Shown: positions 1-64,000 of the stretch, one piece after another
Layout: each line of letters begins with the position of its first letter
Numbering within the stretch: position 1 is the stretch's first letter
Assembly: GCF_900107585.1 (NCBI RefSeq)
Contig: NZ_FNQM01000013.1
Location: 1 to 64,000 of the forward strand
DNA length: 64,000 bases
DNA from: Rubrimonas cliftonensis
GTDB taxonomy: Bacteria; Pseudomonadota; Alphaproteobacteria; Rhodobacterales; Rhodobacteraceae
Direction of reading: 5' to 3'
Translations under genes and position numbers: made by a program
Notes under the pieces: model-generated
The model's input: only the letters and a program-made list of their open reading frames with translations
The model's database searches: none
What the model was told of the DNA's origin: nothing

Positions 1-348
1 GGGGTGTCCTGTGGCTGACTGCGTGATGATCATGCTGTGGTCCGCTGGGTTCGGGCGGAGGAGCATGCGTGGCGAGGGTGAAGCGTCGGTTGCCGTGCAG
101 AGCGCGAGCTGGGGTGTAGGGATCTTTACTCACTAAACAGATCGCACTCCTGCGCCTGCGGCGCATCCGTTCGATCTGCCCGTTCGCCAGGGCGCCGCCC
201 TGGACCCGCGCCTCCCGCGGGGCGCCTGCGCAGCGGGCGGCAGGGGGAAGCTCGCCGCGATCCCCTGCACCCCTCGGCGCCTCCCGGCGGGGTCGAGAGG
301 GTTCGTTCGCCACGCCCCCTCGACACTCCCCCACGGCGTCTCCGACGG

Positions 349-376
349 CTCGGGGGCCGTTCCGCACGCCCCCGAG
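349..376. repeat. Inverted repeat, 9-bp perfect arms
   Basis: Arms at 349-357 and 368-376 are perfect reverse complements (CTCGGGGGC against GCCCCCGAG) around a 10-nt loop. It is the first of four close stem-loops between 349 and 554. No T-run follows on either side, so a standard intrinsic terminator is not supported. Confidence 0.6.
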
Positions 377-427
377 ACCCCCTCGCTCCCGGGGAGGCGC
401 CGGCGCCCTCCCCGATCCCCTCCAGCG

Positions 428-484
428 CGGCCGTCCCGTTGCCGCGCGCACCTTTCGGTTGCGCGCGCGGCGACGGGACGGCCG
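428..484. repeat. Long inverted repeat, about 23-bp arms
   Basis: The left arm (428-450) and right arm (460-484) are complementary over about 23 bp, with one G-T type mismatch and a GC dinucleotide bulge, around a 9-nt loop (CCTTTCGGT). This is the strongest fold in the 1-664 stretch. As RNA it would be very stable. It could be a transcription barrier, a structured 5' leader of the 665-1710 genes, or a recombination or transfer substrate of the element. The sequence does not decide among these. Confidence 0.7.
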
Positions 485-518
485 AGAGACTGCGATGGTG
501 GGCAGCGGATACGCGGGA

Positions 519-554
519 GCCCCAGCCTGACCTGCGGCGGCCGGAGGCTGGGGC
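519..554. repeat. Inverted repeat, 10-bp perfect arms
   Basis: GCCCCAGCCT at 519-528 and AGGCTGGGGC at 545-554 are perfect reverse complements with a 16-nt loop. This stem-loop lies about 110 bp upstream of the ATG at 665. It closes the hairpin cluster and may belong to the leader of that operon. Confidence 0.6.
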
Positions 555-664
555 GATGGCGTTCGACGCACGCACCGTCTGTGACGCGCGCGTCGAGCGC
601 CACCGCCCGGTGGGTGTGGGGTGAGACGGGAAGCGTCGTTCCTCCAACAGCAAGGAGCGAGCCG

Positions 665-1198
665 ATGCTCGACACCATGACCGCCATCGCGGCGGCGACC
701 CCGTGGACCCAGACGCTGCAGCGTGGCGATGTGGTTCTCTTCAATTTCCCCTGCGCCGACGACGGCCCGGTGAAGGCCCGGCCCTGCCTTGTGCTCGAGG
801 TCGGCCGCGTCGCCGATCACGCGTTCGCCGAGATCGCCTACGGCACCACCGCGACCGGCAAGGCCAATCGCGGCTGGGAGATCCACATCGGCGCCGTCGC
901 CGGTATGGCGATGGCGGGACTCGACCAGCCGACCCGCTTCGTGGGCTTTCGCCGGGTGACGGTGACCCTCGACAGCACGCTCTTCCGCATGCCGAGGGGC
1001 CGCAAGACGCCGGTCATCGGCCGTCTCGACGACGCCGGGCTGGAGCGGATGAACGCCGTCCGCGCCCGCATCTGGGCCGAGCGCGACATGGCGGCCGAGC
1101 GGCGCAACGAGCGCCGCGGCGTCACCGAGCAGGGCGTGCCCGTCATCTGGCGCGGGGGCGCCTACAAACTTTCCGCCGCCAGCAAGGGAGCAGCGTGA
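665..1198 (+). CDS. PemK/MazF-like beta-barrel protein (putative toxin-fold)
   Basis: A 177-aa protein. Residues of about 20-60 carry a pattern typical of the PemK/MazF fold: an RGDVVLFNFP start strand, then KARPCLVLEV. Family members are often endoribonuclease toxins of about 110 aa. This one has roughly 70 extra C-terminal residues rich in Arg and Glu, so nuclease activity is not assured. The frame stays open upstream to about 581, but I chose ATG 665 because AAGGAG sits just before it (652-657). The stop overlaps the next start (TGATG at 1196-1200), so the two are translationally coupled. PemK-like fold is my inference from pattern; a non-toxin role is possible. Confidence 0.55.
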   Translation: MLDTMTAIAAATPWTQTLQRGDVVLFNFPCADDGPVKARPCLVLEVGRVADHAFAEIAYGTTATGKANRGWEIHIGAVAGMAMAGLDQPTRFVGFRRVTVTLDSTLFRMPRGRKTPVIGRLDDAGLERMNAVRARIWAERDMAAERRNERRGVTEQGVPVIWRGGAYKLSAASKGAA

Positions 1199-1710
1199 TG
1201 CTCGACCTCAACACCGTGATCCGTTCCCTCGATGAAGAGGTCGCCGAGGAGACGCGCAACGACATCGTCGAGGCCTTGGCCACCGCCTGCGCTGGTGCCG
1301 TCGCCGAGGCGATGGACACCGCATACTGCTCGCCTGCCGTCTGGGACGGCATGCGTCTTTGGCTTGTCAACAACCTCAACTCTGACTGCGAGGACGAGCG
1401 CTACGGCTTGCCGGCGATGACGAGCCTGCTGGAGACGCTGGCCCGAGCGTGCGTGGAGGGCTTTTCCTACAGCGCGCTGCCTAACGACCAGTGGTATCCC
1501 GGCGCCCCGGTCGATCTCGACATGCACGACCGCGGCGGCGCGATCATGCACAGGCGGGCCTACAACTGCGCGGCCGTCCTCTGCATGGTCGCCCACGGCG
1601 AGCAGGGCGCGACGATCGTCAAGGGCTTCGACGACCTGCAGGACCGCAACCTGCGCAAGATGGCCGAGCTGATCGGCAAGCGGCTGGGCGAGAAGCTCAG
1701 GGGGCGGTGA
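1198..1710 (+). CDS. Uncharacterised protein coupled to the PemK-like gene
   Basis: A 170-aa acidic protein that I do not recognise. It is predicted soluble, with no signal peptide or membrane segment. The N-terminal third looks helical and acidic. The middle holds several Cys, Trp and Tyr residues (YCSPAVWDGM, NDQWYPGAPVD), and the end is basic (KRLGEKLRGR). Its ATG overlaps the stop of the PemK-like gene, so both are expected from one mRNA. By position it could be a partner or antidote of the upstream protein, but it resembles no antitoxin DNA-binding domain I know. A frame extending further upstream in the same phase is only antisense-like sequence over the previous gene. Confidence 0.7.
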   Translation: MLDLNTVIRSLDEEVAEETRNDIVEALATACAGAVAEAMDTAYCSPAVWDGMRLWLVNNLNSDCEDERYGLPAMTSLLETLARACVEGFSYSALPNDQWYPGAPVDLDMHDRGGAIMHRRAYNCAAVLCMVAHGEQGATIVKGFDDLQDRNLRKMAELIGKRLGEKLRGR

Positions 1711-1734
1711 AAAGCCAAACAAGTAGAGAAGCTA

Positions 1735-1751
1735 GGGCGCAGAATGCGCCC
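1735..1751 (+). terminator. Small GC hairpin after the gene pair
   Basis: GGGCGCA (1735-1741) and TGCGCCC (1745-1751) form a perfect 7-bp stem with a GAA loop, 25 bp after the stop at 1710. No T-run follows on the plus strand, so termination is only suggested. Right after it base composition drops sharply to AT-rich. Confidence 0.35.
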
Positions 1752-1870
1752 CCACTCACCTAAATCCGTTGCTGCAGCTAGTGATTATTTTACATTCCAT
1801 CAGAGGACATACGAAAAAAATAAATACAGAATAATTTATTCTACGGTCTCTCCAGAAATATAAAAATATC

Positions 1871-2692
1871 TTACTTGTCTTCTATTCGCCGCGCATCCCT
1901 TACCTGAAATGACAGTATCTCACCATCAGGATCAGTCCGCCGCTGCACAAGCATCTCACAACTTGACGAGTCCCTTCCTTGAAGGAAATATCGACTATGG
2001 CTGTCGAGCAAGATGGATACCGCTTGGGAAGGCATATTCTTTGCTATATCTATTGAAACGACCCTACCAAGCTCCGGAAAGAAAGCACCACCAGATCGAT
2101 CATTGGCATTAAGTCGCGCTACAGATGCCTCCATCCAGACATACTCATGATCGTCATTCATCTCCAAAAGAAACTTCTTTGTATCCGCGTTAAGAACAAC
2201 TCTTGCGTGATCTCCAATTATTGTTATATTGTGTGATCCGTTATTGACAACATTGTGAGCCCTCTTAAGGGGTGGGCGCAATGCTTGCCTCAACGCTGCA
2301 AAATCGCCAGGCCTCCTCTCAACGAGCTCATTGATCTCCTCAGGTGGCTTGCGGCTATCGCCGACGCAATTGGAGATCAGCCAAATCAAAGTTGCTGTTA
2401 AAAGCCCGCTAGTAACGGCGAGACCAATCTGCCCACCCATCGAAACTGGTCCAGGATGAGATAAAATAGCAAGCGCGTCAAAAACTACAGAGCCTGACTG
2501 CGGCGGCCGCATGACAAGTTGCGCCCTACTGTCATATGGAGCCCTAAACCTAACCTTACCGTTGATCAAATAGTGACTGCTACGCGCAAAGCACAAACCA
2601 ATATTAGATATACTCTCACCACCTTCCAGAAGGGGCAGCTGGTGGCTGACGGCGCGACCGCCATCAAAGCGAAGCTCTAGCTTTTCAGTCAA
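1871..2692 (-). CDS. AT-rich membrane-anchored protein of unknown function
   Basis: A 273-aa protein. It opens with a short beta-like segment containing RFDGG and then a region of about 70 residues. One hydrophobic helix follows near residues 85-107 (GQIGLAVTSGLLTATLIWLI), and a soluble C-terminal domain of about 165 aa completes it. The FDGG-type start followed by a conserved-looking block recalls an uncharacterised family often found on mobile elements, but I cannot confirm this without a search. The start is TTG at 2692, preceded by a purine-rich GGTGGGA about 8 nt upstream; an ATG at 2697 is in another frame and stops after two codons. Base composition is far more AT-rich than its surroundings, which indicates recent acquisition. 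Confidence 0.6.
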   Translation of the reverse strand: MTEKLELRFDGGRAVSHQLPLLEGGESISNIGLCFARSSHYLINGKVRFRAPYDSRAQLVMRPPQSGSVVFDALAILSHPGPVSMGGQIGLAVTSGLLTATLIWLISNCVGDSRKPPEEINELVERRPGDFAALRQALRPPLKRAHNVVNNGSHNITIIGDHARVVLNADTKKFLLEMNDDHEYVWMEASVARLNANDRSGGAFFPELGRVVSIDIAKNMPSQAVSILLDSHSRYFLQGRDSSSCEMLVQRRTDPDGEILSFQVRDARRIEDK

Positions 2693-2845
2693 TGCATTCC
2701 CACCGCCAGCTCGCCCACCTGCACAATCAACACCTTAACCAGTCGAAAAAAGCAACCCGCATGATTACGCCTCTTTCGCGCTTGCCGCTCTCCCCCTTGC
2801 CAACACCAACCGCGCCGCACCCCGCTAGTGCGACTATTACCTGCG

Positions 2846-5134
2846 TTAATCGTCTACGAAAGCATGGCTCATCAAGTGCTCCCATGCTGCAGCGTCTTCG
2901 GCATCGCTGAACTTCACCGCTCGATCGCCAAGGAAATGGATGAGCGCCCCCGCAGCCGCCTCAGGAGCAAGCGCATCGTTGGGCGGCGTCACGGCGTCGA
3001 AACACGGCCAGCTCGCCACCGGCGCGACCGTGACGCTGAATGGAGCGTCGCCACCGAAGATCGTCACGCGCATCGGGTTGCCATCGTCATAGCGCTCGAC
3101 GGTGACCGCCACCTTCTCGCGCTCGTCGAGGCGACAGCCGGTGAGCACGGGGAAACCCCACTCCGAGTTCGGCGCGATCTCGAAGTGGTAGTTCACCATA
3201 TCGACCAGCGTTTTCAGTCGCCGGATCTCGCGGTCGGTGTAGTGGAGGTTGGTGATGTCCTTCTGCTTGTGGCCGAGCAGCGCCGCGCAATCGCTGTCCT
3301 TCACATCCTGAGCCGCGAGGCGCGAGTTGAAGGTCCGCCGCAGCGCGTAGAAGTCCTCGTTCTCGTCGAGGATGCCGAGGCCCTTGCGGATCGAGGTGAA
3401 GCGACCGCCGAAGATGCCCGACAGGCGGTCCGACGCCGCCCCCGGCTCGATGTCGTCGAACAGGAACAGTCCGTCCTCCCGCCGCTTTTCATTGACCCAC
3501 GCGATGAAGCCGAGCTTCAGCAGAACCTCGGGCACCGGCACATAGCGGCGGCCGGCCTCGGTCTTGACGGTCGTGCCGGCGTCCTCCGCCACCAGGACCG
3601 CGTAGACGCCATTGCGGCGGACGACATCGCGCTTGCGCAGCTGCAGGATCTCCTGCGGGCGCATCCCCATCGTCGCGGCGATCAGGGGCGTCCAGTAGAG
3701 CGAGTCGCGGGTGAGGTGCTTGCCGGCCGTGTGCCTGCGCTTCGGCTGATGCCCGCGATAGAGCGGGCTGTTGAACAGCGCCATCAGCCGCTCGTCCGAC
3801 CACGAGGCGCGCACGCGCTGGCGCTGCGCGATGTCCGCGCCGGCTTCGTATTCCATCTGGGCCGCCGTCTTCGCGCGGACGCGGAAATCGGCGAGCACCG
3901 CCGGCAGCTCAGGTCCGGCGTAGCCGAGATGATTGCGCGCGACCCTGAACGCGAGGCGGACGAAGGAATGGACCTTCTTCAGCGTCTTCTCGTTCAGCCG
4001 GCGCGTCAGGCCGGCCTGCAGGCGCGCCTCGCGCTCGCGGGGCTGAAGTTCGAGCGCGTCGAGCGTGGCGCGCAGCTCAGCGTCCTGCCGGTCGGCGCGC
4101 GCGATCTCGTCGTGCTTGCTGATCTCGACGCCGTCGCTCTTGTAGCGGTTCCGGCCGTGCTTGCGGCCGTGGTCAATCGGCAGCCGCCGGGCGAAGAGCA
4201 GGAGCGAGAGGAACTCCTCGCGCCCGATCGCCGAGAGCGGGGCGTCGCCCCAGGCGGCCAGCGCCACCCGCATCGCCGAGGCGATGTGGTGGCGGTTGTC
4301 GGCCGACTTCTCGACGGCGAGCGCCTTCTCGAACGCCTGGGACACGGTGATGCGCTGACCGCGCGCAGCCTGCCGGGCGCTGACGACGGCGGCGGCGGCG
4401 ATGTTCGCTGAGGCCGCCGCCTCATCCACGGACGCGCCCTCCTCGACTTGGACCTCGGTCTGGTTCAGCTGGCGCAGCGCGGTGAAGGTGCGCGCGTAGA
4501 GCGTCTGGCGCACGCCCGCGTCGGGCGACGGCCCGTAGCCGAGGCTCGCGGTGATCTCGGCCGAGACGGGCTTGGCGCGCTCGTAGTCGCGCAGGCGGGC
4601 CTCCTCGCGGAACGCCGCCTGCTCGGCGAAGCGCGCCTTCAGCGCGGCGTCGGCCTCGGCGCGGGTGCGCGCAAGACCCTCCTCGTGCTCGCCGATCATC
4701 CGCGCCAGCTCGCGCACGAGCAGTTCGTCGATGATCTGGTCGATCGCCCCGGGGGTCAGGGGCCGCGCCGACGCCGTCTCCATTGCGATGCGCTCCCACG
4801 CCGCCTCGAGGACGCGGTCGAGGCCCTGCGCCCGCACCATCGCCTCGGGGAGTCGGTCGGTGCGCAGCGAGATCGCGCGCACCGTCCGCAGACCGAGGGC
4901 CCGCAGCGGCTCCGGCGTCCGCCTGCGGTGATGCCAGACGCCGCCGCGGCGCGTCAGGTGGAGGGTGGGCCGTTCGCCGCAGCACGGACGATGCGCCGGC
5001 AGCCGCAGGCGCGCGGCCGGCGGCGTTGTGCGGCGCCCTGTGTCGCAGATTGTGCGACAGTCGGACTCGTCAGCGAAAAACCCGCCCCATTCGGCGGCGT
5101 AAGTCGCTGAAAGCAGTTGATTTTCGGTGAACAT
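2846..5134 (-). CDS. Site-specific tyrosine recombinase (island integrase)
   Basis: A 762-aa phage-type integrase that would join and excise the island at the tRNA-Gln 3' end. Around residues 62-105 is an N-terminal segment (RRGGVWHHRRR) like the DUF6538 region of large integrases. A helical core-binding region follows, then the catalytic domain: box I Arg in GMRPQEILQL near residue 491, box II in FYALRRTF near 596, LLGHKQKD, and the candidate nucleophile Tyr in NLHYT near 631. The usual His of the HxxR motif is Tyr here. About 120 residues continue after the nucleophile. ATG 5134 is the only ATG that keeps the conserved N-terminal segment. Its A is the last base of the tRNA CCA, and the gene is co-directional with the tRNA, so read-through from the tRNA promoter could express it. 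Confidence 0.85.
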   Translation of the reverse strand: MFTENQLLSATYAAEWGGFFADESDCRTICDTGRRTTPPAARLRLPAHRPCCGERPTLHLTRRGGVWHHRRRTPEPLRALGLRTVRAISLRTDRLPEAMVRAQGLDRVLEAAWERIAMETASARPLTPGAIDQIIDELLVRELARMIGEHEEGLARTRAEADAALKARFAEQAAFREEARLRDYERAKPVSAEITASLGYGPSPDAGVRQTLYARTFTALRQLNQTEVQVEEGASVDEAAASANIAAAAVVSARQAARGQRITVSQAFEKALAVEKSADNRHHIASAMRVALAAWGDAPLSAIGREEFLSLLLFARRLPIDHGRKHGRNRYKSDGVEISKHDEIARADRQDAELRATLDALELQPREREARLQAGLTRRLNEKTLKKVHSFVRLAFRVARNHLGYAGPELPAVLADFRVRAKTAAQMEYEAGADIAQRQRVRASWSDERLMALFNSPLYRGHQPKRRHTAGKHLTRDSLYWTPLIAATMGMRPQEILQLRKRDVVRRNGVYAVLVAEDAGTTVKTEAGRRYVPVPEVLLKLGFIAWVNEKRREDGLFLFDDIEPGAASDRLSGIFGGRFTSIRKGLGILDENEDFYALRRTFNSRLAAQDVKDSDCAALLGHKQKDITNLHYTDREIRRLKTLVDMVNYHFEIAPNSEWGFPVLTGCRLDEREKVAVTVERYDDGNPMRVTIFGGDAPFSVTVAPVASWPCFDAVTPPNDALAPEAAAGALIHFLGDRAVKFSDAEDAAAWEHLMSHAFVDD
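5041..5059. repeat. 19-bp palindrome near the integration site
   Basis: TGTCGCA (5041-5047) and TGCGACA (5053-5059) are perfect reverse complements around 5 bp, about 75 bp from the tRNA 3' end and inside the first codons of the integrase. The size and symmetry fit a dimeric protein site, such as a recombination directionality factor or an autorepressor. This is inferred from position only. Confidence 0.4.
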
Positions 5135-5160
5135 GGCTGGGGAACCTGGATTCGAACCAG
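5134..5160 (-). other. Likely attachment-site core (tRNA-Gln 3' end)
   Basis: The T-arm and acceptor 3' half of the tRNA directly abut the integrase gene. Tyrosine recombinases of this kind commonly use such segments as the crossover core, leaving a direct repeat at the far end. The exact core length cannot be set because the second copy is not in the window. Confidence 0.4.
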
Positions 5161-5207
5161 GACCGACGGAGTCAGAGTCCGCTGTTCTACCGTTAAACTA
5201 TTCCCCA
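5134..5207 (-). tRNA. tRNA-Gln (anticodon CUG)
   Basis: The minus strand folds as a complete cloverleaf. The acceptor stem TGGGGAA pairs with TTCCCCA, the T arm has GGTTCGAATCC, and the anticodon stem GCGGA/TCCGT encloses a CTCTGAC loop, which puts CTG at positions 34-36. The discriminator is G and the CCA end is encoded in the DNA (5136-5134). It decodes CAG. The last base of CCA is also the first base of the integrase ATG, as expected when an element has used the tRNA 3' end as its attachment site and restored it. Confidence 0.95.
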
Positions 5208-5351
5208 ATCGCTTCGCGATGCGAGAGGTGTGCGTAAGAGCAGGCGCGGGCGTCGTCAAGAGCGCCGCCCGGCGCGCTTCGCGCAAACCGCTGCGGCGCG
5301 CTTGTCGCAGGCGATTGACCGCGCCGGGGGGCGGCCCCATAACCCTCGCCC

Positions 5352-7154
5352 ATGACAGAGCTTTCGCGCATCCGCAACTTCTCCATCGTGGCGCACATCG
5401 ACCACGGAAAAAGCACGCTCGCCGACCGGCTCATTCAATTGACCGGCGGGCTCTCCGAGCGCGAAATGAAGGAGCAGGTGCTTGATTCCATGGATATCGA
5501 GCGCGAGCGCGGCATCACCATCAAGGCGCAGACCGTAAGGCTCGACTACACGGCCGCCGACGGCGAGGCCTATGTCCTGAATCTGATCGACACGCCGGGA
5601 CACGTCGACTTCGGCTACGAGGTGTCGCGGTCGATGCGGGCGGTCGAGGGCTCGCTGCTCGTGGTCGACGCGTCGCAGGGCGTCGAGGCGCAGACGCTGG
5701 CGAACGTCTATCAGGCCATCGACGCCAATCACGAGATCGTGCCGGTCCTGAACAAGATCGACCTGCCCGCCGCCGAACCCGACCGCGTGAAGGAGCAGAT
5801 CGAGGACGTCATCGGCATCGACGCCTCGCAGAGCGTTCTGATCTCGGCGAAGTCCGGGCTCGGCGTGGCGGACGTGCTGGAGGCCATCGTCAAGCGCCTG
5901 CCGGCGCCCAAGGGCGACCGCGACGCGCCGCTCAAGGCAGCGCTGGTGGACAGCTGGTACGACCCCTATCTCGGCGTCGTCGTGCTCGTGCGCATCCATG
6001 ACGGCGTCCTGCGCAAGGGCGACCGCGTGCGGATGATGCAGACCGGCGCGACCTATCAGGTCGACAAGGTGGGGGTCTGCCGACCGACGCGGAAGGTCGA
6101 TGTCGAGGAACTCGGCCCCGGCGAGATCGGCTTCCTGACAGCCTCGATCAAGCAGGTGCGCGACACGCGCGTGGGCGACACGATCACCCATGAGAAGCGG
6201 CTCTGCGCCAAGGCCCTGCCGGGCTACAAGCCGGCGCAGCCAGTGGTGTTCTGCGGGCTCTTTCCAGTGGACAGCGCCGATTTCGAGGATCTGCGCACCG
6301 CGATCGAGAAGCTGGCGCTGAACGACGCCAGCTTCTCCTACGAGGTCGAGACCTCGGCGGCGCTCGGCTTCGGCTTTCGCTGCGGCTTTCTGGGGCTGCT
6401 GCATCTGGAGATCATCCGCGAGCGGCTCGAGCGCGAATACGACATCGACCTGATCACGACGGCGCCCAGCGTGGTCTATCACCTGCACATGACCGACGGG
6501 ACGATGACGGAGCTGCACAACCCCGCCGACATGCCCGACGTGATGAAGATCGACCGCATCGAGGAGCCGTGGATCAAGGCCACCATCCTGGTCCCCGACG
6601 AGTTTCTGGGCGACGTGCTGAAGCTGTGCCAGGAGCGGCGCGGCGTGCAGGACACGCTGACCTATGCGGGCTCGCGCGCGATGGTCGTCTATCGCCTGCC
6701 GCTCAACGAGGTCGTGTTCGACTTCTACGACCGGCTGAAAAGCGCGACCAAGGGCTACGCCTCGTTCGACTACCAGATGGACGGCTACCAGGCCGACGCG
6801 CTGGTGAAGATGCAGATCCTCGTCAACGCCGAGCCGGTGGACGCGCTGAGCATGATCGTCCACCGCGACCGCGCCGACCTGCGCGGTCGCGCGATGTGCG
6901 AGAAGCTCAAGGATCTGATCCCGCAGCACATGTTCCAGGTGCCGATTCAGGCTGCCATCGGCGGTCGGATCATCGCGCGAGAGACCATCCGCGCGCTGCG
7001 CAAGGACGTGACGGCCAAGTGCTACGGCGGCGACGTAAGCCGCAAGCGCAAGCTGCTCGACAAGCAGAAGGCCGGCAAGAAGAAGATGCGCCAGTTCGGG
7101 AAGGTGGACATCCCGCAGGAAGCGTTCATCTCGGCGCTCAAGATGGACAGCTGA
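5352..7154 (+). CDS. lepA: Elongation factor 4 (LepA)
   Basis: A 600-aa translational GTPase of the usual LepA length. It binds ribosomes and promotes back-translocation or recovery of stalled elongation. The GTPase motifs are intact: G1 AHIDHGKST (14-22), G2 RGITIK (53-58), G3 DTPGH (80-84), G4 NKID (134-137) and G5 SAKSG (about 164). The C-terminal LepA-specific domain ends with the basic [19 protein letters not shown] tail that reaches the peptidyl-transferase side. The gene stands alone, divergent from the tRNA-Gln gene across 144 bp. A stem-loop with a pyrimidine run follows the stop. Confidence 0.97.
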
Positions 7155-7182
7155 CGGCGGCCCGCAGGCCGCCGCTTCTTTC
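7155..7182 (+). terminator. lepA intrinsic terminator
   Basis: CGGCGGCC (7155-7162) and GGCCGCCG (7167-7174) form a perfect 8-bp stem with a CGCA loop. It begins directly after the lepA stop and is followed by CTTCTTTC. It separates lepA from the convergent aldehyde dehydrogenase gene. Confidence 0.75.
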
Positions 7183-7198
7183 GCCTCCACCCGGCGCG

Positions 7199-8608
7199 TC
7201 AGCCGAGCATGTTCACCGCCTTGACGTTCACGAACTCGCGGATGCCGGCGCCGCCGTGCTCGCGGCCGTAGCCCGACTGCTTCACGCCGCCGAAGGGCAT
7301 GTTGGCCTGCGCGAGGTCGTAGCCGTTGATGAACACCATGCCGGTCTCGAAGGCGTCGCGCGCGATGGCGCGCGCCCGGTCGACGTCGCGCGAGAAGATG
7401 CCGCCGCCGAGGCCGTAGCGGCTGTCATTGGCGACGCGGATCGCCTCGGCCTCGTCGCTCACGCGGATCAGGGCTGCGACCGGGCCGAACAGCTCGTCGT
7501 CATAGGCGGGCATGCCGGGGGCGACGTTCTCCAGCACCGTCGCGGGATAGTACCAGCCGCGGCCGCCGGGCATTTCGCCGCCGCAGAGCACCCTGGCGCC
7601 CTTCTCGACAGACCGGCGCACCTGCTCGTGCAGGCCGTCGCGGAGGTCTTCGCGCGCCATCGGGCCAAGCTCGCTCCCGGCGTCGAACGGGTCGCCGCAG
7701 CGGATCGCCTCCATGCGGGCGACGAAGCGATCACGGAACGCCTCATAGATTGCATCCACCACCACGAAACGCTTGGCGGCGATGCAGGTCTCGCCGTTGT
7801 TGTAGACGCGGCCCCTTACGCAGCTCTCCACGGCGAGGTCGAGGTCGGCGTCCTCCAGCACCATGAAGGCGTCGTTGCTGCCGAGCTCCAGCACGGTCTT
7901 CTTGACCACCGCGCCGGCCCTCGCGGCGATGTGGGCGCCGGCCCTGGTGCTGCCGGTCATCGTCACGCCGCGGACGTGCGCGTGCTCGATGATGCGGTCG
8001 GACTGGTCATGGTCGATGACCAGCACGCTGAACACGCCGTCGGGAAAACCCGCCCGGCGGAACAGCTCCGCGATCAGCAGGCCCGAGCCGGTGACGTTCT
8101 CGGCGTGCTTGAGCAGCACAGTATTGCCGGCGGCGACGTTCGCCACGGCGTAGCGGATCACCTGATAGAGCGGGAAGTTCCACGGCTGGATGCCGTAGAT
8201 CACCCCGATCGGCCGATAGGTCACGAGGCCCACGCCGCCATCGGCGAGCGGCCGCTCCTCGTCGGCGAGATAGGTCTGCGCCTCGCCCACCGTGTAGTCG
8301 CAGATCGCGGCGCAGGCCGCGACCTCGTCGGCGGAGGCCGAGCGCAGCTTGCCCATCTCGCGGCTCATCAGGTCGGCGATCTCGTCGGCGGCGGCGCGGA
8401 TCGTCTCGCCGAGCCGGGTGACGGCGGCGCCGCGCTCCTCCATGGACCTGCGGCTCCACGCGCCGAACGCGGCGTGCGCCTGCTCGACGACGGCGAACGC
8501 CTGATCGTCGCTCATCAGGTCGTAATGCGACAGCGGCTCGCCGCTGCTCGGGTCGATCGTGGTGAAGCGACGGTCCCGCTCTTCGATGCGGCGTGCGGCG
8601 ATGGACAT
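7199..8608 (-). CDS. NAD(P)-dependent aldehyde dehydrogenase, succinate-semialdehyde type
   Basis: A 469-aa ALDH-superfamily enzyme that would oxidise an aldehyde to its acid with NAD(P). Catalytic residues are in place: the oxyanion Asn in PWNFP (near 144), Glu241 in TVLELGSNDAF and Cys275 in NNGETCIAAKR. The ending (SGYGREHGGAGIREFVN) resembles the Sad/YneI group of succinate-semialdehyde dehydrogenases, but substrate cannot be read from sequence. I placed the start at ATG 8608 because GGGAGG lies 6 nt upstream; ATG 8614 touches that site and is too close. The frame is open further upstream without coding character. It lies 97 bp after the amidase on the same strand and may be the last gene of that operon. 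Confidence 0.9.
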   Translation of the reverse strand: MSIAARRIEERDRRFTTIDPSSGEPLSHYDLMSDDQAFAVVEQAHAAFGAWSRRSMEERGAAVTRLGETIRAAADEIADLMSREMGKLRSASADEVAACAAICDYTVGEAQTYLADEERPLADGGVGLVTYRPIGVIYGIQPWNFPLYQVIRYAVANVAAGNTVLLKHAENVTGSGLLIAELFRRAGFPDGVFSVLVIDHDQSDRIIEHAHVRGVTMTGSTRAGAHIAARAGAVVKKTVLELGSNDAFMVLEDADLDLAVESCVRGRVYNNGETCIAAKRFVVVDAIYEAFRDRFVARMEAIRCGDPFDAGSELGPMAREDLRDGLHEQVRRSVEKGARVLCGGEMPGGRGWYYPATVLENVAPGMPAYDDELFGPVAALIRVSDEAEAIRVANDSRYGLGGGIFSRDVDRARAIARDAFETGMVFINGYDLAQANMPFGGVKQSGYGREHGGAGIREFVNVKAVNMLG

Positions 8609-8705
8609 TGCCATCCTCCCGAATTCCGGATTTCCGAGGGCGCCCGCGGCGCCTCTCGGCAGGTGAACGCGGATGGAGGCCGAAGGTTGCGCCGCGGCTC
8701 GCGGG

Positions 8706-10127
8706 CTAGACGGCGCCGGCCCGCAGCGCAGGGGCGTGATCTTCGAGGAAGCGCCGCGCACGCTCGAAACCGCGCGCGGCGCGCAGCAGCGTCGGCTCCG
8801 CGAACGGGCGGCCGATGAGCTGGAACGCCGCCGGCAGGCCGTTCGGCGTCAGCCCGCAGGGCGCGGTCACGGCGGGCAGGCCGAGGAAGTTCACCGGGCG
8901 CGAGCAGTGGCCGAGATCCTCGATCATGGGGCTTGAGCCGCCCGCGGCGGCTTCCGCCTCGGCGATGGTCGGGATCTCGATGGTCCAAGTCGGCGCATAG
9001 AGGAGGTCGATGTCGGCGAATGTCTCCGACAGGATCGCGCGCAGGAGGCTGGCGCGGCGGCCGAGCGCGCGCAGGTAGGCGCCGGCGTCCTGGAACAACC
9101 CGGCGCAGAGACGGCGGCGGGTGACGGGGCCGTAGTCGGCGGCGCGCGCGGCGAGCCAGGGCGCGTGCTGCGCCGCGGCCTCGACGGCGATGATGAGCAT
9201 GGTGAGACGGTTGGCGGTCTCGATTCCCGGCGTCTCGACAGGGACGAGCGCGGCGCCCTCGGCCTCCAGCAGCCGCAGCGCCGCCTCGTGCGCGTCCTCC
9301 ACGGCGGGGGCGAGCGGCGCGAAGAAGTAGCCGCGCGGCACCCCGATGCGCAGGCCCCGCAGGCCGTCCTCGACGCCCGCGAGATGGTCGCGCGGCGCGC
9401 GTCGGGCGGACTGAGGGTCGCCCGCGTCGAAGCACGCCAGCGCGTTCAGCATGAGCGCGGCGTCGCGCACGGTGCGGGTGAGCGGCCCCACGGTGTCGAG
9501 CGAGCCCGACAGGGGAAAGACGCCGGAGCGGCCAACGAGGCCCGCCGTGGGCTTCAGCCCGATGAGGCCGCAGGCCGCCGCGGGCAGACGGATCGAGCCG
9601 CCGGTGTCCGAGCCGAGCGCGGCGGGAACGGCGCCGAAGGCGACCGCGGCGGCGGAACCGCTCGACGAGCCGCCGGTGACATGGGCGGGGTTCCACGGAT
9701 TGCGGACGGGCCCGGTATGGGCGTTGAGGCCCTCCGCGCCGAGCGCGAACTCGACGGTGTTGAGCCTGCCGAGGTCGAGCGCGCCGGCGGTGTCGAGCCG
9801 GGCGCAGGCTGTCGCAGTGTCGGACGCGACGTTTCCGGCGAGGATCGACGAACCCGCCTCCAGTCGCCATCCGGCCCTTGCGTAGAGGTCCTTGTGGGCG
9901 AGCGGCGCGCCGTCGAGCGGGCCGGCGGAAGGCCGGCCGTCCCGCGCCGCCGCGTCCAGCTCCGCCGCGCGCGCCAGCGCAGCGTCCCGCTCAAGCCTGG
10001 CGACGGCGTTGAGTGCGGCGCCTGCGGCCTCCAGCGCGTCGAGATGGGTTCTTGCGAGCGCCGCGCGGCTCTCGCCGGAAGCCACCCGCGCGACGGCCTC
10101 CTCGACGGTCGCCGCCGGCGCCGTCAC
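8706..10127 (-). CDS. Amidase-signature hydrolase
   Basis: A 473-aa amidase. The Ser-cisSer-Lys triad is clear: Lys79 in AHKDLY, Ser154 in GGSSSGSA and Ser178 in GSDTGGSIRLP, with the spacings (75 and 24) seen across the family. It hydrolyses amide, ureide or carbamate C-N bonds; the exact substrate is not readable. It does not look like GatA because no gatB or gatC partner is present. The start overlaps the stop of a 61-aa gene by 4 bp, which in turn overlaps a Dpp-type ABC ATPase gene, so uptake and hydrolysis are co-expressed. A substrate imported by that transporter is the natural inference. Confidence 0.9.
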   Translation of the reverse strand: MTAPAATVEEAVARVASGESRAALARTHLDALEAAGAALNAVARLERDAALARAAELDAAARDGRPSAGPLDGAPLAHKDLYARAGWRLEAGSSILAGNVASDTATACARLDTAGALDLGRLNTVEFALGAEGLNAHTGPVRNPWNPAHVTGGSSSGSAAAVAFGAVPAALGSDTGGSIRLPAAACGLIGLKPTAGLVGRSGVFPLSGSLDTVGPLTRTVRDAALMLNALACFDAGDPQSARRAPRDHLAGVEDGLRGLRIGVPRGYFFAPLAPAVEDAHEAALRLLEAEGAALVPVETPGIETANRLTMLIIAVEAAAQHAPWLAARAADYGPVTRRRLCAGLFQDAGAYLRALGRRASLLRAILSETFADIDLLYAPTWTIEIPTIAEAEAAAGGSSPMIEDLGHCSRPVNFLGLPAVTAPCGLTPNGLPAAFQLIGRPFAEPTLLRAARGFERARRFLEDHAPALRAGAV

Positions 10128-10309
10128 CCTTCGCCCTCGCGCAGCGCGGCGATGAAGGCGGCGGGGTCGGCGGGGGAGGTCGGATCCTGCGGGGCGGCGT
10201 CGGCGGCTTCCGCCTGGGCGCGCGCCGCGGCGCGGGCGGCGTCGATCTCCGCTCCGGGCACGCCCTGCGCCCGGAGCGCGGCGGCCCAGTCTGGCGGCAG
10301 CGCCGTCAT
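10124..10309 (-). CDS. 61-aa acidic protein coupled to the amidase
   Basis: A small Ala-rich, acidic, probably helical protein (PPDWAAALRAQGVPGAEI near the start, ending AAFIAALREGEG). It has no signal or membrane segment. It overlaps by 4 bp both the ABC ATPase upstream and the amidase downstream, so position argues strongly for a real gene. Small proteins encoded directly before amidases include AtzG (DUF4089), which forms a complex with AtzE, and GatC with GatA. By analogy it could be a structural partner of the amidase. I do not see a definite DUF4089 or GatC signature. Confidence 0.65.
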   Translation of the reverse strand: MTALPPDWAAALRAQGVPGAEIDAARAAARAQAEAADAAPQDPTSPADPAAFIAALREGEG

Positions 10310-11955
10310 TGCGCCGCAGCCCCGTCCGGCGCGTCCAGCGCGGGGGCGATCCAGTCGCGGCCGGGCACCGAGGCGAAGAGCTCTCGGGTGTAGGCGTGCC
10401 GGGGCGCCGCGAAGACCTCCGCCGTCACGCCCTGCTCCACCACCTCGCCGCGATGCATCACCGCGACGCGGTCGCAGACCTGCGCCGCCACCCGCAGGTC
10501 GTGGGTGATGAACACGATCGAGAGGCCGAGCCGCTCGCGGATGTCGGCGATCAGCCGCAGCACCTGCGCCTGCACCGACACGTCGAGCGCGGAGACCGGC
10601 TCATCGGCCACCAGCACCTCCGGCTCCAGCGCGAGCGCGCGGGCGATGCCGACGCGCTGGCGCTGGCCGCCGGAGAACTCATGCGGGTAGCGCTCGGCCA
10701 CCTTCGGGTCGAGCCCGACGAGGCCGAGCAGGTCGCGCGCCCGCGCGCGCGCCTTCGCCGGCGCCAGCCCGTGCACGATCGGCCCTTCGGCGAGGATGTC
10801 GCCGATGGTGCGGCGGGGGTTGAGCGAGGCGAACGGGTCCTGGAACACCATCTGCACCCGCTTGCGGTAGGGCCGGAGCGCGCCGCGCGACAGCGGCGCA
10901 AGGTCCACCCCGTCGAGGTCGATCGACCCCGCATCGGGTTTCAGCAGGCGCACGAGACAGCGCGCCACGGTGGTCTTGCCCGAGCCGCTCTCGCCGACGA
11001 TGCCCATGGTCTCGCCGCGTTTCAGCTCGAAAGAGACCGCCTTGGCGGCATGGACGGCGCGGGCGGCGGAGAACAGGCCGCCGCCCATGCGGTAGGTCTT
11101 GCCGAGCCCGGTCACGCGCAGCGCCGTGCGCGCCGACGTCGCGGGGCGGCGCGGGGCCGGCGTCAGCGACGGGATCGCCGCGATCAGGGCCCTTGTGTAG
11201 GGCGCGGCGGGGCGGTTCAGCACGCTGTCGGCGGTTCCCGCCTCCACCACGCGACCATGCTGCATCACCACGATGCGGTGCGCGATCTCGGCCACGACGC
11301 CGAAATCATGGGTGATGAACATCACGCCGGCGCCGTGGCGGGCCTGAAGCTCCGCGATCAGCCTGAGGATCTGCGCCTGCGTCGTGACGTCGAGCGCAGT
11401 CGTCGGCTCGTCCGCGACGAGCAGCTTGGGGTCGAGGATCAGCGCCATGGCGATCATGGCGCGCTGGCGCTGGCCGCCGGAGAGCTGGTGCGGGAAGGAG
11501 GCCGCCATGCGCGGCGGGTCTGGCAGCCGCACCTCGTCGAGCAGCGCGAGGATCTTCTCGCGCCGCTGGGCCGCCGTCAGCTTCGCGGCGTGGACGATCA
11601 GCACCTCCTCGATCTGCCGGCCGACCGTCATCAGCGGGTTGAGCGCCGTCATCGGCTCCTGGAAGATCATCGAGAGGCGTTCGCCGCGCAGGGCGCGGCG
11701 CTCACTGGGCGGCAGCGTCAGCAGGTCGCGGCCCTCGAAGTCGATGCGCCCCGCCGAGGCGCGCACCTTCGGTTCAGGCAGCAGGCCCATGACCGCGCGG
11801 GCGGTCAGCGACTTGCCCGAGCCGCTCTCGCCGACGACACAGACGATCTCGCCCTCGCCGACGGTGAACGAGACGTCCTCCACCGCGAAGGCGCGGTCGG
11901 AGCCCGGCGGCAGCGCCACATGCAGGCCGCGGATGTCGAGCAGCGGGCCGCTCAC
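10306..11955 (-). CDS. Dipeptide/oligopeptide-type ABC transporter, fused double ATPase
   Basis: A 549-aa protein with two complete ATP-binding domains, equivalent to DppD and DppF fused (GsiA-like architecture). The first half has Walker A GESGSGKS at 42-49, signature LSGGQRQR near 164 and a VADEPTTALD Walker B. The second has GESGSGKTT near 324, signature FSGGQRQRV and VADEPVSALD. It powers import by the two permeases encoded just upstream. Its start overlaps the DppC-like permease stop by 4 bp, and its stop overlaps the 61-aa gene. Confidence 0.95.
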   Translation of the reverse strand: MSGPLLDIRGLHVALPPGSDRAFAVEDVSFTVGEGEIVCVVGESGSGKSLTARAVMGLLPEPKVRASAGRIDFEGRDLLTLPPSERRALRGERLSMIFQEPMTALNPLMTVGRQIEEVLIVHAAKLTAAQRREKILALLDEVRLPDPPRMAASFPHQLSGGQRQRAMIAMALILDPKLLVADEPTTALDVTTQAQILRLIAELQARHGAGVMFITHDFGVVAEIAHRIVVMQHGRVVEAGTADSVLNRPAAPYTRALIAAIPSLTPAPRRPATSARTALRVTGLGKTYRMGGGLFSAARAVHAAKAVSFELKRGETMGIVGESGSGKTTVARCLVRLLKPDAGSIDLDGVDLAPLSRGALRPYRKRVQMVFQDPFASLNPRRTIGDILAEGPIVHGLAPAKARARARDLLGLVGLDPKVAERYPHEFSGGQRQRVGIARALALEPEVLVADEPVSALDVSVQAQVLRLIADIRERLGLSIVFITHDLRVAAQVCDRVAVMHRGEVVEQGVTAEVFAAPRHAYTRELFASVPGRDWIAPALDAPDGAAAQ

Positions 11956-12845
11956 GACGCGCGCTCCCGCAGGCGCGGGTTCAGCGCGTCGTTAAGGCCC
12001 TCGCCGACGAGGTTGATCGCCAGCACCGTCAGCATGATCGCAAGCCCCGGAAACGTCACGATCCACCACGCCCGCCGCAGCACCGTGCGCCCGGCGCCGA
12101 CCTGGAAGCCCCAGCTCATCACGTTGGGGTCGCCGAGGCCGAGGAAGGACAGCCCGCTCTCGATCAGGATGGCGGTCGCCACCAGCAGCGAGGCGGCGAC
12201 AATGATCGGCGAGAGGCAGTTGGGCAGGATCTGCACGAGGATGATGCGCCAGTCCGCCATGCCCATCACGACGTTGGCCTGCACGAATTCCCGGTTGCGC
12301 ATCGACAGGAACTCGCCGCGCACCAGCCGCGCCAGCGCCGGCCACGAGACCACCGCGATGGCGATGATGATGTTGACGATCGAGGGCGTCAGCACCGCCA
12401 CCAGCAGGATGGCGAAGATGAAGGAGGGGATGGTCTGGAACACCTCCGTCAGCCGCATCAGCACGTCGTCGATCCAGCCGCCGTAATAGCCGGCCAGCCC
12501 ACCCATCAGCACGCCGAGGCCGACCGCCACCAGCGTCGCCACCACGCCGATCAGCAGCGAGGTGCGCGCGCCATGGGCCATGCCGGCGGCAATGTCGCGC
12601 CCCAGCGTGTCGGAGCCCAGCAGGAACTGGCCGGTCATCGGCGGCGACATCGGCCTGCCCGCAAGGCTGAACGGATCGGCCGGGTAGAGCAGCGGCGCCA
12701 GCGCCGCCATGGCGATCACGGTGAGAAGGATCACGAGCCCGGCGACGGCGGAACGGTTGCGGACGTAGCGCCGCCAGAAGTCGGCCGCGCGCCCTCGCGT
12801 CGTCGGCGCGCCCTGTCCGTGCGGGGCTTCGGAGAGATCGGTCAT
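11952..12845 (-). CDS. Dipeptide-type ABC transporter permease (DppC-like)
   Basis: A 297-aa inner-membrane permease with about six helices. It starts with the cytoplasmic RNRSAVAGL segment and first helix typical of DppC/OppC. The GSDTLGRDIAAGMAHGARTS block and the EAA-type loop (NVVMGMADWRIILVQILPN) that docks on the ATPase are present. It partners the DppB-like protein, overlapping it by 4 bp. The substrate could be peptides or other blocked amino compounds. Confidence 0.94.
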   Translation of the reverse strand: MTDLSEAPHGQGAPTTRGRAADFWRRYVRNRSAVAGLVILLTVIAMAALAPLLYPADPFSLAGRPMSPPMTGQFLLGSDTLGRDIAAGMAHGARTSLLIGVVATLVAVGLGVLMGGLAGYYGGWIDDVLMRLTEVFQTIPSFIFAILLVAVLTPSIVNIIIAIAVVSWPALARLVRGEFLSMRNREFVQANVVMGMADWRIILVQILPNCLSPIIVAASLLVATAILIESGLSFLGLGDPNVMSWGFQVGAGRTVLRRAWWIVTFPGLAIMLTVLAINLVGEGLNDALNPRLRERAS

Positions 12846-13822
12846 CGCAGTTCGATCCTCGGGTCAAGCACGGTGTAGAGGATGTCGACGGCGAGGTTCA
12901 CCACCAGCACCAGCACCGCCGACAGCAGGAAGATGCCGAGCAGCAGGTTCAGGTCGCGCGCGAACAGGCTCTCGAAGGCGAGCTGGCCGAGGCCGGGCCA
13001 GCCGAACACCGTCTCCACGATCACCGAGCCGCCGATCAGCGAGGAGACCTGAACGCCCGCCATCGTCACCACGGGCAGCAGCGCGTTGCGCAGGACGTGG
13101 CGATAGACGATACGCCGGTCGCTCAGCCCCTTGGCGCGCGCGGTGGTGACATAGTCCATGCCGGACTGCTCCAGCATCGAGGCGCGCATCAGCCTTGCGT
13201 AGAGCGCGAGGTAGAACAGCGAGAGCGTCGTCGCCGGCAGCACGAGATGGTGCAGGATGTCCCAAACCCTGTCCCAACCGGTGTGGAAGGCGGCGATGGT
13301 CTCCATCCCCGAAGTCGGGAACCAGCCGAGATTGACCGAGAACACCAGGATCAGCATCAGCCCCACCCAGAACAGCGGCGTGGCGTAGCTCACCAGCGCC
13401 AGCACCGAGATCAGCGTGTCGCGCCAGGTGTTGAGCCCGGTCGCCGCCAGCAGGCCGAGCAGCGAGCCGACGCCGACCGCGGTGACGATGGTGGCGCCCA
13501 TCAGGATCAGCGTCGGGCCGAGCCGCTGCAGCACCAGTTCCGCCACCGGCATCTCGTGGCGGAAGGACCAGCCGAAATCGCCGACCGCGACCTTGGCCAT
13601 GTAGTTGAAGAGCTGGACCGGAAGGGGCTGGTCGAGCCCGAACTTCGCCCGCAGCTCCGCCATGTATTCCGGCGTCGCCGAACCCGCCTCGCCCGCGAGC
13701 ACGTCCACCGCGTCGCCGGGCGCCAGCTTCAGCAGAAGGAAGTTGATCACGACGATCGCCAGCAGGATCGGTATCGCCTGCAGGGTTCGCCGGAGGATGA
13801 AGGCCAGCCGTGCCCCGAGCAT
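12842..13822 (-). CDS. Dipeptide-type ABC transporter permease (DppB-like)
   Basis: A 326-aa inner-membrane permease. An N-terminal helix (ILLAIVVINFLLLKLAPGDAV) is followed by a periplasmic region of about 70 aa and five further helices. The EAA loop (ARAKGLSDRRIVYRHVLRN) and the ending DILYTVLDPRI are typical of DppB/OppB. It is the first of five overlapping genes (permease, permease, ATPase, small protein, amidase), 72 bp downstream of the binding-protein gene. Confidence 0.94.
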   Translation of the reverse strand: MLGARLAFILRRTLQAIPILLAIVVINFLLLKLAPGDAVDVLAGEAGSATPEYMAELRAKFGLDQPLPVQLFNYMAKVAVGDFGWSFRHEMPVAELVLQRLGPTLILMGATIVTAVGVGSLLGLLAATGLNTWRDTLISVLALVSYATPLFWVGLMLILVFSVNLGWFPTSGMETIAAFHTGWDRVWDILHHLVLPATTLSLFYLALYARLMRASMLEQSGMDYVTTARAKGLSDRRIVYRHVLRNALLPVVTMAGVQVSSLIGGSVIVETVFGWPGLGQLAFESLFARDLNLLLGIFLLSAVLVLVVNLAVDILYTVLDPRIELR

Positions 13823-13843
13823 TGCGTCCTCGTGTTCTTTGCG

Positions 13844-13867
13844 CCGCCGCGCCTCGCAGCGCGGCGG
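13844..13867 (-). promoter_or_regulatory. Intercistronic stem-loop after the binding-protein gene
   Basis: CCGCCGCGC (13844-13852) and GCGCGGCGG (13859-13867) form a perfect 9-bp stem with a 6-nt loop in the 72-bp gap between the solute-binding protein and the first permease. Such hairpins often protect binding-protein mRNA or partly stop transcription so that the binding protein outnumbers the membrane parts. No T-run follows, so attenuation rather than full termination is likely. Confidence 0.5.
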
Positions 13868-13894
13868 CCGGGTTCGAAGATCAGCGCGGACGGG

Positions 13895-15472
13895 TCACTG
13901 CTCCAGCCACACGTCGGCGAAGGAGTTGTAGACGCCGAGCGGGCCGGAGACCGCGTTGTGCAGCTTCGTGTTGTAGACCGTCGTGAACTCCAGCTCGTGC
14001 ATGAACACGATCGGGCTCTGCTCCACGATGATGTTCTGGAATTTCGCGTAGAGTTCGGCGCGGGCCGCGGGGTCGGTCTCGGTCTTGGCGGCGTCCATCA
14101 GGGCGTCCGTCTCCGGGCTCGACCACTTGGTGCCGTTCACGAACACGGTGCCGGGGCGGATCTGGTTCGAGTGGTACTGGCGGTGCACCCCGAGCACCGG
14201 GTCGGGCATGCTGAACAGCCAGTTGGACGAGAGCGCATAGTCGTAGTCGGTGTAGACGCGCTTCAGCCAGGTTGCGACGTCCTCGTAGCGCAGCTCGGCG
14301 GCGACGCCGATCTCGGCGAGCACCTGCTTGGTGTACTCGCCGAAGCGCCGCCACTCCTCGCCGTAGGGCGTCATGTCGTGGACGATCGAGAAGCGCACGC
14401 CGTCGGCGCCGCGCGGATAGCCGGCGTCGTCCAGCATCTTGTTGGCCGCGGCGATCCTGTCGTCCACCTCGAAGCTCGGCACGTCCGCGGTGTAGATGCC
14501 GGAGGCGGCGAAGTTCGAGCTGATCGGGCCGGTGGCCGGCTTGCCGAAGCCGAACCAGATGTTCTCCACGACGAACTCGCGGTCCATCGCGGTGGCGACG
14601 GCGCGGCGCACCGCCGGGTCGTCGAAGGGCTTGGCGTCGACGTTGAACTGCAGCTGCATGATGGGCGCGAAGTACTCGTAGCCCTTGGTCGTCACCTCGA
14701 TGCTGTCCATCTCCTCAAGACGCGGCACGTCGATGTTGGGGATGGCGCCGAAGGCGGCGAAGTGGAGCTCGCCGTTCTCCATCGCGGCGGTGCGCGTGGA
14801 GGCGTCGGCGATGAAGCGCACCACGACGCGGTCGAGGTAGGGCCGGCCGTCGCGCCAGTAGTTCTCGTTCTTGTCGAGCCGGACGTACTGGCCCTTCTGC
14901 CACTCGACGAACTTGAACGGCCCGGTGCCCACGGGGGCGTTCGCCGTCTCGTTGGCGCGGATGTCGGTTCCCTCGAAGACGTGCTGCGCGACCATGGGCG
15001 ACTCGTAGCCGTTCAGCGCCACCATGAGATAGGGCGCGGGTTCGGAGAGCTTCAGCACGGCCGTCAGCGGGTCGGGGGTCTCGACCGCCTCGATGATCGA
15101 AAGGGTGGCGCCGCCGCGCGGGTGAACCTCGCGCAGGACGTTCATGATCGAGAACTGCACGTCGGCGCTGTCGAACGCCTCGCCGTCATGCCAGGTGACG
15201 CCGTCCTGAAGGTTGAACGTCACGGTGAGGCCGTCTTCGGAGACCTCCCAGGACTTCGCCAGCGCAGGTTGGATCTCGAAGTCCCATCCCAGCGTGACAA
15301 GGCCCTCGTAGACCTTGGTCGCGACCTGGCCGATAGGGCCCGAGGTCGAGAGATAGGAGGCGAGGTTCGGCGGCTCGGGCTGCGTCACCATCACCATGGT
15401 TCCGCCGCTCTCCTGAGCTGACGCGGATGCGGCGGCGGCGGCCAGGGCGGCGCCGAGCATGAGGCTTCTCAT
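13895..15472 (-). CDS. Dipeptide-type ABC transporter substrate-binding protein
   Basis: A 525-aa periplasmic solute-binding protein of family 5 (DppA/OppA type). Residues 1-20 form a signal peptide (MRSLMLGAALAAAAASASAQ). Family features follow: YEGLVTLGWDFEIQPALAKSW, VTFNLQDGVTWHDGEAF and a long C-terminal lobe. ATG 15472 is chosen because AGGAGA lies 7 nt upstream and a signal peptide follows; the upstream extension of the open frame is not protein-like. It begins the importer operon and diverges from the M20 deacylase gene across 310 bp. Confidence 0.94.
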   Translation of the reverse strand: MRSLMLGAALAAAAASASAQESGGTMVMVTQPEPPNLASYLSTSGPIGQVATKVYEGLVTLGWDFEIQPALAKSWEVSEDGLTVTFNLQDGVTWHDGEAFDSADVQFSIMNVLREVHPRGGATLSIIEAVETPDPLTAVLKLSEPAPYLMVALNGYESPMVAQHVFEGTDIRANETANAPVGTGPFKFVEWQKGQYVRLDKNENYWRDGRPYLDRVVVRFIADASTRTAAMENGELHFAAFGAIPNIDVPRLEEMDSIEVTTKGYEYFAPIMQLQFNVDAKPFDDPAVRRAVATAMDREFVVENIWFGFGKPATGPISSNFAASGIYTADVPSFEVDDRIAAANKMLDDAGYPRGADGVRFSIVHDMTPYGEEWRRFGEYTKQVLAEIGVAAELRYEDVATWLKRVYTDYDYALSSNWLFSMPDPVLGVHRQYHSNQIRPGTVFVNGTKWSSPETDALMDAAKTETDPAARAELYAKFQNIIVEQSPIVFMHELEFTTVYNTKLHNAVSGPLGVYNSFADVWLEQ

Positions 15473-15601
15473 CGGATGTCTCTCCTGTCGTCGCAGTTTT
15501 TTCGTTGTGACGGACGCGCCGCCGGTGCGGAGAAGAGCAGGACTCCTGCGCACTGCAACTGCTGTAGCCGGCGGTGAGCTCAAAAACCACTGCCGAACAT
15601 G

Positions 15602-15627
15602 TTTTCGCCTGATTTTCAGGCAGAAAA
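15602..15627. promoter_or_regulatory. Palindrome in the divergent SBP/deacylase region
   Basis: The 310-bp gap between the divergent starts at 15472 and 15783 holds no gene. Its most distinct element is an inverted repeat: TTTTCGCCTGA (15602-15612) and TCAGGCAGAAAA (15616-15627) are complementary with one bulged base around a TTT loop. No gene ends here, so a shared operator for the two divergent units is more likely than a terminator. No regulator gene lies adjacent; the nearest in the window is the LysR gene at 23535. Confidence 0.45.
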
Positions 15628-15782
15628 GCGCAGCTTTCTTGCGCCTGGCCGATGGGCGGCGGCGCGGGACGGCTCCGGTCCGCCGCGAGGAAGCACGCAT
15701 GCTGCGCAGCGGCTACGTCGGCGCCCGATTGACGCGCGGGGCCAGGCGCGACCAGATGGACCTGCCACAGGAGTTCGCCCGG

Positions 15783-17066
15783 ATGACGCAAGACCCCGCA
15801 GAAGCCGCGATCCTCGCCGCGGTCGACCGGAATTTCGACGCCCAGATCGCCTTCACGCAGGAGCTTGTGCGCCGCCCCTCGCTGCGCGGGGCCGAGGCGC
15901 CCGTGCAGGACTTCGTGCACGACGCCTATCGCGCCCGCGGCCTCGCCGTCGACCGCTGGCGCGTGCGCGAGGCCGACATCGCCGCACATCCCGGCTTCTC
16001 GCCGGTGGCGGTCTCCTACGAGAACGCGTGGAACGTGGTGGGCACCTGGCGGCCCGAGGTCGAGCGCGGGCGGTCGCTGATCCTCAACGCCCATGTCGAC
16101 GTGGTGCCGACCGGGCCGGAGGACATGTGGACCGATCCGCCCTTCGAGCCGGTCATCCGCGACGGCTGGCTGTACGGGCGCGGCTCGGCGGACATGAAGG
16201 CCGGGCACGCCGCCAACCTCTTCGCCTTCGACGCCATCCGCGCCGCCGGCTTCGCGCCCGCGGGCCGCGTCCACCTGCAATCGGTGGTCGAGGAGGAGAG
16301 CACCGGCAACGGGACGCTGTCGACCCACCTGCGCGGCTATGCGGCCGACGCCGCGCTGATCCCCGAGCCGGAGGACGAGATGCTCGTCCGCGCCAACGCC
16401 GGCGTCGTCTGGTTCGCGGTGGAGGTGCGCGGCAGGCCGGCGCACACCCGCGTCATGGGCGAGGGCGTCAACGCCATCGACCTGGCCTATCGGCTGATCT
16501 CCGCGCTGCGGGGGCTGGAGGCGCGGCGCAACGCCGAGCGCGTTGCGCACCCGCATTTCGCGGCGCTGGAGCATCCGCTCAATCTCAACATCGGCCGGAT
16601 CGAAGGCGGCGACTGGGCGTCGATGGCGCCCGCCTGGTGCCGCTTCGAGGCGCGCTTCGCGCTCTATCCCGGCGAGCGCGCGGCAGACACCCGCGCGATG
16701 GTTGAGGCCTGCGTGGCCGAGGCGGCGGCCGCCGACCCGGCGCTCGCCAACCGCCCGCCGACCGTCACATGGCACGGCTTCATGGCGGAGGGCTATGTGC
16801 TGGAGCCGGGCGGCGACGCCGAGGCCGCGCTCGCCGGCGCCCATGCCGACGTGTTCGCCGCGCCCCTGCGCAGCTTCACGAGCCCCGCCTATCTCGACAG
16901 CCGCGTTCACGCGCTCTACGACCGCATCCCGGCGCTCTGCTACGGCCCGAACTGCCGCGACATCCACGGCGTCGACGAGGCGGTGGAGATCGAGTCCGTG
17001 CGCCGCGTGACGCGCACCATCGCGCTGTTCATCGCGCGCTGGTGCGGACTGACGCCGGCGCGCTGA
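15783..17066 (+). CDS. M20-family metallo-deacylase (ArgE/DapE type)
   Basis: A 427-aa di-zinc hydrolase that removes an N-acyl or similar group from an amine. Metal ligands and acid catalysts are visible: His104 and Asp106 in LNAHVDVV, Asp137 in GRGSADMKAG, Glu170/171 in VVEEEST, Glu195 in IPEPED, and the C-terminal His in RDIHGVDE. A dimerisation insert occupies about 200-320. Members annotated as ArgE or DapE often act on other N-blocked amino compounds, so the exact substrate is open. ATG 15783 is preceded by AGGAG 9 nt upstream; ATG 15756 and 15700 are in frame but lack good sites. It diverges from the peptide-type importer. Confidence 0.85.
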   Translation: MTQDPAEAAILAAVDRNFDAQIAFTQELVRRPSLRGAEAPVQDFVHDAYRARGLAVDRWRVREADIAAHPGFSPVAVSYENAWNVVGTWRPEVERGRSLILNAHVDVVPTGPEDMWTDPPFEPVIRDGWLYGRGSADMKAGHAANLFAFDAIRAAGFAPAGRVHLQSVVEEESTGNGTLSTHLRGYAADAALIPEPEDEMLVRANAGVVWFAVEVRGRPAHTRVMGEGVNAIDLAYRLISALRGLEARRNAERVAHPHFAALEHPLNLNIGRIEGGDWASMAPAWCRFEARFALYPGERAADTRAMVEACVAEAAAADPALANRPPTVTWHGFMAEGYVLEPGGDAEAALAGAHADVFAAPLRSFTSPAYLDSRVHALYDRIPALCYGPNCRDIHGVDEAVEIESVRRVTRTIALFIARWCGLTPAR

Positions 17067-17109
17067 CGCTGGCCGGCGGCGAGCTGGCCGCGGGTTCCCG
17101 GCGCGTCGT

Positions 17110-19152
17110 TCAGGGCGCCTTTCGCGCCGCGGCCGCCTCGTCGACCGTCGACCGGGCCGGCGGGTCTCGCTCAGGTGCAGGGCCGCCGCCAGAGACGCCG
17201 GCCGGGTCGAGCGCCTGCAGGGCGGCCGGGCGGAACGGGCGTTCGACGACGCCTGCGCCAGGGGCCGCCTCCGCCTCGTCGATCCAGGCCAGCCTGAGCA
17301 CATGCGGGCCGCCGAACCCGGCGTCGTCGGTGATGGCGAGGGCGACGGGCGGCGGCGCGCCGGCGCCGGTGCGGTAGCCGGCGGCGGCGAGCGCCTCGGC
17401 GACGATGGCGGCTTCCTCGGGGTCGGCCACCTTGACGACCGCCGTCGCGCCCGCCGCCGTCTGCGTGATCACCGGCCGCCGGTCGAGCGCGACGAGAGGC
17501 GCCTCGAACCAGAACGAGGAGCCGACGCCCAGCTTCGATTCCACGCCCAGCTCGCCGTCCATCATCGTCGCGAGGCCGCGGCAGATGGCGAGCCCCAGCC
17601 CCGACCCGCCCGAGCGCCTCGTGGCCGAAGCGTCGACCTGCTCGAAGCGCCCGAAGATCGTCTCGATGTGCGCGGGCGCCACGCCGATGCCGGTGTCGTT
17701 CACGGCGATCCTGACGATCCACCGCCCGTCCTCGCGCCACCGCCCGCCGATCTCGACCCGGATGACGCCCTTCTCGGTGAACTTCAGCGCGTTGCCGACA
17801 TAGTTGACGACGACCTGCCGCAGGCGCGCGAAGTCGCCGCTCAGCAGCCGCGGCGCCGTCGGCTCCACCCTCACGAGGAAGCGCAGCTTCTTCCTGCGGG
17901 CCGCGATCGCGAGCGCCGTCAGGTGCTCTCCGGCGAGCGCCTCCGTCGCGAACGGCTCCTCGCGCAGCTCCATCATCCGCTCCTCTAGGCGCGAGAAGTC
18001 GAGGATGTCGCCGATGACGCCGCCGAGCGAGATCGCCGTCTCCTTGATCAGCCGCACCATGGAGCGCTGACGGCCGTCCAGCGTCGTGTGCGAGAGCAGG
18101 TCGCTAAGCCCGATCACCCCGTTCAGGGGCGTGCGCAGCTCATGGCTCATGACGGCGAGGAACTCGGATTTCGCCTTGTCCGCCGCGAGGGCGCGCTCGG
18201 TCATGCCGCGCAGCATCGCTGTCCGCTCGTCGATGCGCCGCTCAAGTTCGCGGCGGCCCGTCTCCGCGTCGGCCATGGAGGCCAGGCGGTCGAGGTTGAC
18301 CGCGTGGACCGTATGGCACGACACGATGAGCAGGGTGAGATAGGCGAGCGTGTAGAGAAACGCGCTCGACCACACGCCGCCGTCCTCCTGCGCCATCATG
18401 GCGAGCGATGAGAACGTGCCCGCCAGAACCGCGATCGAGCCCACGAGACTGTGCGGCTGAAGCAGGATCCAGCCCGCCATCGGCAAGGAAAGCATCATCA
18501 CGAAGACCGCCGGGTTCTCGCCGCCGCCGCGGCTCGCGACGAGGAAATAGAGCAGCATGACGGTGCCCAGCATCCCGAACCCCGTGACGAGCGCGACGGC
18601 GAGATCGCGGGTCATGCCGCGCCACTCGCGAAGGTTCGATGCGACGGCCACAAGGCACAGCGTGGCGTAGAGCGCGCCCACGGCGTTCAGGCCGCTGGCG
18701 GCGAGAACGTCCGTCGCGCCGGTCTCGCCGCCGATCAGCGCATGCGCCGCTCCGGCGGAGGCGGCCGTCACGGCGGCCCCGCAGGCCAGGAACACGAGGT
18801 ACTGCGTGATGCGCGGGGACGCAGGCCGGGCACGTACGGCGGCGCGCATGGCCCGCCAGCCGAGGAAGCCGCCCGCGGACGCGCCCGCCGCAGCCGCCGC
18901 GATCTCCTGAAGGGGCGCGTCGAGCAGAAGGTGGCCGACCGCGACCCCGGTCGTCGCGGCGAGTACGCCCGGACCGCGCAGCGACAGCGCGCAGGCCAGC
19001 GCCACGCCCGACCACAGCGGCAACGCCAGCCGCCCCGGCCCGTCCGGCGCGACGATGTCGGCCAGCAGAACGCTCAGGGTCGCGACGGCGCACGCCAGCG
19101 CCAGCTGCCCCGCCGGCGCCAGTCCGTCTCGCAAAACCTGCCTGAACCGCAT
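17110..19152 (-). CDS. Membrane sensor histidine kinase with degenerate receiver-like tail
   Basis: A 680-aa sensor kinase. Residues 15-285 contain about eight hydrophobic helices with short loops, suggesting sensing within or near the membrane. A coiled-coil link (298-330) leads to the HisKA domain with phospho-acceptor His337 in SHELRTP. The ATPase domain has N450/N454 (NYVGNALKF), the G1 box DTGIG (486-490) and the G2 box GSGLGL (516-521). Residues of about 560-650 look like a shrunken receiver domain, ending [13 protein letters not shown] like a receiver KPF region, but without the acidic pocket and with Arg where Lys is expected. No response regulator gene is nearby. It converges on the M20 gene. 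Confidence 0.9.
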
Positions 19153-19425
19153 CCTGAGCCGCTGGAACTGAGCCTATGGGTCGCCGCGCGCGCCCCATCG
19201 ATAGGCGGTTGAAGCCTAAGCGCCCGCTAATCCGCGGGACATCGGGCCTTTCGACGCGCGCTCAAAATTTCGGCACGCTGCGCGATCTATCGGCGAGGCG
19301 ATGGATGAGGCCCGAAAAACTGCTCAGGGTTATCGATTGTCTCTGGTTCGTGGCGCGTCGCGCCCCGTAAGCTTTCCTCCGCGACAAGCCTCGCGCGAGG
19401 CGCCAGCCGACAGGGAGAACGGGAA

Positions 19426-20250
19426 ATGAGGAAGATCATGATCGGCGCGGCCCTCGCCGCGCTCGCCTGCGCCGCCGTGGCGCAGGAGAAATACACCGTC
19501 GCGCTCGACGGCACCTTCGCGCCCCACGCCATGCCGAAGCTGGGCGGCGGCGTCGAGGGCTTCAACGTCGACCTCGCCAACCTCATCGGCGAGCGGCTGG
19601 GCGTCGAGATGGACATCGTCGCCACGCAGTTCTCCGGCATCCTGCCGGGCCTGCAGGCGGGCACCTATGATTTCGTCGTCGCGCCGACGACGATCACGCA
19701 GGAGCGCGCGGAAAACCTGCTGTTTTCCGAGGGCTACCTCAACACCGACTTCCAGTTCCTGATCCCCGCCGACGCCGAGGACGTCACCGACCTCAAGCAG
19801 CTCGCCGGCAAGACCGTCGCGGTGAACAAGGGCTCCGCCTATGACAGCTGGGCGCGCGGGCTGGCCGAGGAGATCGGCTGGACGGTCGAAAGCTACGGCA
19901 CCAACACCGACGCGGTGCAAGCGGTGATCGCCGGGCGCGCCGACGCCAACGTGGCGGGCAACACCGTCTCCGCCTGGGCGGCCAAGAAGAACTCCGCAGT
20001 CAAGCTGAGCTACCTGCACGAGACCGGGCTGGTCTGGGGCATGCCGTTCCGCCAGGACGACGCCGCGACGCGCGACAAGGTCGAGGCCGTCATCGAGTGC
20101 CTGAAGATCGACGGGACCATCGCGGGGCTTTCGGAGAAGTGGTTCGGCGTCACGCCTGCCGCCGGTTCGGCCGCCGTCACGCCGCAGCCGGGCTTCGGCC
20201 AGCCGGGCTTTCCCGGATACGAGGATGGCGGCCACAAACCCTCCTGCTGA
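19426..20250 (+). CDS. Polar amino-acid-type ABC substrate-binding protein
   Basis: A 274-aa family 3 periplasmic binding protein. The signal peptide is residues 1-19 ([19 protein letters not shown]). The typical lobes follow: [20 protein letters not shown], then the binding-site region [20 protein letters not shown] and [18 protein letters not shown] Pro/Gly-rich C-terminal tail (about 250-274) is unusual. AGGGAGAACGG lies just before the ATG. It is the first gene of a four-gene importer. The 273 bp upstream hold no gene and no obvious operator, and must contain the promoter. Confidence 0.93.
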
Positions 20251-20264
20251 GCCGCGGCTCCGCC

Positions 20265-20996
20265 GTGCCGCCCATCCTTGAGCTGATCGGCCTGCGCAAG
20301 CGCTTCGGCGCGCTCGATGCGCTGGCCGACGTCAGCCTGTCGGTGGCGCCGGGCGAGCTGGTGTTCGTGCTCGGGCCATCGGGCTCGGGCAAGAGCACCA
20401 TGCTGCGCTGCTGCAACCTGCTGGAGCGGCCCGACGAAGGGGCGGTCGTTCTGGAGGGGCGCGACATCGCCGCGCGCGGCGTCGACCTCGACGCCGCGCG
20501 CAAACGCATCGGCATGGTGTTCCAAGCCTTCAACCTCTACCCGCACCTGAGCGCGCTCGCAAACGTCACGCTGGCGCTGCGCAAGGCGCTGCGCCTGCCG
20601 CGGGCCGAAGCGGAGGCGCGGGGCATGGCGGCGCTCGACCGGGTGGGCCTCGCCGACAAGGCGCGCAACATGCCCGGCCAGCTCTCGGGCGGGCAGCAGC
20701 AGCGCGTCGCCATCGCCCGCGCCATGGCGCTGGAGCCGGCGGTGATGCTGTTCGACGAACCGACCTCCGCGCTGGACCCGGAACTCGTCGACGAGGTCCT
20801 CGCGGTGATGCGCGAACTGCGCGCCGCCGGCATGACGATGCTCGTCGTCAGCCACGAGATGCGCTTCGCCCGCGCCGCCGCGGACCGGGTGGTCTTCATG
20901 GACCGCGGCGCCGTGGTCGAGCAGGGCCCGCCCGAACGGATCTTCGAGGCGCCCCGCTCCGAGCGGCTGCGCGCCTTCCTTTCGCGCAGGGCCTGA
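20265..20996 (+). CDS. Polar amino-acid-type ABC transporter ATPase (GlnQ-like)
   Basis: A 243-aa ATPase of the GlnQ/HisP class. Walker A is GPSGSGKST near residues 37-45, the Q loop is [10 protein letters not shown], the signature is [14 protein letters not shown], Walker B is [12 protein letters not shown] and the switch His is VVSHEM. GTG 20265 is the start that gives the usual length; a longer open frame upstream only overlaps the binding-protein gene. No strong ribosome site is visible, so coupling to the gene ending 14 bp earlier is likely. Confidence 0.92.
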
Positions 20997-21000
20997 CGCG

Positions 21001-21672
21001 ATGGGGTTCGCCGACGCCTTCCTCGACATGGCGGTGATCGCCCGCTACGCGCCGTCGATCCTCAGCGGCATGGGCGTGACGCTGGCGCTGGCGGTGCTGA
21101 TCGTGCTGGCCGGGACCGCCGCAGGGCTGGCGCTCGCCTGCCTGCGGGCGACGGGCTCGCGCCGGCTGTCGATCCCCATCGTCATCTTCGCCGACGTGTT
21201 CCGCGCGCTGCCGCCGCTGGCGCTGATCCTGCTGGCCTATTTCGGGCTGCCGAACGTCGGCGTCTCGCTGTCGAGCTTCATGGTGCTGTTCACCGTGCTG
21301 GCGCTGGTGCTCGCCGCCTTCGCCGAGGAGATCTTCTGGGCCGGGATCGCCGCGACCCCGAAAGGCCAGTGGGAGGCCGCGCGCTCCACCGGGCTCGGCT
21401 TCCGGTCAACGCTTTTGTGGGTGGTGCTGCCGCAGGCCGCGCGCATGGCGGTGGCGCCGCTGACCAACCGCGCCATCGCGATCACCAAGATGACGGCGCT
21501 GGGCACGGTGATCGGCGTGCCCGACATCCTCAACCAGGCGACGACCGCCGTCTCCTTCTCCGGGGACGCCTCGCCGCTGACGCTCGCCGCGCTCGCCTAT
21601 GTCGCGATCTTCCTGCCGCTGGTGATCGCCTCGCGGCGGCTGGAGCGGCGCTTCCAGTGGCGGCGACTCTAG
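21001..21672 (+). CDS. Polar amino-acid-type ABC transporter permease 1
   Basis: A 223-aa inner-membrane permease of the HisM/GlnP class with about five helices. The [17 protein letters not shown] start, the [18 protein letters not shown] segment and the EAA loop ([20 protein letters not shown]) are typical. It starts 4 bp after the ATPase stop and is directly abutted by the second permease, which implies a heterodimeric channel. Confidence 0.93.
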
Positions 21673-22338
21673 ATGGACGCGTTGGCCGCCCAGTTCTTCG
21701 ACCTCTCGATCATGGCCGCGGCGCTGCCGATGGTGATCGAGGGGCTGTGGATGACGCTCGCGCTCTGCGCCGTTGTGGTGCCGATGGGGCTGGCGGGCGG
21801 GCTGCTCGTGGCGCTCGCAGCGCTCTCGCCCAAGCGCTGGGTGCGCTGGCCGACCATCGCGCTGATCGACCTCTTTCGCGCCCTCCCGCCGCTGGTGCTG
21901 CTGATCTTCGTCTATTCCGGGCTGCCCTTCGCCGGCGTGCGGCTAGACCCGTTCGTGGCGGTGGCCTTCGCCTTCCTGCTCAACAACGCCGCCTATTACG
22001 GCGAAATCTACCGCGCCGGCATCGAGTCGGTGCCGCCGGGGCAGATGGAGGCCGCTCGCTCAACGGGGCTGTCGCAGGCGCAGGCGATGGCGTGGGTGGT
22101 GCTGCCGCAGGCGGTGCGCAACGTGCTGCCCGACCTCGTCTCCAACACCGTGGAAGTGGTGAAGCTGACCTCGCTCGCCTCGGTCGTGTCGCTGTCGGAG
22201 ATGCTGCACCAGGCCGATCTGGCGCGTTCGGTAACCTACAACGCCTCGCCGATCGTGCTGGCGGCGGGGATCTATCTGGCGATCCTGTGGCCGCTGGTGC
22301 GGCTGGTCGGGCGCTTCGAGCGGCGGATGGCGTCGTGA
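21673..22338 (+). CDS. Polar amino-acid-type ABC transporter permease 2
   Basis: A 221-aa permease of the same class as its neighbour. It carries FRALPPLVLLIFVYSGLP, NNAAYYGEIYRAGIESVP and the EAA loop ARSTGLSQAQAMAWVVLPQA. Its ATG follows the previous stop with no gap. It completes the importer. The D-carbamoylase-like gene begins 220 bp further on the same strand, so the hydrolase may be part of the same regulon. Confidence 0.93.
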   Translation: MDALAAQFFDLSIMAAALPMVIEGLWMTLALCAVVVPMGLAGGLLVALAALSPKRWVRWPTIALIDLFRALPPLVLLIFVYSGLPFAGVRLDPFVAVAFAFLLNNAAYYGEIYRAGIESVPPGQMEAARSTGLSQAQAMAWVVLPQAVRNVLPDLVSNTVEVVKLTSLASVVSLSEMLHQADLARSVTYNASPIVLAAGIYLAILWPLVRLVGRFERRMAS

Positions 22339-22436
22339 CCGGCTCAGCGGCAGCCGCGCGGCGCCGGCCCGACAGCGCGCTCCCGACAGGAGGTCGAGAA
22401 GGCGCCTGGCTCGTCGCACAGGTTCCCGGCCATGTG

Positions 22437-22499
22437 CTAGGCGGAACCGCGCCAGTCGATCGTGTCGCAGCCGGCCAGCGCCAGCAAAACCACCCGCAT
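22437..22499 (-). CDS. Possible 20-aa micro-lipoprotein
   Basis: On the minus strand of the 220-bp gap, ATG 22499 opens a 20-codon frame whose product starts with a short basic/hydrophobic run, a lipobox (LAGC, Cys at 11) and then DTIDWRGSA. A GGGA run is 9-13 nt upstream. Very small lipoproteins are real in many Gram-negative bacteria, but a frame this short can arise by chance, and no conserved relative is known to me. Confidence 0.25.
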   Translation of the reverse strand: MRVVLLALAGCDTIDWRGSA

Positions 22500-22558
22500 C
22501 CGACGATTCCCACTTCGATGCATGCCCCCGAAACCTCTTTACGATGAAAGGCGACCCC

Positions 22559-23497
22559 ATGCGTGAAATCGTCCTCGGCGCGGCCCAGATGGGGCCGATC
22601 CAGCGGGCCGACAGCCGGCAGGCGGTCGTGCGGCGGATGATCGACCTGCTGGAGCAGGCCCATGGCCGGGGATGCACGCTGGTCGTCTATCCCGAACTGG
22701 CGCTGACCACCTTCTTCCCGCGCTGGCTGATGGACTGGGCCGAGGTGGACGACTGGTTCGAGCGCGAGATGCCGAACCCCGCCACCGCGCCGCTCTTCGA
22801 CCGCGCCAGGGCCCTCGGCGTCGCCATCAGCTTCGGCTACGCGGAGCTGACGCCGGAGGGGCGACGGTTCAACACCCACATCCTGACCGACCGGCAGGGC
22901 GCGATCGTCGCGAAGTACCGCAAGGTCCACCTGCCCGGCCACAGCGAGCACGACCCCGACCGCGCCTTCCAGCACCTCGAGAAGCGGTATTTCGAGCCCG
23001 GCGACCTCGGCTTCCCGGTCTGGCGCCTGCCGGCCGACATGGGCGGCGCCGTCGCGGGCATGATGATCTGCAACGACCGCCGCTGGCCGGAGGCGTGGCG
23101 GGTGCTGGGGCTGCAGGGGGTCGAACTCGCGATCCTCGGCTACAACACCCCCAGCGTGAACAGCCAGCAGGGCGAGGAGGGGCTGGAGAAGCGGCTCTAC
23201 CACTCCGAACTCTCGGTCTGCGCCGGAGCCTACCAGAACGCGACATGGGCCGTCGCCGTCGCCAAGGCGGGCGACGAGGACGGCCACCCGCTGATGGGCG
23301 GCTCGATCATCGTCGACCCCGACGGCTTCGTTGTCGCGCGGGCGGAGACCGAGGCCGACGAGCTGCTCGTCCACGCCTGCGATATGGACGCGACGCGCTT
23401 CGGCAAGACGACGATCTTCGACTTCGCCCGCCATCGCCGCATCGAGCATTACGGGCGCATCTGCGGGCAGACCGCCGCGACACCGCCGGCGGGCTGA
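22559..23497 (+). CDS. N-carbamoyl-D-amino-acid hydrolase-like nitrilase-superfamily enzyme
   Basis: A 312-aa carbon-nitrogen hydrolase. The Glu-Lys-Cys triad is at Glu46 (YPELALTTFFP), Lys122 (AKYRKVHLPGH) and Cys171 (MMICNDRRWPEAWR), the positions seen in Agrobacterium D-carbamoylase (about 304 aa). FQHLEKRYFEPGDLGFPV and GYNTP also match that family closely. It would cleave N-carbamoyl-amino acids to the amino acid, CO2 and ammonia in the cytoplasm. ATG 22559 is used because AAAGG lies 8 nt upstream; ATG 22544 has no such site. It sits between an amino-acid importer and a LysR gene. No hydantoinase gene is in the window. Confidence 0.9.
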   Translation: MREIVLGAAQMGPIQRADSRQAVVRRMIDLLEQAHGRGCTLVVYPELALTTFFPRWLMDWAEVDDWFEREMPNPATAPLFDRARALGVAISFGYAELTPEGRRFNTHILTDRQGAIVAKYRKVHLPGHSEHDPDRAFQHLEKRYFEPGDLGFPVWRLPADMGGAVAGMMICNDRRWPEAWRVLGLQGVELAILGYNTPSVNSQQGEEGLEKRLYHSELSVCAGAYQNATWAVAVAKAGDEDGHPLMGGSIIVDPDGFVVARAETEADELLVHACDMDATRFGKTTIFDFARHRRIEHYGRICGQTAATPPAG

Positions 23498-23534
23498 GCG
23501 TGCGGGCGGCGGCGCGCAGGGCGGAGGGCCGGGC

Positions 23535-24449
23535 GTGAGCCGGGTCGCCGGCGGCCCGGAGCTGCCGCTGCGCCTGCTGGAGGTATTCGCCGCCCTGATG
23601 CGCGAGCGCACCACGGTCAGGGCGGCCGAGGCGCTGGGCGTGTCGCAGTCCTCCGTCTCAACCGCGCTGGCGGCGCTGGAGGAGCGTCTAGGCTTCGCGC
23701 TGTTTCAGCGTCGCAATCGCCGCCTCGTCCCCACCGCCGAGGCGCTGAGCCTCCACCGCGAGATCGAGCCGGTCTTCATCATGCTCGACGGGATCGAGGC
23801 GCGGGCGCGCGACCTGCGCTCGGGCTCGGCGGGGCGGCTGCGGGTGCTGGCGACGCCGCCGCTCGGGCACACGGTCGCGCCGGTGGCGTTGAAGCGGTTT
23901 CTCGACGGCCGCTCGCAGGTCTCGGTCGACTATGACGTGCGGCGGGCCGACTCCGTCATCGAGGCCGTCGCGTTCGGGGCCGCCGACGTGGGCCTCGTGC
24001 TCGGCATGGAGAACCGCGCGGACGTCGAGGCCGAGGTGATCGAGGCGGCGGCGATGGTGGCGCTGGCGCCGCCGGACCACCCGCTCGCCGACGCCCCGCG
24101 CGTCGGCGCCGCGGACGCCGCGGCGGCGGGCTTCGTCGGGCTGCACGCGGGGTCCCGGCTTGGGCGACTGCTGCGCGGCGCCTTCGTTGAGGCGGGCGCG
24201 CCCTACGCGCCGCGCGTCGAGGTGCGCTACTGCCACACTGCGGCGGTGCTCGCCGAGGCCGGGCTCGGCGTCGCCGTGGTGGACCAGTTCACGGCGCGCT
24301 TCGTCGACAGGCGCGCGCTCGTCGCACGGCCTTTTCTGCCGGCGATCTCCGCGCCCTGCATGCTGCTGACGCGGAAGGAGGCGCCGCCGTCGCGGCTGGT
24401 CGCGGCCTTCGCCGAGGAAGTCCGCAGGGCGGCGCGCGACTGTCGCTGA
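23535..24449 (+). CDS. LysR-type transcriptional regulator
   Basis: A 304-aa LysR regulator. The N-terminal winged helix (about 8-65) contains RAAEALGVSQSSVSTALAAL as recognition segment and LFQRRNRRLVPTAEA as wing. A two-lobed effector domain follows, opening with GRLRVLATPPLGHTVAP. GTG 23535 is chosen because GGAGG lies 7 nt upstream and the length then fits the family. It is 37 bp after the D-carbamoylase-like gene on the same strand, the reverse of the usual divergent LysR layout. Its targets are probably the hydrolase and importer nearby, though that is inference. Confidence 0.9.
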   Translation: MSRVAGGPELPLRLLEVFAALMRERTTVRAAEALGVSQSSVSTALAALEERLGFALFQRRNRRLVPTAEALSLHREIEPVFIMLDGIEARARDLRSGSAGRLRVLATPPLGHTVAPVALKRFLDGRSQVSVDYDVRRADSVIEAVAFGAADVGLVLGMENRADVEAEVIEAAAMVALAPPDHPLADAPRVGAADAAAAGFVGLHAGSRLGRLLRGAFVEAGAPYAPRVEVRYCHTAAVLAEAGLGVAVVDQFTARFVDRRALVARPFLPAISAPCMLLTRKEAPPSRLVAAFAEEVRRAARDCR

Positions 24450-24604
24450 AGCGGTCGGCGGAGATGGCGCACGGCCGCGCGTTCGAGGCGCGACCCGCCG
24501 CCATGGCTTCGCGCCGCGGCGTCGCGTAAGCCTGTTCAGGATTGCGCCGAACCGGCTTGCGCCGGATCAGCCCCGCCGCCGGCCCGCCCGAAGGACGCCA
24601 GAGC

Positions 24605-25606
24605 ATGAGCGACGCCGATCCCCTTGAGCTTTCCATCGCGACCTGGGACCATGACCGTACCGTTCCCGTGCTGGACGGCCGCGTTCCGGTCGCAGGCGTT
24701 GCGGTCAGTCCCACGATCCTGCCGACGACGCAGCTCTTCGCCATCGCGGCGCAGGAGGCGCGCTTCGACGTCACCGAGTTCTCGCTCTCGACACACATCC
24801 TGCAGGTCGCGCGCGGGGAGCCGGCCTACACCGCCGTGCCGGCCTTCGTCTCCCGCGCTTTCCGGCACAACGGCTTCTACCGCCGCAAGGGCTGCGGGAT
24901 AGAGAGCCTCGCCGATTTCCGGGGCCGCGCCGTCGGCGTGCCCGAATACCAGATGACCGCCGCGCTCTGGATGCGCGGGATCATGGCGGACGACTACGAC
25001 GTGGCCGCGCATGAGGTCGCGTGGCGCAACGGCGCGCTCGACGCTGGCGTGCGTCGCGAGCGGCTCGCGCTGACCCCGCCGCCGGAGCTGTCGATCACGC
25101 CGATCGAGGACGGCGACACGCTGCAGGCCATGCTGCTGCGCGGCGAGATCGACGGGCTTCTCGCCCCGAAGCCGCCGCAGGCCTTCCTCGACGGCGACGA
25201 CCGCATCGAGCGGATCTTCCCCGACTTCGAGGCCGCCGAGCGCGAGTGGAACGCCCGCACCGGGTTCTTCCCGATCATGCATGTCATCGCGGTGCGCCGG
25301 ACGCTGGCCGAGGCCCATCCTTGGCTTCCGCGCGCGCTCTACGAGGCTTTCGGGGCTGGCCGCGACCTGGCGCTCGAGCGGCTGAAGGACGTCTGGCTAG
25401 GCTCCGCGAACCGGCTCAGCCTGCCCTGGCTGAACGCCTCCGTCGAGCGCACGCGCGCCGCCCTGGGCGAGGACTGGTGGCGCTACGGCTTTGCCGGCGC
25501 GCGCGCGGAAATCGAGGCGATGTGCCGCTACTCCGTTCAGCAGCACCTCTCGCCCCGCCGGGTCACGCCGGAGGAGCTGTTCCATCCCTCGGTGCTGGAG
25601 ACGTGA
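24605..25606 (+). CDS. 4,5-dihydroxyphthalate decarboxylase-like (Pht5-type) protein
   Basis: A 333-aa cytoplasmic protein with a periplasmic-binding-protein-like fold but no signal peptide. LELSIATWDHDRTVPVLDG at the start, then FDVTEFSLSTHILQVARGE and LADFRGRAVGVPEYQMTAALW, are characteristic of proteins annotated as Pht5 or as ABC binding proteins. Some family members decarboxylate aromatic acids, and most are untested. AAGGA lies about 9 nt before ATG 24605; a TTG at 24542 in frame lacks support. It is 155 bp after the LysR gene and may be its target. The following 450 bp are non-coding. Confidence 0.75.
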   Translation: MSDADPLELSIATWDHDRTVPVLDGRVPVAGVAVSPTILPTTQLFAIAAQEARFDVTEFSLSTHILQVARGEPAYTAVPAFVSRAFRHNGFYRRKGCGIESLADFRGRAVGVPEYQMTAALWMRGIMADDYDVAAHEVAWRNGALDAGVRRERLALTPPPELSITPIEDGDTLQAMLLRGEIDGLLAPKPPQAFLDGDDRIERIFPDFEAAEREWNARTGFFPIMHVIAVRRTLAEAHPWLPRALYEAFGAGRDLALERLKDVWLGSANRLSLPWLNASVERTRAALGEDWWRYGFAGARAEIEAMCRYSVQQHLSPRRVTPEELFHPSVLET

Positions 25607-26060
25607 AACCGCTGCGATTTCAGGGAGCGGCTTCTGTTTAGAACGGCCGGAATGCCCGAATTTCAGCCTTTCGCCCTGCCGCCCTGCTGAGCGATGAGGG
25701 CCGCGCCCTCCCTCGGGTGGGCGTTTCGCGACGGCTGTACGGCGTGGTTCATGGCGCAAACAACTTCATCGGTTCAGCGGGTTGCGCCGCTGCAGCGCGC
25801 CCTCCCTTGGGGGGTGAGCCGCGCCCGGAAAACCCTCCGGGGGAGGGTTTTCAACGGCGAACGGGCGGAACCCCGGCGGGAGGGCGCGGCCCGTGCTGGT
25901 CGCATGGGCCAAGGGTCCAGCGGCGCGCCCTCAGGCCACCGGCGACCTTGGCGCCAACCCGGTCATTGGCCAGCACACATTGCCCCCGCAGCGGAAACAA
26001 CTGCGCAGCTGCGGCGCACCGCATCTGGCGTTCGGCTGCGTCTTGCGCCATAGATGTCGT
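25607..26060. other. 454-bp non-coding gap with multiple inverted repeats
   Basis: I find no convincing gene. A near-repeat of CGCGCCCTCCCT(C/T)GGG appears around 25701-25717 and again at 25796-25812. GGCGCAA and TTGCGCC (25753-25788 region) form a 7-bp arm pair around a 22-nt loop. The striking element is the nested stem-loop at 25796-25888, listed separately. The recJ promoter must lie in the last 150 bp. Confidence 0.5.
25796..25888 (+). ncRNA. Nested four-stem hairpin, possible structured RNA
   Basis: Four co-axial stems can be drawn. Outer stem: 25796-25806 with 25878-25888 (11 bp, perfect). Second: GGGGT 25811-25815 with ACCCC 25870-25874. Third: CGCCCG 25822-25827 with CGGGCG 25862-25867. 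Apical: GAAAACCCTC 25828-25837 with GAGGGTTTTC 25843-25852 (10 bp, CGGGG loop). About 32 of 93 nt on each side are paired with only small loops, far beyond chance expectation. It does not match the layout of 6S, SRP, RNase P or tmRNA. It could be a regulatory RNA, a palindromic repeat element, or a recJ leader. Strand is unknown; plus is given arbitrarily. Confidence 0.35.
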
Positions 26061-27851
26061 ATGTTGGATGCAGCGGCATATCTTGGGGTGGCGCGCTCGG
26101 TCGGCGGGCGGCGCTGGGTTGGTCCGAGCGCCGCGGTGGAGCGGATGGGCGCCGCAATCGCCCAGAGGGCTGGCGTGACGGAGATCGTCGGCCGCGTGCT
26201 CGCGGCGCGCGGCGTGGCGCCGGAGGAGGCGGGAGCCTATCTCGCGCCCTCGCTCAAGGCGCTGATGCCGGACCCCTCCACCCTGCGCGACATGGACGCC
26301 GCCGCCGAGCGCCTCGCCCGCGCCGCGCGCGATGGCGAGCGGATCGCGGTGTTCGGCGACTACGACGTGGACGGCGCCTGCGCCTCGGCCATGCTGGCGC
26401 GCTGGCTGCGCCATTTCGGCGTCGGCGCCACGCTCTACATCCCCGACCGCATCGACGAGGGCTACGGTCCGAACGACCCCGCGATGGCGGCGCTGGGCGC
26501 GGTGCACGACCTCGTGATCTGCGTCGACTGCGGCAGCCTCAGCCATGGGCCGGTCGCCGCGGCCCGCGCCGCGGGCGCCGACGTGCTGATCGCCGACCAC
26601 CATCTCTGCGGCGAGACGCTGCCGGAGGCGCTGGCGGTGGTGAACCCCAACCGGCAGGACGAGACGGCGGGGCTCGGCCCGCTCTGCGCGGCGGGCGTGA
26701 CGTTCCTGCTGATCGTCGCGGCCAACCGCGCGCTGCGGCGCCTCGGCGTCGCGACGCCCGACCCGTTGCCGCTGCTCGACCTCGTGGCGCTGGCGACCGT
26801 CGCCGATGTCGCCCCGCTGACCGGGCTCAACCGCGCCTTCGTGCGGCAGGGGCTGAAGGTGCTCGCCGCGCGCGGCAACGCGGGCCTGCGCGCGCTCGCG
26901 GACGTCGCCCGGCTCAGCGGCCCGCCGGGATCGTTCCATCTAGGCTACATGCTCGGCCCGCGCATAAACGCCGGCGGGCGCGTCGGCGAGGCGTGGCTCG
27001 GCGCCCGGCTGCTCTCGACCGAGGACGTCCGCGAGGCCGAGGCCGTCGCCGCGCGGCTGGAGGCGCTGAACGAGGAGCGCCGCGCCATCGAGGCGGAGGT
27101 TCTCGCCCAGGCGCTCGCGCAGGCGGAGGCGCGCGGCGCCGACGGCCCGCTGGTCTGGGCCGCCGGGCCGGGCTGGCACCCCGGCGTCGTCGGCATCGTC
27201 GCGAGCCGCCTGAAGGAGCGCTTCAACCGCCCCGCCGTCGTGATCGGGCTGGACGCGGCCGGCGACGGCAAGGGTGAGGGCAAGGGCTCTGGCCGCTCGA
27301 CGCAGGGCGTCGACCTCGGCTCGTCGATCGCCGCGCTGGCGCGCGAAGGGCTGCTGCTGAAGGGCGGCGGACACCGCATGGCGGCGGGGCTGAGCGTGGC
27401 CGGCGACATGGTCGAACCTGCGATGGCGCGGCTGGCGGAGCTGCTGGCGCGGCAGGGCGCCGGCCGCGAAGGCCCGTCGGACCTCCGGCTCGACGGCGCC
27501 GTGGGCCCCGGCGCGGCGACCGTGGCGCTGGCGGAGACGCTGGAGCAGGCGGGCCCCTGGGGCGCCTCGGCCCCCGCGCCGCGCTTCGCCGCCCCCGCCG
27601 TGCGCATCGCCTCGGCGCGCATCGTCGGCGCCGGCCATGTGGCGCTGCGGCTGAGCGACGGCGCCGCGAGCCTCGACGCCATCGCCTTCGGCGCCCTGGA
27701 CGCGCCGCGGCCCGGCGCCGACAGCCTCGGCGACTTCCTTCTCGGCCGCGCGGGGGAGCGCGCGCACCTCGCGGGCCGGCTGATGCTCGACGACTGGAAG
27801 GGCCGCCGCCGAGTAAAGCTGCAGCTCGACGACGCAGCGCCGGCGTTCTGA
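26061..27851 (+). CDS. recJ: Single-stranded-DNA-specific exonuclease RecJ
   Basis: A 596-aa 5'-3' exonuclease acting in recombinational and mismatch repair. DHH-domain motifs are present: FGDYDVDGACAS (motif I), VICVDCGS, and IADHHLCG (motif III with the Asp-His-His). The DHHA1 domain carries GGGHRMAAG. The C-terminal OB-like region (about 480-590) completes the usual length. ATG 26061 gives the expected start (YLGVARSVGGRRWV near residue 7); the open frame upstream covers the non-coding hairpin region. A Gly/Lys/Ser-rich insert near 405-416 is an oddity. It converges on purL with only 7 bp between stops. Confidence 0.95.
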   Translation: MLDAAAYLGVARSVGGRRWVGPSAAVERMGAAIAQRAGVTEIVGRVLAARGVAPEEAGAYLAPSLKALMPDPSTLRDMDAAAERLARAARDGERIAVFGDYDVDGACASAMLARWLRHFGVGATLYIPDRIDEGYGPNDPAMAALGAVHDLVICVDCGSLSHGPVAAARAAGADVLIADHHLCGETLPEALAVVNPNRQDETAGLGPLCAAGVTFLLIVAANRALRRLGVATPDPLPLLDLVALATVADVAPLTGLNRAFVRQGLKVLAARGNAGLRALADVARLSGPPGSFHLGYMLGPRINAGGRVGEAWLGARLLSTEDVREAEAVAARLEALNEERRAIEAEVLAQALAQAEARGADGPLVWAAGPGWHPGVVGIVASRLKERFNRPAVVIGLDAAGDGKGEGKGSGRSTQGVDLGSSIAALAREGLLLKGGGHRMAAGLSVAGDMVEPAMARLAELLARQGAGREGPSDLRLDGAVGPGAATVALAETLEQAGPWGASAPAPRFAAPAVRIASARIVGAGHVALRLSDGAASLDAIAFGALDAPRPGADSLGDFLLGRAGERAHLAGRLMLDDWKGRRRVKLQLDDAAPAF

Positions 27852-27858
27852 AGCCGCC

Positions 27859-30066
27859 TCAGCCCTCGCCCATCAGCCGCGCGAACCCGCCGGCATGCGC
27901 CGCCCGCAGCGTCGCGAGCGGAACGGCGGCGGCGTCGAGCGCGATGGCGTCGCCTTCCATGCGGCCGACCAGGCACGCCGGGACGCCGTGCTCGGCGGCC
28001 AGCGCCAGCACGGGGCCGGCCTCGGCTGCCGCGACGAGATAGCGGGCCTGATCCTCGCCGAAGAACCAGCCCAGCGCCGGCAGGCCAGCATCGGCCATGA
28101 GCGCCGCGCCGCAGCCCGCCGCCAGCGCCATCTCCGCCGCCGCCATCGCGAGCCCGCCGTCGGAGAGGTCATGCGCCGCGGAGACCAGCTTCGCCCCGGC
28201 CAGCGCCCGGACCAGCCCCCCGGCCCTCGCCTCGGCCGCCAGATCGACCGGCGGCGGCGCGCCCTCGGCGCGGTCAAAGAGGTCCGCGAGCAGCGCCGAC
28301 TGGCCCATCCAGCCGGTGGTATCGCCCAGCAGCACCAGCGCGTCGCCTGGGTCGGGCCGTATCGTCAGCATCAAGGAGAGATCGCGCAGCAGGCCCACGC
28401 CCGCGATGGTCGGCGTCGGCGGGATCGCGGCGCCGTCGGTCTCATTGTAGAGGCTGACATTGCCGGACACGATCGGGAAGCCGAGCGCCCGGCAGGCCTC
28501 GCCGATGCCGGTCACGCAGCCCACGAGCTGGCCCATGATGCGCGGCTTCTCGGGGTTGCCGAAATTGAGGTTGTCGCTGCAGGCGAGGGGCTCGGCGCCC
28601 ACCGCGCAGAGGTTGCGCCAAGCCTCCGCCACCGCCTGCCGCCCGCCCGCCACCGGGTCTGCGAAGCAGTAGCGCGGCGTGACGTCGGAGGTGAAGGCGA
28701 GGCCCTTCGCCGTTCCGTGCACGCGCACCACGCCCGCGTCGCCGCCCGAAAGCTGCGCCGTGTCGGCGAGCACCTGCCCGTCATACTGCTCCCACACCCA
28801 CGCCCGCGAGCAGTGGTTGGGGTGCGCCATCAGCTTCAGCAGCGCCTCGGCGGGGTCGATCTCCGGCAGGGCCCCGAGCGGCGGCGGCGCGGGGCTTTCC
28901 TCCCATGGCCGGTCGTATTCCGGCGCGCTGCCCGAGAGCGCGGCGAGCGGCAGGTCGGCCTTCACCGCGCCGCGATGCTTCACGATGAAGCGGTCCTCCG
29001 GCGTGGTGACGCCGACCACGGCGAAGTCGAGGTCCCACTTGTCGAAGATGGCGCGCGCCTCGGCCTCCTTCTCGGGGTGCAGCACCATGAGCATCCGCTC
29101 CTGGCTCTCCGACAGCATCATCTCGTAGGCGGTCATGCCGGTTTCGCGGCACGGCACGGCGTCGAGGTCGAGCGTGACGCCGAGCCCGCCCTTGTCGCCC
29201 ATCTCCACCGCCGAGCAGGTCAGCCCCGCCGCGCCCATGTCCTGGATGGCGACCACCGCGCCGGACGCCATCAGCTCCAGGCACGCCTCCAGCAGCCGCT
29301 TCTCGGTGAACGGGTCGCCTACCTGCACCGTGGGGCGCTTCTCCTCGATCGTCTCGTCGAACTCGGCGCTGGCCATGGTGGCGCCGCCGACGCCGTCGCG
29401 GCCGGTCTTGGCGCCGAGATAGACGACGGGCCGCCCCACGCCCGAGGCGGCGGCGTAGAAGATCGCGTCCGCGTCCGCCACGCCCGCCGCGAAGGCGTTG
29501 ACGAGGCAGTTGCCGTCATAGCCTGCGTGAAACCGCACCTCGCCGCCCACGGTCGGCACGCCAAAGGCGTTGGCGTAGCCGCCGATGCCCGCCACCGCGC
29601 CCGCCACGAGGCTGCGGGTCTTCGGATGCTCGGGCCGCCCGAAGCTCAGCGCGTTCATCGCCGCCACGGGGCGCGCGCCCATGGTGAACACGTCGCGCAG
29701 GATGCCGCCGACGCCGGTGCCCGCCCCCTGATAGGGCTCGATGTAGGAGGGGTGGTTGTGGCTCTCCATCTTGAACACCACCGCCTGCCGGACGCCGTTC
29801 TCGTTGGCGCCGATGTCGACGACGCCGGCGTTCTCGCCCGGCCCGCAGATGACCTGCGGCCCCTCGGTGTGCAGCGTGCGCAGCCAACGCTTGGACGACT
29901 TGTAGGAGCAGTGCTCGTTCCACATCGCCGAGAAGATGCCCAGCTCGGTGAAGCTCGGCGCGCGGCCCAGCAGGTCGAGGATGCGCCGGTACTCGTCGGG
30001 CTTCAGCCCGTGGTCGGCGGCGAGCCCCTGCGTGACCTGCGGCTCCAGAGCGTCTGCGGCGTCCAT
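27859..30066 (-). CDS. purL: Phosphoribosylformylglycinamidine synthase subunit PurL (small type)
   Basis: A 735-aa enzyme that converts FGAR to FGAM with ATP and ammonia in purine synthesis. It is the small-type PurL, which needs PurQ for glutamine hydrolysis and PurS as bridge; both are encoded at 33753-34660. Signatures include [15 protein letters not shown] near the start, [37 protein letters not shown] and the second-domain [18 protein letters not shown] 30066 is the likely start, with GGAGG 11 nt upstream; ATG 30075 is an alternative that is rather close to that site. Confidence 0.97.
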
Positions 30067-30202
30067 GTCCCTCATCCCCTCCGGCCCGACAGCCGCCGTC
30101 TCGCGCGGGCCGCGGCGCCTGTCAAGCGAGGGGGGCGAGTTTGGCCTAGCCGCGCCGGGCCGCCGCCGGTTACGCTCGGCGCGCATTGGAAAGGGGCGCC
30201 CC

Positions 30203-32767
30203 TTGCTGGACGACGAGGCCTGCCGCGAGAAACTGGCGATCATCGCGGTGGGCGCGGCGGCTGCGGCTTTCGGCGCGACCGGCGTCGCCCTGCCCGCAGG
30301 GGTCGGGGAGGCCGCGACGGGCGGCGCCGGCCTGCTTTCCAGATTGAGCGGCAAACGGGCAAGCGACCGCGACGCGGTCATCACCCGACTGTCGGCCGAA
30401 CTCTGCGACGACTGGCGATCATGGGCTGAGAGCGAGACAGGCGCCGGCGAGCAGGCTCGCACCGGCGCCCGCACCGCCTTCGCGCTGGTGATCGACCGGC
30501 TGCACCCCGCGCCCGCCGAGATCGTCGGCCGCCGGCTCGACGCGGGGGCGCTGGCCCGCGCAATGCTCGCCCGAGCCCAGACCGCGCTGCCCGTCGCCTA
30601 CGCCGACCCCGACCCGCGCAACGCCGAGGCGCATCTGGCCCGCAGCTTCCTGCTGCACGTCTGCACGCGCGCCTACGCCCGCCTGCTCGCCAACCCGGAC
30701 TTCACCAGCCGCCTCGCCCCCGACCTCTGGCGCGGCCTGTTCGAGGCGGTGGACGGGCTGCGCGAGACGCTGGACGCCCTGCCCGCCGCCATCCGCCGCG
30801 AGGTCGAGGCGGCGGTCGAGCGGCTGCGCGGCGAACTGGGCGCGCGCGACCGCCTCATCCTCGGCTTCATCCGCACCGCTGCGCAGCGGGAGGTCGCGCC
30901 CGACCAGATCGAGGCGACCCTGTTCGAGATGGCCGTGGAGTGGCGCGCGGCGCGCGGACGGGCGGACGGCGGCGCGCTGTCGAACCTCACGCCCGACCTT
31001 GGCCCCCTGCGCGCCGACGCGCAGGCCGCGCATGACGCCGACGACGTGGAGCGCTTCTGGATCCTCGTGACCGAACTGGAGCGGCGCGAGGCGGCGGCGC
31101 TGACGGCGCTGGCGGCGCGGCGCCGCGACATCGAGGCCGAGGAGGAGGCGATGACCGCCGCCCATGTCGCGACCAAGCGCCGCGCCATCGCCGCCGCCCT
31201 CTCCCGGCTCGACGCGTCGGGCGCCGCGACGCGCATTGCGGAGATCATCGCGCTGGAGACCCCCGACGCCTCGGCGCGCTTCGCCGCGCTGCGGGCGAGA
31301 TGGGACGAATGGCATATGCGGGGCCGCGACCAGGGCCTGAACCTCGATCTGGCGGTGGCCGCCGACCTCGCCCGCATCGCCCATGCGCAGGCGGTCGACG
31401 CCGACCAGCGCGGCGCCGCCCTGAACGATCTAGGCGTCTCGCTCCAGACCCTCGGCGAACGCGAGCCGGGAACCGAGCGGCTGGAGCAGGCCGTCCAGGC
31501 CCACCGCGCCGCGCTGGAGGGGCGCACCCGAGAGCGCGTCCCCCTCGACTGGGCCATGACCCAGATGAACCTCGGGACCGCGCTCACGACCCTCGGCGCG
31601 CGCGAGGCGGGAACCGAGCGGCTGGAGCAGGCCGTCGAAGCCTACCGCGCCGCGCTCGAGGAATCGACACGCGAACGCACCCCCCTCGACTGGGCCATGA
31701 CCCAGATGAACCTCGGGACCGCGCTCAGGATCCTCGGCGAGCGCGAGCCGGGAACCGAGCGGCTGGAGCAGGCCGTCGAAGCCTACCGCGCCGCGCTCGA
31801 GGAATGGACACGCGAACGCACCCCCCTCGACTGGGCCAGCACTCAGATAAACCTCGGGAACGCGCTCGCGGCCCTCGGCGAACGCGAGCCGGGAACCGAG
31901 CGACTGGAGCAGGCCGTCCAGGCCTACCGCGCCGCGCTGGAGGAGCGCACCCGAGAGCGCGTCCCGCTCGACTGGGCCAAGACCCAGATGAACCTCGGGA
32001 CCGCGCTCAAGACCCTCGGCGAACGCGAGGCGGGAACCGAGCGGCTGGAGCAGGCCGTCGAAGCCTACCGCGCCGCGCTGGAGGAGCTTGCCCGAGAGCG
32101 CGTCCCCCTCTACTGGGCCATGACCCAGATGAACCTCGGGAACGCGCTGCAAGCCCTCGGCGCGCGAGAGTCGGGAACCGAGCGGCTGGAGCAGGCCGTC
32201 GAAGCCTACCGCGCCGCGCTGGAGGAATACACCCGCGAGCGCGTCCCCCTCGACTGGGCCAGGACCCAGATGAACCTCGGGATCGCGCTCTGGACCCTCG
32301 GCGAACGCGAGCCGGGAACCGAGCGGCTGGAGCAGGGCGTCCAAGCCTACCGCGCCGCGCTGGAGGAATACACCCGCGAGCGCGTCCCCCTCGACTGGGC
32401 CAGGACCCAGATGAACCTCGGGATCGCGCTCTGGACCCTCGGCGAACGCGAGCCGGGAACCGAGCGGCTGGAGCAGGCCATCAAAGCCTACCGCGCCGCG
32501 CTGGAGGAATGGACCCGAGAGCGCGTCCCCCTCGACTGGGCCAACGCGCGCGGCAATCAGGCGGTGGCGATGGTCTCGCTGGCCGAGCGCGCCGGCGACG
32601 CGGCGTTGGCGGCGCGGGCGGCGGCGCAGTTGGCGGAGGCGGCGGCGGCGCTGCGCGCGGGCGGGCATGGACCGTGGGCCGCGACCCTCGAGCGCCAGCT
32701 TCCCGCCGCCCGCGATCTCGCGGCGCGCCTCGCCGCCCCCCTGTCGCCCGGCGCGACGCCCGGCTAG
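30203..32767 (+). CDS. Tandem-repeat tetratricopeptide (TPR) protein
   Basis: An 854-aa protein. Residues 1-55 hold an Ala/Gly-rich hydrophobic stretch (about 8-35) that could insert in or lie on a membrane. Residues 60-405 are helical and Arg/Ala/Glu-rich without a domain I recognise. Residues of about 408-783 are eight 47-aa units of the type [16 protein letters not shown]...ERVPLDWA, a TPR variant also known next to various effector domains in other bacteria. An Ala-rich C-terminal segment ends it. The start is inferred as TTG 30203 from GGAAAGGGG about 8 nt upstream; no ATG fits. No enzyme motif is visible, so a scaffold role is most likely. It is divergent from purL. Confidence 0.75.
31424..32551 (+). 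repeat. Eight tandem 141-bp units in the TPR gene
   Basis: Unit starts fall at 31424, 31565, 31706, 31847, 31988, 32129, 32270 and 32411, exactly 141 bp (47 codons) apart. Units 7 and 8 are nearly identical at the DNA level, differing mainly near their ends. Unit 1 is the most diverged, and a ninth decayed unit follows 32551. The in-frame period and high DNA identity indicate recent expansion by recombination or slippage. Confidence 0.95.
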
Positions 32768-32813
32768 CCTGCCCTCGCGGGCGCGCGCCGCCGGCGAGGA
32801 GGAGCGGACGCCG

Positions 32814-33725
32814 ATGGCCCCGATGCGACCAGCCTCCCCGCGCCTCGCCGGCCCCGCCCTCGGCTACGCCGCCGCCGCCTTCGCCGTGCTGGTCTGGGCG
32901 GGGTGGATCGTGCTGACGCGCGCCGGCGCCGCCGCCTCGGCGCTGACGCCGCTCGACGTCGCCGCGCTGCGCTACGCCGGCCCGGCGCTGGCGCTGGCGC
33001 CGGTGTGGCTGCGGCGCGGGCCGGTTCCCGCGGGCGTGGCGCGCTGGCGGCTCATGGGCATGACGCTGGGCTGGGGCGCGCCCTTCGCCCTGTTCGCCGC
33101 AAAAGGGCTGGAGAGCGCCGACGCCGCCCTTTTCGCCGCGCTCGCCCCCGGCGCCATGCCGCTCTGGGCCGCGCTGCTGGCCGCGATGTTCTTCGGCGCG
33201 CGCTTCTCAAGGCTCGCCGTCGCGGGGCTGGCGATGATCGGCGGCGCGGTCGCCCTCGCGCTCTGGGCCGCGGCGCCGCAGACGCTCGCGGGCGCGCCCT
33301 GGGTCACGGCGGCGGCGATCGGCTGGGCGGTCTACACGCTGAGCTACCGCGGCTCGGGGCTGACGCCGGTGGAGGCCACCGCCATCGTCGGCTTCTGGTC
33401 GAGCCTTTTGGTCGCGCTGCTGGCGCTCGGCGGGGCGATGGGCGGGCTGACCCTGCACATGCTGCCGCCGCCGGAGGCGCTCGGCTGGTTCGCGGCGCAT
33501 GGGCTGGTGTCGGGCGTGCTGTCGGTCGCGGCCTATGCGGTGGCGATCCGCGAACTCGGCGCGACGCGGGCGGCGGGCTCCGCGGCGCTGGTGCCGGCGC
33601 TGGCGACGCTCATGGGCTGGCTGTTTCTCGGCGAGGCGCCCGGCGCCGGTCCGCTCGCGGCGGTGGCGCTCGCAACCCTAGGCGTCACGCTGGTCAGCGT
33701 CGCGCCCGCGCGCCCGCGAGGCTGA
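32814..33725 (+). CDS. EamA-family (DMT superfamily) exporter
   Basis: A 303-aa inner-membrane transporter with ten predicted helices in two EamA halves. The first helix has AVLVWAGWIVLTRAG, and half two starts with AAAIGWAVYTLSYRG. The end matches the family pattern AALVPALATLMGWLFLGEAPGAGPLAAVALATLGVTLV. Such proteins export amino acids or related metabolites; the substrate is unknown here. GAGGAGG lies about 11 nt before ATG 32814. It is 46 bp after the TPR gene and converges on purQ. Confidence 0.9.
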   Translation: MAPMRPASPRLAGPALGYAAAAFAVLVWAGWIVLTRAGAAASALTPLDVAALRYAGPALALAPVWLRRGPVPAGVARWRLMGMTLGWGAPFALFAAKGLESADAALFAALAPGAMPLWAALLAAMFFGARFSRLAVAGLAMIGGAVALALWAAAPQTLAGAPWVTAAAIGWAVYTLSYRGSGLTPVEATAIVGFWSSLLVALLALGGAMGGLTLHMLPPPEALGWFAAHGLVSGVLSVAAYAVAIRELGATRAAGSAALVPALATLMGWLFLGEAPGAGPLAAVALATLGVTLVSVAPARPRG

Positions 33726-33755
33726 GCCGAGCCGGCGGAGCGAGCGCCCGGCTCA
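33723..33755. terminator. Symmetric hairpin spanning both convergent stops
   Basis: TGAGCCG (33723-33729) and CGGCTCA (33749-33755) are perfect reverse complements. The first three bases of the left arm are the EamA stop and the last three of the right arm are the purQ stop. It may act as a bidirectional terminator, though no T-runs are present. Confidence 0.4.
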
Positions 33756-34424
33756 GGCGGGCGCGCCGGCGCCGGCGCCGGCCAGCGCGGCGAAGAGCGC
33801 GGCGCCGTCGGCCGGGCCGAGCGCCGGGTCGGCGGCGCGCTCGGGGTGCGGCATCAGCCCCAGCACGCGGCGGTTCTCCGACAGCACGCCGGCGATGTCG
33901 TCCATCGAGCCGTTCGGGTTCTCGCCCGGCGCATAGCGGAACGCGACCCGGCCTTCGCCCTTCAGCCGCGCCAGCGTCTCGTCGTCGGCCACGAAGCAGC
34001 CGTCATGGTGGGCGACCGGCAGGCGCAGGGTCGGGGGGACGCCGTGGGTGAACGGGCTCCGGCCCGCCGTCTCCAGCCCCACCGTGCGGCAGACGAACCT
34101 GAGCCCGGCGTTGCGCATCAGCGCCCCGGGCAGCAGCCCGGCCTCGATCAGCGCCTGAAAGCCGTTGCAGATCCCGAGCACGAGGCCGCCGCGGGCGGCG
34201 TGGGCGCGCACCCCGTCCATCGCCGGCGCGCGCGCCGCGATGGCGCCGCAGCGCAGGTAGTCGCCGAACGAGAAGCCGCCCGGCAGGCCCACGACGTCGA
34301 GCCCCTGCGGCAGTCCGGCGTCCTTCCACCAGTGCATCGCGACGTCGAAGCCCGCGGCGCGCAGCGCGACCGCGAGATCGCGATCGCAGTTCGCGCCGGG
34401 AAAGACGACGACCGCGGCCTTCAT
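33753..34424 (-). CDS. purQ: Phosphoribosylformylglycinamidine synthase subunit PurQ
   Basis: A 223-aa class I glutamine amidotransferase that supplies ammonia to PurL. It opens with [13 protein letters not shown]. The nucleophile Cys is in [10 protein letters not shown], and the His-Glu pair is in LMPHPERA. Its ATG overlaps the purS stop by 4 bp, so it is translated from a purSQ mRNA. Confidence 0.97.
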
Positions 34425-34660
34425 GCGATCTCCACCGCGTAGGTCTCGATCACGGTGTTGGCGAGCAGCTTCTCGCACATCGCCTCGACCTCGGCGCGCG
34501 CCGTGGCGGCGTCGCCCTCGGCGAGATCGATCTCGATGAGCTTGCCCTGCCGCACGCCCTGCACGCCCGTGAAGCCGAGCCCACCCAGCGCCTGCGCGAT
34601 GGCGGCGCCCTGCGGGTCGAGCACGCCGGGCTTGAGGGTGACGGTGACGCGGGCTTTCAT
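34421..34660 (-). CDS. purS: Phosphoribosylformylglycinamidine synthase subunit PurS
   Basis: A 79-aa small subunit that bridges PurQ and PurL and helps pass ammonia. [21 protein letters not shown] and the central [12 protein letters not shown] are diagnostic. ATG 34660 gives exactly the family length. In related genomes purC often precedes it; here a divergent periplasmic-protein gene lies upstream instead. Confidence 0.95.
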
Positions 34661-34795
34661 CTCGGCGGTCTCCGGACATCTGGACGCTCGCGCCGCATAG
34701 CATCGAGCGCCCCGGCGGGGAAGCGCTTGCGGGCGGCCGCCGGACGCGGCAGCCTCGGGCGCGCCCGCCGATGGGCCTCGGCCTCGGAGATCGAC

Positions 34796-35614
34796 ATGCG
34801 ACCCGCCATGCTTCTCGTCCTGTCGGCCGCTCTCGGCTTCTTCTCCGGTCCCGGGGCGGCGAAGGACGAGACGCGGCTTCTCGGCTACGAGGCGATCCCC
34901 TCGGCGCAGCTCGCGCTCGACCTCGACGGAGCGGACTACGCCCAGCGCGCCGAACTGACCGACGCCGTCCACACCGCGCTGGTGGCCGACGTCATCCGCG
35001 CGACCGGGCTGGACCCTGCGACCGCGACGACCGAGCTCACGCCCGGCGGCTATCTCCTGCGCACCAACGCCTCGCTTCAGACCGAGATCTTCGCCGACGA
35101 GGCGCAGGCCGCACGGCTGGCCGCGGCGCTGGGCTACGTCCTGCGGCAGTGGAGCGTGCTCGTGACGGCGCTGGCGGAGGAGGGCGGCGACACCGGCTAC
35201 GTCGTCGTGAACTTTCCCGAGGACGTCCTGACGCCGGCGCTGGCGCAGTCGTTCTTCGAGGCCGCCGTCGCGGAGGACGCGGGGCTCGGCGGCGGCTACA
35301 CGGCGTTCGGCGACGCGATGATCTTCCTCAACATGCGCGACGCGGACGGCGCGCCCTACAGCGGGCTCGACGACATCGCCTTCGCCGCCCGGCTCGGTCT
35401 CGCCGCCGGGCGCTTCCCGGGCGCAGACCTCGGCGTGGCCGGCGCCGGGCTGGCCTACGCGCGCTTCGTCGCGAACGACTGGGACGCCTCCCCCGAAGGC
35501 GAGGACTACGCCGCGCTGCTGGCCGACCCGGAACTCATGGCCGCGCTCGACGCGCTGCGCCGGCGCCACGACGCGCTGGTGGTCGAGAAGGCGACCGGTT
35601 TCGGCTGGCGCTGA
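34796..35614 (+). CDS. Secreted protein of unknown function
   Basis: A 272-aa protein with a signal peptide of about 22 residues ([22 protein letters not shown]), so probably periplasmic. I do not recognise the mature part. It has an acidic character, no Cys and no membrane segment, with mixed alpha/beta segments such as [21 protein letters not shown] and [32 protein letters not shown] lies 5 nt before ATG 34796. It is divergent from purS and converges on glgB with 13 bp between stops. Confidence 0.75.
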
Positions 35615-35627
35615 GACCGCGCCCGCC

Positions 35628-37820
<2,193 letters not shown>

Positions 37821-38015
37821 ACCTTCAGCTCCGAATTGGGATCGTCGCCCCCCCGCATAGCGCGATCCGCCCGGAAACGCGACCTCGCGGCGGCGCAGCG
37901 CGACCGGGCCCGCGTCTCCGGCGACCCGAAAGGCGCGCCGTTCACGCATCTTCGGGCGCGCAAGGGCCGGTCGTCCGGGCTATCCTGCGCCACCGACAGC
38001 CACGGAGGCGCCAGA

Positions 38016-39137
38016 ATGGCCAACCAGCGCGACGTCACCTTCGCCACCATCAACCTGCTGAACCTCCACGATGCGGACGGCCGGGTGTACGGCGCGCCGG
38101 CCTTCCCGGACCGCGCCGCCTATGAGGCCCGAATCGCATGGCTCGCGCAGGCGGTGCGCCTGCTCCAGGCCGACGTCATCGGCTTTCAGGAGCTGTGGAG
38201 CGTCGCGGCGCTGCGCGACGTTTTCGAGGCGGCCGGTCTCGCCGACGACTACGATCTGGCGGCGCGCGACGCGCTCGGGCCGGGCAAGCCGCAGGTCGCC
38301 ATGGCGATCCGCAAGGGCTGGCTGGTGGGCGAGCCGGAGTGGACGGCGGAGTTTCCCGAAACCTACCGGCTTGAGAACCTGCGCGAGCAGCGCGACGCGG
38401 AGGAGATCGTGTCGATCTCCATCGCCGCCTTCTCGCGTCCGGTGCTGAAGGCCGTGGTGCGCCCGCCCGTGCGCTCCGGCGCGAAGCCGCCCGACATCGC
38501 CGTGTTCGTGGCGCACCTGAAGTCGAAGGCCCCGGCGCGCATCACCACCGACCGCACCCTGCCCGTGCTGATGGAGCACGGCGGCATCGCGCGCGCCGTC
38601 GTCTCGCATGTCCGCCGGATGGTCGAGGCCGGGGCGCTGCGCGCGATGCTCGACGCCGCGATGCGGGAGAGCGAGGACGCCGCCCTGTCGCCCACCGTGG
38701 TGATGGGCGACCTCAACGACGCCACCTACGCGGTATCGACCGAGGTGATCTCCGCCCAGCCGAGCTACCGGCTCGCGGCGTCCTCGCGCGCCGGATCCCG
38801 CTCCGACCGCGGCCTCTACTCCGTTGAGACGCTGCAGCAGTATCGCAGCGATCGGAACGTCTATTACTCCTACATCTACCGCAACAAGATCGAGACGCTG
38901 GACCACATCCTCGTCTCGGAGGAGTTCTACGACCACTCCGAGAAGCGCCACTGGTCCTTCGTCGAGATGGAGGCGTTCAACGACCACCTCGCGCTGGCCG
39001 ACGAGAGCGACAGCGTCAAGAAGCGCATCCGCAACGAGACCGGGACCATCGATCACGGCATCATCCGGGCCGAATTCGCCTGGGATCCGATCGAGGAGGA
39101 TCTCAGGCGCATCGCGGCGAAGCTCGCGCAAGGGTGA
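38016..39137 (+). CDS. Endonuclease/exonuclease/phosphatase-family protein
   Basis: A 373-aa metal-dependent phosphoesterase of the EEP fold. Motifs in order: TFATINLLNLHD (Asn), VIGFQELWS (metal-binding Glu), VFVAHLKSK (His), VVMGDLNDATY (Asp and Asn) and ETLDHILVSEEFYD, with a final IDHGIIRAEF supplying the catalytic Asp-His. It may act on nucleic acid, phosphoinositide-like or sphingomyelin-like esters; no signal peptide is seen, so a cytosolic role is likely. GGAGG precedes ATG 38016. A long insert between the last motifs (about 245-330) is rich in Tyr, Ser and Arg. Confidence 0.85.
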   Translation: MANQRDVTFATINLLNLHDADGRVYGAPAFPDRAAYEARIAWLAQAVRLLQADVIGFQELWSVAALRDVFEAAGLADDYDLAARDALGPGKPQVAMAIRKGWLVGEPEWTAEFPETYRLENLREQRDAEEIVSISIAAFSRPVLKAVVRPPVRSGAKPPDIAVFVAHLKSKAPARITTDRTLPVLMEHGGIARAVVSHVRRMVEAGALRAMLDAAMRESEDAALSPTVVMGDLNDATYAVSTEVISAQPSYRLAASSRAGSRSDRGLYSVETLQQYRSDRNVYYSYIYRNKIETLDHILVSEEFYDHSEKRHWSFVEMEAFNDHLALADESDSVKKRIRNETGTIDHGIIRAEFAWDPIEEDLRRIAAKLAQG

Positions 39138-39212
39138 GCGCGGCGCGCGCGGGGTTGACAGACCGCCGCGCGCAGTGCGCCGTTCGATCAGGCTGGTCCG
39201 GGGGGAGTTCCG

Positions 39213-40598
39213 ATGATCGACCGCAGGCGGCTGCTTGCTCTGACAGGCTCAGCGGGACTTGGCGCCGCCATGGCGCTCCGGCCCCGCCTTACGCGCGCCG
39301 AGGGGGGCGCGGTAGAGTTGCGGGCCGCCCCGGCCATGGCGCGGCTGGCGCCGGCGGACATGCCCGAGACGGCGGTATGGGCTTTCGGCGGCGCCGTTCC
39401 GGGGCCCGAGATCCGCGTCGCGCAGGGCGCCCGCGTGACCCGGCGCTTCGTCAACGACCTGCCGCAGCCCTCGGCGGTGCATTGGCACGGCCTGCGCCTG
39501 CCCAACGCCATGGACGGCGTGCCGCATCTCACGCAGGAGGCAGTCCCGCCCGGCGGCGCCTTCCTCTACGATTTCGTCGCGCAGGACGCCGGGACGTTCT
39601 GGTTCCACAGCCACGCGCGCAGCTTCGAGCAGGTCGCCCGCGGCCTCTACGGCCCGCTGATCGTCGAGGAGGCGGCGCCGCCGGACGTCGACCGCGACGC
39701 GACGCTGATGCTCGACGACTGGCGCCTCGGCGACGACGCGCAGATCGTGGAGAGCTTCGGCGCGCTGCACGACGCGGCGCATGCGGGGCGCATCGGGAAC
39801 TGGATCACCGTCAACGGCGCGCCGGAATGGCGGGGAGCGGCCAGGGCGGGCGATCGGCTCCGGCTGCGCCTCGTCAACGCCGCCAATGCGCGGGTGATGA
39901 GCGTCGGCGCGCAGGGGCTGGAGGGCTGGGTGGCGGCTCTCGACGGGATGCCGCTGGCGCGGCCCGAGGCGTTCGACCGGCTGACGCTGGCGCCGGCCCA
40001 GCGCGCCGACCTGCTGGTGGACGTGACGGCGGCGGCGGGCGAGGAGGCGCTGCTGATCTCCTTCGAACGCGAAGGCGCCTTCGCGCTGGGCGCGCTTTCG
40101 GTCGCCGCCGGCGGCGCGCGGCGCCCGGACCCCGCGCCGCTGCAGCCGAATCCGGTCCCCCCGCTCGGCGATCTCGCCGCCGCCCGTCGCGCGACGGTGC
40201 GCATGGAGGGCGGCGCCATGGGGGGGATGGGCCACGCCATGCTGGGCGGCGAGCGCATGGGGCCGCGCGAACTGGCCGCCGCCGGCAAGGTCTGGGCCTT
40301 CAACGGCCGCGCCGACATGCCGGAGGCGCCGCTGATCGAGGCGGCGCTGGGCGAGACGCTGCGCCTGTCCTTCGTCAACGACACCGCATGGCCCCACGCG
40401 ATCCACCTGCACGGCACCCATTTCCGACGGCTCGGCGCCGACGGCGCCCCGGGCCCGCTGCGGGACGTGACGCTGCTGGCGCGCGGCGAGACCGCAGAAA
40501 TCGCCTTCGTCGCCGACAATCCGGGCGACTGGCTCATCCACTGCCACATGCTGGAGCACGCGGCGGGCGGCATGACGACATGGCTCCGCGTGGTCTGA
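39213..40598 (+). CDS. Multicopper oxidase
   Basis: A 461-aa three-domain multicopper oxidase. All four copper motifs are visible: HWHG near 90, HSH near 135, HAIHLHGTHF near 393, and HCHMLEHAAGGM near 442. The N-terminus has an Arg-rich DRRRLLAL followed by a hydrophobic run to about 30, which looks like a Tat signal, so the folded enzyme would be periplasmic. A Met/Gly-rich patch (MEGGAMGGMGHAMLGGERM, about 330-348) recalls the Met-rich cuprous-oxidase regions of CueO-like enzymes. Copper detoxification is plausible but untested. It lies 75 bp after the EEP gene. Confidence 0.92.
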   Translation: MIDRRRLLALTGSAGLGAAMALRPRLTRAEGGAVELRAAPAMARLAPADMPETAVWAFGGAVPGPEIRVAQGARVTRRFVNDLPQPSAVHWHGLRLPNAMDGVPHLTQEAVPPGGAFLYDFVAQDAGTFWFHSHARSFEQVARGLYGPLIVEEAAPPDVDRDATLMLDDWRLGDDAQIVESFGALHDAAHAGRIGNWITVNGAPEWRGAARAGDRLRLRLVNAANARVMSVGAQGLEGWVAALDGMPLARPEAFDRLTLAPAQRADLLVDVTAAAGEEALLISFEREGAFALGALSVAAGGARRPDPAPLQPNPVPPLGDLAAARRATVRMEGGAMGGMGHAMLGGERMGPRELAAAGKVWAFNGRADMPEAPLIEAALGETLRLSFVNDTAWPHAIHLHGTHFRRLGADGAPGPLRDVTLLARGETAEIAFVADNPGDWLIHCHMLEHAAGGMTTWLRVV

Positions 40599-40717
40599 GC
40601 CGGGGCCGCCCGCGCGATGCTGCGGCGCGGCGCCCCGTTGTCCCACCACCCGAAAGGGCGTAACGCGCCCCCGAGAGGGTGATGCGCACGCCGCTGTCCG
40701 GGGGGGAACCGACCGCC

Positions 40718-41911
40718 ATGAACATCCACGAGTACCAGGCCAAGACGCTGCTGAAGGAATTCGGCATGCCGGTTTCCGCCGGCGTCGCCGTGATGGACGC
40801 CGCCGACGCCCGCGCCGCCGCCGAGAGCCTCGGCGGCCCGCTCTGGGTCGTGAAGGCGCAGATCCACGCCGGCGGCCGCGGCAAGGGCTCGTTCAAGGAG
40901 GCCGAGGCGGGCGAGAAGGGCGGCGTTCGCCTCGCGAAGTCGGTGGACGAGGCCGTGGCCTTCACCGAAGCGATGCTGGGCCGCACGCTGGTCACGATCC
41001 AGACCGGGCCGGCCGGCAAGCAGGTCAACCGCGTCTACATCGAGGCCGGCTCTGACATCCAGCGCGAGCTCTACCTCTCGATGCTGGTGGACCGCGCCAC
41101 CTCGCGCGTCGCCTTCATCGTCTCCACCGAGGGCGGCATGGACATCGAGGAGGTGGCGCATTCCACCCCCGAGAAGATCCTTACCTTCAGCGTCGACCCG
41201 GCGTCCGGCATCTCGGGCTTCCACGGCCGCAAGGTGGCGTTCGCGCTGGGCCTCGAAGGCAAGCAGATCCGCCAGTGCGTGGACCTGATCGAGAAGCTCT
41301 ACCGCCTGTTCATGGCGCGCGACGTCTCGCTGCTGGAGATCAACCCGCTGATCGTGGACGGCGAGGGCGACCTCAAGTGCCTCGACTGCAAGATGAACTT
41401 CGACAGCAACAGCCTCTACCGCCAGAAGGCCGTGCTGGAGATGCGCGACGAGACCGAGGAGGACCCCAAGGAGCTGGCGGCCTCCAAGTACGACCTCAAC
41501 TACATCGCGCTGGACGGCGAGATCGGCTGCATGGTCAACGGCGCCGGGCTGGCGATGGCGACGATGGACATCATCCAGCTCTACGGCTCCTCGCCCGCCA
41601 ACTTCCTCGACGTCGGCGGCGGCGCGACCAAGGAGAAGGTGACGGAGGCGTTCAAGATCATCACCGCCGACCCGAAGGTGAAGGGCATCCTCGTCAACAT
41701 CTTCGGCGGCATCATGCGCTGCGACGTCATCGCCGAGGGCACCATCGCCGCGGTGAAGGAGGTCGGCCTCTCGGTGCCGCTGGTGGTGCGGCTGGAGGGC
41801 ACCAACGTCGAACTCGGCAAGAAGATCATCAACGAGTCGGGGCTCAACGTCATCGCCGCCGACAACCTCGCCGACGCCGCGCAGAAGATCGTCGCGGCCG
41901 TGAAGGGCTGA
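40718..41911 (+). CDS. sucC: Succinyl-CoA ligase (ADP-forming) subunit beta
   Basis: A 397-aa ATP-grasp subunit that, with SucD, makes ATP or GTP from succinyl-CoA in the TCA cycle. [16 protein letters not shown] is the canonical start, [12 protein letters not shown] is the nucleotide loop and [13 protein letters not shown] is the CoA-side region. ATG 40718 is used; the upstream open part is not conserved. It opens the block sucC-x-sucD-DUF805-sucA-sucB-x-x-lpd, all on one strand. In many relatives mdh precedes sucC; here a multicopper oxidase does. Confidence 0.97.
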
Positions 41912-41918
41912 TCGGGCG

Positions 41919-42449
41919 ATGCGGGTCGCTCTGATCATCGCGCTGGGCCTGCTCGCGGGGCCGGCGGCGGCGCAGACCGCGCGAGAAGCGGCCGAGGCGA
42001 ACATCGGCGTCGCGATGCAGCTTTGCGTCACGAACTACCTGACGCCGGAACGCATGCTGCCGGCGTTCCACGCGGCGGGCTTCGACTACCGCCCGGAGGA
42101 CTGGGGGGGCGGCGAAGTCCACCACTGGTTCGCCGTTCCCGGCGGCGACGTCTCGGCGATGGTCTCTCCCGAGGAACGCTTCTGCGCGATCAGTTCGCAG
42201 ACCATCGGCGTCGGCGAAGCGCTCCCCCTTGCGCGCGCCGCGCTCGGCCGGTTGTTCACCGGCCAGATCGCCGAGGGAACCCCCGAAGGCCGCAACATTC
42301 GTCCCAGCGACCCCGAGGGCCGGAACGCCGAATGTTCGGGCTACCACTTTCTTGCGCCCCAGAGGCTGATCGCCGTCTCCGTCGGCAACGCCGGCAACGA
42401 CCCGCTCTGCGTTGAGGACGGGACGTCGCAGATCATCCTGAGAATGTAG
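41919..42449 (+). CDS. Secreted protein of unknown function between sucC and sucD
   Basis: A 176-aa protein with a clear signal peptide ([20 protein letters not shown]). The mature part has four Cys residues in separate segments (QLCVTNY, RFCAIS, AECSGY, DPLCVED), fitting two disulfides in the periplasm. I do not recognise a family. It starts 7 bp after sucC and ends 16 bp before sucD, so it is in the operon. Unrelated small genes at this position are common in Rhodobacterales. Confidence 0.75.
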
Positions 42450-42465
42450 ACCAGAGAGGAACCCC

Positions 42466-43350
<885 letters not shown>

Positions 43351-43351
43351 G

Positions 43352-43876
43352 ATGGGCGTCCTTGAGGCCGTCTCGACCTGCCTGCGCAAGTACGCGACGT
43401 TCTCGGGGCGCGCGGCGCGGCCGGAATACTGGTGGTTCGCGCTCGTGGTGGTGGCGCTGAACATCGCCGCGACGGCCGCCGATCTCACGTTCTTCGGCGT
43501 CGAGATGATCGAGGTGGAGCGCACGGAGTCGCTGGCGGACGGCACGACGCGGACGATGGAGATGACCGCGGCGCAGCAGTCGGCCAGCCCCTTCGCGCTC
43601 GTCGTCTCGCTGCTGACGTTCCTGCCTTTCCTCGCCGTGGGCTGGCGCAGGCTGCACGACACGGGGCGCTCTGGCTGGTGGCTGGTGGCGCCGAACGGCG
43701 CCGGGCTGCTGACGGTCGTGCTGTCGGCGGCGGGCTTCTCGGTGGCGCCGGCGCTCGGCGGGGCGCTCGGCCTCGTTCTCGGACTCGTCATTCTCGTCCT
43801 GTGGATCCTACTGATCTACTGGCTCGCAAGCCGGGGCGACACTGAGACCAACGCCTACGGCCCGCCGCCCGCCTGA
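43352..43876 (+). CDS. DUF805 membrane protein
   Basis: A 174-aa protein with four predicted helices. FSGRAARPEYWWFALVVVALN near residue 15 and the GWRRLHDTGRSGWW motif near 102 define DUF805, whose function is unknown. It lies between sucD and sucA, with its ATG one base after the sucD stop. A charged loop (about 45-75) lies between helices one and two. Confidence 0.9.
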   Translation: MGVLEAVSTCLRKYATFSGRAARPEYWWFALVVVALNIAATAADLTFFGVEMIEVERTESLADGTTRTMEMTAAQQSASPFALVVSLLTFLPFLAVGWRRLHDTGRSGWWLVAPNGAGLLTVVLSAAGFSVAPALGGALGLVLGLVILVLWILLIYWLASRGDTETNAYGPPPA

Positions 43877-44009
43877 CGGGGGCGCGGCTTCTGTGCGCAT
43901 CGACTTTTGGCGCCCCAGGGGCCAACAGGGTGCGAGTTTGCGCTGAGCGTCGCGACGGTCGCGGCGCCTCAATCAGGGACCTGGACGCCGCAAGGCGCCC
44001 CCGTGAGCC

Positions 44010-46955
44010 ATGACCGATCAGAGCGGAAACGACGCGTTCCACTCCACCTCCTTCCTGCAGGGCGGCAACGCGGAATACGTCGAGCAGATGTATGCCCGCT
44101 ACGCGGCCAACCCCAACGCCGTCGACGAGGGCTGGCGGGAGTTCTTCGCCGCGCTGGGCGACGAGAACATGGCGGTGCGCGAGGAAGCCGCCGGCGCCCC
44201 TTGGGAGCGCGCCGACTGGCCGCCGCAGATGAACGGCGAGCTGATCGCCGCGCTCGACGGCCAGTGGCCGGAGGCGGCGGCGGCGAAGATCGGCGAGAAG
44301 ATCAGGGCGAAGGCCGACGCGGCCGGCGTCGAGGTCACGCCGGCGCAGATGCGCGCCGCCTCGCTCGATTCGATCCGTGCGATCATGTTCATCCGCAGCT
44401 TCCGCTCGCGCGGCCATCTCGGCGCGGACCTCGACCCGCTGAAGCTGAACCCGATGCCGGCGCACCCCGAGTTCGACCCGGCGTTCTTCGGCTTCAGGGA
44501 GGGCGACCTCGACCGCCCGATCTTCATCGACAACGTGCTGGGCCTTGAGACCGCCACCATGCGCGAGATCCACGCGCTGGTGAAGCGCACCTACCAGGGC
44601 ACCTTCGCGCTGCAGTTCATGCACCTGCAGGACCCCGAGGAGAAAAGCTGGCTGCAGTCCCGCATCGAGGGCTACGGCAAGGAGATCAGCTTCACCATCG
44701 AGGGCCGGCGCGCGATCCTCAACAAGCTGATCGAGGCGGAGGGCTTCGAGAAGTTCCTGCACGTCAAGTACCAGGGCACCAAGCGCTTCGGGCTCGACGG
44801 CGGCGAGGCGCTGATCCCGGCGCTGGAGCAGATCATCAAGCGCGGCGGCGCGCTGGGCGCGCAGGAGCTGGTGTTCGGCATGCCCCACCGCGGGCGGCTC
44901 TCGGTGCTGGCGGCGGTGATGGGCAAGCCCTACCGCGCCATCTTCAACGAGTTCCAGGGCGGCAGCTTCAAGCCCGACAGCGTCGACGGCTCGGGCGACG
45001 TGAAATACCATCTCGGCGCGAGCTCCGACCGCGAGTTCGACGGCAACAGCGTCCACATCTCGCTGACCGCCAACCCCTCGCACCTAGAGGCGGTGAACCC
45101 GGTCGTGCTCGGCAAGGTCCGCGCCAAGCAGGAGCAGGCGGGGCGCGACCGCACCAAGGTCATCCCGGTGCTGCTGCACGGCGACGCCGCCTTTGCGGGG
45201 CAGGGCGTGGTGGCGGAGTGCTTCGGCCTCTCCGGCCTGCGCGGCCACCGCACCGGCGGCACCATGCACATCATCGTCAACAACCAGATCGGGTTCACGA
45301 CCTCGCCGGCCTTCTCGCGCTCCTCGCCCTACCCGACCGACATCGCCAAGATGGTCGACGCGCCGATCTTCCACGTGAACGGCGACGACCCCGAGGCGGT
45401 GGTGCACGCCGCCAAAGTCGCGACCGAATATCGCCAGAAGTTCCAGAAGGACGTCGTCATCGACATCTTCTGCTACCGCCGGTTCGGGCACAACGAGGGC
45501 GACGAGCCCATGTTCACCCAGCCGCTGATGTACAAGGCGATCAAGAAGCAGAAGACCACGCTGCAGCTTTACGGCCAGCGGCTGATCGACGACGGGCTGA
45601 TCTCGCGCACCGAACTCGACGAGGCGCGCGCCGAGTTCGCCGAGCGCATGAACGCCGCCTTCGAGGCCGGGCGCGACTACAAGCCCAACAAGGCCGACTG
45701 GCTCGACGGGCGCTGGAAGCATCTCGAAAGCGGGCAGGGCGACTACCAGCCCGGCGACACCGCCACGGCGATGGAGACGCTGCGCGAGATCGGCCGCGGC
45801 ATCTCGACCATCCCCGAAGGCTTCTCGCCCCACCGCACCATCGAGCGGCTGATGGCGGCCAAGCGCGAGATGATCGACACCGGCGAGGGCATCGACTGGG
45901 CGACGGCCGAGGCGCTCGCCTTCGGCGCGCTGTTGCTCGAAGGCTACCCTGTTCGCCTGTCGGGGCAGGACTGCACGCGCGGCACCTTCTCCCAGCGCCA
46001 CAGCGGCATCGTCGATCAGGAGACCGAGGAGCGCCACTACCCGCTCAACCACATCCGCGAGGGGCAGTCGCAGTACGAGGTCATCGACTCGATGCTCTCC
46101 GAATACGCGGTGCTCGGCTACGAATACGGCTACACGCTGTCTGAGCCGAACGCGCTGGTGCTGTGGGAGGCGCAGTTCGGCGACTTCGCCAACGGCGCCC
46201 AGATCATGATCGACCAGTTCATCTGCTCGGGCGAGGCGAAGTGGCTGCGCATGTCGGGCCTCGTGATGCTGCTGCCGCACGGCTACGAGGGGCAGGGGCC
46301 CGAGCACTCCTCGGCGCGTCTGGAGCGGTTCCTGCAGCTCTCCGCACAGGACAACTGGATCATCGCCAACTGCACCACTCCGGCGAACTATTTCCACATC
46401 CTGCGGCGGCAGCTGCACCGGAGCTTCCGCAAGCCGCTGATCCTTATGACGCCCAAATCATTGCTGCGTCACAAGAAATGCGTGAGCAAGCTGAAGGAGA
46501 TGGCCGACGGCTCCAGCTTCCACCGGGTTCTGTGGGACGATGCGGAGTTGGGCGGCGCCGACATCACGCTGAAGGCGGACGACAAGATCAGCCGCGTCGT
46601 GATCTGCTCGGGCAAGGTCTACTATGACCTGCTGGAGGAGCGCGACAGGCGTGGACTCGACGACGTTTACATCCTGCGGCTGGAGCAGTTCTACCCGTTC
46701 CCGGCGATGTCGCTGACCAAGGAGCTGGGGCGCTTCAAGCAGGCCGACGTGATCTGGTGCCAGGAAGAGCCGAAGAACCAGGGCGCGTGGACTTTCGTGG
46801 AGCCCAATCTGGAATGGGTGCTGGGCCGCATCGGCTGCGCGACCACGCGGCCGCGCTATGCGGGCCGCTCGGCGTCGGCGTCGCCGGCGACAGGCCTCGC
46901 CTCGCGCCACAAGCAGGAACAGGCTGATCTGATCGACGCGGCGTTGGCCGGCTGA
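44010..46955 (+). CDS. sucA: 2-oxoglutarate dehydrogenase E1 component
   Basis: A 981-aa thiamine-diphosphate enzyme that decarboxylates 2-oxoglutarate and passes succinyl groups to SucB lipoyl arms. The N-terminal segment [20 protein letters not shown] binds E2. ThDP and Mg ligands are in the [14 protein letters not shown] region, and [17 protein letters not shown] is diagnostic. The transketolase-like C-terminal half includes [13 protein letters not shown] and [22 protein letters not shown]. The 133 bp upstream may hold an internal promoter. SucB follows after 28 bp. Confidence 0.97.
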
Positions 46956-46983
46956 GCGCAGCAACCTCGAGGGGAAGACGACG

Positions 46984-48216
<1,233 letters not shown>

Positions 48217-48243
48217 CGGCGTGAGCCGCCCCATGAGCCGCCC

Positions 48244-48894
48244 GTGATCCGCTTCGACCACATCGCGCTCGCCGCCGACACGCTGGAGGCGGGCGCGGAC
48301 CTTGTCCGGGCGCGGCTCGGCGTCAAAATCGGGCCGGGCGGAGCGCATCCGCTGATGGGCACGCACAACCTGCTCGGCGCGACGGGACCGGACAGCTTCC
48401 TGGAAGTGATCGCCGCCGACCCCGGCGCCCCCCCCGCCCGTCCGCGCTGGTTCGGTCTCGACCGCCCGGAGACGCTGACGCATGGCCCGCGCCCCTTCCT
48501 CGTCGCCGCGACCGACGATCTGGACGCGGCGCTGGCGGCGGCGGCGCGCGCCGGGTTCGACCTTGGCCGGCCGGAGGCGCTGAGGCGGGGCGAGTTGCAT
48601 TGGCGCTTCGCCGTGACCGCGAACGGCGCGCCCGCCGAGGACGGCGCCGCGCCGCTGCTGATCGAGTGGCCGGCGGGGCCGCATCCGGCGGGCCGCATGG
48701 CCGACGCCGGGCTGCGCTGCGCCGGCGTCACGCTGCGCACGCCGAGGCCCGAACGCCTCCGCGCGCTTATGGCGGCGCTGGGCGCGGCCAACCTTTTCGC
48801 GATAGCCGAAGGGGCGGCGGGCGTCGTCGCGACGTTCACCGGCCCCGGAGGCGCAGGCGGGACGCTCGAACCGATGATGGAGGCCCTCCCGTGA
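48244..48894 (+). CDS. Glyoxalase-like (VOC superfamily) protein
   Basis: A 216-aa protein resembling the glyoxalase-like domain group. FDHIALAADTLEAGADLVRARLG at the start and GTHNLLGATGPDSFLEVIAAD follow the family's metal-ligand strand pattern. The start is GTG 48244. The stop overlaps the next GTG by 4 bp. Substrate is unknown. Its place between sucB and lpd is likely operon hitch-hiking. Confidence 0.8.
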   Translation: MIRFDHIALAADTLEAGADLVRARLGVKIGPGGAHPLMGTHNLLGATGPDSFLEVIAADPGAPPARPRWFGLDRPETLTHGPRPFLVAATDDLDAALAAAARAGFDLGRPEALRRGELHWRFAVTANGAPAEDGAAPLLIEWPAGPHPAGRMADAGLRCAGVTLRTPRPERLRALMAALGAANLFAIAEGAAGVVATFTGPGGAGGTLEPMMEALP

Positions 48895-49280
48895 CCCCCG
48901 AACTCACCGTCCTCTCGCTCGCCCTGCTGCTCGCCATCGCCCAGCTGTTCCTGTTCGCCGTACCGGCGAACAGGGACATCGGCACGAGATATCTCGCCGG
49001 GCCGCGCGACGAAGGCGTGAAGCTCGAAGGCCGCACCGCCCGACTGCAACGCGCCTTCCAGAACCACATCGAGGGGCTGGCGCTGTTCACGCCGGCCGCG
49101 CTGGTCGTCGCGGTTTCGGGGCAGTCGACCGCCTTCACCGCCGCCTGCGCCTGGGCCTACCTGCTCGCGCGGGTGGTCTATGTGCCCGCCTACGCCTACG
49201 GTTGGGCGCCATGGCGCTCGGCGATCTGGGCCGTCGGGCTCCTCGCCACCGTCCTCATGCTGCTCGCTGCGCTGTTCTAG
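48891..49280 (+). CDS. MAPEG-family membrane protein
   Basis: A 129-aa protein with four helices. RLQRAFQNHIEGLALFTPAALV and ARVVYVPAYAYGW are the MAPEG signatures; some relatives are glutathione-dependent, and bacterial ones are mostly uncharacterised. The start is GTG 48891 in a GTGA overlap with the previous stop. lpd follows after 9 bp. Confidence 0.88.
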   Translation: MTPELTVLSLALLLAIAQLFLFAVPANRDIGTRYLAGPRDEGVKLEGRTARLQRAFQNHIEGLALFTPAALVVAVSGQSTAFTAACAWAYLLARVVYVPAYAYGWAPWRSAIWAVGLLATVLMLLAALF

Positions 49281-49289
49281 GAGAACCCC

Positions 49290-50687
49290 ATGGCCGAATA
49301 CGACGTCATCATCATCGGCGGCGGCCCGGGCGGCTATGTCTGCGCGATCCGCGCCGCGCAGCTCGGCCTGAAGACGGCGGTGGTCGAGGGCCGCGGCGCG
49401 CTCGGCGGCACCTGCCTCAACGTGGGCTGCATCCCGTCCAAGGCGCTGCTGCACGCCTCCGAGTTCGCGCACGAGGCGGAGGGCAACTTCGCCGCCATGG
49501 GCATCAACGCGAAGTCGGTCAGCGTCGACGTGCCCAAGATGCTGGGCTACAAGCAGTCCGTCGTGGACAGCAACGTGAAGGGCATCGAGTTCCTGTTCAA
49601 GAAGAACAAGGTCGACTGGATCAAGGGCTGGGGCCGCATCTCGGCAAAAGGCGAGGTGACGGTCGAGGGCGAGAACGCGGGCGTCCACAAGGCGAGGAAC
49701 ATCGTCATCGCCACCGGCTCCGAGCCGTCGCCGCTCAAGGGCGTGGAGGTCGATCAGGAGCGTGTGGTGGACAGCACCGGCGCGCTCGACATCCCGAAAG
49801 TTCCCAGGAAGCTGGTGATCATCGGCGCCGGCGTGATCGGGCTGGAGCTCGGCTCGGTCTGGAAGCGTCTCGGTTCCGAGGTCGCGGTGATCGAGTATCT
49901 CGACCAGATCACTCCGGGCATGGACCTGGAGGTGTGCAAGACCTTCCAGAAGATCCTGCGCAAGCAGGGTATCGATTTCGTCATGGGCGCCGCCGTCTCG
50001 GGCGTGGAGAAGCTCAAGACCAAGTTGAAGGTCGCCTACAGCCTGCGCAAGGACGACAGCGCCCACGAGATGGACGCCGACGTGGTGCTGGTCGCCACCG
50101 GACGCCGCCCGTTCACCAAGGGGCTCGGGCTGGAGGCGCTGGGCGTGGCGCTCGACGAGCGCGGGCGCGTCAGGACCGACGCGCACTGGCGCACCAACGT
50201 CGAGGGCGTGCTCGCCATCGGCGACGTGATCGCCGGTCCGATGCTCGCCCACAAGGCCGAGGACGAGGGCGTGGCGGTGGCCGAGCAGCTCGCCGGCCAG
50301 CACGGCCACGTCAACTACGGCGTGATCCCGTCGGTGATCTACACGTCGCCGGAGGTGGCGATGGTCGGCCAGACCGAGGAGCAGCTGAAGGAGGCGGGCC
50401 GCGCCTACAAGGCGGGCAAGTTCAGCTTCATGGGCAACGGCCGCGCCAAGGCGCATTTCGCCACCGACGGCTTCGTGAAGATCCTCGCCGACAAGGCGAC
50501 CGACCGCATCCTCGGCGCCCATGTCATCGGACCGATGGCGGGCGACCTGATCCACGAGGTCTGCGTCGCCATGGAGTTCGGCGCCTCGGCCGAAGACCTC
50601 GCCCGCACCTGCCACGCGCACCCGACCTTCTCGGAGGCGATGCGCGAGGCGGCGATGGCCTGCGGCGACGGGCCGATCCACGGCTGA
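49290..50687 (+). CDS. lpdA: Dihydrolipoyl dehydrogenase (E3)
   Basis: A 465-aa flavoprotein that reoxidises E2 dihydrolipoyl groups with NAD. The FAD site is [20 protein letters not shown], the redox disulfide is [13 protein letters not shown] (about 45-57), the NAD site is [20 protein letters not shown], and the His-Glu pair is [10 protein letters not shown] near the C-terminus. It closes the 2-oxoglutarate dehydrogenase operon. An imperfect inverted repeat (arms CGGGAAA 50709-50715 and TTTCCCG 50738-50744) lies after the stop. Confidence 0.96.
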
Positions 50688-50812
50688 GGCGAAACGGCCC
50701 GCCGGAAGCGGGAAAATCGTCAGGCGTGAACGATCCGTTTCCCGTCGCGCACTGACGCGGCGGGAAATCCTGCTTATGTGGCGCTGCAACACATCGTCAT
50801 GAGGGACAGCAG

Positions 50813-51334
50813 ATGAACCTGCTCGGCATTTCCGGCTCGCTCAGGGCCGACAGCCTGAACACGCAGCTCGTGAGCGTCGCGGCCGAGGCGTTCGGCGACG
50901 CGGACTTCACGCTCGCCGACCTGCGCCTGCCGCTCTACGACGGCGATCTTGAGGACAGGGGGATGCCGGCGGAGGTGACGACCCTCGTCGACCAGATCCG
51001 CGCGGCGGATGCGATCATCATCTCGACGCCGGAATACAACGCCGGCCTGTCCGGCGTGCTGAAGAACGCGCTCGACTGGGTCAGCCGGATTCCGCCGATG
51101 GCCTTCGCCGGCAAGCCGACCGCGATCATGTCCGCCGCCGCCGGCAAGGCGGGGGGCGCGCGGGCGCAGATGACGCTGCGTCACTGCCTCGTGGCGTTCC
51201 GCCCGCGCATCGTGCTCGGGCCGGAAATCATGGTCGGCGGCGCCATGAGCGCGTTCGAGGACGGCAGGCTCACCGACGAAATGGCGGTCAAGCTCGTCGC
51301 GGACCAGATGGCCGCGCTGCGCGCCATGGTCTGA
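50813..51334 (+). CDS. NAD(P)H-dependent FMN reductase family protein
   Basis: A 173-aa flavodoxin-fold reductase. GISGSLRADSLNTQL is the FMN phosphate loop and STPEYNAGLSGVLKNALDWVSR is the family signature. Relatives reduce FMN, quinones, azo dyes or chromate with NAD(P)H. GAGGGACAGCAG precedes the ATG. It converges on the copper ATPase gene with 22 bp between stops. Confidence 0.9.
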   Translation: MNLLGISGSLRADSLNTQLVSVAAEAFGDADFTLADLRLPLYDGDLEDRGMPAEVTTLVDQIRAADAIIISTPEYNAGLSGVLKNALDWVSRIPPMAFAGKPTAIMSAAAGKAGGARAQMTLRHCLVAFRPRIVLGPEIMVGGAMSAFEDGRLTDEMAVKLVADQMAALRAMV

Positions 51335-51356
51335 CGGGGCGCGCCCGCCAGGCGGC

Positions 51357-53837
51357 TCAGCCCGCCCGGCGCAGCCTCAGCGCGTTGGCGACGACGCTGA
51401 CTGACGAGAGCGCCATCGCCGCGCCCGCCAGCATCGGCGAGAGCGTAACGCCCCAGGACGCCAGCACCCCCGCCGCAACGGGAATCAGCGCGGCGTTGTA
51501 GCCGAACGCCCAGACGAGGTTCTGGCGGATGTTCGCCATCGTCGCCCGCGAGAGGCGCACGGCCTTCGCCGCGGCGGCGAGGTCATCCGCCATCAGCACC
51601 ACGTCCGCGCTCTCGATGGCGATGTCGGTTCCTGCCCCGATGGCCACACCAACGTCGGCCTGCGCAAGGGCGGGCGCGTCGTTGACGCCGTCGCCGATGA
51701 AGGCGACCCGGCGGCCTGACGTCTGAAGCGCCGCGACGACCTCGGCCTTCTCGGCGGGCAGCACGCCGGCATGGACCGTTTCGAGCCCGAGCTGACGGGC
51801 CACGGCGCGCGCGGCGGCCTCGGCGTCTCCGGTGACCATCACGAGCTTGAGGCCCAGCGCCTTAAGCTCCGCGAGCGCCGCCCCGGCGCCCGGCTTGATC
51901 GGATCGGCCACGGCGATCAGCCCGGCGGGCCGGCCGTCGACGGCGACGCAGAGGGCCGTCGCGCCGGCTTCGTCAGCGCGCGCGGCCGCCGCCGAGAGCG
52001 GCGCGAGGTCGACGCCCGCCTCGCGCAGCATCCGCGCAGAGCCCACGAGGACGAGCCTTCCTGCAACGGTCGCCGAGACGCCGCGGCCCGTCTCCGCCCG
52101 GAAGCCGTCGGCCGACGCAGGGGCAAGGCCCCGCGCCGCGGCGGCCTCGCGCACGGCGCGGGCGACGGGGTGCTCCGAGAGGGCCTCCACCGCCGCCGCA
52201 TCGGCGAGAAGCGCGGCGCCGTCGCCGTCGAGCGCCGTCACCTCCGTCACCGCGGGACGGCCTTCGGTGAGCGTGCCGGTCTTGTCGAAGGCGGCCACAT
52301 CGACGTCGCGCAGGGCCTGAAGCGCCGCACCGCGCCGGAAAAGCACGCCAAGCTCGGCGCCGCGCCCGGTCCCCACCACAATGGATATCGGCGTCGCCAG
52401 ACCCATGGCGCAGGGACAGGCGACGATCAGCACCGCGACGGCGTGCGACACCGCCTGCTCCGGCGCCGCCCAGAGCCAGAAGCCGAGCGTCAGCGCCGCG
52501 ACGACGAGGATCGCCGGAACGAACCACAGCGTCACCCGGTTGACCAGCGACTGGATCGGCAGCTTGGCGCCCTGGGCCGTCTCGACCATGGCGACGATCC
52601 GGGCGAGCAGCGTGTCGGCGCCGACGCGCTCGGCGCGGAAGGTCAGCGCGCCGGCGCCGTTGACCGTGCCGCCCGTCACCGCGTCGCCGGGGCCCTTGCG
52701 CGCAGGCGCCGGCTCACCCGTCACCATGCTCTCGTCGATCCAGCTCTCGCCCTCGGTCACCACGCCGTCGACCGGCGCGCGTGCGCCGGGGCGCAGAAGC
52801 ACGAGTTCGCCCACGGCCAGCGCCGCCACGGTCTTCTCCACCGGAACGCCCTCGCGCAGCACGAGCGCGGTGGGCGGCTGCAAGGCGACGAGACTGCGGA
52901 TGGCGGCGCCGGCGCGGCCCCGCGCCCGGCCCTCCAGCCAGCGGCCGAGCAGGATGAGCGTCACGATCACGGCGCCGCTCTCGAAGTACACATGGCCCGC
53001 GGCTTCCGCCGTCGGCCCCGCCGCGATCAGCGCGGCCGTCGAATAGGCCCACGCCGCGCCTGCGCCCAGCATCACCAGCGCGTTCATGTCCGGCGCGCCG
53101 CGCGCAAGCGCCCGAGCGCCGTCCACGAAGAACGCCCGCCCCGGCCCGAACAGGACGACGCTAGCGAGCGCGAACGCCAGCCATCCGGCGAAGCCGCCGA
53201 GCGCGGACGCGGCCCACGCGCCGAAGGCGGGCGACGCATGCCCGCCCATCTCCAGGACCACGAGCGGCGCCGTGGCGAGGCCGGCGAGCGCGGCGCGTCG
53301 GCCGAGCGCCGCCGTCTCGCGCGCCGCGGCCCCCTCGCCGCGATCGGCGGCGGCTCCGGGAACATGCTCCTCCACAAGCGGATACCCGGCTTTCCGGGCG
53401 GCTGCGGACAGCGCCTCGCGCGGGGTTGCGCCGAGGCTGCGCACTTTCGCCCGCCCGGTCGCGAGGTTGACCGAGACATCCCTGACCCGAGGCGCCGCGG
53501 CGAGGGCGGCCTCGAGCCGCCCGACGCAGGCCCCGCAGCGCAGGCCCGAGACGTCGAAACTCGCTTCGGTCAACCCGGGGGCGTAGCCCGCGTCTCGCAC
53601 GGCGCGCTCGACGGCGGCCCAGCCGCCTTCGGGCGTCAAAGTCACGGTGGCGCGGCGCGCGGCGAAGTTCACCGAGGCCGACGCCACGCCCGGCGCCGCA
53701 TCGAGCGACCGCTGGATGCGCGCGGCGCATCCGCCGCACGTCATCCCCTCGACGGCGAATGCGGCGGAGCGCCCGTCATCGGTCGCGCCCGCCCGCCCGC
53801 CGCGGTCGGCGTCCTCAGGGGGGGTCGAACCGTCCAT
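51357..53837 (-). CDS. copA: Copper-translocating P-type ATPase (CopA-like)
   Basis: An 826-aa P1B-type ATPase that pumps Cu(I) out of the cytoplasm. Two N-terminal metal-binding domains carry MTCGGCAAR (Cys34, Cys37) and LRCGACVGR (near 102-105). The membrane metal site is CPCAMGLATP, the phosphorylation site is DKTGTLTEG, and GDGVNDAPALAQADVG is the hinge. The pattern NxxxxP plus CPC with a Met/Ser in the last helices fits copper rather than zinc. GGAGGT lies 6 nt before ATG 53837. A CueR-type promoter lies upstream, but no copper chaperone or regulator gene is adjacent. Confidence 0.93.
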   Translation of the reverse strand: MDGSTPPEDADRGGRAGATDDGRSAAFAVEGMTCGGCAARIQRSLDAAPGVASASVNFAARRATVTLTPEGGWAAVERAVRDAGYAPGLTEASFDVSGLRCGACVGRLEAALAAAPRVRDVSVNLATGRAKVRSLGATPREALSAAARKAGYPLVEEHVPGAAADRGEGAAARETAALGRRAALAGLATAPLVVLEMGGHASPAFGAWAASALGGFAGWLAFALASVVLFGPGRAFFVDGARALARGAPDMNALVMLGAGAAWAYSTAALIAAGPTAEAAGHVYFESGAVIVTLILLGRWLEGRARGRAGAAIRSLVALQPPTALVLREGVPVEKTVAALAVGELVLLRPGARAPVDGVVTEGESWIDESMVTGEPAPARKGPGDAVTGGTVNGAGALTFRAERVGADTLLARIVAMVETAQGAKLPIQSLVNRVTLWFVPAILVVAALTLGFWLWAAPEQAVSHAVAVLIVACPCAMGLATPISIVVGTGRGAELGVLFRRGAALQALRDVDVAAFDKTGTLTEGRPAVTEVTALDGDGAALLADAAAVEALSEHPVARAVREAAAARGLAPASADGFRAETGRGVSATVAGRLVLVGSARMLREAGVDLAPLSAAAARADEAGATALCVAVDGRPAGLIAVADPIKPGAGAALAELKALGLKLVMVTGDAEAAARAVARQLGLETVHAGVLPAEKAEVVAALQTSGRRVAFIGDGVNDAPALAQADVGVAIGAGTDIAIESADVVLMADDLAAAAKAVRLSRATMANIRQNLVWAFGYNAALIPVAAGVLASWGVTLSPMLAGAAMALSSVSVVANALRLRRAG

Positions 53838-53865
53838 CTAGTCACCTCCGCACCGTCGGGAGCGG

Positions 53866-53895
53866 AGATGGGGCTTCCAGCAAGTGGAAGGTCAA
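53866..53895 (-). promoter_or_regulatory. CueR/MerR-type promoter of copA
   Basis: Read on the minus strand, TTGACC (53895-53890) is a good -35 box overlapping the dyad CTTCC-N7-GGAAG (53890-53874). A weak -10 (CATCTC or ATCTCC) follows after a 19-20 bp spacer. A long spacer with a CCTTCC...GGAAG dyad between -35 and -10 is the hallmark of MerR-family copper regulators such as CueR. It lies about 30-60 bp upstream of the copA ATG. Confidence 0.7.
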
Positions 53896-54035
53896 GCGCC
53901 GCCGGACATGCGCGGCTCGGCGTCGCAGCCGGGCGCGGCTTGCAAATGGCGGTCGGCGTGGCAGGGTGGCGGTTCAAAACCGGTTCCGGCGCAGGCTTGC
54001 GTCAACGGAGCCGCATCCGGGGAGACGTGATCAAG

Positions 54036-55016
54036 ATGACCATCCTTCTGACGCGCCGCGGGCTCGCCGCCTGCGCAGCAGCCTTCGCGCTTTCGCTGGG
54101 CGGCGTCGCCCAGGCCGAGCCGAAGATCGGCAGCGTGCACTTCCTCATTCCCGGCGGCGCCGGCGGCGGCTGGGACGGCACCGCCCGCGGCGTGGGCGAG
54201 GCGCTGACCAGGGCCGGCCTCGTCGGAAACGCATCGTTCGAGAACATGTCGGGCGGCGGCGGCGGCAAGGCGATGACCTGGCTGATCGACAACGCCCGGT
54301 CCAACTACAACGTGCTGATGGTCAACTCGACGCCGATGATCATCCGCGGACTAAACGGTGAGGTCGACCAGACCTTCCGCGACCTGACCAACATCGCCGG
54401 CGTCGTCGGCGACTATGCGGCGCTCGTCGTCAACACCGACAGCCCGATCAACAGTTTCGGCGACCTCAAGGCCGCCTACGACGCCAACCCCAACCAGGTC
54501 GCCATCGGCGGCGGCTCGGTGCCGGGCGGGATGGACCATCTGATCACCTCGATGATCATGCAGGCGTCCGGCGCCGACCCGCTGGCGGTCAAGTACATTC
54601 CCTACGACACCGGCGGCCCTGCGATGGCGGCGCTGCTGTCGGGCGAGATCAAGGCGCTCTCGACCGGGCTCTCCGAGGCCATCGAGCTGGCGCGGGCCGG
54701 CGAGGTGAAGATCATCGGCATCACGGCGACCGAGCGCGTGCCCGCCTATCCCGACGCGCCGACCTTCAGGGAGCAGGGCGTCGACATGGAGTTCGTCAAC
54801 TGGCGCGGCTTCTTCGCGGCGCCGGGCCTGCCGGAGGATCAGGCGGCGGCCTACCGCGAGACCATCGCGGCGATGTACGAGACCGAGGCGTGGGAAGAGG
54901 TGCGGGCCCGCAACGGCTGGGTGAACATCCACAACTCGGGCCCCGAGTTCACGGCGTTCCTGGAGAAGCAGGAAGCCGAGATGAAGGCGCTGATGACCAA
55001 GCTGGGCTTCCTCTGA
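54036..55016 (+). CDS. tctC: Tripartite tricarboxylate transporter, substrate-binding protein
   Basis: A 326-aa periplasmic binding protein of the Bug/TctC family. The signal peptide spans about 1-27 (RRGLAACAAAFALSLGGVAQA). The mature part opens with the ligand-carboxylate region FLIPGGAGGGWDGTAR, followed by ENMSGGGGGKAM and GGGSVPGGMDH. ATG 54036 is preferred; GTG 54027 in frame is too close to GGAG. It leads a tctCBA operon divergent from copA. Ligands are usually carboxylates; specificity is not readable. Confidence 0.92.
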   Translation: MTILLTRRGLAACAAAFALSLGGVAQAEPKIGSVHFLIPGGAGGGWDGTARGVGEALTRAGLVGNASFENMSGGGGGKAMTWLIDNARSNYNVLMVNSTPMIIRGLNGEVDQTFRDLTNIAGVVGDYAALVVNTDSPINSFGDLKAAYDANPNQVAIGGGSVPGGMDHLITSMIMQASGADPLAVKYIPYDTGGPAMAALLSGEIKALSTGLSEAIELARAGEVKIIGITATERVPAYPDAPTFREQGVDMEFVNWRGFFAAPGLPEDQAAAYRETIAAMYETEAWEEVRARNGWVNIHNSGPEFTAFLEKQEAEMKALMTKLGFL

Positions 55017-55076
55017 CGCCCCCCGCCCGTGCGGAGGGAAAACCCTTCGCGCGGGCGCTTCACGGAAGGCCCGCCC

Positions 55077-55556
55077 ATGGCGCTCGACCGCTGCATCGCC
55101 CTCGTCTTCATCGCGATCTGCCTCGTCTATGGCTGGACCGCCTGGTTCGGCATGGACGGTTCGCTGCCGCCCTTCATGCGGCGCAACCCGGTGTGGCCGT
55201 CGAGCTTTCCGAAGGTTCTGTCGATCGTCGGCCTGCTGATCGGCCTTGCCGTGGTGCTGACCCAGCCGCCGCCCGCGCCCCCCAAGGAGGGCGACATCGA
55301 TTACCGCCGGCTCACCGACTACAAGCTCGGCCAGGCGCTGCTGCTGATGGGCCTGATGGTGGCCTATGCGCTGCTGCTGCGGCCGCTCGGCTTCATCGGC
55401 TCGACGGCGGGCTTCCTGATCGCCGGCGCGATGACGCTGGGCGAACGCAAGCTGCACATCCTCATCCCGGTGGCGCTGGCCGCGTCGCTCTCGGTCTGGT
55501 GGCTGGTGCAGGAGGTGCTCGGCATCTTCCTGCGTCCCCTGCCCTCCTTCCTCTGA
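55077..55556 (+). CDS. tctB: Tripartite tricarboxylate transporter, small membrane subunit
   Basis: A 159-aa protein with four helices, the TctB layout. LDRCIALVFIAICLVYGWTA is helix one and a Pro-rich loop (about 82-96) separates the halves. RPLGFIGSTAGFLIAGAMTLGERK near 115 is characteristic. GGAAGG lies before ATG 55077. It sits between the binding protein and the large permease. Confidence 0.9.
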   Translation: MALDRCIALVFIAICLVYGWTAWFGMDGSLPPFMRRNPVWPSSFPKVLSIVGLLIGLAVVLTQPPPAPPKEGDIDYRRLTDYKLGQALLLMGLMVAYALLLRPLGFIGSTAGFLIAGAMTLGERKLHILIPVALAASLSVWWLVQEVLGIFLRPLPSFL

Positions 55557-55577
55557 TCGCCTCGGGAGCGCCGCGCC

Positions 55578-57098
55578 ATGATGGAAGGAATGCTGCAGGG
55601 GCTCATGACGGCGATCTCGCCGTTCAACATCGTCATGGTGGTGTCGGGCTGCATCATCGGGACGCTGATCGGCATGCTCCCCGGCCTTGGGCCGATGTCG
55701 ATCATCGCCATCATGATCCCCATCGCCATCTCGATCGGCGATCCGTCCTCGGCGCTGATCCTGCTGGCGGGCGTCTATTACGGGGCGATCTTCGGCGGCT
55801 CGACGTCGTCGATCCTCATCAATGCGCCGGGCGTCGCCTCGACCGTGGCGACGGCCTTCGACGGCTACCCGATGGCGCGCAGGGGGCAGGCCGGCAAGGC
55901 GCTGACCATCGCGGCAATCGCGTCGTTCTGCGGCGGCACCATCGGCGCGATCCTGCTGATGGCCTTCGCGCCGGCGCTCTCCTCCGTCGCGCTGCTGTTC
56001 CACTCCGCGGAGTACTTCGCGCTGATGGTGCTGGGCCTCTCCGCCATCGCCGCCTTCGCGGGGTCGGGCAGCGTCGGCAAGGCGCTGATGATGACCGTGC
56101 TGGGGCTGATCATGGCGACCGTGGGCGAGGCCGCGCTCTTCAACGCGCCGCGCTTCACCGGCGGCGTGCAGGAGTTCCAGTCCGGCTTCAGCTTCATCAC
56201 GCTGGCCATGGCGATGTTCGCCCTGCCCGAGGCGCTGTATCTCGTGCTCGACCCCAACCGCTCCGGCAAGGCGGGCGAGGGCGGCGGCGAGATCAGGGAC
56301 ATGCGCATCACGCGCGAGGAGGCCTGGACGATAGCGCCGGTGATCGGGCGGCAGTCGCTTCAGGGCTTCTTCATCGGCGTTCTTCCCGGCGCCGGGGCGA
56401 CGATCGCCTCCTTCCTCGGCTACGCCGTGGAGCGCAACCTCGCCACCAAGGAGGAGCAGGCGGAGTTCGGCAAGGGCTCGATCAAGGGCCTCGCCGCGCC
56501 GGAATCGGCCAACAACGCCGCCTGCTCGGGCAGTTTCGTGCCGCTGCTGACGCTTGGCATCCCCGGTTCGGGCACGACGGCGATCCTGCTCGGCGCGCTG
56601 ATGTCGCTCAACGTCTCGCCCGGGCCGCGGCTGATGATCGACGAGCCGGACATCTTCTGGTCCGTCATCATCTCGATGTATCTCGGCAATCTCGTGCTGC
56701 TGATGCTGAACCTGCCGCTGATCCCCTACATCGCGAAGCTGCTGGCCATACCGCGCAACTACCTGATTCCGTTCATCCTGTTCTTCACCCTGATGGGCAG
56801 CTACATCGGCCAGAACAACGCGACGGAACTGCTGATCCTCGTCGGGCTGGGGCTGGCGGCGACGGTGCTGCGCTTCGCGGACTATCCGCTGGCGCCGCTG
56901 CTGATCGGGTTCATCCTTGGCCGGATGCTGGAGGACAACTTCGCCCGCGCGATGCAGCTCTATGACGGGTTCGGCTTCATCCTGGAGCGGCCGATGACCA
57001 TCGGCCTGCTGGTGATCGCCACGGCGCTGGTGCTGCTGCCGTCCTACCGCGCGCGTCGGGCGCGGCTGCTGCGCAAGGGCGTGGCGCAGGGCGACTGA
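55578..57098 (+). CDS. tctA: Tripartite tricarboxylate transporter, large permease
   Basis: A 506-aa permease with about 11-12 helices. IGTLIGMLPGLGPMSIIAIMIP and YYGAIFGGSTSSILINAPG are the first TctA signature, and the repeat LPGAGATIASFLGYA plus LTLGIPGSGTTAILLGAL is the second. It forms the ion-coupled channel with TctB. It is the last gene of the operon; the DUF1194 gene converges on it. Confidence 0.95.
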   Translation: MMEGMLQGLMTAISPFNIVMVVSGCIIGTLIGMLPGLGPMSIIAIMIPIAISIGDPSSALILLAGVYYGAIFGGSTSSILINAPGVASTVATAFDGYPMARRGQAGKALTIAAIASFCGGTIGAILLMAFAPALSSVALLFHSAEYFALMVLGLSAIAAFAGSGSVGKALMMTVLGLIMATVGEAALFNAPRFTGGVQEFQSGFSFITLAMAMFALPEALYLVLDPNRSGKAGEGGGEIRDMRITREEAWTIAPVIGRQSLQGFFIGVLPGAGATIASFLGYAVERNLATKEEQAEFGKGSIKGLAAPESANNAACSGSFVPLLTLGIPGSGTTAILLGALMSLNVSPGPRLMIDEPDIFWSVIISMYLGNLVLLMLNLPLIPYIAKLLAIPRNYLIPFILFFTLMGSYIGQNNATELLILVGLGLAATVLRFADYPLAPLLIGFILGRMLEDNFARAMQLYDGFGFILERPMTIGLLVIATALVLLPSYRARRARLLRKGVAQGD

Positions 57099-57119
57099 GC
57101 CGGCGGCCGAGGGCCAGAT

Positions 57120-57803
57120 TTACGGCTGGCGCTGCGCGAAGGGCGGCTGGAGCTCCCGCAGCAGCTTGCGCAGGATCGCGCCGGGATAGTCCGTGTAGCT
57201 GTGGATCACTTCGAGGAACGCGCCGGGCCCGTGCAGGACTTCGGCGCGATAGTAGAGCACCGGGTCAGGATCGGCCCCCGCGATCACCAGCCCGTTGAAG
57301 GTGATGCCTTCGAAGGCCCCCCTCTCGCGATGCCATTGCGGCCCGACGCCGTCGTTGTTGGCGCCGTCTCCCGAAACGTCCACGACGCGGCGGCGGCACG
57401 GCACCGGGTTCTCGCCATGGAGCGCCGCGGCGAAGCCGGTGGCCCGGCCCAGCGCCGTCGGCCAGTGGTCGTATCGGCGCGGCGCGGCTGCTAGACTGGC
57501 GGCGAAGGCCTCGATGGACGCCCGGTCCCCGAGCCAGGTCCAGTCGATCAGCAGCTCCTGGTGCTGGAAGCCGCTCCACGCGAAGGCGCTCGCCATCACG
57601 CCCGCCCCTGGCGGCGAGAGGATCGTCTCCACCACCGCCGGGTCGCGCAGCGCTGCGGCGAGACCCTGCATCTGCAGGGCGTACTCGGCCGCGTCGACGC
57701 TGGAGGAGACGTCCAGCGCGAGCACGAGGGCCGCCGTGCAGTCCAGCGCACGCGCCCCGACGGGCGCGAGCGCCAGCAGTGCTGCGGCGGCGGCGCGGCT
57801 CAC
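57120..57803 (-). CDS. DUF1194 (VWA-like) secreted protein
   Basis: A 227-aa protein with a signal peptide ([18 protein letters not shown]), so periplasmic. [20 protein letters not shown] is a MIDAS-like DxSxS strand of a von Willebrand A fold. [15 protein letters not shown] and ending [27 protein letters not shown] match DUF1194. GTG 57803 is chosen because it overlaps the upstream stop (GTGA) and starts a signal peptide. Function of the family is unknown; metal-dependent adhesion is typical of the fold. Confidence 0.85.
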
Positions 57804-58228
57804 CACGTCCCGGTGTTCTCCATGCCGGACCAGGGCTCGGCTTTGGGAAGCGACTCGCCGATCTGAAGCAACTCGATGGAGATGCCGTCGGGCGACTTCA
57901 CGAAGGCCATCCGGCCGTCGCGCGGCGGGCGGTTGATCGTGACGCCCGCCTTCTGCAGCCTGTCGCACATGGCGTAGATGTCCTCGACGCCATAGGCGAG
58001 GTGGCCGAAGTTGCGGCCGCCCTGATACTGCTCGTCGCCGTCCCAGTTGTAGGTCAGCTCGATGGGGCGGTCGTGCTGGCCCGGCGGGGCGAGGAAGACC
58101 AGCGTGAACCGGCCCTGCTCGCTGTCGACCCTGCGGATCTCCTCCATGCCGAGGAGGTCGCAGTAGAATTTTTTCGACGCCTCGACGTCCTTCACCCGCA
58201 CCATGGTGTGGAGGTATTCGATCTTCAT
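57800..58228 (-). CDS. gloA: Lactoylglutathione lyase (glyoxalase I)
   Basis: A 142-aa VOC enzyme that isomerises the methylglyoxal-glutathione hemithioacetal. The four metal ligands appear in order: His in LHTMVRVKD, Glu in PIELTYNWD, His in FGHLAYGV and Glu in ISIELLQ. The start is ATG 58228 with AAGGGA upstream. Its stop overlaps the DUF1194 GTG by 4 bp. Confidence 0.92.
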
Positions 58229-58393
58229 GATGTCACGTCCCTTTTGGCGTTGCGCTCACCGCCGCGCAGTCTCAATCCCGGCCTTGTCCGCGGTCCATCC
58301 ACAGTCTTGTCCACAACAGGTCCACCGTCGTCGCATTGCGGGAGGCGCATATTTCCGATTCAGTCGCGGCGTTCAGCGGACGGGAGCGATGCG

Positions 58394-59317
58394 ATGGATG
58401 GTAACGCATTGGACGAGCGAGGCCAGCCGGAGATCGCGCCAGAGAACGCGGGAGAGACCCGTCGCGCCACGGCCCCCGCCATGGAGGCGCGGCTCGGCGC
58501 CGCCATCCCCGTGCTCGACCACGGTTTCCTGCGCGTGGTGGACTACATGGGCGACGACGCCGCCATCGTTCAGGCGGCGCGCGTCAGCTACGGCCGGGGC
58601 ACCAAGTCGGCGCGCGACGACGCCGGGCTGATCCGCTACCTGATGCGCCATTGGCACTCCACGCCGTTCGAGATGTGCGAGATCAAGCTGCATGTGAAGC
58701 TGCCGATCTTCGTCGCGCGACAGTGGATCCGGCATCGCACGGCCAACGTGAACGAGTATTCCGCGCGGTACTCGATCCTCGACCGCGAATTCTACACGCC
58801 CGCGCCGGAGCACCTGGCGGCCCAGTCCGCCAGCAACCGGCAGGGCCGCGGCGCGGTGCTGGCGGGGGACGACGCGGAGGCCGCGCTGCGGCTGCTGCGC
58901 GACGAGGCGACGCGCGATTTCGACGCCTATGAGCGGCTGCTCGGCGATGGCGGCGACCGGCCCGGCCTCGCGCGCGAGCTGGCGCGGATGGCGCTGCCGC
59001 TGTCGGCCTACACCCAGTGGTACTGGAAGACCGACCTGCACAACCTGTTTCATTTCCTGCGCCTGCGCGCGGACCCCCATGCGCAGTACGAGATCCGCGT
59101 CTATGCGGAGGCGCTCTGCGAGGTGGTGCGAGACTGGGTTCCGGCGGCATGGGCGGCCTTCGAGGACTATCGCCTCAACGCCGAGACGTTCTCCGGCCCG
59201 GCGATGGCGTGTCTGCGCCGCATGCTCGCCGGCGAGGCGGTGACGCAGGACAGCTCGGGCATGAGCGCAGGCGAATGGCGGGAGTTCCAGGCGGCGCTGG
59301 CCGGGCGCGCGGCGTGA
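58394..59317 (+). CDS. thyX: FAD-dependent thymidylate synthase
   Basis: A 307-aa flavin-dependent enzyme that methylates dUMP to dTMP. The ThyX motif [11 protein letters not shown] lies at 113-123, with the motif Ser at 123, and is followed by ARYS. Later segments ([18 protein letters not shown]) hold dUMP-binding residues. The first 30 residues form a hydrophilic extension. GGGAG lies 7 nt before ATG 58394. It is divergent from gloA across 165 bp. Confidence 0.96.
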
Positions 59318-59357
59318 ACGGTTTGCCCGCGCCCGCGGCGCGCGCTAGATACGCCCT

Positions 59358-59561
59358 ATGACTGGAGCATTGACCACTGTCGCCATCGCGGCCTGTCTCG
59401 TCGTGCTGGGCGTTCTGGTGCTCGGCCTGTTCTCGTTCGGGCGCGGCGGCGCCTTCAGCAAGCGGTGGTCCAACAAGATCATGCAGGCGCGGGTGATCGC
59501 GCAGTTCGCCGCCGTCGTCATCATCGTTGCGCTCGCCTGGGCGATGCGCGGAGGTCAGTGA
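59358..59561 (+). CDS. Twin transmembrane helix small protein
   Basis: A 67-aa protein with two helices (about 5-28 and 45-62) and a short charged turn (RGGAFSKRWSNKIMQAR). Small proteins of this form, related to the HIG1 fold, are conserved before cobalamin adenosyltransferase and etfBA in Rhodobacterales. A role in respiratory-complex assembly has been proposed for HIG1 relatives; that is only suggestive here. Its end is 1 bp before the next ATG. Confidence 0.88.
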   Translation: MTGALTTVAIAACLVVLGVLVLGLFSFGRGGAFSKRWSNKIMQARVIAQFAAVVIIVALAWAMRGGQ

Positions 59562-59562
59562 A

Positions 59563-60138
59563 ATGGTCGTTCTGAACCGGATCTACACGCGCACCGGAGA
59601 CGCAGGCGAAACCGCCCTCGGCGATGGCATGCGCGTGGCGAAGTTCTCGCTGAGGGTCGACGCCTACGGAACGGTGGACGAGACCAACGCCGTCATCGGC
59701 CTCGCACGGCTCCATGCCGAGGGCGACATGGACGCGGCGCTCGGGCGCATCCAGAACGACCTGTTCGATCTCGGCGCTGATCTCTGCACGCCGGACCGCG
59801 GCAAGGATGACGAGGCGGAGTATCCTCCGCTTCGGATGGTCGAGAGCCAGGTCGAACGCCTCGAACGTGAGATTGACGCCATGAACGGCGCGCTTCAGCC
59901 TCTGAGGAGCTTCATTCTGCCAGGCGGTTCGCCGCTGGCGGCGCATCTGCACATGTGCCGCACCGTGTCGCGCAGGGCGGAGCGGCTGGTCACTGCGCTG
60001 TCGGCTCAAGAAGTCGTCGGTGGCGCGGCCTGTCGCTACGTCAACCGTCTCTCGGACTGGTTCTTCGTCGCCGGCCGCATCGCCAACGACAATGGCGCAG
60101 ACGACGTGCTCTGGGTTCCGGGAGCAACCCGCGGCTGA
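59563..60138 (+). CDS. Cob(I)alamin adenosyltransferase, PduO type
   Basis: A 191-aa enzyme that transfers the adenosyl group of ATP to Co(I) cobalamin. The N-terminal ATP loop is RIYTRTGDAGETALGDG, DETNAVIGLAR follows, and the cobalamin/ATP face ends with CRYVNRLSDWFFVAGRI. ATG 59563 has GGAGG 8 nt upstream inside the end of the preceding gene, so translation is coupled. Confidence 0.95.
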   Translation: MVVLNRIYTRTGDAGETALGDGMRVAKFSLRVDAYGTVDETNAVIGLARLHAEGDMDAALGRIQNDLFDLGADLCTPDRGKDDEAEYPPLRMVESQVERLEREIDAMNGALQPLRSFILPGGSPLAAHLHMCRTVSRRAERLVTALSAQEVVGGAACRYVNRLSDWFFVAGRIANDNGADDVLWVPGATRG

Positions 60139-60147
60139 TGGCCCCGC

Positions 60148-60324
60148 TCAGCGCTCGCGCCGCGAGAGATGTGCCAAGCCGCAGAGCGCGCCAAGCCCGC
60201 TGAGCCCGGCAAGCATCTGGCTGGACGCCGCGCCGATCAGAAAGGCTGGGTCAATGAGCGGAGCCGCGCTCACACTGAACGCGACTCCGGCCACGATCAC
60301 GATAGCAACGGCACCCTGGATCAT
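60148..60324 (-). CDS. Small membrane protein of unknown function
   Basis: A 58-aa product with two hydrophobic stretches (AVAIVIVAGVAFSV and MLAGLSGLGALCGLAHL) and a basic end (SRRER). ATG 60324 has GGAG 8 nt upstream. The frame stays open further upstream, but that part is not membrane-like. It converges on the adenosyltransferase gene with 9 bp between them. Without relatives at hand it is only moderately supported. Confidence 0.5.
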   Translation of the reverse strand: MIQGAVAIVIVAGVAFSVSAAPLIDPAFLIGAASSQMLAGLSGLGALCGLAHLSRRER

Positions 60325-60579
60325 CGCTTCAACTCCACGCCTACGCGAAATGTGATGCCGCACTGCAGCGAATGCCTCAAGTGAATTATCGATGACCTTG
60401 CAGCCAACCCGGGCAAAATCGGCGCATGGAAGGGGATGCACGCCATCATGGCGCCGACTGCCTCAAATTTGTTTCCCGGCTGAACCGGTTCCGGCTCACT
60501 TCTCGCCGTGATGCGGTGGAGACGCTAGACAGTTCGGCGTGTGACGCGGCGATTGATTCGATTGCAGGAGGCTCGATCC

Positions 60580-61341
60580 ATGAAGGTGCTCGTCCCCGTT
60601 AAACGGGTGATTGACTACAACGTGAAGGTTCGCGTGAAGGCGGACGGCAGCGGCGTGGATCTCGCCAACGTCAAGATGTCGATGAATCCCTTCGATGAAA
60701 TCGCCGTCGAGGAGGCCATTCGCCTGCGCGAGGCCGGCCATGCGACTGAGATCGTCGCGGTCTCCATCGGCGTCAGGCAGGCGCAGGAGACGCTGCGCAC
60801 GGCGCTCGCCATGGGCGCCGACCGCGCGATCCTGATCGAGGCGGCCGCGACGGTGGAGACCGACATCGAACCGCTGGCCGTCGCCAAGCTGCTCGCGAAG
60901 GTGGTCGCGGACGAGGCGCCAGGTCTCGTCCTGATGGGAAAACAGGCCATCGACAACGACATGAACGCCACCGGCCAGATGCTGAGCGCGCTGCTCGGCT
61001 GGGCGCAGGCGACCTACGCCTCCAAGCTCGAGATCGAGGACGGCGCAGCGGTCGTGACGCGAGAAGTCGACGGCGGCCTCCAGACCATCCGCGTCAAGAC
61101 GCCCGCGGTCGTGACGGTGGACCTTCGCCTGAACGAGCCGCGCTACGCGTCGCTGCCCAACATCATGAAGGCGAAGAAGAAGCCGCTCGACGTCAAAACG
61201 CCGGCCGACTATGGCGTGGACGTCTCGCCCCGGCTCAGCATCAGGACCGTCACCGAGCCGCCAGTGCGGCAGGCCGGCGTGAAGGTCGGCTCGGTCGATG
61301 AACTCGTCGAGAAACTCAGGAACGAAGCGGGGGTGATCTGA
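60580..61341 (+). CDS. etfB: Electron transfer flavoprotein subunit beta
   Basis: A 253-aa AMP-binding subunit of [20 protein letters not shown] is the canonical start, [11 protein letters not shown] and [23 protein letters not shown] the AMP-site region, and [13 protein letters not shown] the recognition loop for partner dehydrogenases. CAGGAGG lies 8 nt before the ATG. etfA follows after 2 bp. ETF collects electrons from acyl-CoA and related dehydrogenases and hands them to ETF-ubiquinone oxidoreductase. Confidence 0.97.
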
Positions 61342-61343
61342 CC

Positions 61344-62276
61344 ATGGCCGTTCTTCTGATCGCAGAAATGTCCGGCTCGGATCTAGCCGCCGACGCCACC
61401 GCGAAGGCGCTGACCGCCGCCAAGGCCATGGGCGGCGACGTCCACATCCTCGTGGCGGGCGAAGGCTGCGCCGGCGCGGCCGAAGCCGCCGCCAAACTCG
61501 ACGGCGCGGCGAGGGTGCTGTGCGCCGACGCGCGGGCCTTCGCTCATTCGCTGGCGGAGCCGATCGCTGATCTCGTGGTCTCGCTGGCCGGCGCCTACGA
61601 ACACATCGTCGCACCCGCCACGGTGCAGGGCAAGAACGTGTGCCCGCGCATCGCGGCGCTGCTGGACGTCATGGTGATCACGGACATCTCGGAGGTGAAA
61701 GGTCCCGACACCTTCGTGCGCCCGATCTACGCCGGCAACGCCTTCCAGGAAGTGACGAGCGCGGACGCCAAGAAGGTCGTCACTGTGCGCACCTCGACGT
61801 TCGAGGTCGCAGGCGCGCAGGCGGCCGCGCCGGTCGAGGCCGTCGCCGCGCCCGCCGATACGGGGCTCTCCTCATGGGTCGAGGACACGGTCGCCGCGTC
61901 CGACCGCCCCGAGCTGACTTCGGCGAAGGTGATCGTCTCCGGCGGCCGCGCCATCGGCTCGAAGGAGAACTTCGCGATCATCGAGAAGGTCGCCGACAAG
62001 CTGGGCGCCGCCATCGGCGCAAGCCGCGCCGCGGTCGACTCGGGCTACGCGCCGAACGACTGGCAGGTCGGCCAGACCGGCAAGGTCGTCGCGCCGGACC
62101 TCTACATCGCCATCGGCATCTCCGGCGCGATCCAGCACCTCGCCGGCATGAAGGACAGCAAGGTGATCGTCGCGATCAACAAGGACGAGGAGGCGCCGAT
62201 CTTCCAGGTCGCCGACTACGGGCTCGTCGCCGACCTGTTCGACGCCGTGCCGGAGCTCGAGGAGAAGCTCGGCTGA
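61344..62276 (+). CDS. etfA: Electron transfer flavoprotein subunit alpha
   Basis: A 310-aa FAD-binding subunit. The C-terminal domain holds [60 protein letters not shown] and [18 protein letters not shown], which surround FAD. An Ala-rich linker (about 155-170) joins the domains. Its last 61 bp overlap the end of the convergent MFS gene. Confidence 0.97.
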
Positions 62277-63490
62277 GGCGCCATGGCCGCGCGGATGCGC
62301 GCGGCCACCGCCCAGTAGAAAAGGCAGGTTCCGGCGCCCCAGAGCGAGAGCGCCGCGAACTGCGCCTCCACCCCCACGCCGAGGTCGATGAGCGCGCCGG
62401 TCGCGCCGGGCCCGAGCGCGGTCGCGAACACCATCATCGCCACCGCAACGCCGCGAATCGCCCCGATGTGCCGCGTTCCGTAGACCTCAGGCCATAGCGC
62501 GCCGATCACCGCCACCGCCGCGCCCTGCGTCGCGCCGAGCAGCGCAAAGCCGACGAACGCGGCGGCCGGCGCGTCCCACAGGCCGATAAGCGCCACGCCG
62601 AGCGCCAGAGGCGCCTGGTAGAGCGGCAGGAGACGCCGCGCGCTGAAACGGTCCACCGCCCATGCCGCCACGAAGCTCATCGCGATCGTCGCCACGGAGT
62701 AGAACGGGAAGGCCGCCGCCACGGTCGTCAGGCTCCAGCCCTTCACCGTGGAGAGGTGCGCGCCGTGGAAGAACACCGCGGTGCCGATGAACGGCGGCGC
62801 GAGCAGGCCCGGCGTCAAAGCCCAGAAAGTCCAATGTCGCAGCGCCTCGCCGCGGGTCCAGTGCCGACCCATCATGCCGGGCGCGCTCTCGGTCTCGGCC
62901 AGCTGGCGCGGCGTACGCTCTCGGCCCAGCAGCCACAGCACCGGCGGGATCAGCGCGATGAGCAGCGCCGCGGCCGCCAGCCAGACGCCCCGCCAGCCGA
63001 TGAGGCCGGTCAGCGCGACGGCGGTGATCGGCAGCAGCGCCTCGCCCAGCGAGAAGCCCATGGCAGCCAGCGCCACCGCGCGGCCGCGCTGCGCGCTGAA
63101 CCACCGCCCCATCGCGGTGAAGGCGAGATGGCTGCAATAGCCCTGCCCCAGAAAGCGCAGGCAGAAGATCAGGCAGCCCAGCGCCACGGCGCCGCCGACG
63201 AACGCCATGCCGACGCAGGCGCCCGCCAGGCCCGCGAAGACGCAGGCCGCAAGCGCCCGGATGCGGAAGCGGTCGGCGAGAAAGCCCGTCGAGGTCAGCA
63301 GCGCGGCGGAGGCGACCGTGCCGAGCGTATAGACGCCGCCCCACTCGCCGTGGCTGAGATCGAGCTCTGCGCGCAGCGCCGGCCCCGACAGCGCGATGAA
63401 GAATGTCTGCCCGAAGCTCGAGGCGAAGGTCAGCACGCCGCCGGCCGCGAGCCAGCGCGCGTTCTGGCGCATGAAACCCAGTGTTCGCAT
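62216..63490 (-). CDS. Major facilitator superfamily transporter
   Basis: A 424-aa transporter with twelve predicted helices. [13 protein letters not shown] is the loop 2-3 motif and [15 protein letters not shown] its equivalent in the second half. It resembles monocarboxylate or oxalate/formate-type MFS carriers, but the substrate is unknown. ATG 63490 is used; GTG 63493 directly before it and ATG 63472 are alternatives, and no strong ribosome site is seen. The last 20 residues (Ser-rich) are encoded antisense to etfA and are probably an accidental extension. Confidence 0.88.
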
Positions 63491-63620
63491 CACCCAGCGT
63501 TAGCGCCGCGGGGCCCGGCGCGCCAGCGGGCCGCTTGCATAGAAGGCTTGCGCGGGCGTATCAGGCGATCGATGGAATTGGTCGATGCGGGATCGGCCGG
63601 GCGGGTTTGGGAGCAGGCGC

Positions 63621-64000
63621 ATGGAAAAGTTCGAAACGCTGACCGGGGTCGCCGCGCCCCTGCCGCAAATCAACGTCGACACCGACATGATCATCCCCAA
63701 GCAGTTCCTGAAGACCATCAAGCGCACCGGCCTCGGCAAGAACCTGTTCGACGAGATGCGCTACCGGGCCGACGGCTCCGAGAACCCCGACTTCGTGCTG
63801 AACAAGCCGGCCTATCGCGAGGCGAAGATCCTCGTGGCGGGGGAGAACTTCGGCTGCGGCTCCTCTCGCGAACATGCGCCCTGGGCGATCCTCGATTTCG
63901 GCATCCGCTGCGTGATCGCGACGAGCTTCGCCGACATCTTCTTCAACAACTGCTTCAAGAACGGCATCCTCGCGATTGCGCTGCCGCAGGAGCAGATCGA
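63621..64000 (+). CDS. leuD: 3-isopropylmalate dehydratase small subunit (partial)
   Basis: The first 126 codons are present; the gene runs off the window. [25 protein letters not shown] is the LeuD start, and [17 protein letters not shown] with the following [17 protein letters not shown] is the swivel-domain signature. With LeuC it isomerises 2- and 3-isopropylmalate in leucine synthesis. GGGAG lies about 8 nt before ATG 63621. It is divergent from the MFS gene. leuC is not in the window. Confidence 0.95.

Follow-up and report, generated by a model that had tools for sequence, protein, structure and literature searches.

A hairpin upstream of recJ in Rubrimonas cliftonensis is probably a nest of dispersed palindromic repeats

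The hairpin upstream of recJ

We analysed a 64,000-nucleotide stretch of the R. cliftonensis genome, referred to here as the window. A 454-bp gap (25607-26060) separates an ORF ending at 25606 from recJ, and a 93-nt hairpin lies in this gap (Table 1). The recJ product matched TIGR00644 with an E value of 2.6e-141 and 471.6 bits (cut-off 396.9). The gene probably starts at the ATG at 26061, which would leave 172 bases between the hairpin and the start codon. The hairpin had been proposed in a preliminary description made from the letters alone, and folding confirmed it. The RNA minimum free energy (MFE) was -65.5 kcal/mol on the forward strand (z -4.35) and -64.2 kcal/mol on the reverse strand (z -5.67), and none of 200 dinucleotide shuffles was as stable on either strand. 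Of 1,279 segments of 93 nt taken at 50-base steps through the window, 2 folded at least as stably. The stability is near the top for the window, yet it is not unique. Four stems of 11, 5, 6 and 10 bp had been described. The outer 11-bp stem stood, the innermost stem was 11 bp around a GGG loop and not 10 bp, and the two middle stems differed somewhat in the MFE structure. The reported echo of the outer arm is real, being an exact GAGGGCCGCGCCCTCCCT.

Table 1. Features of the locus, with coordinates in the window
Feature	Position	Strand	Basis
Outer element A with its inserts	25654..25955 (about)	+	Alignment with simpler copies; GCGCGGA-like terminal inverted repeats
Left arm of A (the echo)	25696..25713	+	Exact GAGGGCCGCGCCCTCCCT; same arm in other copies
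Insert B, 94 bp, hairpin-ended	25714..25807	+	A+B core of 139 bp against A core of 45 bp
93-nt hairpin	25796..25888	+ and -	MFE folding, shuffles
Insert C, GTGA-tagged stem-loop, core of the 93-nt hairpin	25811..25875	+	Match to covariance model R1, insert length, covariation
Right arm of A	25878..25892	+	Sequence and copies
recJ (neighbour, outside the repeat)	26061..27851	+	TIGR00644; probable start codon

No T-run or U-tract of an intrinsic terminator follows the stem; the sequence reads GCCCGTGCTGG next on the forward strand. A comparison with known RNA families had been suggested; neither the hairpin and its surroundings in the window nor C in 20 searched loci reached the gathering score of any Rfam family. 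The lone sub-threshold match near the hairpin was to a human lncRNA region (22.3 bits, gathering score 70). A regulatory RNA of recJ is not our first choice because the composite was found at other places in the same genome. The same-genus genome G001 offers no usable empty site at recJ, since its upstream gene is not homologous.

Composite architecture of the repeat

The genome of R. cliftonensis was searched with positions 25690-25900 (211 bp). The genome-wide search for copies that had been proposed thus returned 29 partial or full matches, of which 3, the window copy included, were near-full composites. Parts 1-124 and 186-211 of the query adjoin each other in other copies, and part 125-185 is therefore an insert. 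Comparison of the copies resolved an outer element (A) and two inserts (B and C). The core lengths between the arms of A were additive in this genome: 45 bp for A (L018 and L020), 107 bp for A+C (L005 and L012), 139 bp for A+B without C (L004, L006-L009, L011, and L010 by orientation comparison) and 202 bp for A+B+C (L002, L003, and the window copy, likewise assigned by orientation comparison). C occupies 62-63 bp as an insert in A, and its window copy scored 85.7 bits with model R1. The simplest copy of A (L018) is 146 bp as a whole. The ends of A were taken from 17 loci of this genome that were oriented and compared; they are approximate, and degenerate in the window copy. MITEs have terminal inverted repeats and a target-site duplication; A has short GCGCGGA-like inverted ends, and no duplication was seen by eye. 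Two loci (L014 and L017) are shortened mosaics of the composite. Two A+B copies stand side by side at C20:144154 and 144311 (the L010/L013 region, 144154-144421) and form a natural tandem of A.

The nesting of the stems reflects the lodging of one repeat within another's tip. In the outer stem, the right arm of B (25797-25806) supplies the 5' side and part of the right arm of A (25878-25888) the 3' side. The empty tip of A contains no TGA, and all five C-in-A copies use one junction, within a base or two. Of 81 copies of C, 7 were flanked by inverted repeats of at least 8 bp; re-dealt flanks gave 3.5 on average and 9 at most. The R. cliftonensis genome, with its empty copies, is thus the only one in which C is clearly nested in palindromes. 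The preliminary description had offered the hairpin as a structured RNA or a palindromic repeat. The second part is borne out by the copies in the same genome and by the inner module in other genera; the first finds neither an Rfam match nor a U-tract. Its caution that many identical copies would mark a simple dispersed repeat largely applies to A and B, and C adds compensatory changes between genera, of the kind that it had proposed to look for in relatives.

Structure and covariation of C

C combines a GTGA tag and a foot with a short helix that varies in sequence but is compensated; its other parts are GCCCGG, which is unpaired, and a stem of 10-11 bp tipped by TCC-NNN-GGA. In the foot, GTGAG lies opposite CGAAC, giving G-C, T-A, a tandem G.A/A.G and G-C. 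After exclusion of 8 of 93 rows that were too short at a foot, the exact GTGA...GAAC, which can pair as G-C, T-A, G.A and A.G, was present in 64 of 85 rows; the tetranucleotide GTGA was found in 71 and GTAG in 1. The basal helix alternates between G-C and C-G, and a frequent variant of it has G.A and A.G as the first two pairs (15 and 12 of 93 distinct rows).

An alignment of 27 copies from 24 genomes showed 89.8% of cells paired, against 81.1% after shuffling. Both sides had changed in 11 pairs (45 such cells), and none of 500 shuffles was as high on any of five measures. Shifting the partner by 1-3 columns lowered pairing to 35-50%. An automatic consensus fold of the alignment retained only 14 of the proposed pairs. 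The two inner helices held 17 G-U and 8 A-C cells against about 1,240 Watson-Crick cells, counted after 110 rows were reduced to 93 distinct ones and one misaligned pair was excluded; 17 to 8 is too weak to serve as a test of strand. A pseudoknot between GCCCG and CGGGC can pair in 84.3% of cells, with covariation in 1 of 5 pairs. It is missing from the extra-hairpin elements displayed outside the family and may be lineage-specific.

Distribution of C across genomes

The 211-bp query had matches in at least 45 of 198 genomes of the family, including that of R. cliftonensis. By hand count, the best match in the other 44 was C in 30, A or A+B in 13 and mixed in 1. Few candidates were scored per genome in this survey and in that of the class (289 genomes), so the counts are lower bounds. 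Eight genomes selected for earlier matches were counted with the covariance model at E<=0.1, and all eight had matches: 41 in G111 (Rhodobacter sp. SW2), 28 in G067, 17 in G138, 12 each in R. cliftonensis and G045, 9 in G011, 7 in G088 and 4 in G149, a few near-threshold ones being the same place on the opposite strand or possibly chance. The 12 matches in R. cliftonensis comprised 7 at 46 bits or more and 5 at 34-38 bits, and at two strong sites (C20:185983 and C79:82846) C lies outside A. Tandem arrays of C with a spacing of 60-63 bp were found in G067, G081, G128 and G149.

Among named genomes, an exact degenerate pattern hit 17 stretches; 15 stood under names recognised as Rhodobacteraceae, and the other 2 were MAGs labelled only Alphaproteobacteria or Proteobacteria. 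Four plasmid records contained C (Rhodobacter capsulatus SB 1003, Rhodobacter sp. CZR27, Sagittula stellata and Leisingera sp.), and the covariance model confirmed all four with 58-88 bits; in R. capsulatus SB 1003 the plasmid is pRCB133. None of the four plasmid copies was directly at an annotated stop. The phages searched gave no match. C did not appear to be described in the titles, abstract openings and passages of the literature covered, among which subscription journals were thinly represented.

C has structural relatives in other alphaproteobacterial families. At least 12 of 289 genomes in the class sample had model matches at E<=1e-4, and at least 9 of these were outside the family. 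Two genomes of one family (G337 and G435, family f5) had at least 8 matches each, and the four loci displayed bear an extra hairpin. At three extra-hairpin loci (L251, L258 and L261) the tag TGA ends an open frame of at least 260 codons; L248 was left out because its open frame has only 20 codons. An exact GCCGGATCAG-type pattern was too strict as a measure of spread, with a match in 1 of 289 genomes. At L250, L253 and L254 (match start 1501), which belong to three genomes of three alphaproteobacterial families, a C-like element lies in frame within a TrbE-like ORF of 706-759 codons. The L253 piece matched NCBIfam TrbE (E 2.2e-36), and within the matched part these ORFs exceed Sphingomonas paeninsulae trbE by about 51 bp net. 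One further in-frame element lies inside a 349-codon ORF, which brings the C-like loci in long ORFs to 4 among those inspected. The ORF at L249, which may be ArdC-like, matched no NCBIfam family.

C at stop codons

In 35 of the 81 copies of C counted, an open frame of at least 200 codons terminates at the tag TGA; the corresponding numbers for the two alternative frames are 9 and 5. This test counts open frames and not annotated genes, and the 35 include L005, a copy nested in A. The remaining 46 copies, the window copy included, are not at such a stop. The 81 copies were made up of 78 of 110 model matches and 3 from the class survey; the 32 matches excluded were the same place under a second identifier, further tandem units and a few weak or partial ones. 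TAA or TAG replaces TGA in two copies (L133 and L143). The genes with C at the stop include recG, parE (in R. cliftonensis), phoB, lepA, dnaJ, glyS and carB, named by NCBIfam on 150-residue pieces with scores below the whole-protein cut-offs, as expected for pieces. Because some stop sites are common to two genera (phoB, L129/L137; recG, L136/L142), the copies lack independence, and some may have been retained vertically.

RecG ends in Gly in 28 of 29 relatives (30 loci were returned from 61 genomes), and ParE of the family ends in DV in 18 of 18 (21 of the loci from 31 genomes), as in the genes with C. The end of the protein is thus unaltered by the element. At L198 the contig stops just past the stop codon, so an absence of C is not visible there. 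In Rhodobacter sp. SW2 only 2 of 20 inspected copies end a long open frame, which speaks against a strict rule; this comparison covered 62 rows, namely 40 fetched stretches and 22 earlier loci. Six intergenic SW2 copies (L119, L120, L122, L123, L125 and L126) share an AT-rich motif near CAAATATCC(T)CGGGG just upstream, and the opposite strand of this motif would give a weak T-tract.

The carB stop was compared in the genus of Defluviimonas denitrificans DSM 18921 (G011), where 22 loci were sampled and 21 remained after removal of the unreadable L290. An element lies exactly at the stop in 8 of 21 genomes and is absent in 13, and the protein ends in LQG in all 21. Three loci carry subtype C (L269, L272 and L274), two carry the subtype GCCGGATC(A/G)G (L276 and L277), and three carry the extra-hairpin subtype (L270, L275 and the less clear L286). 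The same two subtypes occur in reverse order at L272 and L277. In four species without the element, the end of carB already reads GGGGTGA (L271, L273, L279 and L285), whereas the empty tip of A has no TGA; the TGA may thus be contributed by either the element or the target. With three subtypes and a reversed order at one stop, a single ancient insertion is hard to fit; the pattern fits repeated arrival at a preferred site.

Comparison with known repeats

Passages in PMC6006769 describe Y1 transposases as handling REPs as single-stranded hairpins through the foot tetranucleotide. The GTAG REPs (RAYT/TnpA-REP), as portrayed in passages of PMC3733652, have, like C, an imperfect hairpin with a fixed tetranucleotide at its foot, many copies and a location near gene ends, and their termini often supply the TAG stop of flanking ORFs. 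C is likewise a dispersed imperfect palindrome, with 4-41 matches per genome at E<=0.1. However, its tag is GTGA and not GT[AG]G, its length of 62-65 bp is greater, its foot has a tandem G.A, and the Y1 transposase is missing from 12 of 14 genomes. No PF01797 match was found in R. cliftonensis, and 2 of the 14 genomes had one; a control was positive in 5 of 14 named genomes. Mobilisation of C by a RAYT is therefore unsupported.

The CGTC REPs are, in passages of PMC3733652, mostly alphaproteobacterial and given as having no known dedicated transposase, and in both respects they are like C. They differ in having an 8-9-bp stem and a 4-5-nt loop, whereas C has a 10-11-bp upper stem, a 3-nt loop and a separate basal helix. 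The tag CGTC, TGTC or CCTC was at neither foot of the C alignment, and a CGTC-type pattern had no match in the window. We read C as belonging to neither the GTAG nor the CGTC REPs. Rickettsia palindromic elements are described in passages of PMC10969869 as in-frame palindromes of about 150 bp in unrelated alphaproteobacterial proteins, and some of them are CGTC REPs (PMC10969869, PMC3733652). The element in frame in TrbE is comparable. They differ in their length and in that an in-frame ORF site is unusual for C (4 C-like loci among those inspected).

The MIRU of mycobacteria are presented in passages of PMC12548453 as small, apparently mobile repeats at gene junctions with little effect on genes, which insert at start codons and carry a coupled ORF. 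C, too, is often found at gene ends. As a comparison, 35 of its 81 copies coincide with an ORF-ending TGA. Supply is said to have reported in 1997 that the target of MIRU is TGA (DTGA).

Origin and possible function of the hairpin

We consider it probable, at roughly 0.7, that the hairpin is an intergenic nest of dispersed palindromic repeats and that C, in the tip of A, is a non-autonomous mobile stem-loop resembling REPs. Several points are demonstrated: dispersal and nesting, covariation, the arrays in tandem, the excess of frame-ending TGA copies and the several subtypes at one stop in one genus. No clean polymorphic insertion of C with defined ends and no target-site duplication was found among the loci compared. 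C would move as a folded strand recognised by a trans-acting enzyme, and it would prefer G-rich sites at TGA; insertions that survive at the end of a gene would thus keep the upstream protein unaltered. Since R. cliftonensis has no Y1 transposase and the tag is different, this enzyme is probably another one acting in trans, or one that was lost. In mRNA, C may form a hairpin at the stop codon, and by analogy with E. coli REPs may stabilise the transcript or slow ribosomes. The copy in the window lies away from any stop codon, and we expect it to be a passenger between two genes with no specific function. As a tentative extension, C and its structural relatives might form a third, GTGA-tagged superfamily of alphaproteobacterial REP-like mobile palindromes, moved by a non-Y1 enzyme and with a target preference for TGA stops, in which the tandem G.A of GTGA with the CGAAC foot could be the recognition device.

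C could instead be mainly a functional 3'-UTR RNA element (an mRNA stabiliser, a terminator or a ribosome-stalling hairpin) that is kept for its work at gene ends, with dispersal being secondary. The compensatory changes, the sense orientation of C at stops, its presence at the same genes (recG and phoB) in two genera and the surplus of G-U over A-C in the inner helices all agree with this, and passages in PMC12306157 report that REPs of E. coli affect translation when they lie within 15 nt of a stop. We nevertheless regard it as unlikely. More than half of the copies (46 of 81), that of the window among them, lie away from such stops, others lie inside A and inside ORFs, and one site, the carB stop, holds different subtypes, while G-U pairs are so rare beside the Watson-Crick pairs that they are at most weak evidence of strand. 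Less probable still is an origin in which C is not self-mobile and is exchanged between C-bearing A and gene ends by homologous recombination or gene conversion. Within A, a single nesting event followed by copying would be enough, because the junction is common to all five copies; the mosaics L014 and L017 show deletion or recombination, and the lack of a target-site duplication is compatible with it. However, such exchange accounts poorly for C alone at C20:185983 and C79:82846 and across genera, for three subtypes at the carB stop, and for C in A both with and without B.

If the reading of C as a mobile stem-loop is correct, small mobile hairpins have settled on the stops of core genes (recG, parE, phoB, lepA and carB) across a large family of bacteria, and no transposase is known for them. 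Pairs of genes that differ in having a hairpin at the stop would then be a natural panel for the effects of 3'-end hairpins on mRNA stability and translation termination, and the clear question would be which enzyme moves C. As regards recJ the finding is an ordinary one; it is a lead to a widespread palindrome associated with stop codons. For the window it means that strong nested stems may be a repeat inside a repeat.

Other observations in the window

A match to RF02646 (Ruegeria cis8 sRNA) was found on the reverse strand at 56622-56749, with 87.3 bits in Rfam against a gathering score of 58. Positions 31440-32543 hold about 7.8 tandem copies of a 141-bp unit within a 943-codon ORF, in which ALEE...LDWA...MNLG motifs recur; we take this array to resemble TPR-type repeats.
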